A stretch of 39,710 nt of DNA. Origin: an uncultured Acidobacteriota bacterium. Its GTDB lineage: Bacteria; Acidobacteriota; Thermoanaerobaculia; UBA5066. Positions 1 to 39,710 of the stretch are shown one piece after another. How positions within the stretch are numbered: position 1 is the first letter of the stretch; each line of letters opens with the position of its first letter. The stretch lies in assembly GCA_903845115.1 (NCBI GenBank), contig CAIMWE010000075.1, positions 1 through 39,710 on the forward strand, in the 5' to 3' direction. Under the pieces are notes generated by a model. It made no database searches. It saw only the letters and a program-made list of their open reading frames with translations, and was not told where the DNA came from. The position numbers and the translations under genes were made by a program.

Positions 1-2229
1 CTCAAGGGGGACCAGCTCAAGCTCCGCGCCGCCGTCTCCTACACGAAGAAGGGGGCGAGCGAGCCGGTCTTCGGCGCGTTCTGGGCGACGGGGCGCCTGA
101 AGACGGACCGCGACGCCGGGACGGCGACGCTCGTCTCCGCCAAGGTCGACCGCGTCCGCTTTCCCGAGATGACCGACGAGCAGGAGAAGAAGTTCAAGGC
201 ACTCGTCGAGGGCGAGGTGCCCAAGCGGCCGATCGAGATGCGGCTCGACAACCTGAAGGCCCTGCTGGCGGCCGCCGACCGGGAGAAGAAGACCGCCGAG
301 GAGCTCCGGAACGAGCCGCCGAAGATCCTGGTGGAGAAGGAGCTGGCGGTCCTCGTCCTGATCGACGGCGAGCCGCGCCTCGAAAAGGTGGAGAACACCT
401 CCCTCCAGCGCGTCGTCAACAGCCCCTTCGTCATCCTCTTCGACCAGGGCGCGAGGACCTACTTCATCTCGAACGGCGACGCCTGGTACCGGGCGTCCGC
501 CGCGACCGGCCCCTACCAGGTCGTCGCGAAGCCGACCGCCGAGGTGGCGAAGGTGGCCGCCCAGGCGAAGAAAGCCCAGGCCGAGGCCGAGAAGGACGAG
601 GGGGTCACCGACAAGCCCAAGAGCGACCGGCCGCCGAAGCTCGTCGTCTCGACCGAGCCGGCCGAGCTGATCTCCTTCGACGGCGAGCCGGCCTACGAGC
701 CGGTCCCGGAGACGAACGACCTGCTCTTCGCCAGCAACACCGAGTCGAACGTCCTGAAGGACATCTCCTCCCAGCTGACCTACACGCTCCTGTCCGGGCG
801 GTGGTTCGCGGCGAAGACGGTCGACGGCCCCTGGACCTTCGTGGCGTCCGACAAGCTCCCCGCCGCGTTCGCGAAGATCCCCGCCGGGTCGTCCGCGGGC
901 GACGTGAGGACCTTCGTGGCCGGGACCGAGGAGGCCGAGGACGCCGTCCTCGACGCGGAGATCCCCCAGACCACCGCCGTCAACCGCGCCAGCGCGAAGG
1001 TCGAGGTGAAGTACGACGGCGCGCCGAAGTTCGAGAGGATCGAAGGGACGAGCCTTCAGTCCGCCCAGAACGCCTCCGTGCAGGTCCTCCTGTCGAAGGA
1101 CGCGAGGTACTACGCATGCGACCAGGGGGTCTGGTTCGTCGGCGACGCTCCGGACGGCCCGTGGGAGGTCTCCACCGAGCGCCCGCCCGACGTCGACTCG
1201 ATCCCGCCGGCGAGCCCCGCATACAACACGAAGTACGTCTACATCTACGACTCCACCCCCGAGGTCGTCTACGTCGGCTATACGCCCGGGTACATGGGCT
1301 CGTACGTCTGGGGCCCGACGGTGGTCTACGGCACCGGCTACCACTACCGGCCGTGGGTCGGGACCTACTACTACCCGCGCCCCCCGACCTGGGGCCTCCA
1401 CGTCGGGTACAACCCCTGGACCGGCTGGTCGTACGGCTTCGGCTTCACCGCCGGCTTCTTCAGCTTCAGCTCGGGGTGGAACCGTTACCACGGCGGCTAC
1501 TGGGGCGGCTACGGCCGCCATCACGGAGGCTGGTTCCCTCCCGGCGGCTACCGTCCCCCGTACTGGGGCCCCGGCTACCGCCCGGGCCACGTGCGGCCCC
1601 CCTACCAGCCGGGCGGCCGTCCCCCCGGGTGGGGAGGCGGCGGTCATCGTCCGCCGGGCCCAGGTGCGCGTCCGCCCGGACCCGGAGGGCGTCCCCCGGG
1701 CATGCGGCCGCCGAGCCCTCCGAACAACCTCTACAACCGGAGAGAGAACGTGAAGCGGAACGCGCCCGACCGGCGGCCCCCCACCGCGGCGACCCGTCCG
1801 GCCCAGGGCAATCGGCCTGGCGCGAAGGAAGCCGCTGGGCGTCCGCCGACGAAGGACGTCACAGCTCGTCCCGCGCCTCCGTCCAGGGACGCCCGTCCCG
1901 GAAAGCCGGCCCCCTCGCGCGAGACGCTGGGGCAGCCCCGGCCCGCCAGGGGAAAGTCGAACGACGTCTTCGCCGACCGCGAGGGGAACGTCGTGAAGCG
2001 CGACCAGAACGGCTATCAGGCCCGCGACAAGGGCTCCTGGAGCAAGACCGACTCGTCAAGGGGTCTCGACCGGGACATCGCGGCCCGGGACCGGGCCCAG
2101 CGCTCCCAAAGCGTCCAGCGTCCGGCGCCGAAGAGCCAGCCCCAGGCCAGACCTCCGTCCAGGCCGCAGGGCAAGCCCCAGTCCGCGCCGCGTCCCTCGG
2201 GAGGAGGCAAGGGCGACAGGAGAGGGTGA
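1..2229 (+). CDS. Secreted/envelope repeat protein of the 'carbohydrate-binding family V/XII' type, 5' end outside window
   Basis: The frame is open from base 1, so only the last 742 codons are visible and the true start and any signal peptide lie upstream. The visible N-terminal part (LKGDQLKLRAAVSY, then EPVFGAFWATGRLKTDRD) matches my recollection of proteins annotated as 'carbohydrate-binding family V/XII'. Three related modules follow, each with a 'DGEP/DGAP...F-ILL/YTLL...WF/WY-A...GPW/GPY' pattern, at roughly codons 110-175, 210-290 and 325-395. A Tyr/Trp/Gly-rich stretch of about 100 residues comes next (YVYIYDSTPEVVYVGYTPGY onwards), then a long Pro/Gly/Arg-rich low-complexity tail to the end. 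The repeats suggest beta-rich extracytoplasmic modules. No catalytic motif is visible and the biochemical role is unknown; the sugar-binding name is inherited annotation, not shown by the sequence. Confidence 0.8.
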   Translation, partial: LKGDQLKLRAAVSYTKKGASEPVFGAFWATGRLKTDRDAGTATLVSAKVDRVRFPEMTDEQEKKFKALVEGEVPKRPIEMRLDNLKALLAAADREKKTAEELRNEPPKILVEKELAVLVLIDGEPRLEKVENTSLQRVVNSPFVILFDQGARTYFISNGDAWYRASAATGPYQVVAKPTAEVAKVAAQAKKAQAEAEKDEGVTDKPKSDRPPKLVVSTEPAELISFDGEPAYEPVPETNDLLFASNTESNVLKDISSQLTYTLLSGRWFAAKTVDGPWTFVASDKLPAAFAKIPAGSSAGDVRTFVAGTEEAEDAVLDAEIPQTTAVNRASAKVEVKYDGAPKFERIEGTSLQSAQNASVQVLLSKDARYYACDQGVWFVGDAPDGPWEVSTERPPDVDSIPPASPAYNTKYVYIYDSTPEVVYVGYTPGYMGSYVWGPTVVYGTGYHYRPWVGTYYYPRPPTWGLHVGYNPWTGWSYGFGFTAGFFSFSSGWNRYHGGYWGGYGRHHGGWFPPGGYRPPYWGPGYRPGHVRPPYQPGGRPPGWGGGGHRPPGPGARPPGPGGRPPGMRPPSPPNNLYNRRENVKRNAPDRRPPTAATRPAQGNRPGAKEAAGRPPTKDVTARPAPPSRDARPGKPAPSRETLGQPRPARGKSNDVFADREGNVVKRDQNGYQARDKGSWSKTDSSRGLDRDIAARDRAQRSQSVQRPAPKSQPQARPPSRPQGKPQSAPRPSGGGKGDRRG

Positions 2230-2263
2230 GCCTCCCGCTCCCCTTTCGCCGTCCTTCCCACCC

Positions 2264-2272
2264 TGCTAGCCT
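2264..2272 (+). promoter_or_regulatory. Candidate extended -10 promoter for the cbiM operon, probably leaderless
   Basis: TGCTAGCCT looks like an extended -10 element (TGn followed by TAGCCT). The hexamer ends 6 nt before the ATG of cbiM, so transcription would begin at about the A of the start codon. No Shine-Dalgarno sequence precedes that ATG, which fits a leaderless mRNA. The -35 region is poor. This is inference from pattern only. Confidence 0.35.
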
Positions 2273-2278
2273 GGCCCG

Positions 2279-3172
2279 ATGCACATGGCAGACGCGCTCG
2301 TCTCCCCCGCCGTCGGGGGGACGATGTGGGCCGCGACCGCGGGCACGACCGCCCTGGCCTGCCGGCGCGTCCGGCAGGGGCTCGACGACCGCCGGGTCCC
2401 GCTCATGGGGGTCCTCGGCTCCTTCGTCTTCGCCGCGCAGATGGTCAACTTCCAGGTCCCGGGGACCGGGTCGAGCGGCCACCTCGGAGGGGCCCTCCTC
2501 CTCGCCATCCTCCTCGGCCCGCACGCCGCCTTCGTCGTCGTCACGTCGGTCCTCGCCATCCAGGCGCTCTTCTTCGGGGACGGCGGCCTCCTCGCCCTCG
2601 GCTGCAATGCCTTCAACATCGGGTTCTTCCCGGCGTTCGTCGCTTACCCGCTCGTCTACCGCCCGCTGGCCGGGCCGGGCGCCGGGCCTGGGCGCCGGAC
2701 CGCCGCATCGCTCCTCGCCGCCGCCACCGGACTCTGCCTCGGGGCCTTCGGCGTCGTCCTCGAGACGACCGCCTCCGGCATCACCGAGCTGCCGTTCCGC
2801 CTCTTCCTCGGGGCGATGGTCCCGATCCACCTCGCCATCGCCGTGGTCGAGGGGCTGGCGACCGCCGCCGTCGTCGGGTTCGTCCTGAAGGTGCGCCCGG
2901 ACGTCGTCGAGCCCGGCCCCGCGGCCCCGACGCCGACGTCCCGTCTCGGAGCGGTCTTCCTCGCCGCGGCCCTCGTCCTCGGCGGGTTCGTGTCGTGGTT
3001 CGCCTCCAGGCAGCCGGACGGCCTCGAGTGGTCCATCGCGAAGGTGACGGGAAGACCGGCGACGGCGGAAGAGAACGCCGGCCGGGCCGCCACCACGCTC
3101 GCCGGAATCGGCGGCGGCCTCGCCACCCTCGTCCTCGTGGGGGGGGCGGGCTGGGCGCTCCGGAGGCGCTGA
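2279..3172 (+). CDS. cbiM: CbiM/NikM-type substrate-capture permease with fused CbiN/PDGLE C-terminus (ECF Ni/Co transporter)
   Basis: This is the 297-residue membrane component that binds the divalent metal (Co2+ or Ni2+) in an energy-coupling-factor ABC importer. The N-terminus MHMADALVSPAVGG is the family signature; His2 and the free N-terminus form the metal site in NikM/CbiM, which strongly supports the ATG at 2279. Several hydrophobic helices fill residues ~10-215, including the conserved 'GCNAFNIGFFPAF' segment. After a short linker, residues ~220-295 carry one helix, the 'RQPDGLEWS' motif and a final helix, i.e. the CbiN/NikN-like PDGLE domain fused to the same chain. The stop codon shares one base with the next start (TGATG), so translation is coupled to cbiQ. 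No cobalamin riboswitch is visible upstream, so Ni versus Co cannot be decided. Confidence 0.92.
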   Translation: MHMADALVSPAVGGTMWAATAGTTALACRRVRQGLDDRRVPLMGVLGSFVFAAQMVNFQVPGTGSSGHLGGALLLAILLGPHAAFVVVTSVLAIQALFFGDGGLLALGCNAFNIGFFPAFVAYPLVYRPLAGPGAGPGRRTAASLLAAATGLCLGAFGVVLETTASGITELPFRLFLGAMVPIHLAIAVVEGLATAAVVGFVLKVRPDVVEPGPAAPTPTSRLGAVFLAAALVLGGFVSWFASRQPDGLEWSIAKVTGRPATAEENAGRAATTLAGIGGGLATLVLVGGAGWALRRR

Positions 3173-3981
3173 TGTCCCGCATCGCTGGCGCGATCGTCCA
3201 CTTCGGCGCCCTCGACACCCTCTCCGCATCCGGGACGCCGCTCCACCGCCTCGACCCCCGGGCGAAGGTGGTGACGACGCTCGCCTTCGCCGCCGCGGTG
3301 GCCTCCTTCGGCAAGTACGCCGTCCTCCCCCTGCTGCCGTTCGCCCTCTTCCCGGTGGCCCTCGCGTCCGCCGGAGGCGTCCCGTTCGGGCTGCTGGGGC
3401 GGCGCCTCCTCCTCGCCCTGCCGTTCGTCGTCCTCGTCGGCGCCCTCAACCCGGTCCTCGACCGGATGCCGGTCTCCCTCGGCCCGTTCGCCGTCGCCGG
3501 CGGTTGGATGTCGTTCACGTCGATCCTGCTCCGTTTCGTCCTCACCGTCTCCGCGGCCCTCGTCCTGGTCGCTGTGACCGGCTTTCACGAGGTCTGCGCC
3601 GCGCTCGGCCGGCTCGGCGTGCCCCGGCCCCTCGTCACGCAGCTCCTCGTCCTCCACCGCTACCTCTTCGTCCTCCTCGAGGAGGCGGGCCGGATGGAGC
3701 GGGCCCGGAGCCTCCGCACGTTCGGGGGCCGCGGCCGGGGCCTGCCCGCGTCCGGCGCCTTCCTCGGCACGCTCCTGCTCCGGACCTGGGGCCGCGCGGA
3801 GCGGATCCACTTCTCCATGCTCGCCCGCGGGTTCGACGGCGTCCTCCGGTTCGAGCGCCCTCTCCGCTTCGGCGCCGCGGCCGTCCTCTTCACCTCCGGC
3901 TGGATCGCGCTCTTCCTGGCGTTCCGGCTCGTCGACGTCCCCCGCCTCCTGGGGTCGTTCCTCGCGGCGGCGGCCCCGTGA
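3172..3981 (+). CDS. cbiQ: CbiQ/NikQ-type ECF transporter transmembrane (T) component
   Basis: This 269-residue integral membrane protein is the scaffold that transmits ATPase movement to the metal-binding subunit. I place the start at the ATG overlapping the cbiM stop; further upstream the frame only shadows cbiM. The sequence begins with the family-typical 'LDTLSASGTPLHRLDPRAKVV' block (in pieces), followed by four or more hydrophobic helices. Two coupling-helix motifs are visible: 'RMERARSLRTFGGRG' at ~180-195 and 'SMLARGFDG' at ~220-228, corresponding to the Ala-Arg-Gly motifs that dock on the ATPase. The last codons overlap the next gene as GTGA. It is the middle gene of a compact three-gene import operon. 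Confidence 0.92.
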   Translation: MSRIAGAIVHFGALDTLSASGTPLHRLDPRAKVVTTLAFAAAVASFGKYAVLPLLPFALFPVALASAGGVPFGLLGRRLLLALPFVVLVGALNPVLDRMPVSLGPFAVAGGWMSFTSILLRFVLTVSAALVLVAVTGFHEVCAALGRLGVPRPLVTQLLVLHRYLFVLLEEAGRMERARSLRTFGGRGRGLPASGAFLGTLLLRTWGRAERIHFSMLARGFDGVLRFERPLRFGAAAVLFTSGWIALFLAFRLVDVPRLLGSFLAAAAP

Positions 3982-4724
3982 GCCACCACCTCGTCATCGC
4001 GGACCGGCTCCATTTCCGGTACCCGGACGGGACGCCGGCGCTGACGGGCGCGTCGTTCCGCATCGCCCACGGCGAGTCGGTGGGGATCGTCGGGGCGAAC
4101 GGCGCCGGGAAGTCGACGCTCCTGATGCACCTCAACGGCACGCTCCTCCCCGACTCGGGCGAGGTGCGGATCGGCGAGGAGCCCCTCACGCCCGACCGGA
4201 TCCCGGACGTGAGGCGCCGCGTCGGGATGATCTTCCAGGACCCGGACGACCAGCTCTTCATGCCGACCGTCCGCGACGACGTCGCCTTCGGCCCCCTGAA
4301 CATGGGCCTCCCCCCGGGCGAGGTCGAGGCGAGAGTGACGGCGGCGCTCCGGCGAACCGGGATCGAGGAGCTCGCCGCCCGGCCCCCCCACCGCCTGTCG
4401 GGGGGCGAGAAGCGGCGCGCCGCGATCGCCTCCGTCCTCGCGATGAGCCCGGACGTCCTCGTCCTGGACGAGCCGAGCGCCGGCCTCGACCCGCACGGCC
4501 GGCGCGCCCTGATCGGCCTCCTCCGGGAGTTCACGCACACGAAGATCGTGGCCACCCACGACCTCGACCTGGTCCTCGACCTCTGCGAGCGGACGATCGT
4601 CCTCGACCGCGGGACCGTCCGCGCCGACGGGAAGACGCGGGAGATCTTCGCCGACGAGCCCCTCCTCGCCTCCTGCCGGCTGGAGAAGCCCCTCTCCATG
4701 CAGGGCCATTGGGGACGGTCCTGA
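3978..4724 (+). CDS. cbiO: CbiO/NikO-type ECF transporter ATP-binding protein
   Basis: This 248-residue ABC ATPase powers the CbiMN-Q transporter. The GTG start overlaps the cbiQ stop by 4 nt (GTGA). Motifs in order are Walker A GANGAGKST at 39-47, the Q-loop in 'MIFQDPDDQLF' (Q87) typical of ECF ATPases, signature LSGGE at 140-144, Walker B VLVLDEP at 160-166 and an H-loop histidine in ATHDLD. Length matches the family. The last codons (GHWGRS, stop) lie inside the left arm of a perfect 61-bp palindrome shared with the convergent kynB gene, so the native C-terminus was probably altered when that sequence arrived. Only one ATPase gene is present, so it would act as a homodimer. Confidence 0.93.
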   Translation: MSHHLVIADRLHFRYPDGTPALTGASFRIAHGESVGIVGANGAGKSTLLMHLNGTLLPDSGEVRIGEEPLTPDRIPDVRRRVGMIFQDPDDQLFMPTVRDDVAFGPLNMGLPPGEVEARVTAALRRTGIEELAARPPHRLSGGEKRRAAIASVLAMSPDVLVLDEPSAGLDPHGRRALIGLLREFTHTKIVATHDLDLVLDLCERTIVLDRGTVRADGKTREIFADEPLLASCRLEKPLSMQGHWGRS

Positions 4725-4770
4725 AATCGTGTATTACTGCCAGTAATACACGATTTCAGGACCGTCCCCA
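4710..4770. repeat. Perfect 61-bp palindrome (30-bp arms, 1-bp centre) spanning two convergent gene ends
   Basis: Left arm 4710-4739 begins TGGGGACGGTCCTGAAATCG and ends in ATTACTG; the right arm 4741-4770 is its exact reverse complement around a single C at 4740. It encodes the last codons of cbiO on the + strand and of kynB on the - strand. As RNA it would form a very stable 30-bp hairpin from either side and could act as a bidirectional transcription stop, although neither side has a T-tract. Its AT content differs from neighbouring DNA, and its outer and inner blocks resemble the arms of the element at 11439-11859. It may be a mobile palindromic (REP/MITE-like) repeat. Confidence 0.9.
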
Positions 4771-5384
4771 TCGACGAGGACCGCTCGGACCGGGGAGGCG
4801 TCGGCCCCCTCGAGCCGGAGGGGAAGCGCGATCAGGGTGTAGAGGCCGGGCGGAACGTCCCGCAGGACGAGCCCCTCCAGCGTCGCGATCCGGTGCTGCG
4901 CGAGCGCGAGGTGGCTCTCCAGCCTCGGGTCGTCGAACGGGTCGACGGAGGGCGTGTCGACGCCGACCAGGACGACGCCCCGCTCCGCCAGCCACGGCGC
5001 CAGCCCCGGCGAGAGGCCGGCGAACCTCGTGCCGAACCGCCCGGCGGGGAACGAGTCGGTCCGGATCAGCAGCCGGGGAGCGGCGACCTCTCCCCCGAGG
5101 TCGTCCGGTCCGACCCGTCCCCCCTCCGGGACCGAGACCTTCACCACCTGGCACGCCCCGTAGTAGGCGACCAGCGGCTGCTGGTCGATCGATCCCGCCC
5201 CCCACAGCGTGTGCCCCGGGGCATCCGCGTGGGCGCCCGCGTGGAGCGTCGTCTCGATCGAGCTCAGGAGCGCCCGGTCCCCGTTCTCGAACGAGGCGTG
5301 GACCGTCCGGCGGTACGGCGTGTCGCCGGGCCAGACCGGGAGCCGCTCCGAGACGAGCGGCGAGATGTCGAGGAGGCGCGCCAC
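4734..5384 (-). CDS. kynB: Kynurenine formamidase (arylformamidase), cyclase family
   Basis: This 216-residue enzyme hydrolyses N-formyl-L-kynurenine to kynurenine and formate in tryptophan degradation. The N-terminus 'LDISPLVSERLPVWPGDTPY' is typical of KynB, and the metal site reads HAGAHADAPGH at 48-58 (His48, His52, Asp54, with His58 catalytic). The later signatures 'VGVDTPSVDPFDD' and 'LRDVPPGLYTLIALPLRLEGADASPVRAVL' (two pieces) separate KynB from other cyclase-family proteins. The start is a GTG with AGGA upstream. Known KynB proteins end shortly after SPVRAVL; here the tail DGDGPEIVYYWQ is encoded by the 61-bp palindrome and is presumably acquired. No kynA or kynU gene is adjacent. 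Confidence 0.88.
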   Translation of the reverse strand: MARLLDISPLVSERLPVWPGDTPYRRTVHASFENGDRALLSSIETTLHAGAHADAPGHTLWGAGSIDQQPLVAYYGACQVVKVSVPEGGRVGPDDLGGEVAAPRLLIRTDSFPAGRFGTRFAGLSPGLAPWLAERGVVLVGVDTPSVDPFDDPRLESHLALAQHRIATLEGLVLRDVPPGLYTLIALPLRLEGADASPVRAVLVDGDGPEIVYYWQ

Positions 5385-5433
5385 TCCCCGATCCTATCGG
5401 GAACGGCGGTAACCTTCTCCGGCGGAATACCCG

Positions 5434-5526
5434 ATGGAGCGATCGCAGCCGTTCACGATCGTGCGGGCCGCGCTCCTCGCGTTCCTCTTGCCGGAGACCC
5501 GCGGGCGCGAGATCGGGGCGGACTGA
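5434..5526 (+). pseudogene. Possible 30-codon remnant of an MFS transporter C-terminus
   Basis: A short open frame reads MERSQPFTIVRAALLAF followed by LLPETRGREIGAD and a stop. A hydrophobic helix followed by LPETRGRE is how many MFS sugar or organic-anion transporters end (compare the PETKGR motif). An in-frame TAA lies just upstream at 5410, so nothing longer survives. It sits between kynB and the ferredoxin gene, and its stop overlaps the hairpin at 5515-5546. I infer a decayed gene end; chance is a real alternative for so short a frame. Confidence 0.3.
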
Positions 5527-5546
5527 CCCTTCGGCCAGCCCGCCCC
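5515..5546 (-). terminator. Candidate hairpin terminator downstream of the ferredoxin gene
   Basis: GGGGCGG pairs with CCGCCCC, extended inward by CTG/CAG after one mismatch and then by CC/GG, with a small loop. The stem lies 20 nt beyond the ferredoxin stop on the minus strand. It also covers the end of the putative MFS remnant on the plus strand. No T-tract follows on either side, so factor-independent termination is uncertain. Confidence 0.35.
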
Positions 5547-5566
5547 GGGGTCACTTCCTGGGATCT

Positions 5567-6444
<878 letters not shown>

Positions 6445-6463
6445 ACCCGCCCTCGCCGCCTTC

Positions 6464-9400
6464 TCAGCGCGTCAACGGCGGCGGCCCGGGCGGCGCCAGC
6501 GGCAGGATACGCGGGCTGTTCGAGGTGTTCTCCACGGGCGTCAGGGTCCCCACGACCCGCCCGGACCCGGCGTCCGCCGCCTCCAGGGTGACCATCACCC
6601 GGTCGAGGGGGAACGGTCCGAGCGCAAAGCCTCCGGCCCCGTTCCAGAGGTCGTTCACCTGGAGCTTCTGGAAGGGGGAGAGCGAGAAGCTCCTCTCGCC
6701 GAGGAGTCCCGCCTCCGTCGCCGAGAAGAGCCGGACCTTCACCGAAGCGCTCCCCCCGGCCACCTCCGTCAGGATCAGGTTGACACGCTCGCGGTCGCTC
6801 TTCGCGAGCCCCGGATAGACGGCGACTCCCGCCCCCGCCGGCCCGACCGCCTCGGACGACGACGCCGTGAACGCCCCGAACTCGGCGCTCTTCGTCCCCT
6901 TCGACGGGTCGAGCAGGTCGACCGGCGTCGACACCACCGCCCGCGCCACGATCGAGGAGACGGCCCCTTCGATCCGGAGCGTCCCCGACGTGTTCGAATC
7001 GGGTGAGAAAAGGAACAGCTTCCGGATCACGTCGTTGCCGAGGCCGATCGGCAGCGAAGCCCTGGGCCCCAGCGTCACGTCCTTGGCCGTCTCCCCGCTC
7101 ACGGGCACCCCGAGGGCGTCCGTGCCCGCGTAGGAGTAGACGAGGTGGAGGGGGACGGACGCGAGCGAGACGTTCGCGATCGAGAGGTCGGTCGTGAAGT
7201 ACGAGCCGTTCCCCCGGGCGTGGACGATCGAGGGGATCACCAGGGGCCCCGCGGGCCGCGGGACCGAGGGAACGCCCGTGACCACCGAGAAGCTCGCCGA
7301 CGCGTTGTCGATGACGGTCCCGATCGCCGTCACGCGGCCTCCGCCCGAGACCGGCTCCACGTACAGGGAAGCCGCCTCGAAACTGGAAGGCACCCCGAGC
7401 GTCCCGGCCAGCGGGAACTGCACGTTCCCGAAGGGAGGGACGTCGGCCACCGCGGAGGCCGTCTCGGCCCCCGTCCAGTCGAAGAGCCGCAGCGCCACGC
7501 GGGCGGCGGTCCCGGAGGTCTCGGCCAGGATGACGTTCATCCGGAAGCTCGCCGTCGTCTTCACCCCCGCCAGGACGAGAGGCGCGTCGCCGCCCCCGGT
7601 CCCCGCCCCGGCCGACGCTACGGGGATCTCCGTCTCGTAAGGCGTCCCGCCGCCGCTCTCGCCGCGGGTCGTCGTCCGGAGCGAGAGGGCGGCCGGGGAG
7701 GCGCTCCGGACCTCGACGGTTCCCGCGAGCGACCGGGCGCCGAAGAGCGTCGCGACGAAGTCGTCCAGCGGGAGCGCCGAGAACGCCGGGATCGCCTGCG
7801 TGACCTTCGTGGCGCTCCGCCCGTCCTGGCCCGAGGGGACCGCGTAGAGGTCCACCGTCGCCGGATCGGCGCCGAGGTTCCGGATCCACCCGTACGACGT
7901 GAACAGCTGCCCCAGCGCCCCGGGCGCGTGGACCGCCGTGGGGAGGAAGAACGAGCTGCCGGCCGGCACCGGCGGGCGCGAGGTCACGGCCTGCGAGACG
8001 GGAACTTCCACGCCGAGGACCTCGACCGAAGCCGCGTCGGCGGCCGCGCCTCCCGCTGGAAGGAGCGTCAGGAAGGTCCGGGCCGGAGGCGGAATGTCGC
8101 TCGAGAGCCGCCTCAGGGGGTCGGCCGTAAGAAGCACGGACCGCTTCTCCCCCGGCGCGAACGGCCTCGAGAAGTCGGCCAGGTCGAATCGGAGCCACGA
8201 CCCGTCCGGCGAGACGTTCGGGATGACGGTCACCGCCGCCGACGACGGGTTCGTCACGAGGAGCGCCGTCTCGCCCGTCTGGCCCGGCGGCGCCAGGATC
8301 GACGCGCTGGCCCGGTCGATGGCCAGCCTCACTCCCGGCGACCTCGCGTCGGTCGTCGCGAGGACCAGCTCCGTCCCCACCGCCCCGGTGTCCCACGACG
8401 CCGTCAGCGTCTCGCGGAGGAGCCCCTGGGCCGCCGTGGCGCCCGGCACCGCGTCGACCGCCACGACCGCTTCCTGCCCGGGCTCGACGAGGATGGACGA
8501 GGCCGACAGGACGAAGACGTTGCCGCTCGACGCGAGACGGAGGAAGGCCGCCACGGGCCCCAGGTTGCGATACCGGACGGTGGCGGTCCCCGGCACTCCT
8601 CCCTGCCCGGTCAGCATCGGCAGCCCCTCGACGCCCGTCGCCACGAACGGCCCGGGGCTCCGGGCGACGCGGGCCACGACCGTCTCCGACCAGGGACCGG
8701 CCTGCCCGCACGCCGCCACCGCACGGACGTGGAAGGAGAGGTCCAGGTCCAGGTCGCGAACGGTCGGGAAGGCGACCGAGCTCGCCGGCGTGAGACCGGA
8801 CGCGGACGGATTCGCGAACGACGCCGAGGGGGAGAGTTCGTACCGGTAGCCGGCCGGGCGGACGGCGCCGGCCGGGTCGGCCCAGGAGAAGACGACGGGG
8901 CTGCCGGAGCGGCCGGAGGCGGCCGGCCCGGGAGAGGCCACGGGAGCGCCCGGAGCGGGGCACGCCCCCGCCACCGTCAGCCCTTTCGAGACCGGCGTGC
9001 CGAATGTCCCGGTCCCTTCCTTCAACATCCTCCAGGAGGTCCGGTAGCTCCCGGGCGGCACCGCCGCGTTCAGGCGGAACGAGAAGAGCGCCTCGCCGCC
9101 CGGAGGGACGCTTCCCCCCGGGAGGAGGACGCGGCCCGGCCCGAACGACGGCGCGTCGTCCAGGGCCTCCAGCTTGTACCCCGCGGCCGCCGACCAGACC
9201 GTCGAGCCGGCGTTCCGGAGACGGACCGTGACGTCGGCCCCCGATCCGGTCGCCAGGGCGCTCGGGACCGTCTCCGCCACCACGTCGGCGTCGTTCCCAG
9301 GTGTGGGATTGGCGGCGATGAAGTCGCGGTAGGCTGTCCAGGCCGGCTTCCGGGTCCCGTCGGGCCGCAGCATCCCCCACCGCGGGACCGCGGTGTTCCC

Positions 9401-10330
9401 GTCGTCCTTGATCTCGTAGAAGAAGACACGGTTGACCCAGCGATTCGGCGCCGACGCCCCGAACCACGTCCCCAGGAGGCCCGTGTAGTACCCCGCCTGG
9501 TTCGCCTCCCCGACCTGGTCCGAGGCCCACCCCGTCTCCGTCAGCCAGAACGGGCGCCCGTACCACCCAGTCTGCTGGAGGACCTCGCGGACCGACGGGT
9601 TCACGATGTCCCAGAGATTCGGCGAGCCGCCGAACGCCGTGGAGTCGTTCAGCTTCTTCGTCACGCCGGCATCCGAGCCCGAGTCGTAGACGTGGTGCGA
9701 CAGGATGTCGACCCGGTTCCCGGTGTTCGTGGCCGCGTCCTGCAACCAGCGGTACCAGTTGCTGTTCCCCGAGACCGTGTGCGCCGTCTCGGGCGCGGCC
9801 ACCAGCGCCCCCGGGCTCGCCGCGTGGATCGCGTCGGCCGCCGGGATCAGCAGGACGTTCAGGTACTCGGCCCGCGTCCCTGCGAACGACTGGCCTAGGT
9901 TCGGCTCGTTCCAGATCGACCAGACGCGGATCGTCCCCTGGTAGCGAGCCGCGGCGCGGGAGCAGAAGTCGACCCAGTCCGCCACGTCCCTCGGCACGCC
10001 CGTCTCCGGAGAGCCCGCCGTGGCCCACGCCGGCGTCCCACTGACCGTCGCGTAGACCTGCAGGCCGCGGGAGACCGCCCCCGCCACCACCGTGTCGCTG
10101 ACGGTCCAGTCGAACACCCCCTTTGCGGGCTCCGACTGCGACCAGGAGAAGTCGATCCGGACCCAGCCGATCGCGGCGTCCTGCACCGCCCCGTAGATGA
10201 TCGTCTGCTGCGTCCCCTCCGGGGCGTGCACGTTGACCCCGTACGGCGAGAGGGCGCCGCCCAGGGCGGGGCCGGAGGCCATCAGGACGCAGGCGGCGAC
10301 GGCCGGCAAGAGGGAGCGAGCGGAGATCAC
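6464..10330 (-). CDS. Large secreted clan GH-A glycosidase-like protein with NBR1-type Ig, FN3-like and repeated beta-sandwich modules
   Basis: From the GTG at 10330 the product has 1,288 residues. It opens with a short signal peptide (to about residue 25), and AAGGCGGA lies 7 nt upstream of the start. Residues ~28-325 form a TIM-barrel glycosidase: 'WSIWNEPN' provides the acid/base Glu142 and 'FWLTETGW' the nucleophile Glu265, the GH-A clan arrangement (GH39/GH5-like). Residues ~330-440 match an NBR1-type Ig domain (TVRLRNAGSTVW..PGSYRTSWRM). An FN3-like module follows, then at least two copies of a pair of beta modules ('NVILAETSG..VALRLFDW' and 'NLILTEVAG..VKVRLFSA'). There is no sorting signal at the C-terminus. 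The substrate, presumably an external polysaccharide, cannot be told. The gene lies 14 nt downstream of the LEA14-like gene on the same strand. Confidence 0.85.
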   Translation of the reverse strand: MISARSLLPAVAACVLMASGPALGGALSPYGVNVHAPEGTQQTIIYGAVQDAAIGWVRIDFSWSQSEPAKGVFDWTVSDTVVAGAVSRGLQVYATVSGTPAWATAGSPETGVPRDVADWVDFCSRAAARYQGTIRVWSIWNEPNLGQSFAGTRAEYLNVLLIPAADAIHAASPGALVAAPETAHTVSGNSNWYRWLQDAATNTGNRVDILSHHVYDSGSDAGVTKKLNDSTAFGGSPNLWDIVNPSVREVLQQTGWYGRPFWLTETGWASDQVGEANQAGYYTGLLGTWFGASAPNRWVNRVFFYEIKDDGNTAVPRWGMLRPDGTRKPAWTAYRDFIAANPTPGNDADVVAETVPSALATGSGADVTVRLRNAGSTVWSAAAGYKLEALDDAPSFGPGRVLLPGGSVPPGGEALFSFRLNAAVPPGSYRTSWRMLKEGTGTFGTPVSKGLTVAGACPAPGAPVASPGPAASGRSGSPVVFSWADPAGAVRPAGYRYELSPSASFANPSASGLTPASSVAFPTVRDLDLDLSFHVRAVAACGQAGPWSETVVARVARSPGPFVATGVEGLPMLTGQGGVPGTATVRYRNLGPVAAFLRLASSGNVFVLSASSILVEPGQEAVVAVDAVPGATAAQGLLRETLTASWDTGAVGTELVLATTDARSPGVRLAIDRASASILAPPGQTGETALLVTNPSSAAVTVIPNVSPDGSWLRFDLADFSRPFAPGEKRSVLLTADPLRRLSSDIPPPARTFLTLLPAGGAAADAASVEVLGVEVPVSQAVTSRPPVPAGSSFFLPTAVHAPGALGQLFTSYGWIRNLGADPATVDLYAVPSGQDGRSATKVTQAIPAFSALPLDDFVATLFGARSLAGTVEVRSASPAALSLRTTTRGESGGGTPYETEIPVASAGAGTGGGDAPLVLAGVKTTASFRMNVILAETSGTAARVALRLFDWTGAETASAVADVPPFGNVQFPLAGTLGVPSSFEAASLYVEPVSGGGRVTAIGTVIDNASASFSVVTGVPSVPRPAGPLVIPSIVHARGNGSYFTTDLSIANVSLASVPLHLVYSYAGTDALGVPVSGETAKDVTLGPRASLPIGLGNDVIRKLFLFSPDSNTSGTLRIEGAVSSIVARAVVSTPVDLLDPSKGTKSAEFGAFTASSSEAVGPAGAGVAVYPGLAKSDRERVNLILTEVAGGSASVKVRLFSATEAGLLGERSFSLSPFQKLQVNDLWNGAGGFALGPFPLDRVMVTLEAADAGSGRVVGTLTPVENTSNSPRILPLAPPGPPPLTR

Positions 10331-10344
10331 CGGCGGGTCCGCCT

Positions 10345-11160
10345 TCAACGCAGCGACAGCTTCACCGGGAACTCGATCGGGAAGTCCACGTCGCCGCCGG
10401 ACAGGCGTAGCCGGGCGAGACCCGTCAGCTTCCCGTCTACTTTCCCACCCTTCATCAGCGTGCTCCCGGCAGCCGCCAGGGCGGCCCCGTTGTTCACGGC
10501 GATCGGGATCTGGATCCTGTTCGTCCGGCCGCCGTAAACCAGGAACTTCTCCCTCACCCCGGACGCGACGGCTCTTCCGTTCACCTCCACCTCGCACCTG
10601 GCTTCCACCACCTTCAGGTTGAATCGGAGAGGGGAGAGGACCTCCACGTCGGCGTTCACCGTCGTCGTCGTCATCCCGAGCCCGCCCAGGTGGATCTCGG
10701 GCGCCTTCGTGAAGCGGCGCAGCGTCACCTTCATCGACTCGGTCAGACTGACGGCCGCGCGGGGAACAGCTGCTCCCCAGTCCACCTTCCGCGCCTTCCC
10801 CCCGTCGACCCGCTCCCCCTGGACGCGGACCGTCAGGACGTCTGCGCGGGCCTTCCCGATCGCCTCGCCGGAGAGGGCCTCCCACGAGACCGACCCGGCC
10901 AGCTCGCATCCCCCGGCCCCCGGCGACAGGGTCCCCTCGAGCGCTGCCCCCGGCGGAGCGTCATAGAACGTCAGGCTTCCCCGGAATTTCCCCGTGCACT
11001 TCTCTGCCACCGACGGCGCGAGAAGCAGCGCCACGTCCATCTTCTCGGCCCCGATCGGCCCGATTCTGAGGCCCACGATCGGAGGCCCGGCTGGCGGCGC
11101 CTGCTTGGCTGGCGCCCCGAGGACCGGTGCCGCGGCCAGGAGACCCAGGATCGCGATCAC
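10345..11160 (-). CDS. Exported LEA14-like (LEA type 2 / WHy domain) protein
   Basis: From the GTG at 11160 the product has 271 residues: a hydrophobic leader 'IAILGLLAAAPVLGAPA', a variable middle region with Cys residues, and a C-terminal LEA-2/WHy-like domain starting near 'NADVEVLSPLRFNLKVVEARCEVEV' (in pieces) and ending 'DFPIEFPVKLSLR'. Such domains are beta-sandwiches linked to desiccation tolerance or to binding at the cell surface; the exact role here is unknown. The frame is open upstream to an ATG at 11226, but residues encoded there (MGQPVKVVDVAFG) belong to a capD-like pseudogene remnant fused in frame, so the longer start may be spurious or may be a rescued N-terminus. The GTG start lacks a charged n-region, so the choice is uncertain. 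It is probably cotranscribed with the glycosidase-like gene. Confidence 0.75.
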   Translation of the reverse strand: MIAILGLLAAAPVLGAPAKQAPPAGPPIVGLRIGPIGAEKMDVALLLAPSVAEKCTGKFRGSLTFYDAPPGAALEGTLSPGAGGCELAGSVSWEALSGEAIGKARADVLTVRVQGERVDGGKARKVDWGAAVPRAAVSLTESMKVTLRRFTKAPEIHLGGLGMTTTTVNADVEVLSPLRFNLKVVEARCEVEVNGRAVASGVREKFLVYGGRTNRIQIPIAVNNGAALAAAGSTLMKGGKVDGKLTGLARLRLSGGDVDFPIEFPVKLSLR

Positions 11161-11181
11161 CGGACGCCAGTCAGCCGGTGC

Positions 11182-11430
11182 ACGGATCCCGAAGGCGACG
11201 TCGACCACTTTCACGGGCTGCCCCATGTTCAGGATGAAGATCTCGCCCCCCTCTCCCAGCGCCCCGGCCTGCAGAACGAGCTACGCCGCCTCGGGGATCG
11301 TCATGAAGTGGCGCCGCACCTCCTGGTGGTTCACGGTCGCCGGGCCACCCCTTGCGACCTGCTCCCGAAACTTCAGAACCACCTAGCCAGTCGACCCTAG
11401 CACGTTTCCGAACCGGACGGCGACAACTCG
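11182..11430 (-). pseudogene. Fragment of a CapD/FlaA1-type nucleotide-sugar 4,6-dehydratase, two in-frame stops
   Basis: Read on the minus strand, this stretch gives RVVAVRFGNVLGSTG, a TAG stop (11383-11385), VVLKFREQVARGGPATV, NHQEVRRHFMTIPEAA, a second TAG (11281-11283), then LVLQAGALGEGGEIFIL and NMGQPVKVVDVAFGIR. This is the C-terminal third of polysaccharide-biosynthesis dehydratases, whose usual text is 'VRFGNVLGSSGSVVPLFREQI..GGPVTVTHPE..RYFMTIPEA'. Both TAGs can arise by one or two base changes from expected codons. The 5' part of the gene is missing: homology stops 8 bp from the inverted-repeat element at 11439. The 3' end runs in frame into the LEA14-like gene. It is clearly dead as an enzyme. 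Confidence 0.85.
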
Positions 11431-11438
11431 ACAACTCG

Positions 11439-11859
11439 GGGTCAGGGCTGTGTTTTGTGTTTCAATCAGTCGATCTATCAACAAGTCCTGACAAAGATCA
11501 CGGCTGCGCAGCCTCGACCCCGGCCCCCGCAAGAGGCTTCCCCGCTTCCGACCCTCCACAGCACCGGGTTCTACGTCGACGTGGCCGATCGAGAAGCCCT
11601 CTGCCGCATCCTGGACTGGTTCTGAGCCTGGTGAATGTTCGTAGTCGACACGAACGTCCCCGTCTTCGCTGCCGACGAGCGTTCGCTGGCGCACCCGGTC
11701 TGCGTCCAGCGGCTCGAAGAGTGGCGCGGCGGATCTGGAGCCTGGTTGCGGGAACGCTTCATCGAGATCCCCTTGGCGGAATTGATCGGGAGGACCAGGA
11801 TGATTCCGCCAAGTCACAAGTTCCTACTCCGAAAAATACACAAAACACAGCCCTGACCC
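11439..11859. mobile_element. 421-bp element bounded by 22-bp perfect inverted repeats, no transposase
   Basis: The left arm 11439-11460 reads GGGTCAGGGCTG then TGTTTTGTGT; the right arm 11838-11859 is its exact reverse complement. Between them lie 377 bp containing debris of a toxin-antitoxin pair and no transposase. The arms are AT-richer than the surroundings. The outer block (GGGGtCaGGgCTG) and, in the right arm, the inner block GTGTATT resemble the arms of the palindrome at 4710-4770. I read this as a non-autonomous (MITE/REP-like) insertion or two such palindromic halves that trapped foreign DNA. It abuts the capD remnant. Confidence 0.65.
11559..11856 (+). pseudogene. Toxin-antitoxin debris: antitoxin tail and truncated VapC-like PIN toxin
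   Basis: A frame ending at 11625 reads STGFYVDVADREALCRILDWF, stop, which resembles the C-terminus of VapB-type antitoxins ('..VDLADREALYR..'). Nine nt later an ATG at 11635 opens MFVVDTNVPVFAADERSLAH, the N-terminus of a PIN-domain RNase toxin with its first catalytic aspartate (Asp5). Homology ends near residue 40 (GSGAWL); the rest of the 73-codon frame is read through unrelated sequence and the right inverted-repeat arm (IHKTQP, stop). The PIN domain lacks its remaining acidic residues and cannot be active. The order antitoxin then toxin matches intact vapBC operons. Confidence 0.6.
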
Positions 11860-11898
11860 TCCCCATCTCCCCATTGTGCGGCAGCCTGCGGCGACGCC

Positions 11899-14800
11899 CT
11901 ACCTGAAATACCCGTTCGCGTCGATGATGAAGTCAGTGGAACCGGCCGAACCGTTCAGGACGTTGACCGCCCCGCTACCGTCGGTGGCGAGCATGAGGAT
12001 GGCGTTGTTCGCACGGGTTTGCCCCGCCCTGAAGTTGAGGGTGCTGGTGAGCGGGGCCGACCCGAGGCTGGCCGGGTAGACGAGGATGGAGCCGGCCGCC
12101 GCCGGACCGGTCACGGTGAGGTTGGCGGAGACCGCTTTCGCGTCGGACGGGATGCCGCATGCGGAGAGAGTGATCGGGTAGAGGCGGGTCGACGACGCCG
12201 AGAGCGCGGGGCCGCCGAACGTGCCCGTCGCGTTCCGCGTGTCGGCGACCCGGCACGGGGAGAGCGCGTAGAAAGCGGCCGAGCCCGGCGGCATCGCGAT
12301 GGGAACCGAGGCCGTGCCGGCGCCGGACACGCACGACGTCGTCTGGTCCGTCTCCGTGATCGAGATCGAGACGGTTCCGGACGCCCCGGCCGTGACCGTG
12401 ATCTGGTTCGTTCCGGTCCCTGCCGTCACGGAGCCGCCGGTCACGACCCAGGCGTACGTCACCCCCGAGACCGTGGGAACCGAGGCCGTGAAGGAGCGAA
12501 ACGGGACGACGCTCGCGGGGGCGGTCACCACGGGAGCGGCCGGGGTCGCCTTGATCATGACGGAGACGGTAGCCGAGCTGTCCGTGCAAGGCGCGTTCGA
12601 GATCGTCCACCGCAACGTGATCGGCCCCGCGCCCCCCGTGTGCGTGAAGGTCGACGTGCCGCTGTTGACGTTCGAGAAGGTCCCCGTGCCGCCGGAGACG
12701 ACCGACCACGCTCCCGTGCCCGTGGTCGGCGTGTTCCCGCCCAAGCTCGCCGTGGTCCCGCTCGCGCAGATCGTCTGCCCCGTCCCGACCGTCGCCGTCG
12801 TCGGCGGCTGCGTCACGGTTATCGACACGTCAGCGGTCGAAGCGGGACACAGCACGTTCGAGATCGTCCACCGCAACGTGATCGGCCCGACGCCTCCGGT
12901 GTGCGTGAAGGTCGACGTGCCACTGGAGGCGTTCGAGAAGGTCCCCGTGCCGCCGGAGACGACCGACCACGCTCCCGAGCCCGTCGTCGGCGTGTTCCCG
13001 CCCAGGCTCGCGGTCGTCGCGCTCGCGCAGATCGTCTGGCCCGTCCCGACTGTCGCCGTCGTCGGCGGCTGCGCGACCGCCACGCTGACAGTCCCTGCCA
13101 GCGACGTGCACCCCGACACGGTCACCACCACCGTGTAGAGCCCCGTTTCGGCCGCTGTGAAGCTCGCTATCGAGGGATTCTGGACGGTGGACGTGAATCC
13201 GTTCGGCCCGATCCACGAGTACGTCGCCCCGGCGACCGTAGGCGTGGAGAGGGTCAGCGACTGGCCCGCGCAGGCCGGACTGGTGGCTGACGCCGTCGGC
13301 TGGGTGGGGTTGCACGACGTACAGCCCGGGTACGTGAACGACGCGATCCGCGTCCGCCAGTTGAAGGTCCCGCTCGAAACGAGGTATTCGTCGGTGTACC
13401 AGAAGGTGCAGCCGTCCGCCGGGTCGACGCTCATGGTGCTGTAGTCGCCCCACCGGTGGAGCGAGCCCGTCTGCGACCCGGTTCCGGCCTGGAGGACCGC
13501 CTCGGCCTGGGGCAGCGTGCCCGCCGTGTCGGAAACCAGGCGTCCCGCGTAGCGGATTCCCGGGTTGATCGACGAGCTGGACGCGCTGTAGCCGAGGGCC
13601 ATGTTCCCCTGGCGGTCCATGTTGACACTCCCCATCCAGCGGGAGGTGGAGTCCGGGGAATAGGTTCCCTGCTGGAAGAGCGTCGGGACCGGCGCCCCCG
13701 GCGCCCGGATCTCGTACCACCGCGCCGCCGACGCGACCACTCCCGAGCCGCTGATGCTGTGGGTCACGACGAGCGACTCGTTCGTCCCGAAGTTCCGGTA
13801 GTTCAAGCGCCACATCAGCCTGTCTCCGAGCGAATCGAGCTTGTTCGTCGTCCCGGTCTGCGGGATGCAGGTGCCGGTGGCCTCGCAGGCGTAGGTGTAC
13901 GCGGCGACGGGGATGGAGGTCGGGGCAGAGAACGGGAAGGTCGAGTTGCCCGGCGTCGTCCAGTCGACGTGGAACGGCCAGAAGAGGAGCTGGTTCGTGC
14001 CGCTGTCCCCGACGGCGAGGAAGTAGTTCGGAGCGCCCGCCGGGGGCATCTGCGATCCGGAGAGGTTCAGGTGGGACGGCAGGAGGCCGCCGTAGTTGAT
14101 GTTCGGGCCGAAGCACTGCTGGGTCGCACCGGCATCCCCCGAGACCATCTTCACCCGGTCGAAGGCGCAGACCTCGGAGCCCGCCCACCGGCCCCCGTTG
14201 GTGAAGACGTGGTACATCATGTAGTAGCCGTCCGGCCAGACTCCGCCTTTCCCGTAATCGTTGAAGTTGCTTCCGTAGTTGTACGCGTAGGTGTACCAGG
14301 CGCCCAGCGGGTCGGGCGTCTTCGAGACGGCAACGCACTGGAGGTAGGGCGTCGTGCTGACGGAGAACTGCGACAGGAACCAGCGGTCGGCGAGGGGGTC
14401 GTAGAGAACGAGGGGGTCGCCGTCGTTGTTCGCCGCGCAGCCCCCCCCGAGGCTCGTGAACAGGGTGTTCCCATTCAGCGGGCCGAGGAGCTTCGTTCCG
14501 CTCTTGTCCCAGACCGCGAACATCGAGTTGACCCACTGGACGTAGTGGTTGGGACCGACGTCGCCTTCCGTGTCCGGAGGGGCTCCCGTCATGGAGAAGC
14601 CGGCCAGACCGGCTCCCGCTCCCTCGAAGTTCCGGACCGTCGCCGGCATGGTGGCGGGCCCCATCCAGGTCTGGAGGACCGATTCGCCCGTAACGACCGG
14701 GGCCAGGACGGGGAAGGGACCGCGGTTGATCCCCCGGGGAGGCTCCAGCTCCAGCCGGTCGCTCAGGACCACCGGCCCGAGGGACCTGGCCGGCACGATG

Positions 14801-14985
14801 TCCCGGAGAGGGGGCGTCTCGGCGAAGGCCATCGGGGTCCGGACGGTATCCGCTCCGGTGACGGCCTGGGCGGAGAGGTCGAGCGTCGACATCGCCAGAC
14901 CGGCGCACAGCCCGAGGAGGATCCCGGGCCTCCTCGAGACCCGGCCCGCTGGCCGCCGCGCGGCCCCGTTGGAAGCTTCAGACAT
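11899..14985 (-). CDS. Secreted multi-domain protein with Ig/PKD-like repeats and C-terminal adhesion-type domain
   Basis: This 1,028-residue protein starts with a long signal peptide: positively charged 'RRPAGRVSRRPG', then a hydrophobic core ending 'LSAQA' near residue 41. GGTGGGG precedes the ATG. Residues ~90-560 form one large Trp/Tyr/Gly-rich domain, probably a beta-propeller or sandwich (GDVGPNHYVQWVNSMFAVWD; WYTDEYLVSS). Ig/PKD-like modules follow at ~565-645; two nearly identical 87-residue modules (~645-815, each with 'TVGTGQTICAS' and 'GPITLRWTISN') come next, and then another Ig-like module. The C-terminal ~125 residues begin 'FYALSPCRVADTRN' and end 'DFIIDANGYFR', a domain I recall from many secreted acidobacterial proteins. 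No protease or glycosidase active site is seen; surface binding is a guess. Confidence 0.85.
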   Translation of the reverse strand: MSEASNGAARRPAGRVSRRPGILLGLCAGLAMSTLDLSAQAVTGADTVRTPMAFAETPPLRDIVPARSLGPVVLSDRLELEPPRGINRGPFPVLAPVVTGESVLQTWMGPATMPATVRNFEGAGAGLAGFSMTGAPPDTEGDVGPNHYVQWVNSMFAVWDKSGTKLLGPLNGNTLFTSLGGGCAANNDGDPLVLYDPLADRWFLSQFSVSTTPYLQCVAVSKTPDPLGAWYTYAYNYGSNFNDYGKGGVWPDGYYMMYHVFTNGGRWAGSEVCAFDRVKMVSGDAGATQQCFGPNINYGGLLPSHLNLSGSQMPPAGAPNYFLAVGDSGTNQLLFWPFHVDWTTPGNSTFPFSAPTSIPVAAYTYACEATGTCIPQTGTTNKLDSLGDRLMWRLNYRNFGTNESLVVTHSISGSGVVASAARWYEIRAPGAPVPTLFQQGTYSPDSTSRWMGSVNMDRQGNMALGYSASSSSINPGIRYAGRLVSDTAGTLPQAEAVLQAGTGSQTGSLHRWGDYSTMSVDPADGCTFWYTDEYLVSSGTFNWRTRIASFTYPGCTSCNPTQPTASATSPACAGQSLTLSTPTVAGATYSWIGPNGFTSTVQNPSIASFTAAETGLYTVVVTVSGCTSLAGTVSVAVAQPPTTATVGTGQTICASATTASLGGNTPTTGSGAWSVVSGGTGTFSNASSGTSTFTHTGGVGPITLRWTISNVLCPASTADVSITVTQPPTTATVGTGQTICASGTTASLGGNTPTTGTGAWSVVSGGTGTFSNVNSGTSTFTHTGGAGPITLRWTISNAPCTDSSATVSVMIKATPAAPVVTAPASVVPFRSFTASVPTVSGVTYAWVVTGGSVTAGTGTNQITVTAGASGTVSISITETDQTTSCVSGAGTASVPIAMPPGSAAFYALSPCRVADTRNATGTFGGPALSASSTRLYPITLSACGIPSDAKAVSANLTVTGPAAAGSILVYPASLGSAPLTSTLNFRAGQTRANNAILMLATDGSGAVNVLNGSAGSTDFIIDANGYFR
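12596..13073. repeat. Tandem 217-bp near-identical direct repeats (period 261 bp) inside the Ig-repeat gene
   Basis: Copies at 12596-12812 and 12857-13073 match over almost their whole length at DNA level and differ at scattered sites, for example CCGTGCCCGTGG versus CCGAGCCCGTCG. The period of 261 bp is exactly 87 codons, so gain or loss of a unit keeps the frame. They encode two Ig-like modules. High DNA identity points to recent duplication or gene conversion. Confidence 0.9.
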
Positions 14986-15046
14986 TTCCCCACCTACTCT
15001 TCGGGGCCCGCAAACCCGACACTATCAGCACGTTCTGCGGCGCGAG

Positions 15047-15073
15047 TCTCTAGACACTGAGAAGGAATGTCAA
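15047..15073 (-). promoter_or_regulatory. Candidate promoter for the secreted Ig-repeat gene; overlapping element for the opposite strand
   Basis: On the minus strand TTGACA (15068-15073) is followed after 15 bp by TAGAGA (15047-15052), 60 nt before the ATG at 14985. The spacer is shorter than the usual 16-18 bp. The same TCTAGA core offers TAGACA (15051-15056) in the plus direction towards the glycosyltransferase. The two genes would thus diverge from overlapping -10 elements in a 119-bp intergenic region. Confidence 0.3.
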
Positions 15074-15104
15074 CGGGAAGCGAACACGCCGGGGTCCAGG
15101 GAAG

Positions 15105-16403
15105 ATGTCTTCCAGCGGACGGGATGTATCCTCGCGGACCGTGGCTCGCATCGGGGTCGACCTGACCCCCCTCCTGCCTCACGGCGAGAACGGGGGCTCG
15201 AAGGTGCTGGCGCTCGCGCTCCTCCGGGCGCTCTTCGAGCGGTCGCCCGGGTGGGACTGGGTCCTCTTCGCCTATCCGGCGGGAGCCCAGGACGCCGGGC
15301 GGCTCGCCGGGTCGAACGTCACGCTCCGGACGATCGACCTTCCTCTCCAGGTGGCAGGGGCCGCCGGCCCGTCGCGCCGCCTCTCCCGGGGCGCGAAGTC
15401 CGTCCTCCCCCGAAGGCTGCAGGCCGGCCTCCGGATACTGCTCCGGGACCGGGCGCGGAGGCGGACCGTGCTCTTCGCCGAGTCGCGACGGGCCGGTCTC
15501 GACCTCGTCTTCTCCCCGTTCGGCTCGACGTCGCTCATCGGCCGGGACCTCCCCTTCGTCGCCATCGTGTACGACCTCCTGCACGAGGTTCACCCGGAAT
15601 TCCTCGAACGCCAGATCGTGGATCAGCGCCGGATCGAGACGGCGGAGATGGTCCGGAAAGCCAGCCGCGTGGTCTGCGCCTCGGAATTTTCCCGCCGGGC
15701 CATGCTCGCGACGACCGGAATTCCGGCCGAGCGCGTCGTCGTGATCCCTCCCGTCATCGAGCCGCGCCCGATGGGTCTCGCGAAGGACGGCGGCGGGCAA
15801 CCGATCCTCTCCAGGTACGAGCTCTCGCGGCACGGCTACTTCCTCTACCCGGCGAACAGCTGGCCCCACAAGAACCACCTCCGGCTCCTGGAGGCCTACG
15901 CCCTCCTCCGCGATCGCGGGCCGGGGAGACCCCCCAGCCTCGTCCTGGCGGGGGCCGACACCGGAAGCGGGGGCGAGGTGACGTCCGCCGTCCGGCGCCT
16001 CGGCCTCGAAGGGGACGTCGTCAGTCCCGGCTACGTCCCGGCCGGGGACCTGGCCGTCCTGCTGTCGGAAGCGATGGCCCTGGTCTACCCGTCGCTCTAC
16101 GAAGGGTACGGCCTGCCCACGATGGAAGCGATGGCCGTGGGCACGCCGGTCGCGTGCAGCAGGGCGGCCAGCCTCCCGGAGGTGGCCGGGGACGCCGCCC
16201 TCTACTTCGACCCGCTGTCGGTCCCCGACATCGCCCGCGCGCTCGGGGAGCTGACGGCCATGGACTCGGCGGAGCGCGCGGCCCTGGTCGAGAAGGGCCA
16301 TCGCCGCTTCCGGGAGCACGAGTCGCCCGGGACGCTGGCGTCCCGCTATCTGGCCCTCCTCGGAGAGAGCCTTCCCGCGCCGGTCACGGCGACGGCCCCC
16401 TGA
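15105..16403 (+). CDS. Glycosyltransferase family 4 (GT-B fold)
   Basis: This 432-residue cytoplasmic enzyme should transfer a sugar from a nucleotide donor to a growing glycan or lipid-linked acceptor. The N-terminal half carries 'RIGVDLTPLLPHGENGGSK', the glycine-rich acceptor-side loop. The C-terminal half has 'LYPANSWPHKNHLRLLEAY', the usual opening of the donor domain, and the retaining-GT4 E-x7-E motif in 'PSLYEGYGLPTMEAMAVG'. The ATG at 15105 has AGGGA very close; a GTG at 15141 just before RIGVDLT is an alternative. It stands alone, diverging from the secreted Ig-repeat gene and convergent with the GH57 gene, and there is no polysaccharide cluster around it apart from the capD fragment 3.7 kb away. 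The donor sugar is unknown. Confidence 0.9.
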   Translation: MSSSGRDVSSRTVARIGVDLTPLLPHGENGGSKVLALALLRALFERSPGWDWVLFAYPAGAQDAGRLAGSNVTLRTIDLPLQVAGAAGPSRRLSRGAKSVLPRRLQAGLRILLRDRARRRTVLFAESRRAGLDLVFSPFGSTSLIGRDLPFVAIVYDLLHEVHPEFLERQIVDQRRIETAEMVRKASRVVCASEFSRRAMLATTGIPAERVVVIPPVIEPRPMGLAKDGGGQPILSRYELSRHGYFLYPANSWPHKNHLRLLEAYALLRDRGPGRPPSLVLAGADTGSGGEVTSAVRRLGLEGDVVSPGYVPAGDLAVLLSEAMALVYPSLYEGYGLPTMEAMAVGTPVACSRAASLPEVAGDAALYFDPLSVPDIARALGELTAMDSAERAALVEKGHRRFREHESPGTLASRYLALLGESLPAPVTATAP

Positions 16404-16409
16404 CGCCCG

Positions 16410-18818
16410 CTACCTCGGCGCGAACCCCAGGACCGCCGCCAGGTCCCACAGCTCCAGGGAGGCGTCGGCGTGGAGCATCGGGTAGAGGGCGTCCTGCACC
16501 CGGGTCAGGTCGCCCGCGACCCCGAGCATCTCGGCGACGATCACCCGGGAGGTGACGGCGCCGGCGGTCTCGAGGCCGGGCCTGGCGACGACGGCGTTCA
16601 CGTCCTCGAGGATCTTCTCCTCGAAGAACTTCTTCACGGCGGTCCGGTCGAGCCGGAACCCGTACTTCTCGGCTTCAGCCTCGATCGCGATCGCGTCGTC
16701 GTAGTCCGAGGGGTCGCGGCTCCCCTTCTGGCGGATCACCTCCTCCTCGAAGCGGCGCGCGAGGGCGAACTCGGCCGCCGTCCGGAGCGCCTCGGGCAGC
16801 TCGAACCCGCCCTTCCGGAGCATCTCGATGACGCGGCGGTTGTCGTCGTAGAGCCGGCAGTACTGCTCCTTCAGGGTGTTCACGATGTCCCCGAAGACGA
16901 TCTCGAAGACGTGGGAGCGGCCGTCCGGGAGGACGTCCGAAAGGCCGAACTCGTCGGGCCCGAACTCCTCCGACAGGCAACGGAGGAAGCTCGGCAGGGA
17001 CCCGCTCGAGAACTTCGTCCAGACCTTCTCCGCCGCCTCGGCGAACACTTCCTGCGCAACGCCGGGGCGGACGACGCTGTAGAAGTCGACGCCGCCCAGG
17101 TGGACGGCCGCGGTCGCGAAGGAGGTGGTCTGGCCGGTCGAGAGCGACTCGAGGCGAAGCTGGGACGTGGCGAGCTTCATCCGCCCTTCCTGCTCGCGGC
17201 GAGCCCCGATGAACTCGTACCGATGCGCCGCTTCCTCCCCCGTGTCGGGCTGGTGGTCGACCAGCCGCTCGAACGAGAGGTGCGCGGCCAGCCTCTGCGG
17301 CGTGACCCGGCAAGGGGCCGCCACCTTCCGGAAGACGTCGGCACCGTTCCCCTGACTCCTGACGTTGCTCTCGGCGGCGGCCAGGACCTCGAGGAAGGGC
17401 CCCTCGGGGGCCTGGAGCCCCAGGGAGCCGAGGTCGTCCATCACCCTCGCCGCGTACTTCATGACCTGGACCGCCTCGATCCCCGAGATGTCGGCGAAGA
17501 ACCAGCCGCAGCTGGTGAACATCAGCATGGCGTTCCGCTGCATCTCCAGGAGGGTCAGGGCGCGCGTCACCTCCCCGTCCCCCAGCTTCCGGCGCTTGAA
17601 GGGCGCCAGGAAGCTCCGGGCGGAGAGCGCCGGGTCGACGACCCTCGCGATGTAGGCGTCGCGCACGGCCCACGGGTCGGTCAGGAAGTCGGCCGCCGCC
17701 TCCTCGAACTGCTCCGCCGCCCGGTCGCGGAGGAGATTCAGGGCTTCGCGCAGGGGGGCGCGCCACCTCTGGTCCCACCGCTCCTTCGCCCCGGTCTGGC
17801 AGCCGCAGTCCGCGCGCCAGCGGCGGACGCCGTGGGCGCAGCTCCACGAGGTCCCCTCCCCGTCCGGGCCGAGCGAGATCTCGACCTCCATCGCGGGCGG
17901 GTTCTCGTCCAGGAACTCGGCGTAGTTGGTGGTCCGGAAGCCCCGCTCCGGCGCTTCCGTCGCGAGGGCGTAGGCGAGGCAGCGGTCTCCGAAGCGGTAG
18001 TGGTGCCCGTAGCTCTCGCCGTCCGTGGCGGCGTGGATCAAGAGGCCCGGGCCGCCCCCCGCGTGCGCAAACCGGTCGACGAGCCCCTGGCTGGAGGCCA
18101 GCGCCCCCTCGAACGCCACCGCGCGGGCCAGGGCGCCGTCGTAGAAAAAGAGCGCCATCGACCGTCCCGAGCCGTCGCGGTGGAAGTACCGGTACGGGGA
18201 GCGGGGGTCGACCCGCGCGCCGGAGACGTCGGTCCACTCCGTCCCTCCGAGGGGCCTGACCCGCGCCGCCTGCCCCGGCGCCAGGATGGTGAATTTCATC
18301 CCGGCGTCGATCAGCTCGCCGAGCGTCACGTCGTCGCACGCGGTCTCGGGAAGCCACATCGCCTCCGGCGCACGGCCGAAGTGGAAGCGGAAATCCTCGA
18401 TCCCCCACCGGATCTGCGTCCTCCGGTCGCGGGGCGAGGAGAGCGGCAGGATCGTGTGGTTGTAAGACTGCGCGATCGCGTTCCCGTGCCCGCCCCGCTT
18501 GCGCGCGCTGGTGCGGTCCGCCTCGCGCATCCGGCCTAGCGTGACGGGGTGCCTGCGGGCGAGCCAGGCCAGCAGGGTCGGCCCGACGTTGAAGCTCATC
18601 TCCGCGTAGTTATTGCCGATCCGGGAGACGCGCTGGAACCGATCGACGATCCGGCCGAACGCGTTCGACCGGTAGCACTCCTGGTAGACCCTCTCGTTCC
18701 AGTCGTGAAACGGCGCCGCCGAAGGCTCCGGGTCGACCTGGCCCGTCCAGGGGTTCTCTCTCGGGGGCTGGTAGAAATGCCCGTGGATAATCAGGGACTG
18801 TCGATCGTCGTGAGTCAT
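16410..18818 (-). CDS. Glycoside hydrolase family 57-type protein with DUF3536 domain
   Basis: The product has 802 residues. The N-terminus 'SLIIHGHFYQPPRENPWTG' is the GH57 catalytic-domain opening, with conserved histidines that line the active site. 'MWLPETACDD' (~170) matches the glutamate-bearing GH57 motif, and 'IHAATDGESYGHHYRFGD' (~270-287) supplies the conserved aspartate region. The remaining ~450 residues correspond to DUF3536 and are rich in helices. GH57 enzymes act on alpha-glucans (amylase, 4-alpha-glucanotransferase, branching enzyme); members with DUF3536 have no firmly known substrate. No signal peptide is present, so a role in cytoplasmic glycogen or alpha-glucan turnover is likely but inferred. 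Its start lies only 6 bp from the chosen start of the divergent MFS gene. Confidence 0.9.
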   Translation of the reverse strand: MTHDDRQSLIIHGHFYQPPRENPWTGQVDPEPSAAPFHDWNERVYQECYRSNAFGRIVDRFQRVSRIGNNYAEMSFNVGPTLLAWLARRHPVTLGRMREADRTSARKRGGHGNAIAQSYNHTILPLSSPRDRRTQIRWGIEDFRFHFGRAPEAMWLPETACDDVTLGELIDAGMKFTILAPGQAARVRPLGGTEWTDVSGARVDPRSPYRYFHRDGSGRSMALFFYDGALARAVAFEGALASSQGLVDRFAHAGGGPGLLIHAATDGESYGHHYRFGDRCLAYALATEAPERGFRTTNYAEFLDENPPAMEVEISLGPDGEGTSWSCAHGVRRWRADCGCQTGAKERWDQRWRAPLREALNLLRDRAAEQFEEAAADFLTDPWAVRDAYIARVVDPALSARSFLAPFKRRKLGDGEVTRALTLLEMQRNAMLMFTSCGWFFADISGIEAVQVMKYAARVMDDLGSLGLQAPEGPFLEVLAAAESNVRSQGNGADVFRKVAAPCRVTPQRLAAHLSFERLVDHQPDTGEEAAHRYEFIGARREQEGRMKLATSQLRLESLSTGQTTSFATAAVHLGGVDFYSVVRPGVAQEVFAEAAEKVWTKFSSGSLPSFLRCLSEEFGPDEFGLSDVLPDGRSHVFEIVFGDIVNTLKEQYCRLYDDNRRVIEMLRKGGFELPEALRTAAEFALARRFEEEVIRQKGSRDPSDYDDAIAIEAEAEKYGFRLDRTAVKKFFEEKILEDVNAVVARPGLETAGAVTSRVIVAEMLGVAGDLTRVQDALYPMLHADASLELWDLAAVLGFAPR

Positions 18819-18824
18819 CGCTCC

Positions 18825-20081
18825 GTGAATCGTACGCCTTCGCTCCCGCCGGGGCCCGCGGCCGCCGGGTGGGGCCTTGCCGTCCTCACCGCGATCAACC
18901 TCTTCAACTACCTCGACCGGTGGGTAGTGGCCTCCGTGGTCGAGAGCCTGAAGAAGGACCTGGCCCTCGACGACTTCAGGATCGGGCTCCTCGCCACGGG
19001 CTTCATCGTCGTCTACACCTTCACCTCCCCGCTCTTCGGAATCCTGGGCGACCGGGGCTCCAGGCCCCGTCTCCTCGCGTTGGGCGTCGGGATCTGGAGC
19101 GTGGCGACGGCCCTCGCGGGGAGGGCGACCGGGTTCGTCTCCCTCTTCCTCGCGCGCTCGGCCGTCGGGATCGGCGAGGCGGCCTACGGCACGATCTCTC
19201 CCGGCCTCCTGGCCGACTACTACCCGAAGAGCCGGCGGGGGCGCGTCTTCGCGGTCTTCTTCGTCGCCATCCCGGTCGGCTCCGCCCTCGGGTACGTCGT
19301 CGGCGGCCTGGTGGACCACCGCTGGGGGTGGCGCGCCGCGTTCTACGTGGCCGGCCTCCCCGGCCTCCTCCTCGCCCTGGCGGCCCTCGCGCTGCCCGAC
19401 CCGCCCCGCGGCTCCCAGGACGAGGAGGGAGCGGTCCCCGAAGGCCCGGCCCCCTCGACGCGCCAGGTCTACCGCGACCTCTTCCGGAACGTCCCCTTTC
19501 TCCTGACCGTCCTGGGCTACGCCGCCTACACCTTCGCCATCGGAGGGCTCGCCTTCTGGGCCCCGGCTTTCCTCGAGCGGATGCGCGGCGTGCCCAAGAG
19601 CCAGGCGACGGTGGAGTTCGGGGCGATCGTGGTGGTGACGGGGCTCGTCGGCACGTTCGCGGGCGGGTGGCTCGGCGACCTCCTCCTGAAGCGGTGGAAG
19701 GAAGCGTACCTCTGGGTCTCGGGGGTCGCGACCCTCCTCGCGGTCCCGTTCGCCTTCGTGGCGCTCTCGTCGCCGTCCCGGGCCGTCTACCTCCCGGCGA
19801 TGGTGGTGACCGAGATCCTCCTCTTCGTCTCGACGGGACCGGTGAACTCGGCGATCGTCAACGTCGTGTCGCCCGGCGAGCGGGCGAGCGCCGTCGCGCT
19901 CAGCATCTTCGCGATCCACGTCCTGGGCGACGTCCCGTCTCCGCCGCTCATCGGGGCGATCTCCGAGGCGACCGACCTCGCGCGGGCCCTCCTCATGGTA
20001 CCGGCCGCCATCGCGGTGGCCGGGGCGGTCTGGACCTGGGCGGCGTGGCGGGGAGAGCGCGCCGCCAGCGGCCCGCCGTGA
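18825..20081 (+). CDS. MFS transporter, Spinster-like family
   Basis: From the GTG at 18825 the product has 418 residues and 12 predicted membrane helices. 'INLFNYLDRWVVASVVESLK' at the first helix and 'GILGDRGSRPRLLALGVGIW' at the helix 2-3 loop are typical of Spinster-like MFS proteins, which move sphingolipid-, lysolipid- or organic-acid-type substrates. Three in-frame starts are possible: ATG 18777 (good GGGGG spacing, but inside the divergent GH57 gene), GTG 18810 and GTG 18825; I took the one that does not overlap GH57. The stop overlaps the acyltransferase start as GTGA, so the genes are translationally coupled. A lipid-related substrate is plausible from the neighbour. Confidence 0.85.
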   Translation: MNRTPSLPPGPAAAGWGLAVLTAINLFNYLDRWVVASVVESLKKDLALDDFRIGLLATGFIVVYTFTSPLFGILGDRGSRPRLLALGVGIWSVATALAGRATGFVSLFLARSAVGIGEAAYGTISPGLLADYYPKSRRGRVFAVFFVAIPVGSALGYVVGGLVDHRWGWRAAFYVAGLPGLLLALAALALPDPPRGSQDEEGAVPEGPAPSTRQVYRDLFRNVPFLLTVLGYAAYTFAIGGLAFWAPAFLERMRGVPKSQATVEFGAIVVVTGLVGTFAGGWLGDLLLKRWKEAYLWVSGVATLLAVPFAFVALSSPSRAVYLPAMVVTEILLFVSTGPVNSAIVNVVSPGERASAVALSIFAIHVLGDVPSPPLIGAISEATDLARALLMVPAAIAVAGAVWTWAAWRGERAASGPP

Positions 20082-21433
20082 CGGTCCGCTCGGCCGTCAC
20101 CGCGTTCGCCTGGACGCTCCTCCGGATCTTCTTCCGGCGGATCGAGGTGGCCGGGCTCGCCCGCTTCCCGATGGACGGGCCGGCGATCGTCGTCCTGAAC
20201 CACCCCAACGGCCTGGTCGACCCCGCGGTCCTCCTCTGCCTTTCGCCGCGGCCCGTCTCGTTCGTCGCGAAGGCGCCCCTCTTCGACATGCCGATCGTCG
20301 GTTTCCTCACGCGCGCGATCGACTCGATCCCCGTCTGGAGGCGGGAGGACGATGGGGCCGCGAGCGAGAGGACCCGGGAGACGTTCGAGAGCGCCTGCGC
20401 GCTTCTCCGGAAGGGGGGCGTCCTGGGCCTCTTCCCCGAGGGGACGAGCCACGACGACCCTCGGATGAAGCCGCTGAAGACCGGCACCGCCCGGATCGCG
20501 CTCGCGTCAGCGGCGGGCCTGGCCGGATCTCCCGAGCCGGTCCGGATCGTCCCGGCCGGCCTCTTCTTCACCGAGAAGACGACCTTCCGGAGCTCCGTCC
20601 TCCTCGTCTTCGGGGAGCCGTTCGTCGTCGAGCCCTCGCCTCCGTCGGAACACGGTCTGCCACCGCCCGCGCTGGTCCGCGCCCTGACGGACCGGATGCG
20701 GACGGCCATCGACGAGGTGACCCTCCAGGCGGACCGGGACGAGGCGCTGGCGCTGGCGGCGTGGGTGGAGGAGCTCCTCGAGCCCCTGAATGAAGGCGGG
20801 GCGGAGCCCCCGCTCGCCCGGGAGTTCGGCATCCGGCGCCGCCTGCTCCGAGCGTACGCGGACCTCAAGGAGACCAGACCCAGGGAGATCGCGCGGCTGG
20901 CGACCCGGGTCGTCCGGTACGAGTCGCTCGCCAGGGCCCTCGGGCTCGACCCCAAGGCGGCCGATCCCGGGCTCCTGACCCCGGTCCGGCTCGCCAGGAC
21001 CACCGGAAAGACCGCGCTCCTGGCGCTCCTCCTCTCGCCGGCCGCGCTCCTCGGGTTCCTCGTCCACTACCCGGCCTACACGGCGGCCGGAACGGTGGCG
21101 AGCCGGTACGCCCGGGGGGACCAGTCGCTCCTGGCCACCACCAAGGTCCTCGGCTCCCTGATCTTCTTCCCGGTGACCTGGCTCGTGGCGGCCTCCGTCG
21201 CCGGCACCTGGCTCGGGTGGGCCGCGGGCGCCGCGACGTTCGTGCTGCTGCCCGCGCTGGAGTGGGCGGCCCTCCTGCTGTCCGAGCGGTTCGAGCCCTC
21301 CTGGGCCGCGCTCCGGGCGCTCGGCCTCCTCCTCTTCAAGAAGCGCGTCTATCTCCGCCTGGTGGCCGAGCGGCGCTCGATCCGGGAGGCGATCGTCCGG
21401 ATCGCCGAGGAAGCTAGACTGGACACGAAGTGA
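20078..21433 (+). CDS. PlsC/GPAT-like glycerolipid acyltransferase with C-terminal membrane extension
   Basis: This 451-residue protein joins a PlsC-type acyltransferase domain (~25-240) to an unusual tail. The catalytic block reads 'VVLNHPNGLVDPAV' (His42, Asp48) and the acceptor-binding block 'LFPEGTSHDDPRMKPLKTG'. The H-P-N-x-L-x-D form is that of yeast Gat1/Gat2-like glycerol-3-phosphate/DHAP acyltransferases rather than the HxxxxD of bacterial PlsC. The tail includes a charged helical stretch (~250-305) and two or three hydrophobic helices between ~310 and 400. It should add an acyl chain to glycerol-3-phosphate, DHAP or lysophosphatidate at the inner membrane. Both ends overlap neighbours by GTGA. 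Confidence 0.85.
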   Translation: MTVRSAVTAFAWTLLRIFFRRIEVAGLARFPMDGPAIVVLNHPNGLVDPAVLLCLSPRPVSFVAKAPLFDMPIVGFLTRAIDSIPVWRREDDGAASERTRETFESACALLRKGGVLGLFPEGTSHDDPRMKPLKTGTARIALASAAGLAGSPEPVRIVPAGLFFTEKTTFRSSVLLVFGEPFVVEPSPPSEHGLPPPALVRALTDRMRTAIDEVTLQADRDEALALAAWVEELLEPLNEGGAEPPLAREFGIRRRLLRAYADLKETRPREIARLATRVVRYESLARALGLDPKAADPGLLTPVRLARTTGKTALLALLLSPAALLGFLVHYPAYTAAGTVASRYARGDQSLLATTKVLGSLIFFPVTWLVAASVAGTWLGWAAGAATFVLLPALEWAALLLSERFEPSWAALRALGLLLFKKRVYLRLVAERRSIREAIVRIAEEARLDTK

Positions 21434-22620
21434 GCTTCGACGTCGCGGTGGTCGGAGGAGGGATCGTGGGCCTGGCGACGGCCCGCGCCCTGGTCGGAAA
21501 GCACCGGGTCGTGGTGCTGGAGGCGGAGGACCACCTCGCGCCGCACCAGACCGGACACAACAGCGGCGTCATCCACTCCGGCCTCTACTACAAGCCCGGG
21601 TCCCTCAAGGCGCGCCTCTGCACCGAGGGGAGGACGTCGCTGGTCCGGTACTGCGCGGAACGGGGACTCCCCCACGACCTCTGCGGGAAGGTCGTCGTCG
21701 CGACCGACGCCTCGCAGGTTCCCCGGCTGGACGCCCTGGAGGCGCGCGGGAGGGAGAACGGGCTCGAGGGGCTCCGGAGGCTCGGGCCCGAAGGGATCGC
21801 CGAACTGGAGCCGCACGCGCGCGGCGTCGCCGGGCTCCATGTCCCCCGGACGGGGATCGTCGACTACGTGGCGGTCTCGAACGCCTACGCGGACGACGTG
21901 CGGAGCGGCGGCGGCGAGGTCCTCACCGGGGCCAGGGTCTCGCGGGCGAGGCGCGACGGCGGCCTCGTCCTCACGACCGGTCGGGGCGAGGTGCGGGCCC
22001 GGTTCGTGGTCGGCTGCGCGGGCCTCCAGGCAGACCGCTTCGCCCGTCTGTGCGGGGTCGACCCCGGGGTCTCCATCATCCCGTTCCGTGGCGAGTACTA
22101 CGAGCTCGTCCGCGGCCGCGAGGCGCTGATCCGGAACCTGATCTACCCGGTCCCGGACCCCGCGTTCCCGTTCCTCGGCGTCCACTTCACGCGGAAGCTG
22201 GCGGGCGGCGTGGAGGCGGGGCCCAACGCGGTCCTGGCGTTCCGCCGGGAGGGGTACAGCCGGACGAGCTTCTCCGTCAGGGACTCCCTCGCGATCCTCG
22301 GGGCCCCCGGCTTCGCCACCTTCGCCTCCCGGCACCTCCGGATGGGCCTCGGCGAGTTTCGGCGGTCTTTCTCCAGGCGCCTCTTCGTCGCCGCCCTCCG
22401 CGAGCTGGTCCCCGAGCTGGGGGAGGCCGACGTGGTTCCGGCCGGCTCGGGAGTTCGGGCGCAGGCGATGAATCGCCGCGGGGAGCTCGTCGACGATTTC
22501 CACCTCGTCGAGGCGGACCGGATGCTCCATGTCCTGAACGCCCCCTCCCCCGCCGCCACCGCCTCCCTCGCGATCGGGAGGGTCGTGGCCGAGCGCGCCG
22601 AGAAGCTCTTCGGCCTCTGA
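21430..22620 (+). CDS. lhgO: L-2-hydroxyglutarate oxidase/dehydrogenase (FAD-dependent)
   Basis: This 396-residue flavoprotein oxidises L-2-hydroxyglutarate to 2-oxoglutarate, passing electrons to the quinone pool or O2. The FAD-binding Rossmann motif VVGGGIVGLATA is at 7-18. 'HQTGHNSGVIHSGLYYKPGS' (~44-63) is the signature of the LhgO/YgaF group, and 'IIPFRGEYYEL' and 'PAGSGVRAQA' fall where expected in DAO-family enzymes. The length equals that of E. coli LhgO to within a few residues. The GTG start overlaps the acyltransferase stop (GTGA). It ends the three-gene unit MFS-acyltransferase-lhgO; why these genes are coupled is not known. Confidence 0.92.
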   Translation: MSFDVAVVGGGIVGLATARALVGKHRVVVLEAEDHLAPHQTGHNSGVIHSGLYYKPGSLKARLCTEGRTSLVRYCAERGLPHDLCGKVVVATDASQVPRLDALEARGRENGLEGLRRLGPEGIAELEPHARGVAGLHVPRTGIVDYVAVSNAYADDVRSGGGEVLTGARVSRARRDGGLVLTTGRGEVRARFVVGCAGLQADRFARLCGVDPGVSIIPFRGEYYELVRGREALIRNLIYPVPDPAFPFLGVHFTRKLAGGVEAGPNAVLAFRREGYSRTSFSVRDSLAILGAPGFATFASRHLRMGLGEFRRSFSRRLFVAALRELVPELGEADVVPAGSGVRAQAMNRRGELVDDFHLVEADRMLHVLNAPSPAATASLAIGRVVAERAEKLFGL

Positions 22621-22656
22621 CCGGACTCCAGCCCCCCGGGACGTGACGGAGTCCGG
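22621..22656 (+). terminator. Hairpin directly after the lhgO stop codon
   Basis: CCGGACTCC (22621-22629) pairs perfectly with GGAGTCCGG (22648-22656) across an 18-nt loop, beginning at the first base after the TGA. It probably ends or pauses the MFS-acyltransferase-lhgO transcript or protects its 3' end. No T-tract follows, so intrinsic termination is doubtful. Confidence 0.45.
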
Positions 22657-22709
22657 ACGACGGCCGGCCAGGCTCTCTGCGATGATGGAGAGTCGGCGGA
22701 AGGAGCCCC

Positions 22710-24422
22710 ATGGACGTCGAGACGGTCCGGCCCACCGGATGGACGTCGCGACCGGCATCCCGGTGGATCCTTGCCGTCCTGGTTGCGCTCGCCGCCGGGG
22801 CCGGGGGAAGCCTCCTCGGGGGCTTCGAGCACGGCAAGGTCGCGGCGAAGGAGCCGCAGTCGTTCTACTTCCAGTACAGGGATCTGGTGTGGGGCACCGC
22901 CGGGGTGATGGCGGCGCTCCTCCTGCTGGTCGTCGGCCTCGCCGTGAACATCCTCCGGCGCCGCAGGGCCGAAGCGGCTCTCGAGAGCGAGCGGGCATTC
23001 CTGAAGTCGGTCACCGAGCGGCTGCTCGACCAAGGCCGGCAGCTCGAGCACACCGCCCACCACGACCCCCTCACCGGCCTCCCGAACCGCCTCCTCTTCC
23101 TGGACCGCTTCCGCCAGGCGATCGCCCGCTCCCACCGCTCCCACAACACCGTCGCCCTCCTCTTCCTGGACCTCGACCGGTTCAAGAACGTCAACGACAC
23201 CCTCGGGCACGAGACCGGCGACGCGCTGCTCCGGGAAGTGGCCGAGCGGCTCAAGGCGAGCGTGCGGGTGGAGGACACGGTGGCGCGGCTGGGAGGCGAC
23301 GAGTTCACGATCCTGATCGAGGAGTCGCGCGAGAACCCCACCGGCGTCGCGGTGGCGCGGAAGATCATCCAGGGGCTCGAGCGTCCGTTCTCCGTGGGCC
23401 AGCACCAGCTCTACGCGGGGGCGAGCATCGGCATCGCCATCTTCCCCGTCGACGGCACGTCCGTCGAGAGGCTGATCCGGAACGCCGACGCGGCGATGTA
23501 CCTGGCGAAGGAGCGGGGGCGCGGGAACTACCAGTTCTTCACGGAGAGCCTGAACGAGAAGGCCCACCGCCAGCTGGTCCTCGAGACCCGGCTGCGGGAG
23601 ACGCTGGCCGACGGCGGCCTCGACCTGCACTATCAGCCCATTGTCCGCCTGAGGGACGGGAAGGTCGTCGCGGCCGAGGCGCTCCTCCGGTGGACCGACC
23701 CCGAGCTGGGAACGGTGCACCCGGCCGAGTTCATCCCGGTCGCCGAAGAGACGGGCCTCATCGTGCCGATCGGCGAGGCAGTCCTCCTGAAGGCGTGCCT
23801 GGCGGCCACCCGCTGGCACGAGAACGGGTTCCCCGAGATCCGGGTCGCCGTCAACATCTCCGCGCGCCAGTTCTGGCACCAGGACCTCCCGGCCACCGTC
23901 CGGCAGGTGCTGGCCGAGTCGGGCCTCCCGGCGCGGTATCTCGAGCTGGAGCTGACCGAGAGCCTCCTCCTCCCGGACAGCGACGCGGCCGTCGACGTCC
24001 TCCAGGCCCTCCGGCGCCCGGGGATCCGCCTCTCCCTGGACGACTTCGGCACTGGCTACTCGTCCCTCGGGTACCTCAAGAGGCTCCCCTTCGACGACCT
24101 CAAGGTGGCCCAGACCTTCGTGAAAGACATCTCCGTGAATCCCAACGACGCGGCCGTCGTCCGGGCCATCCTCTCGCTGTCGAAGACGTTCGGTTTCCAG
24201 GTCACCGCCGAGGGGGTCGAGACGCGGCAGCACGTCGACTTCTTCCAGACTTACGGGTGCGACCTGGCGCAGGGCCACTACTTCAGCCCGGCCGTCCCCA
24301 TGGCGGCGTTCGAGGAGCTCCTCCGCGCCCAGGAGGACCGTCCCATGTTCACGTGGGACGACGATGCCGGCCCGGGAAGGGCTTCGCATCCGGAGGACTT
24401 CGGCTCCGAAAAAATCCCTTGA
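22710..24422 (+). CDS. Membrane-anchored GGDEF-EAL bifunctional cyclic-di-GMP protein
   Basis: This 570-residue protein has two membrane helices (~19-38 and ~62-82) enclosing a small periplasmic loop of about 25 residues. A linker helix leads to a GGDEF domain (~115-280) with intact GGDEF at 195-199 and an inhibitory RVED site (186-189) five residues upstream, so diguanylate cyclase activity with product feedback is plausible. The EAL domain (~290-545) has EALLRW at 323-328, DDFGTGYSSL and EGVET, all typical of active phosphodiesterases. Either activity may dominate; both look intact. AAGGAG precedes the ATG. The periplasmic loop is too short for a known sensor domain. The stop codon overlaps the -35 element of the metY leader promoter. 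Confidence 0.92.
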   Translation: MDVETVRPTGWTSRPASRWILAVLVALAAGAGGSLLGGFEHGKVAAKEPQSFYFQYRDLVWGTAGVMAALLLLVVGLAVNILRRRRAEAALESERAFLKSVTERLLDQGRQLEHTAHHDPLTGLPNRLLFLDRFRQAIARSHRSHNTVALLFLDLDRFKNVNDTLGHETGDALLREVAERLKASVRVEDTVARLGGDEFTILIEESRENPTGVAVARKIIQGLERPFSVGQHQLYAGASIGIAIFPVDGTSVERLIRNADAAMYLAKERGRGNYQFFTESLNEKAHRQLVLETRLRETLADGGLDLHYQPIVRLRDGKVVAAEALLRWTDPELGTVHPAEFIPVAEETGLIVPIGEAVLLKACLAATRWHENGFPEIRVAVNISARQFWHQDLPATVRQVLAESGLPARYLELELTESLLLPDSDAAVDVLQALRRPGIRLSLDDFGTGYSSLGYLKRLPFDDLKVAQTFVKDISVNPNDAAVVRAILSLSKTFGFQVTAEGVETRQHVDFFQTYGCDLAQGHYFSPAVPMAAFEELLRAQEDRPMFTWDDDAGPGRASHPEDFGSEKIP

Positions 24423-24447
24423 CATCCCGAGGCGGCATCTCTACCGT
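24419..24447 (+). promoter_or_regulatory. Promoter of the metYX attenuator leader
   Basis: A consensus TTGACA (24419-24424) is followed after exactly 17 bp by TACCGT (24442-24447), a weaker -10. Transcription would begin near 24454, two bases before the ATG of the leader peptide at 24456, so the leader mRNA should be leaderless or nearly so. The -35 overlaps the stop codon of the preceding GGDEF-EAL gene. Confidence 0.6.
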
Positions 24448-24455
24448 CTGCCGAA

Positions 24456-24563
24456 ATGTTTGGTTCGCCCTTCCTCCCCGCTGCCCCGAGCGCGACCGCC
24501 GTCGCCTCGACGGGAATGTGTATGTCCATGTGGATGTGCATGGCCCCCCGCGAGCGGGAGGAC

Positions 24564-24581
<18 letters not shown>
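24456..24581 (+). CDS. Putative Met/Cys-rich attenuation leader peptide for metYX
   Basis: An open frame of 41 codons starts at ATG 24456 and stops at TAG 24579-24581. Codons 21-29 spell MCMSMWMCM (ATG TGT ATG TCC ATG TGG ATG TGC ATG): five Met, two Cys and one Trp in nine codons. A shorter start at codon 21 itself is possible (21-residue peptide), but neither ATG has a good Shine-Dalgarno; the first lies at the predicted mRNA 5' end and could be read leaderless. The frame is followed by an antiterminator arm, a strong terminator and metY-metX. Stalling at Met or Cys codons during shortage would favour read-through. This is inferred from arrangement and codon content; no homologue is known to me. 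Confidence 0.65.
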
Positions 24582-27081
<2,500 letters not shown>

Positions 27082-27087
27082 TCCGGC

Positions 27088-29052
27088 TCAGGACCGGAAC
27101 GCCGGGAAAGTGCCGGAACGCAGCACGGGTTCTCCGCGGTCGGGCCCCGGCAGGGAGAACGAGAAGACCGCCCCCGCTCCCACGGTCCCTTCCCCCCAGA
27201 CCCGCCCGCCGTGCCGGGCGACGATCCTCTGCACCAGGGCGAGGCCGACTCCCGTCCCCTCGAACTCCGCCGCCCCGTGCAGGCGCTTGAAGACCCCGAA
27301 GAGCTTCGCCGAGTTGGCCATGTCGAAGCCGACACCGTTGTCCCTGATGGCGTAGACGCTCTGGCCTCCGTCGGTCGAGCCCGTCACCTCGATCCGGGGC
27401 GGGTCCGACCGGGCCGAGAACTTGACCGCGTTCGACACCAGGTTCGTCCACACCTGCCTCAGAAGCGACGGGTCACCCCAGGCCGCGGGAAGGTCCCTGA
27501 CCGCGAAGACGACTCGTTCCCTTTCGGAGACGTCCTGGACCACCTCCTCGAAGACGTGCCGGACCAGCTCCCCCATCGGGACCGCGCTCTTCCGCACCTC
27601 CGCCCGGCTCGTCCGCGAGAACGCGAGGAGGTCGTCGACCAGTCTCTTCATCCGGACCGCGTTCTGCCGGACCACGCCGAGCAACCGCTGGCTCTCCGGG
27701 TCCAGGGCTTGCCCCGCCCGTTCGGAGACCCTCCTCGAGAACCCGTCGATCGCCCGGAGCGGCGCCCGGAGGTCGTGCGAGACCGAGGACGAGAACAACT
27801 CGAGCTCTCGGTTCACGGCCTCGAGCTGGGCCGTCCGTTCGGCGACCTTCTCCTCCAGGGATTCGTTCAGGCGGCGGATCTCCTCGTCGGCCCGCCGCCG
27901 TTCGGCGATGTCGCGAGTGACCCCTCGCAGCTCCACGTGGCCGTTCTCCGGGTTCCGGTAGTACCCGGAGACGATCTCGGTCCAGACGAAAGACCCGTCC
28001 CGGTGCGGTTGCGACAGCTCGTCCGTGTAGAAGACCCCGGGTTTCTCGCCTCCCGCGACGAACTCGGCGGCCCGCTTCCGGGTCGACGCCCTGAGGCGCT
28101 CGCCGACCTCCGGCTGGAAGGGCTGGCCCAGCGGCATCCTCAGGACCTCCTCGACCGGATATCCCAGGAGCCGCTCGATGGCCGGACTGACGTACCGGTA
28201 GGACATCGTCTCGGTGTCGAGGACCCAGGCGACGTCCTTCACGTTCTCGGTCAGGATCCGGTAACGCTCGGCCGCCTTCCGCGCGACCTCCTCGGCCTTC
28301 CGGCGCTCGGTGACGTCGTGGACGAGCGAGAGCGTCCGTTCCTCTGCGCCGATCCGGAGGATCGAGATCTTGATCTCCACCGGGAAGAGAGTGCCGTCCT
28401 TTCGCCGGTGGACCGTCTGGAACGTGGTGATCCCCACCTTCCGGCGGGCGGCCGAGTCGGCCCGGAACCGCTCAGGCGTCAGGTTCGGGGCGACGTCGAA
28501 GATCGTCATCCCGAGGAGCTCCTCCTGCGTGTAGCCCGTCTGCCGGCACGTCTCGAGATTCACGGCGACGTAACGGCCCTCGCCGTCGAGGAGCTCGAAC
28601 CCTTCTCCGGCCTGCTCGACCAGCGTCCGGAACCGGGCCTCGCTCTCCCTCACGACCTTCTCCGCCCGGACGCGCTCGGAGACGTCGCGTGCGGTCGTGT
28701 GGATGCAGGTGACGCCACCCACGCTCAGGGGGCGGTTCGAGAACTCCGTCTCGACCTTGGTGCCGTCCTTCCTCCGGATCGCCGCCTTGCTCAGCATCGC
28801 CTCTCCCGCGAGGATCCGCTCGTGAAAGCTGTTGTAGGCGTGGAGATCGGCGGCGTCGTGGAGGTCCGGGATCGACATCGACAGGAGCTCGTCGCGGGAA
28901 TAGCCGGTGAGGGCAGAGGCGGCCCGGTTGGCGGCCAGAAACCGCCCTTCGCCGTCCGACAGGAAGATCGCATCCCGGGAACCTTCGAAGATGGCTTCCA
29001 GCCAGGTCTCTGCGGACCCGCCGAACTCGCCGAGGACTCCCGCGACCGGCAT
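27088..29052 (-). CDS. Sensor histidine kinase with three PAS domains, no membrane segment
   Basis: This 654-residue kinase has PAS domains at ~15-130, ~140-255 and ~265-385, each ending in the PAC-like 'RDVSER', 'HDVTERRK' and 'RDIAERRR'. A coiled-coil follows, then HisKA with the phospho-acceptor in SHDLRAPLRAIDGFSRRV (~425) and an HATPase domain with 'NLVSNAVKFS', 'IRDNGVGFDM' and 'FEGTGVGLALV'. No membrane helix or signal peptide is visible, so it senses a cytoplasmic or diffusible signal (redox, gas, ligand). It lies 41 nt downstream of a paralogous kinase on the same strand and shares its kinase core. No response regulator gene is in the window. Confidence 0.93.
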   Translation of the reverse strand: MPVAGVLGEFGGSAETWLEAIFEGSRDAIFLSDGEGRFLAANRAASALTGYSRDELLSMSIPDLHDAADLHAYNSFHERILAGEAMLSKAAIRRKDGTKVETEFSNRPLSVGGVTCIHTTARDVSERVRAEKVVRESEARFRTLVEQAGEGFELLDGEGRYVAVNLETCRQTGYTQEELLGMTIFDVAPNLTPERFRADSAARRKVGITTFQTVHRRKDGTLFPVEIKISILRIGAEERTLSLVHDVTERRKAEEVARKAAERYRILTENVKDVAWVLDTETMSYRYVSPAIERLLGYPVEEVLRMPLGQPFQPEVGERLRASTRKRAAEFVAGGEKPGVFYTDELSQPHRDGSFVWTEIVSGYYRNPENGHVELRGVTRDIAERRRADEEIRRLNESLEEKVAERTAQLEAVNRELELFSSSVSHDLRAPLRAIDGFSRRVSERAGQALDPESQRLLGVVRQNAVRMKRLVDDLLAFSRTSRAEVRKSAVPMGELVRHVFEEVVQDVSERERVVFAVRDLPAAWGDPSLLRQVWTNLVSNAVKFSARSDPPRIEVTGSTDGGQSVYAIRDNGVGFDMANSAKLFGVFKRLHGAAEFEGTGVGLALVQRIVARHGGRVWGEGTVGAGAVFSFSLPGPDRGEPVLRSGTFPAFRS

Positions 29053-29093
29053 TCAGTGGCCCCCTTCCGGCTTCGGGGAGTCTGTCACGGTCT

Positions 29094-31382
29094 TCATGCG
29101 GTGGGCGCTCGAGGCCGGAGGGCGCGTTCCTCGCCGGAGAGCCTCGCCGGAGGCCGCTCCGGCCGGAGCGGGAGGGAGAACGAGAAGCAGGCGCCTTCCC
29201 CGACGGCTCCCTCCGCCCGGACCTCGCCGCCGTGCCGGGAGACGATCCGGCGCACGAGCGCGAGGCCCACGCCGGTTCCCTCGAACTCGGTCATCCCGTG
29301 GAGGCGCTGGAAGACGCCGAACAGCTTCGCCGCGTAGGCCGGGTCGAAGCCCGCCCCGTTGTCGCGGACGCGGTAGACCGTCATGTCCCCTTCGACCGCC
29401 CCGCTGACCTCGATGCGGGGCGAGAGCGAGTGGGCCGAGAACTTCACGGCGTTCGAGAGGAGGTTCACCCAGACCTGCCGCAGAAGCCGCCCGTCCCCCC
29501 ACGCGTCCGGCAGCTCGCCCACCGCAAAGGCGATCCGTTCCCGGTGGTCGGCTTCGGAGACGATCTCCAGGAACACCGACCCGGCGAGGGCCTCCGAGCT
29601 CACGACCGTCCGGCGGATCTCGCCCCGTCCGGCCCGGGAGAATGCGAGGAGGCCGTCGATCAGCTCGGACATCCGCCGCGTGTTCGACCGGATCACCCCG
29701 AGGAGGCGCATCCCCTCCTCGTCGAGGAGCGGGCCGTACCGGTCGACGACCCGCCGCGAGAAGCCGTCGATCGCGCGGAGCGGCGCCCGGAGGTCGTGCG
29801 ACACGGAGTAGGAGAACCCCTCCAGCTCCAGGTTGGCCGACTCGAACTCGGCCGTCCGCTCCTTCACGCGGCGCTCCAGGTCGGCGCTGGAAGCCTCGAG
29901 ATTCTCCCTGGCCAGCTGGAGCTCGGTGACGTCCTGAAGGTGGGCGATGAAGCAAAGCGGCTCGCCGCGGGAGTCCCGGACCAGCGAGCTGGAGACCTGC
30001 CCCCAGACGACCCCGCCGTCTCGCCGGAGGTACCGCTTGACGAACGCGGCGTGCCCGCTCTCCCCCGCGATCGCCCGCTCCATGAACCCCGGCGCGATCT
30101 CGAGGTCGTCGGAGTGGGTGACGTCGGCCACGCTCATCCGCTCGAGCTCGTCCCGGGTGTAGCCGAGCAGGCGGCACGTGGCGTCGTTCACCCGCAGGAA
30201 CCTCCCGTCAGTGCTCAGGACGCAGACGCTCAGGTTCACGTCCTCGAAGGCCGCGCGGAACCGGGCCTCGCTCTCCCGCAGCGCTTCCTCCTGACGCTTG
30301 CGGCCCGAGATGTCGAGGACGCTGGAGAGGCGGCACGGGCGCCCCCCGATCGAGACCTCGACCACCGAGAGGAGGCAGGTCAGGAGATTGCCCTCCCTGG
30401 TCCGGAAGGCGACTTCCCGGCCGTAGACCTTCCCTTTCTCCTTCATCTCGGCCAGGACGCCGCCCAGGTCCTCGGGACGATCGAACATGCCCAGGTCGCG
30501 CACCCTGTGACCGACCAACTCTTCCCGCCGGTAGACCATGTCCCGGAGGAAGACGTCGTTGACGTCGATCACGGTCCCCTCGGGCATCGAGGTGAGGAGG
30601 TTCGCGACCGGGCTGGACCGAAAGACCGCGGCGAAGGTCCGCTCCGACTCGCCGAGGGCCCTCTCGGCTGCCTCCCGCTCCCTCACGTCCCGGAGGAGGG
30701 CCAGGAAGAGCACCTCTCCGCCCACCTCGAGGCGCCCGAGCCGGATCTCGACGGGAAGCCTCGTCCCGTCTTTCCTGCGGAGGTGATCGAGGCGGGTGTG
30801 CGGGAGCCCGGCGCGGATCTTCTTCCAGGCCGACTGGGCTCCTTCCAGCCAGAACGTCTCGTGGATGTCCTCCAGCCGGAGGGCCACGAGCTCCTCGCGG
30901 GAATACCCAAGGGTGTCGCACGCGCGACGGTTCGCGTCCCGGATCCTCCCCTGCCCGTCGTGGACCAGGAAGCCCTCCTCGGCCTGGTCCACCTGGGCCC
31001 GGAAACGGTCGTCCCGCCGCCTCAGCATCGCGACCGAGAGGGCAGCCAGCTCCGCCGGGTCGACCGGTTCCTCCAGGAGGGCGTCCGCGCCGGCCTCCAG
31101 GACCTTCGCCCGCGTGGCGGCCGGACATCCTCGCGGCACGACGAGGACGAGGGGGACCTCCCGGGTGGCGAGATCGGCTTTCAGGACGGAGCAGAGCTCC
31201 ACCCCCTCGTCGCCCCGGGCGCGAGGGTTCAGGACGATCATGTGCGGCGCCAGAGCAACGATCTGCCCGGCCGTCCGGGGGCCGAGCGACATCTCGATCA
31301 CCTCCGCACTGGGAAAGCGGTCCTTCAGGAACCCCGCCTCGGGCGCGGGTCCTGGTCCATCACAAACCGCCAGGAAGATCAT
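29094..31382 (-). CDS. Histidine kinase with degenerate receiver, three PAS domains and paralogous kinase core
   Basis: The product has 762 residues. Residues ~1-120 look like a response-regulator receiver, but Asn52 stands where the phospho-acceptor Asp is expected ('HMIVLNPRARGDEGVEL') and Glu105 replaces the conserved Lys before Pro ('ALLEEPVDPAEL'), so it is a pseudo-receiver. PAS domains follow at ~130-240, ~250-365 and ~370-490. HisKA carries SVSHDLRAPLRAIDGFSRRV, and the ATPase has 'NLLSNAVKFSAHS', 'RDNGAGFDP' and 'FEGTGVGLALV'. The core is nearly the same as in the downstream kinase, pointing to tandem duplication followed by change of sensor modules. GAGG precedes the ATG. It is soluble; the signal is unknown. 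Confidence 0.92.
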   Translation of the reverse strand: MIFLAVCDGPGPAPEAGFLKDRFPSAEVIEMSLGPRTAGQIVALAPHMIVLNPRARGDEGVELCSVLKADLATREVPLVLVVPRGCPAATRAKVLEAGADALLEEPVDPAELAALSVAMLRRRDDRFRAQVDQAEEGFLVHDGQGRIRDANRRACDTLGYSREELVALRLEDIHETFWLEGAQSAWKKIRAGLPHTRLDHLRRKDGTRLPVEIRLGRLEVGGEVLFLALLRDVREREAAERALGESERTFAAVFRSSPVANLLTSMPEGTVIDVNDVFLRDMVYRREELVGHRVRDLGMFDRPEDLGGVLAEMKEKGKVYGREVAFRTREGNLLTCLLSVVEVSIGGRPCRLSSVLDISGRKRQEEALRESEARFRAAFEDVNLSVCVLSTDGRFLRVNDATCRLLGYTRDELERMSVADVTHSDDLEIAPGFMERAIAGESGHAAFVKRYLRRDGGVVWGQVSSSLVRDSRGEPLCFIAHLQDVTELQLARENLEASSADLERRVKERTAEFESANLELEGFSYSVSHDLRAPLRAIDGFSRRVVDRYGPLLDEEGMRLLGVIRSNTRRMSELIDGLLAFSRAGRGEIRRTVVSSEALAGSVFLEIVSEADHRERIAFAVGELPDAWGDGRLLRQVWVNLLSNAVKFSAHSLSPRIEVSGAVEGDMTVYRVRDNGAGFDPAYAAKLFGVFQRLHGMTEFEGTGVGLALVRRIVSRHGGEVRAEGAVGEGACFSFSLPLRPERPPARLSGEERALRPRAPTA

Positions 31383-31454
31383 GCGGCTACCTCGAATTCC
31401 GTGGGTCCATCGCAGGCCACCCCGGAAGGGCTCCGTGGCGCCTCAGCGGCGATT

Positions 31455-32147
31455 CTATTCCGTTCCGGTTTCGACCTCCGCGGATTTCGTCATCCGGAGA
31501 ACCTCCGCCACGAGCTTCTCGATCCCCTCGGCCGCCTCGGAGATCCTCCCGGCGAGCATGTAGGCCGGGGTGGTGACGAGCTTCCCCTTCCCGTCGACGA
31601 CGATCGAGCCGACCGCGCACAGGACGTGGTGCGCGCCCATGGCGCTCATCTTGCCGGCGGTCCCGGCGTCGGTCCCGATCGTGAGCGACGGCTTCTCGCC
31701 GCCCAGTAGCTTCGCCAGGATGACGGGTGCGATGCACATCGCCCCCACCGGCTTGCCCGACGCGTGGACCTCCCGGACCAGCCTGCCGACCCCCGGGTCG
31801 ACCTGGCAGCCGTCGCCGTCCACCGCAAACGTGCAGAGGTTCTTCGCCGCCCCGAATCCCCCGGGGATCACGATCGCGTCGAATTCCGCCGCGCTGGCCT
31901 TCGCCACGTCGCGGACGGCCCCCCGCGCGATCCGGGCCGCCTCGACCAGGACGTTCCGGGTCTCGCCCGCAGCGGGCTCTCCGGTCAGGTGGTTCACCAC
32001 GTGCATCTGCGGGACGTCGGGCGCCAGGCAGACGATCTCGGCGCCGGCGCGGTCGAGCGCGAGGAGCGTGAGGACGGCTTCGTGGATCTCGGCGCCGTCA
32101 TAGACGCCGCAGCCGGCGAGGATCACCCCGATTCGCGGACTGGCCAT
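31455..32147 (-). CDS. elbB: Isoprenoid biosynthesis glyoxalase ElbB (DJ-1/PfpI superfamily)
   Basis: This 230-residue protein is full length for ElbB. 'RIGVILAGCGVYDGAEIHE' at the N-terminus and the nucleophile elbow 'PVGAMCIAPVILAKLL' (Cys138) are typical. 'MHVVNHLTGEP' and 'AIVIPGGFGAAKNLC' are further family marks. ElbB has weak glyoxalase III-type activity and is linked to isoprenoid yield in E. coli; its natural role is unclear. I chose the ATG at 32147, not one 30 nt upstream, because AGGAGGGG precedes it and the family starts here. It diverges from the DinB-fold gene and lies 72 nt upstream of the kinase pair on the same strand. Confidence 0.93.
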   Translation of the reverse strand: MASPRIGVILAGCGVYDGAEIHEAVLTLLALDRAGAEIVCLAPDVPQMHVVNHLTGEPAAGETRNVLVEAARIARGAVRDVAKASAAEFDAIVIPGGFGAAKNLCTFAVDGDGCQVDPGVGRLVREVHASGKPVGAMCIAPVILAKLLGGEKPSLTIGTDAGTAGKMSAMGAHHVLCAVGSIVVDGKGKLVTTPAYMLAGRISEAAEGIEKLVAEVLRMTKSAEVETGTE

Positions 32148-32166
32148 GGTTCCCCTCCTGGGGCGA

Positions 32167-32229
32167 ATCATAGCCAACGCGGCCGGGGAGCGCCCCCTTT
32201 TTCTGAGACGGTGTCTCTGCTGATATCAT
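32167..32229. promoter_or_regulatory. Divergent promoter region of elbB and the DinB-fold gene with a small palindrome
   Basis: Plus strand: TGATATCAT (32221-32229) is an extended -10 (TGA plus TATCAT), with a weak TTCTGA 17 bp upstream. The perfect palindrome GAGAC-GGT-GTCTC (32205-32217) sits between these, where an operator would block polymerase. Minus strand: TATGAT (32167-32172) is a good -10 for elbB, 20 nt before its ATG with a strong ribosome-binding site between. No -35 is clear for elbB. Confidence 0.4.
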
Positions 32230-32252
32230 CTCCTTCCCGAAAGGAGGCCCCC

Positions 32253-32879
32253 GTGAAGAGATCAGTCGTCCTCGCCGCCCTCGCCCTGCCGATCGTCCTG
32301 GTCGCCGTCCCGGTCAGCGCCGAGGAGAAGGCCGCAGCTCCCGCCGCCGCCCCGGCCGCCGACGTCAGGCCACCCGCCAACCCCGGCACCGCCGGGCTGG
32401 GAGGGGTCTACGTCTTCGTCCATCGGAACCTGGTGAAGGCGGCCGAGAAGGTGCCCGAGGAGAGCTACGTCTTCAAGCCCGCCGCCGACGTCCGGACGTT
32501 CGGCCAGCTCGTCGGCCACCTCGCCGACTCCCAGTTCGCGATATGCGGGACCGTCCTCGGGGAGAAGGCCGCCCCGCGCGACGTCGAGAAGACGAAGACG
32601 GCCAAGGCCGACCTCGTCGCCGCCCTGAAGGAGTCGTGCGCCGTCTGCGAGAGGGCGTTCCAGGTCTCCGACGCCGACGCGGCGAAGCCGGCGGAGATCT
32701 TCGGCATGAAGATGAACGGGTACGGCCTCCTCGGCCTCGCGCTGGCCCACGGCTACGAGCACTACGGGAACATGACGACGTACATGCGGATGAAGGGGAT
32801 CGTCCCTCCGTCGAGCGAGGGGCGCCCGCCGGCCGACCCGCACGGCAAGCCGGCGGAGACGGCCCCCGGAAAGAAGTAG
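32253..32879 (+). CDS. Exported DinB-fold protein
   Basis: This 208-residue protein has a Sec signal peptide (MKRSVVLAALALPIVLVAVPVSA), cleaved near residue 23, then an Ala/Pro linker and a DinB/YfiT four-helix domain. The metal-binding histidines are at His89 (LVGHLADSQ), His166 and His170 (LAHGYEHYGN), matching the three-His site of DinB proteins, which often bind Ni or Zn and in some cases act as thiol S-transferases. The start is GTG with AAGGAGG 6 nt upstream. Most DinB proteins are cytoplasmic; exported forms occur in this general lineage in my recollection. Several Cys residues (98, 129, 132) are present. The substrate is unknown. Confidence 0.87.
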   Translation: MKRSVVLAALALPIVLVAVPVSAEEKAAAPAAAPAADVRPPANPGTAGLGGVYVFVHRNLVKAAEKVPEESYVFKPAADVRTFGQLVGHLADSQFAICGTVLGEKAAPRDVEKTKTAKADLVAALKESCAVCERAFQVSDADAAKPAEIFGMKMNGYGLLGLALAHGYEHYGNMTTYMRMKGIVPPSSEGRPPADPHGKPAETAPGKK

Positions 32880-32896
32880 CGCCGGGCTACCGGCTA
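32877..32896. terminator. Small hairpin between convergent stops of the DinB-fold gene and aceA
   Basis: TAGCGCCGG folds on CCGGCTA with a two-base bulge and a GCTA loop. The arms contain the stop codons of both convergent genes (TAG at 32877 on plus, TAG from 32896 on minus). It may serve both directions as a stop or pause. The stem is short and has no T-tract. Confidence 0.3.
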
Positions 32897-34186
32897 TTCC
32901 TTGGCCCCGTGGAACTGCTCTTCCTCGGTGGAGCCCTTCAGCGCCGAGGTGGAGACGTGGTCGCCGATCACGGTGGTCTGGACGAGGTCGAAGTACCCGG
33001 CGCCCACGAAGCTCTGGTGCTTGATCGCGCGGAACCCCGCCGTCCGCTCCATCTCGAACTCGTGCTCCTGCAGGCGGACGAAGGCGCTCATCCCGTCGGT
33101 CTTGTATCCGTGCGCCAGCTCGAACATCGAGGCGTTGAGCGTGTGGAACCCGGCCAGCGTGATGAACTGGAACTTGTACCCCATGTCGCCCAGCTCCTCC
33201 TGGAACGCGGCGATCTGGGAGTCGGAGAGCTTCCGCTTCCAGTTGAACGACGGCGAGCAGTTGTAGGCGAGCATCTTGCCGGGGAACTTCTCGTGGACCC
33301 TTCTCGCGAACTCGCGCGCCTCCTCGACGTCGGGAGTCCCGGTCTCGCACCAGACGAGGTCGACGTACGGGGCGAACGCGCAGGCGCGCGCCGCCGCGTA
33401 CTCGATGCCGTCCTTGACGATGTAGAAGCCGTCGCTCGTCCGGTCGCCGGTCAGGAACTCCCGGTCCACCTGGTCGATGTCGCCGCGGATCAGGCCGGCC
33501 CCGAGGGCGTCGGTCCGGCCGACCAGGACGACCGGGACCCCCATCACGTCCGCCGCCAGCCGCGCCGAGATCAGCTTCTGGATGAACTCGTGGATCGGGA
33601 CGAGGACCTTCCCGCCCATGTGCCCGCACTTCTTCAGCGAGGAGAGCTGGTCCTCCAGGTGGATGCCGCCGGCTCCCGCCTCGATCATCGACTTGATCAG
33701 CTCGAAGGTGTTGAGGGGACCCCCGAACCCGGCCTCGGCGTCGGCGACGATCGGGGCGAAGTAGTAGACGTCGCTCCGCCCTTCCATGTGCTGGATCTGG
33801 TCCGCCCGCATCAGGGCGTTCGTGATCCGGCGGATGACGGTCGGGACGCTCGTCACCGGATAGAGGCTCTGGTCGGGGTACATCGTCAGGGCGTCGTTCG
33901 CGTCGCCCGCCACCTGCCACCCGGAGAGGTAGATCGCCTTCAGCCCCGCCTGGACCTGCTGGACCGCCTGGTTCCCAGTCAGGGCACCGAGGGCGCGGAC
34001 GAACTTCTCCGTGTGAAGGAGATTCCAGAGCCGTTCGGCCCCCAGCCGGGCGACCGAATAGTCGAGGTGGATCGTGCCCCGGAGACGGTCTACCTCGAGG
34101 GCGGAATAGGGGCGGACGATCCCCTTCCAGCGGAGGTCGTTGGACCACGAGCGCTCGAGCTCGCTGATGGACTGTGTGCGGTACAT
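32894..34186 (-). CDS. aceA: Isocitrate lyase
   Basis: This 430-residue glyoxylate-cycle enzyme cleaves isocitrate to glyoxylate and succinate, allowing growth on acetate or fatty acids. The catalytic signature KKCGH is intact at 185-189 (nucleophile Cys187) in '[17 protein letters not shown]'. '[10 protein letters not shown]' and '[10 protein letters not shown]' are conserved Mg2+ and substrate-site segments. Length is close to E. coli AceA (434). I chose the ATG at 34186, with GAGGAGGG 7 nt upstream, over an in-frame ATG 54 nt earlier that lies before that ribosome-binding site. No malate synthase gene (aceB/glcB) or aceK is adjacent, so the partner must be elsewhere. Confidence 0.96.
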
Positions 34187-34441
34187 GGGGGAACCCTCCT
34201 CACGTTTGTATTCGTTCTCAATCTCAGAGCCCTGCGGCACCCCCCAACTCTACCCCGCATTTCGCGGAACGTGCACTTCCGGGCACCACGGAGTCACCTT
34301 CTGACACGGGCCGAGCGGCTCCTACCCGCACCGGACTCGCCCCGGAAACTGCCGCCACGGACCGAAGATATTCGTTCCCAGCCATTTACGATGGAGTCGT
34401 GATCGATATCCCGCCGTACCCGGTGCTGCGCCTCTCCCAGG
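34187..34441. other. Non-coding stretch between aceA and ychF
   Basis: These 255 bp hold the 5' region of aceA and the 3' side of ychF, both on the minus strand. The AT-richer part next to aceA (GAACGAATACAAACG on the minus strand) may contain the promoter, but I cannot assign hexamers with confidence. The open frame crossing it on the plus strand has no coding character. I see no RNA gene or clear terminator. Confidence 0.5.
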
Positions 34442-35515
34442 TCATCCGCTGTGGCGGAAGTTGATCACGTCGCCGTCCTGGACGACGTACTCCTTCCCTT
34501 CGAGCCTCAGCGTTCCGTGCGTCTTGCAGACGGCGAGCGAGCCGGCCTCGATCAGCGTCTGGAAGGCGACGACCTCCGCGCGGATGAACCCCTTCTCGAT
34601 GTCGGTGTGGATCGCCCCGGCGGCCCGGACCGCGGTCGTCCCGGCCGGGATCGACCAGGCCCGGCACTCGTCCTCTCCCGCGGTGAGGAACGAGATCAGG
34701 CCGAGCAGCGCGTACGCGGCGCGCAGGAGCCGGTCCAGGGCGCGGTCGGGGAGCCCCATCCCGCTGAGGAACTCGGCCTGCTCGCCCAGAGACATCCGGG
34801 AGATCTCCTGCTCCAGCGGCGCGCAGACGGCCGAGAAGGCGACGCCCGGCGCTCCGTCCCACTTCCCGAACCCCGCCTTCTTCACGGCGCCCGCGAGGTC
34901 GCCCGTCTCCTCCTCCCCGACGTTGAGGACGACGAGAAGCGGCTTCAACGTGAGGAACGTGAACCCCCGCAGGATCTTCCTCTCCTCGGCCGTCAGGTCG
35001 ATCTGGCGGAGCGGCGTCCCGGCGTCGAGGGCGGCGCGGCACTTCTCCACCGCGTCCCGCTCGGCGACCAGCTCGGGGGACTTCTTCTTCTGCATCTCCC
35101 GCCCGATCCGCTCCAGCCGGTTTCCCGCGATGGAGAGGTCGGACAGGAGGAACTCCGTCTCCATCAGGTCCAGGTCGCGGGCCGGGTTCACGTCCCCCTC
35201 CGGGTGCGGGATGACGTCGGAGGCGAACGCGCGAACGACGACGGCGAGGCCGTCCATCATCTTCAGCTCCGGCAGGTTCATGCTCTGTCCGCCCCCCTTG
35301 GTGATCCCGGGGACGTCGACGAACCGGACCACCGCCGGAGTGTGCTTCTTCGGCTTGTACATCGCGGTGAGCCGGTCGAGCCTGGGGTCGGGCACCAGGG
35401 CGGTCCCGACGTGAGGCTCCCGCTTCCCCCCCGCGGTGCCGGGGTCGTGCCCGGTCAGGAGCGAGAAGAGGGTGGTCTTGCCCGAAAGCTCCAGTCCGAC
35501 GATTCCGAATTCCAT
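34442..35515 (-). CDS. ychF: YchF/OLA1-family P-loop ATPase with TGS domain
   Basis: This 357-residue protein belongs to the Obg-related YchF family, which binds ATP rather than GTP and associates with ribosomes and stress response. The P-loop reads GLELSGKTTL (7-16), unlike the common GLPNVGKST. The Walker B region is 'VRFVDVPGITKGGGQ', and 'VLNVGEEE' gives the NxxE base-specificity motif associated with ATP preference. The C-terminal ~85 residues form the TGS domain, ending 'EYVVQDGDVINFRHSG'. Length matches the family (about 363). CAGGAG precedes the ATG. It is transcribed alone; a TATCAT-like -10 lies at 35557-35562 on the minus strand. Confidence 0.93.
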   Translation of the reverse strand: MEFGIVGLELSGKTTLFSLLTGHDPGTAGGKREPHVGTALVPDPRLDRLTAMYKPKKHTPAVVRFVDVPGITKGGGQSMNLPELKMMDGLAVVVRAFASDVIPHPEGDVNPARDLDLMETEFLLSDLSIAGNRLERIGREMQKKKSPELVAERDAVEKCRAALDAGTPLRQIDLTAEERKILRGFTFLTLKPLLVVLNVGEEETGDLAGAVKKAGFGKWDGAPGVAFSAVCAPLEQEISRMSLGEQAEFLSGMGLPDRALDRLLRAAYALLGLISFLTAGEDECRAWSIPAGTTAVRAAGAIHTDIEKGFIRAEVVAFQTLIEAGSLAVCKTHGTLRLEGKEYVVQDGDVINFRHSG

Positions 35516-35569
35516 TCCGTTCTCCTGTGACGGGCCCGGGGCGCGCCCGCGGCCGGATGATACGGGACG

Positions 35570-37717
35570 CTATCGAAGGGAGGCCGTCGCGAAGAGGCCC
35601 GCGTCGGCCGCCAGGAGCGGGGGGGAGAGGAGGTTCCCTTGCGCCAGGTCGAACCCTTCCACCCGGAGCCACGCGAGCTGCTCCTCGGTCTCCACCCCCT
35701 CGGCCGTGACCGCCATCCCGAGCTCGTGCGCCAGGACGAGGATCGCCCGCGCCACCGCGGCCTCGCGCTCGCCGTGGTGGACGCGCGAGATGAAGGCGCG
35801 GTCGAGCTTCAGCTCCTGCGCCGGGAAGCGGACCAGGTAGCCGAGCGACGAGTAGCCGGTCCCGAAGTCGTCGAGCGCCAGCTGGACACCCAGCGCGCGG
35901 ATCTTCGAGAGGACCACGAGCGCCTCCTCCGGCCGGTCCAGCAGGACGCTCTCGGTGATCTCCAGCCGGAGCAGGCGCGGGTCGATCCCAGCCGTCGCGA
36001 CCGCCGCCTCCACCTCCTCCACGAGGGCCGGGGAGGCGACCTGCCTGAGGGAGAGATTGACGCTCATCCGGAGAGGCGCCTCCGCGCGCCCCTCGTTCCA
36101 GGCGCGGAGCTGGCGGCACGCCTCCCCGAGGACGAAGCGGCCGATCGGGACGACGAGGCCGGTCTCCTCGGCGATCGGGATGAACTCGGGCGGGAGGAGG
36201 AGGCCACGCCGGGGGTGCCGCCATCTCACCAGCGCCTCGAACCCCGCCAGCCGAGACGACGCGACGGAGACGACCGGCTGGTAGACGACGGTGATCTCGC
36301 CGCGGTCGACCGAGCGCCGGAGGGCGCTCTCCAGGTCGAGGCGGCTCACGGCGGTCTGGTGCATCGCCTCGTCGAAGAGGACGTACCGGTCCCGCCCCGC
36401 CTGCTTGGCCCGGTTCATCGCCGTGTCGGCGTCGCGGAGGAGGTCCTCCGCGGATTGGCGTCCGCGCGTCGCGATGGCGATCCCGGTCGAGATGGTCACG
36501 TGGAGCGTGTGCCCCTCCACGACCATCGGCTCCTCCAGCGCGAGACGGATCCGGTCCGCCACGCGGATCGGGCTCGACTCGTCGATGACGTCGTCGAGGA
36601 CGACCAGGAACTCGTCCCCCCCCAGCCGTCCGAACGTGTCTCCGGGCCGGAGCAGCAGGGAGACGCGCCGCACGACCTCCCTGAGGAGCTCGTCGCCGGC
36701 GCGGTGCCCGAGGCTGTCGTTGACGTGCTGGAAGCGGTCGAGGTCGAGGAAGAGGATGGCGCACTGCGAGCCGAGGTGGAGCTCGGTCCGCCGGAGGGCC
36801 ACGCCGAGCCGGTCGAGGACGAGGGCCCGGTTCGGGAGGTCGGTCAGGCGGTCGTAGAACGCGCTTCGCGCCAGCCGCTCCTCGGCGAGCTTCCGGGCCG
36901 AGACGTCGCGGACCGTCCCGGCGGCGCGGAGGGCCCGGCCGGCGGAGTCGCGCTCGGCGACCCGGCCCCGCAGGTGGACCCACCTCCAGCCTCCGGTCTT
37001 CACCCGGAGGCGCAGCTCGGCCTCCAGGGCGGGCGTCAGGCCGCGGAGGTGCTCCGAGATCGAGGCGTCGAGCGTTGGAAGGTCCTCCGGGTGGATGTGC
37101 GCCCGGACGGCCTGGGGCGTCCAGCGGAGCTCGTCCGGGCCGTAGCCGAGCAGCTCCGACCAGCGGGCGTCGACCACGACGACGCCCGCGGAGAGGTTCC
37201 AGTCCCACATCGCCAGCCCCGCCCCCGCCAGCGCCAGCTCGAGCCGCTCGCGGCTCTCCTGCAACGCCACCTGGTCCTGCCGGTGCTCGGTCATGTCCTC
37301 CACGATCGCGATCCCCCCGGCCACCGACCCGTCCTCCGCGAAGAAGGGGGCCGCCCGGAGCGTCGCCCAGACCCGAGCCGCGGCCGTCGTCGCCTGGTAG
37401 GGGCCTTCCCGGTAGGCCTCCTTCCCCTCGAGCGCGGCCCTCAGCGTCGGGAGGATGCTCCGGTCCCGGAGGCGGTCGAGGTCGAGGCCGATCAGGCGCT
37501 CCCGCGACGACTGGAGGATCGCGACGAACCGGTCGTTGCAGTCGGTCACCCTCATCGACCGGTCGTAGATCACGACGCCGACCGGCGAGCGGTCGAACAG
37601 GAGCCGGCCCCGGTCCGGGACGCGCGGCGCATCCTCGGCACGGCGGCGGCTCATCCTTCGCCCGGAAAGGGCGACCGGCGGGTCCGTCTCGCCCTTGTCA
37701 GAGGTCGTCTTCGACAC
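35570..37717 (-). CDS. PAS-PAS-GGDEF-EAL cyclic-di-GMP protein
   Basis: This 715-residue soluble protein has two PAS domains (~35-150 and ~155-275). The GGDEF domain (~285-450) has an intact GGDEF at 366-370 and the inhibitory RPGD site at 357-360. The EAL domain (~455-710) shows EALVRW (494-499), DDFGTGYSSL and EGVETEEQ. Both catalytic halves look functional, so it may make or break cyclic-di-GMP depending on the PAS signal. The start is GTG at 37717 with GAGGAG 4 nt upstream; a later ATG at codon 22 is an alternative. It lacks membrane helices, unlike the GGDEF-EAL protein at 22710-24422. The neighbouring genes give no clue to its signal. Confidence 0.92.
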   Translation of the reverse strand: MSKTTSDKGETDPPVALSGRRMSRRRAEDAPRVPDRGRLLFDRSPVGVVIYDRSMRVTDCNDRFVAILQSSRERLIGLDLDRLRDRSILPTLRAALEGKEAYREGPYQATTAAARVWATLRAAPFFAEDGSVAGGIAIVEDMTEHRQDQVALQESRERLELALAGAGLAMWDWNLSAGVVVVDARWSELLGYGPDELRWTPQAVRAHIHPEDLPTLDASISEHLRGLTPALEAELRLRVKTGGWRWVHLRGRVAERDSAGRALRAAGTVRDVSARKLAEERLARSAFYDRLTDLPNRALVLDRLGVALRRTELHLGSQCAILFLDLDRFQHVNDSLGHRAGDELLREVVRRVSLLLRPGDTFGRLGGDEFLVVLDDVIDESSPIRVADRIRLALEEPMVVEGHTLHVTISTGIAIATRGRQSAEDLLRDADTAMNRAKQAGRDRYVLFDEAMHQTAVSRLDLESALRRSVDRGEITVVYQPVVSVASSRLAGFEALVRWRHPRRGLLLPPEFIPIAEETGLVVPIGRFVLGEACRQLRAWNEGRAEAPLRMSVNLSLRQVASPALVEEVEAAVATAGIDPRLLRLEITESVLLDRPEEALVVLSKIRALGVQLALDDFGTGYSSLGYLVRFPAQELKLDRAFISRVHHGEREAAVARAILVLAHELGMAVTAEGVETEEQLAWLRVEGFDLAQGNLLSPPLLAADAGLFATASLR

Positions 37718-37790
37718 GCGGCTCCTCGATTCCGAAACCCAAGTCTATCGCTCGGTCCACCGGGACGCCCCGCCCGACCGCCGCTCCCCC

Positions 37791-37796
37791 TAGAAT
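37791..37796 (+). promoter_or_regulatory. Candidate -10 element of the argF-arcC operon
   Basis: TAGAAT is a near-consensus -10, placing the transcript start near 37803 with a leader of about 39 nt before the ATG at 37842. No good -35 is present 17 bp upstream, where the sequence is C-rich, so an activator may be required. No ARG-box-like palindrome (AT-rich) is visible. Confidence 0.35.
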
Positions 37797-37841
37797 CACG
37801 TGTCCGGCCCTCCCCGAGCGCGGGCCGGGGAGAGAGGCGCC

Positions 37842-38843
37842 ATGCCCGTCAACCTGAAAAACCGCCACTTCCTGACGATCCACGACTTCACCAGGGGAGA
37901 GGTCCGGTACCTTCTCGACCTCGCGCACGATCTCAAGCGCGCCAAGTACTCCGGGACCGAGCGGCCGCGTCTTTCGGGGAAGAACATCGCGCTGATCTTC
38001 GAGAAGGACTCGACCCGCACCCGCTGCGCCTTCGAGGTCGCCGCCCACGACCAGGGCGCGCACGTCACCTATCTCGGCCCGTCGGGCTCCCAGATCGGCA
38101 AGAAGGAGTCGATGAAGGACACGGCCCGCGTCCTCGGGCGGATGTACGACGCCGTCGAGTACCGCGGGCACGGCCAGGCGGTCGTGGAGGAGCTGGCGCG
38201 GCACGCCGGCGTCCCCGTCTGGAACGGGCTGACCGACGAGTTCCACCCGACCCAGATCCTGGCCGACCTGCTGACGATGGAGGAGCACTCGGACCGGCCG
38301 CTCCCGGCCCAGGCCTTCTGCTTCCTCGGCGACGCCCGGAACAACATGGGGAACACGCTGATGCTGGGCGGGGCGCTGATGGGGATGGACGTCCGCCTCG
38401 GCGCGCCCAGGCACCTCTGGCCGGAGGAGGGGCTCGTCGCGACGGCCCGCGAGCTGGCGAAGGGCTCGGGCGGGAAGGTGACGCTGACCGAGGACCCGAA
38501 GGCTGCCGTCTCTGGGTGCGACTTCGTCCACACCGACGTCTGGGTCTCCATGGGCGAGCCCGACTCGGTCTGGGAGGAGAGGATCCGGCTCCTCGGGCCC
38601 TACCAGGTCAACGCCCCGCTGATGTCGGCGGCCGGCAACCCGGCGTGCAAGTTCATGCACTGCCTCCCCGCCTTCCACGACCGCCACACGAAGGTGGGCG
38701 AGGAGATCTTCCGGAAGTTCGGGCTCGACGGGATGGAGGTGACCGACGAGGTCTTCGAGTCCCCCGCCTCCGTCGTCTTCGACCAGGCCGAGAACCGGGT
38801 CCACACCATCAAGGCCGTGATGGTGGCGACGCTCGGGGACTGA
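37842..38843 (+). CDS. argF: Ornithine carbamoyltransferase, probably catabolic
   Basis: This 333-residue enzyme interconverts ornithine plus carbamoyl phosphate and citrulline plus phosphate. The carbamoyl-phosphate site STRTR is at 57-61. '[13 protein letters not shown]', 'GDARNNMGN' and the ornithine-loop 'MHCLPAFHD' are all intact, and the length equals that of E. coli OTC. AGAGAGG precedes the ATG. A carbamate kinase gene starts 4 nt after its stop, so the pair likely runs in the degradative direction (arcB role): citrulline phosphorolysis followed by ATP formation. No arginine deiminase gene (arcA) lies upstream in the window, so an anabolic role or another citrulline source remains possible. 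Confidence 0.95.
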
Positions 38844-38847
38844 CCGC

Positions 38848-39710
38848 GTGAGGATCGTCGTCGCCCTGGGGGGCAACGCTCTCCTCCGGCGCGGGGAGCC
38901 GATGACCGCCCAGGCCCAGCGGGAGAACATCCGCCGGGCCTGCCAGGTGATCGCGCCGATCGCGGCGGGGAACGACATCGTGGTCTCGCACGGCAACGGG
39001 CCGCAGGTGGGCCTCCTCGCGCTCCAGCAGGCGGCCTACCTCGGCGTCGAGCCCTACCCGCTCGACATGCTCGGCGCCGAGACCGAAGGGGCGATCGGCT
39101 ACGTCATCGAGCAGGAGCTGGGGAACCTCCTTCCCTTCGAGCGCCCGTTCGCCACGATCCTCTCGATGACCGAAGTCGACCCGAACGACCCGGCCTTCCT
39201 CCACCCGACGAAGCCGATCGGCCCCGTCTACGCAAAGGGAGATGCCGACCGGATCGCGGCCGAGAAGGGGTGGACGTTCGCTCTCGACGGCGACCGGTGG
39301 CGGAGGGTCGTCCCCTCCCCCCGGCCGAAGCGGATCTTCGAGACGCGGCCCGTGGAGTGGCTCCTGGAAAAGGGGACGGTCGTCATCTTCGCGGGGGGCG
39401 GAGGAATCCCGACGATGTACGTGGAGGGCAACAGGCTGGTCGGCGTCGAGGCGGTGATCGACAAGGACCTCGCCTCGTCTCTCCTCGCCCGCGAGATCGC
39501 GGCCGACGCCTTCGTCATGGCGACCGACGCCGACGCCGTCTACACGGGCTGGGGGACGAAGGAGGCGCGGGCCATCCGCCGGATCCACCCCGCCGAGCTC
39601 CGGAAGCTCTCCTTCCCGGCCGGCTCGATGGGCCCGAAGGTCGAGGCCGCCTGCGATTTCGCGGAGCAGACGGGGAAGGCGGCGTCCATCGGCGCGCTGG
39701 AGGACGTCGC
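38848..39710 (+). CDS. arcC: Carbamate kinase, 3' end beyond window
   Basis: The frame opens at GTG 38848, 4 nt after the OTC stop, and has no stop before the window ends, so about 287 codons of a usual ~310 are seen. It starts '[18 protein letters not shown]', the amino-acid-kinase fold nucleotide loop, and has '[14 protein letters not shown]', '[11 protein letters not shown]', '[12 protein letters not shown]' and '[11 protein letters not shown]', all carbamate-kinase marks with the conserved lysine in VIDKD. The enzyme makes ATP from carbamoyl phosphate and ADP. Together with the OTC this forms the ATP-yielding end of the arginine deiminase pathway. Confidence 0.95.

Follow-up and report, generated by a model that had tools for sequence, protein, structure and literature searches.

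Y1 transposase genes flanked by TIRs, many of which read GGGGWSAS, have been described as TIRYTs or TIRtrons (Di Nocera 2013, PMC3733652), with TIR families that comprise single, dimeric and grouped repeats (PMC3733652), and most TIRYTs have been placed in subclass 2.1 (Quentin 2018, PMC6006769). Single-strand cleavage and joining are established for IS608 and ISDra2, and TnpA_REP of E. coli has nuclease activity (PMC6006769); that TIRs are mobilised by transposases of this type has been proposed but not proven (PMC3733652, PMC6006769). We analyzed a 39,710-nt window, contig C75 of the genome of an uncultured Acidobacteriota bacterium (assembly G000; 5.85 Mb, 305 contigs), which contains a 421-bp element with ends of 22 bp each (arm A) and a 61-bp palindrome (arm B). 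Both probably belong to the TIRYT/TIRtron kind, since arm A fits GGGGWSAS and a Y1 transposase gene is flanked by the same inverted repeats. Specifically, GGGGTCAG, which is how both the transposase's arm A and the left arm of the window element read, agrees with GGGGWSAS at 8/8 positions (W=T, S=C, A, S=G); in the right window arm, the first G is replaced by A, and arm B (GGGGACGG) agrees at 7/8. As in the described systems, Y1/HUH genes lie between long inverted repeats whose first bases are GGGG[AT][CG].., a separate repeat family goes with each transposase, and the repeats occur as singles, dimers and groups. Unlike here, TIR pairs enclosing toxin-antitoxin genes are not described for TIRYTs/TIRtrons (PMC3733652, PMC6006769).

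Three other kinds of element share some of these traits. REP/REPIN-RAYT systems (PMC3116915, PMC2817692) also consist of dispersed palindromic repeats tied to a Y1 gene, with inverted pairs as the mobile unit, but our arms lack the GTAG/GTGG foot and do not fold singly; in a folding calculation, single arms gave no stable ssDNA fold and arm pairs gave strong hairpins. Canonical REPs or REPINs were rejected on the absence of the GT[AG]G foot and of a self-folding hairpin. The transposases considered here have the same catalytic fold family (Y1_Tnp) as IS200/IS605, so that single-strand chemistry would be expected, yet they show a Y...NP rather than a Y...Q context, and where IS200/IS605 elements have subterminal hairpins they have terminal inverted repeats. 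Tn3-derived TIMEs and TIME-COMP (PMC4133298) are likewise transposase-free inverted-repeat elements that may enclose unrelated genes, but they are moved by a Tn3-family transposase with 5–6-bp target duplications (PMC4133298), and their ends are unrelated to ours. With the TIRYT/TIRtron assignment, the two repeats of the window would fall into a widespread and little-studied class, that of single-strand transposases whose ends are inverted repeats, and naming a cognate transposase for each repeat makes binding and cleavage directly testable.

The 421-bp element (11439–11859) is bounded by GGGTCAGGGCTGTGTTTTGTGT on the (+) strand and its exact reverse complement on the (−) strand, identical at 22/22 bases, with 377 bp enclosed (Table 1). 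Chance is excluded for this pair, since no arm match is expected in window shuffles even when 3 mismatches are allowed, and perfect inverted repeats whose arms lie no more than 500 bp apart reach 30 bp in the window vs 17 bp in 20 shuffles. The element reported in the first-pass annotation is therefore real, and it was correctly called transposase-free: no transposase is encoded inside, and comparison with three full-length transposase elements showed no similarity. At 11438, the outermost G has no counterpart on the right, since position 11860 reads A on the minus strand. The flanks (ACTCG / TCCCC) contain no target-site duplication, which argues against a classical DDE transposon or MITE, and an Rfam scan of the window gave no match.

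Table 1. Coordinates and strands of the features discussed in the window
Feature	Position	Strand	Remarks
61-bp palindrome, two touching family-B arms	4710..4770		Cognate transposase at C168:815-1150
CapD/WbpM-type sugar epimerase gene fragment, decayed	11160..11428	−	Two in-frame stops
Left arm (arm A)	11439..11460	+	Outer flank CTCG, like right end of transposase-A element
VapB-type antitoxin C-terminal remnant (...LPTLHSTGFYVDVADREALCRILDWF*)	11464..11625	+	tblastn; start-codon side absent
VapC (PIN) toxin N-terminal remnant, residues 1-37 only	11635..11745	+	Begins MFVVDTNVPVFAADE; homologue comparison
92 bp, 52% G+C, without known relative	11746..11837	+	
Right arm (arm A)	11838..11859	−	Flank AGATGGGGA, inner GTGTATTTTTCG; like left-end type

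A scan of the window's own assembly yielded 24 copies of arm A (≤3 mismatches) and 10 copies of arm B, against none of either in the reversed control. Arm A, whose genomic copies vary at 1–3 positions, occurs in a ~1-kb transposase unit (C222:21014-22018), in palindromes with touching or nearly touching arms (C222:17732-17789 and 26616-26682), in four 128-bp units of 89–100% identity (three at C132 and one at C222:71854-71983), in the window element and as eight single arms; at C253:82058 there is one more copy, degenerate and with 5 mismatches. The 128-bp unit was also considered as a deleted transposase, and no similarity was found. Searches of 60 relatives and of the genome collection returned no arm A.

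A family search identified four Y1_Tnp genes in G000, all with GGGG-starting inverted repeats on both sides. Arm A flanks transposase A (C222:21086-21403) at −73 and +911, the two arms being identical at 23/23 positions; for transposase B (C168), the flanking copies of arm B lie at −60 and +919; and arm C (GGGGGTCAGGTCTCAACACTGTGAT) flanks Y1_Tnp genes at C141 and C41. The matching transposase, whose existence the first-pass annotation left to be checked, is thus present for each window repeat, in units (C222:21014-22018 for arm A and C168:755-1758 for arm B) that each encode a ~320-aa Y1/HUH transposase. Transposases A and B share 45% identity across 188 aa. Transposase A scores 84.9 bits against a curated cut-off of 80 for the NCBIfam model 'REP-associated tyrosine transposase', and the motifs read from its sequence (NHYH, FQ and YTALNP) are like those of subclass 2.1 (Quentin 2018, PMC6006769). 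Subclass 2.1 is also marked by an HTH/DnaA-like tail at the C terminus; a Bac_DnaA_C (HTH) tail was found below the cut-off in transposase B (E 3e-5) and not at all by Pfam in transposase A.

At least seven long Y1 genes in relatives (L112, L113, L114, L116, L119, L121 and L128) also have matched ends, which, counted from where the Y1 match begins, lie at about −65 to −125 on one side and +905 to +995 on the other; in the same search, clear ends were not found for others, including L117, L118, L120, L122 and L125–L127. Three relatives of one genus contain a related arm (ending TGAAATCGTGTATT) 36–45 times per genome, mostly in pairs ~34 bp apart, which is the same form as the window palindrome. 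In another relative (G003), there are ten Y1_Tnp matches, several sharing the same 326-aa open frame, which suggests a multi-copy Y1 element.

Each arm of the palindrome measures 30 bp, and the two are 100% complementary around one base. The first-pass annotation regarded palindrome and element as two members of one family of repeats. Since arms A and B each flank their own cognate Y1 transposase, they represent two separate families, albeit within one superfamily of ends. The layout said to be shared by the two arms is real (GGGGnCnGG..CTG..GTGTATT), but it requires a 1-nt gap and extends to just 18–20 matched positions. Likewise, the contrast drawn between touching arms and arms that enclose DNA is one of form rather than of family, as both families show both forms. 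Of the two outcomes that would have spoken against kinship, a lack of further genomic copies is not the case, and a division into unrelated arm families applies in part, the families being separate. We infer that the sister family moved by transposase B has its minimal dimer form in the 61-bp palindrome. A window ORF encoding an ABC ATPase domain (3504–4724) runs into the left arm of the palindrome, where it stops at TGA, and the reading frame of transposase A likewise terminates on TGA within its own right arm.

Since ends identical to those of the 421-bp element flank a transposase gene in the same genome, we read the element as a passenger of transposase A: it is probably a non-autonomous TIR element of this TIRYT/RAYT-type Y1 (HUH) transposase, encoded at C222. 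Transposase A would cut and rejoin single strands at the arm ends, probably at the replication fork and without target duplication, by analogy with the IS200/IS605 family. Any DNA between a left-type and a right-type end could then travel with the ends, and the present copy may have captured a vapBC module, or arisen around one, with decay of the module following later. Movement of the element would follow from such a scheme; it has never been seen moving as a unit, because there is no second copy of it. Its interior has no other copies in the genome either.

The ends themselves have a polarity: one end has TG and the opposite end CG as the outer flank before GGGTC, both in the transposase unit and in all four 128-bp units, a small sample in which the three C132 units are closely related to each other. 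One of the palindromes shows this polarity reversed and the other has TG/GG. In the window element, the left arm is of the CG type (CTCG), and the right arm follows AGATG with an unusual GGGGA inserted between this flank and the arm. The flanks thus appear to fit one unit in reverse orientation, within the limits of the small sample. These observations bear on a second, less probable explanation, in which two independent TIR insertions (or rearrangements between TIRs) bracketed decaying DNA in a gene graveyard, so that the 421 bp never moved as a unit. The opposite end types are what a single unit would be expected to have, the two arms are identical at 22/22 positions although genomic copies differ at 1–3, and arms often come as inverted pairs, all of which argue against independent insertions; on the other side, single arms do exist at eight loci, the whole element is present in just one copy, the left flank is also a gene relic (the capD fragment with stops), and the last 92 bp of the interior are unrelated to vapC.

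The enclosed 377 bp contain 61% G+C vs about 70% in the flanks and open 3 bp past the left arm in the middle of a VapB-type antitoxin, whose tblastn matches are antitoxins immediately upstream of vapC in L134, L133, L141, L153 and others. The antitoxin tail is followed by the start of VapC, the usual order for vapBC. The VapC remnant has homologues in other genomes, several of them Acidobacteria, with up to 58% identity; similarity stops at residue 37/38 in nearly all of them, and full-length homologues measure 144–147 aa. The last 92 bp were also considered as the remainder of vapC and gave no convincing match against nine homologues. To judge from its sequence, the vapBC pair is dead and truncated, since VapB lacks its start side and VapC is kept only to residue 37, and the element carries nothing functional. 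The earlier description of the interior as foreign DNA was thus borne out in part only, by its base composition and the broken vapBC pair. An internal-deletion derivative (MITE) of the transposase-A element would have the same ends, and family C includes a similarly shortened element (at C41), but the interior contains vapBC instead and is without similarity to transposase A, which contradicts a deleted transposase and makes this origin very improbable. At C41, around 59381–59862 (L038), the family-C element is shortened inside, with its right arm at +357 instead of +921, and is likely an internal-deletion derivative.

Beyond the left arm, the upstream side of the capD fragment ends at 11428, 10 bp from the arm; this CapD/WbpM epimerase is an intact conserved gene in relatives and decayed in the window. 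Among relatives, flank conservation covers only the capD relic (to 11428) and a repetitive PKD-like gene, and no intact orthologous junction was seen. No empty site was found; arm A is missing from the 60 relatives and the genome collection. It is plausible that pairs of such ends mobilise or trap sequence, as the first-pass annotation suggested, although the enclosed genes are dead and neither an empty site nor a target duplication was found.

A further, surprising pattern in G000 is that members of the TIR family repeatedly neighbour toxin-antitoxin modules or lie between them. At C132:24627-26622 (L039), three same-direction 128-bp arm-A units alternate with mazEF-type and vapBC pairs, and at C253:81213-82080 (L046), a MazE-like antitoxin and a PIN toxin are enclosed by two direct repeats of ~55 bp, each with arm A at its end, degenerate in the second. 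PIN genes are also found 344 bp from a C222 palindrome, 43 bp from an arm B at C168 and 426 bp from the C41 element. Overall, a PIN gene lies within 500 bp at 4/21 A and B loci vs 1.2% of the genome (binomial 1.2e-4, or ~6e-3 when just intergenic space is compared, at an assumed 3.5%), a distance chosen post hoc for an association noticed after the fact. The same search in three relatives, with 5–11 PIN genes per genome and hence little or no power, found no PIN genes near arms, and the papers searched gave no TIR or RAYT linked with vapBC. We regard the association, which is above chance, post hoc and unreplicated, as a lead, not a result; if it held in sister genomes, it would suggest a spread route for such modules.

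These loci raise the rather unlikely explanation of a TIR-bounded cassette system for toxin-antitoxin modules, with the 128-bp dimers as exchange points and the window element as a dead cassette. TIRYT ends would then serve in this lineage as bracketing sites, and a single-strand transposase would shuffle or capture the modules that alternate with 128-bp TIR units, again an improbable proposition. The mazEF and vapBC pairs between three same-direction units at C132, the antitoxin-PIN pair between direct repeats at C253 and the PIN genes near 4/21 loci are consistent with it; against it, the enrichment depends on the post hoc distance and is unreplicated in three PIN-poor relatives, toxin-antitoxin genes cluster in variable regions anyway, and ordinary recombination duplicating a unit would yield the same array. 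The C132 locus was also considered as an integron cassette array and rejected, as the 128-bp unit ends in GGGGTCAGG/CCTGACCCC and no paired attC core (RYYYAAC/GTTRRRY) was seen on reading the sequence. Elsewhere in the window, two stretches at 27148–27840 and 29169–29861, lying 2021 bp apart, are ~75% identical and apparently represent a tandem gene duplication.

Follow-up and report, generated by a model that had tools for sequence, protein, structure and literature searches.

A methionine operon and its leader

The window, by which the whole 39,710-nucleotide stretch under analysis is meant (contig CAIMWE010000075.1 of an uncultured Acidobacteriota bacterium), contains metY, encoding an O-acetylhomoserine sulfhydrylase, and a metX-like gene that overlaps the metY stop codon (Table 1). 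As the metX-like protein scores below the MetX cut-off, its acyl specificity is putative. A GGDEF/EAL-type ORF lies directly upstream of a short leader ORF, on the same strand and in the same frame; it ends at 24422, 33 nt before the leader ATG. The leader ORF, with the translation MFGSPFLPAAPSATAVASTGMCMSMWMCMAPREREDGGLAA, terminates in a TAG codon at 24579-24581, and codons 21-29 form a Met cluster. Five Met within nine codons were reached by none of 500 base shuffles. A short ORF rich in codons for the end product upstream of a biosynthetic operon, and an intrinsic terminator between this ORF and the first gene, are two of the features expected of a ribosome-mediated leader-peptide attenuator. 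A second match of the leader DNA in the same genome is short and G+C-rich, lies inside a gene that reads as thiolase-like, and was dismissed as chance.

Table 1. Coordinates of the leader, its control elements and the metY operon
Feature	Position	Strand	Basis
-35 box TTGACA	24419..24424	+	sequence; TTGAC between -41 and -36 in 28/28 start-aligned class leaders
-10 box TACCGT (TANNNT)	24442..24447	+	sequence; TA at -15, -14 or -13 in 26/28 start-aligned class leaders
Transcription start (predicted), at any of three A's	24454..24456	+	spacing from the -10 box
Leader ORF, 41 codons plus TAG	24456..24581	+	translation; Met-cluster leaders in 28/42 class upstream regions
Control codons MCMSMWMCM (5 Met, 2 Cys)	24516..24542	+	translation; shuffles
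Antiterminator strand 2, AGCGGGAGGACGGA	24553..24566	+	pairs with 24632-24645, -22.0 kcal/mol; 10/200 shuffles reach it
Intrinsic terminator hairpin, then TTTCTTTTTT (T tract)	24632..24659	+	-24.2 kcal/mol (predicted)
Shine-Dalgarno sequence of metY, AAGGAG	24701..24706	+	sequence, -8.7 kcal/mol
metY, O-acetylhomoserine sulfhydrylase	24716..26032	+	TIGR01326, 651 bits, cut-off 495
metX-like homoserine O-acyltransferase	26029..27081	+	best TIGR01392, 262 bits, cut-off 500

It is extremely improbable that the ORF is incidental and that metY is controlled by a SAM-type riboswitch or some other RNA structure. SAM-I riboswitches do occur above cut-off in 46 of 147 genomes of the class, including one on another contig of the window's own genome, but an Rfam search found no match anywhere in the window, and hence no RF00162 (SAM-I) upstream of metY, and the Met cluster is conserved in the class leaders. 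The SAM-I element of the own genome (G000:C223:7785-7896, minus strand, 60 bits) has no obvious methionine gene just downstream. In an Ignavibacteria MAG (L100, 1269-1394) and a Bacteroidetes MAG (L107, 1221-1346) a Met/Cys-rich short ORF is followed by a SAM-I riboswitch and then by metY, an order that makes tandem control of metY possible at these two loci. In a Gemmatimonadota MAG (L067, 1343-1416) a match to RF00521, the alpha-proteobacterial SAM riboswitch, precedes metY; L064 and L065 contain a stretch that by eye resembles this element, below cut-off, together with a Met/Cys-rich ORF.

Conservation of the leader and its start

MetY was found at E <= 1e-110 in 56 of 148 genomes of the class, and 42 upstream regions of MetY homologues were read in two sets of 22 and 20. 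Left out of the 30 MetY loci behind the first set were L015 (contig edge) and, from genus g17, the seven loci L023, L026-L030 and L032; three other g17 loci are among the regions read, and none of them has a leader. Also left out were the contig-edge matches in G133 and G137 and the remaining g17 matches. A Met- or Met/Cys-rich leader ORF is present in 28 of the 42 regions (18 of the 22 and 10 of the 20), spanning 19 genera and 7 families. The 14 regions in which no such ORF was seen (L016, L022, L024, L025, L051, L052, L056-L063) all belong to families f8 and f12. Outside the class, a Gemmatimonadetes MAG (L132, 1196-1351) has the Met/Cys leader MFDRTPHSVHEIPASAQPVAPRVTSGMPCSIFMCMCMCIPPARGTGARSGT before metY with similar promoter spacing, and this locus was joined to the 28 class leaders to give a set of 29, in 28 of which a terminator was detected. 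Met-cluster ORFs were also listed in Ignavibacteria, Bacteroidetes and Acidimicrobiia by a script that lists obvious chance ORFs as well.

In the window the promoter of the leader consists of TTGACA, a 17-nt spacer, TACCGT and, after a further 8 nt, ATG 24456. The -10 hexamer ending at 24447, the ATG at 24456 and ATG 24516 as codon 21, all given in the initial annotation, agree with the sequence. That annotation had transcription begin at about 24454, 2 nt before the ATG; if the customary distance of 6-8 nt separates the -10 box from the first transcribed base, transcription is predicted to begin at one of the positions 24454-24456 and the 5' UTR would measure 0-2 nt. By the E. coli yardstick TACCGT is a poor -10 box, identical to TATAAT at only three of six positions, which is why a consensus promoter scan of the window does not list this promoter. 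What lifts the proposed start above chance is its conserved spacing among the class leaders, a comparison that removes most of the doubt. The bases between the -10 box and the start vary in the start-aligned leaders. The pattern TA...T at exactly -14 is found in 10 leaders, against a maximum of 4 in 1000 shuffles, a result favoured by the manual choice of start codons: at each locus the in-frame start adjoining the promoter was taken, which in most cases is the first ATG of the Met frame. The start is GTG in L005, and the spacing from the -10 box deviates in L006, L048 and L054 (12, 11 and 10 nt), the -10 box of L048 being doubtful by eye. At L044 an ATG further upstream opens a longer ORF in the same frame, and in L010, L012-L014 and L018 an upstream in-frame TTG is the -35 sequence itself.

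The position of the GGDEF/EAL gene suggests another origin of the transcript, by read-through from that gene or from some other promoter further upstream, in which case the leader would not be leaderless and would be translated by re-initiation or 70S scanning after the stop codon of the gene. We consider this improbable, because the sequence above the promoter differs between genera whereas the distance of 13-15 nt from promoter box to start is retained.

Pairing energies with the 3' end of 16S rRNA were computed with an assumed anti-Shine-Dalgarno sequence, ACCUCCUUA; a search of the window's own assembly for a 16S gene with which to verify it gave no match. With this sequence, the stretch before ATG 24456, UCUCUACCGUCUGCC, does not pair (+1.2 kcal/mol), nor does that before ATG 24516 (+0.4 kcal/mol), in line with the earlier claim that neither ATG has a Shine-Dalgarno sequence, and the metY ATG at 24716 pairs well (-8.7 kcal/mol). 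With the same assumed sequence, the leader starts of the 29 loci average -0.28 kcal/mol, with 2 of 29 at -4 kcal/mol or below, and the metY starts average -8.2 kcal/mol, with 28 of 29 at or below this value. Initiation at an ATG of the Met cluster, with codons 1-20 serving only as 5' UTR, would find some footing in the weak pairing before ATG 24522 and ATG 24528 (-4.3 kcal/mol each) and in the 15 of 116 internal Met ATGs of the 29 leaders that reach -4 kcal/mol, all with the assumed anti-Shine-Dalgarno sequence. It is nevertheless very unlikely, as in each of the 29 leaders an uninterrupted frame of 8 to 34 codons leads from the start near the promoter to the Met cluster, and 24516 itself has no Shine-Dalgarno sequence; for the same reasons initiation only at ATG 24516 is unlikely.

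The leader start is not an isolated case. In 14 genomes of the family, TTGAC-N17-19-TANNNT is followed by an ATG after 7-9 nt at 151 sites (reversed-pattern control: 2), after 13-15 nt at 52 sites (control: 5) and after 3-5 nt at 25 sites (control: 4). At 7 of the 11 promoter-ATG sites of the own genome the frame is open for 99 aa or more, at 21 of 27 further loci from family genomes for 79 aa or more, and at 28 of another 40 sites, one of them common to the set of 27, for at least 70 aa; by eye, many of these frames resemble ordinary regulators, transport or envelope proteins. Judging by this peak of ATGs 7-9 nt after promoter-like sequences, leaderless starts look family-wide. Acidobacteria, together with Actinobacteria and Deinococcus-Thermus, are named among the groups rich in TA-led genes in the accessible part of PMC3160421. 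A recurrent leaderless-type start ending in GAGTGATG occurs at L151, L172 and further sites of the family; at the two that were read, L151 and L172, the frames open into proteins that by eye are TetR-like. Leaderless initiation of the leader peptide, as proposed in the initial annotation, is thus well supported at the level of sequence by the conserved promoter-to-ATG spacing, the lack of a Shine-Dalgarno sequence and the family-wide ATG peak.

Predicted folding and a model of the proposed switch

RNA folding was modeled with all pairing barred upstream of and under the ribosome, a crude treatment in which any earlier stall antiterminates too. In the window the binned terminator probability is below 0.1 with the A site at codons 3-25, 0.4-0.5 at codon 26 and above 0.9 at codon 27 or later, which places the predicted switch point inside the Met cluster. 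The terminator probability is 1.0 for RNA free of ribosomes and for RNA with a ribosome at the stop codon. A strand 1 (24468-24483) that might act as an anti-antiterminator is not claimed; its pairing was reached by 20 of 200 shuffles.

The relatives behave less clearly. At equilibrium the full terminator has a mean probability of 0.82 in 28 leaders even with the ribosome stalled at the middle Met, so that most of them would need to switch kinetically. When the transcripts are truncated before strand 4, the mean pairing of strand 3 is 0.60 for a ribosome at the middle Met codon, 0.21 for one at the stop codon and 0.48 without a ribosome. The fit between strand 2 and its own terminator was equaled by 224 of 20000 permuted pairings of 27 leaders (L048 and L049 left out), by 487 of 20000 with one leader per genus (18 leaders) and by 1282 of 20000 for the 10 leaders outside the window's family; within that family (7 leaders) there was no excess (16259 of 20000). 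For 16 of the 28 leaders in the shuffling test, over 20 of the 200 shuffled sequences equaled the real strand 2 in their pairing with strand 3. Support for the antiterminator across loci is modest: in these models its release by a stall at the control codons, to the exclusion of the terminator, is clear in the window and modest or absent across the relatives.

The most probable reading, to which we give a probability of about 0.8, is that metY and the metX-like gene are controlled by a methionine-responsive, ribosome-mediated transcription attenuator, the leader ORF of which would start at the 5' end of the mRNA or no more than 2 nt from it. The Met codons, the terminator, the cognate operon and the folding all argue for the attenuator that the initial annotation had assumed. 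When charged Met-tRNA, and perhaps Cys-tRNA, is plentiful, the ribosome would pass the control codons and reach the stop codon, strand 2 would be covered or paired elsewhere, and the terminator would form and end transcription. When Met-tRNA is short, the ribosome would stall on the first Met codons and leave strand 2 free to pair with the 5' half of the terminator; metY would then be transcribed and translated from its own Shine-Dalgarno sequence.

Instead of methionine charging, the signal might be the supply of cysteine or sulfur, or the overall state of translation initiation. The 29 leaders contain 66 Cys beside 116 internal Met, in G003 (L185) the gene behind a Cys/Met leader is cysH-like, and the available text of PMC9031893 describes leaderless mRNAs as binding 70S ribosomes at their 5' AUGs. 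Yet Met is the commoner residue, and the leaders of L017, L053 and L055 have many Met and no Cys, which makes this alternative doubtful. That the leader, as an attenuator of methionine, responds in addition to the state of the 70S ribosomes, as the annotation had suggested, is a hypothesis drawn from general knowledge of leaderless mRNAs.

A wider and more speculative view, which we think rather unlikely, is that leaderless leader ORFs are the standard form of attenuator in this lineage (Met before metY, Lys/Thr/Met-containing before asd, Cys/Met before the cysH-like gene) and that the methionine version reads the Met-tRNA pool twice, as initiator tRNA would have to place a 70S ribosome on the AUG at the 5' end and elongator tRNA would set stalling. 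Since termination is predicted for window RNA free of ribosomes, expression would be highest when Met is moderately short and would drop again once initiation itself fails. Leaderless-type short ORFs, e.g. MNPPLARKRKTTMTKTTPRGGRASGPTIGNG, precede aspartate-semialdehyde dehydrogenase at L038 (contig C51 of the own genome), L189 and L198, where a terminator-like hairpin also lies in front of this gene; at L185 (G003:C49:6490-7129) the leaderless-type Cys/Met leader MQAARMCCMCTMAWGRPRTRGAMPVLRRM and a terminator-like hairpin precede the cysH-like gene.

A second short ORF is located between the terminator and metY in L017, L020 and L053 of family f5 and L021, L031, L054 and L055 of family f10. 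In all seven f5/f10 leaders read it has its own Shine-Dalgarno sequence and Met codons near its start; it overlaps the metY start in another frame and ends 29-62 nt past the metY ATG. From this layout, the second ORF may add translational control.

Relation to known attenuators

The control of methionine genes is usually ascribed to SAM riboswitches, T-boxes or repressors, and a conserved leader-peptide attenuator that reads Met codons would fill a gap in this picture. The leader resembles the SAM-I (S-box) riboswitch in that methionine genes would be controlled by an RNA element in the leader, and differs from it in that the window has no Rfam match. The SAM-I riboswitch senses SAM directly, without translation. 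A limited search of the open-licence literature found no methionine leader-peptide attenuator by title or abstract. For Actinobacteria, the accessible part of a 2005 survey (PMC1262725) reports leaders for Trp, Cys and Leu, whereas in front of Met operons it found no RNA structures. With its predicted leaderless start, the Met leader would provide a defined system in which to test how 70S initiation and tRNA charging combine in one switch, and gene finders that rely on Shine-Dalgarno signals may miss leaders of this kind.

Leaderless leader ORFs in attenuators are already in print, to judge from the portions of the literature at hand, for mycobacterial Cys leaders, Sinorhizobium meliloti trpL and Corynebacterium glutamicum ilvBNC. 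The control codons of S. meliloti trpL are Trp codons. The trpL transcript has the AUG of its leader ORF as its first three bases and is then subject to attenuation, as is predicted for the window transcript; its target is trpE(G), and a trans role of the peptide peTrpL is reported there (PMC7298713, in part). The ilvBNC operon of C. glutamicum is discussed in the accessible text of PMC11857589 as a leaderless-mRNA attenuator with three hairpins, similar in this respect to the layout predicted for the window leader and different in its control by branched-chain amino acids. Also close in design are the polycysteine ORFs of mycobacteria (Canestrari et al. 2020, known to us via parts of PMC9094748, PMC9031893 and PMC13236596), which like the window leader are short, rich in cognate codons and located upstream of sulfur genes, and which are leaderless and act as attenuators, as is predicted for the window leader. 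They contain consecutive Cys codons, and the part of PMC1262725 at hand describes the region in front of the mycobacterial cys operon as having no conserved terminator hairpins, whereas the window leader, in another lineage and with another target, is dominated by Met and is followed by an intrinsic terminator.
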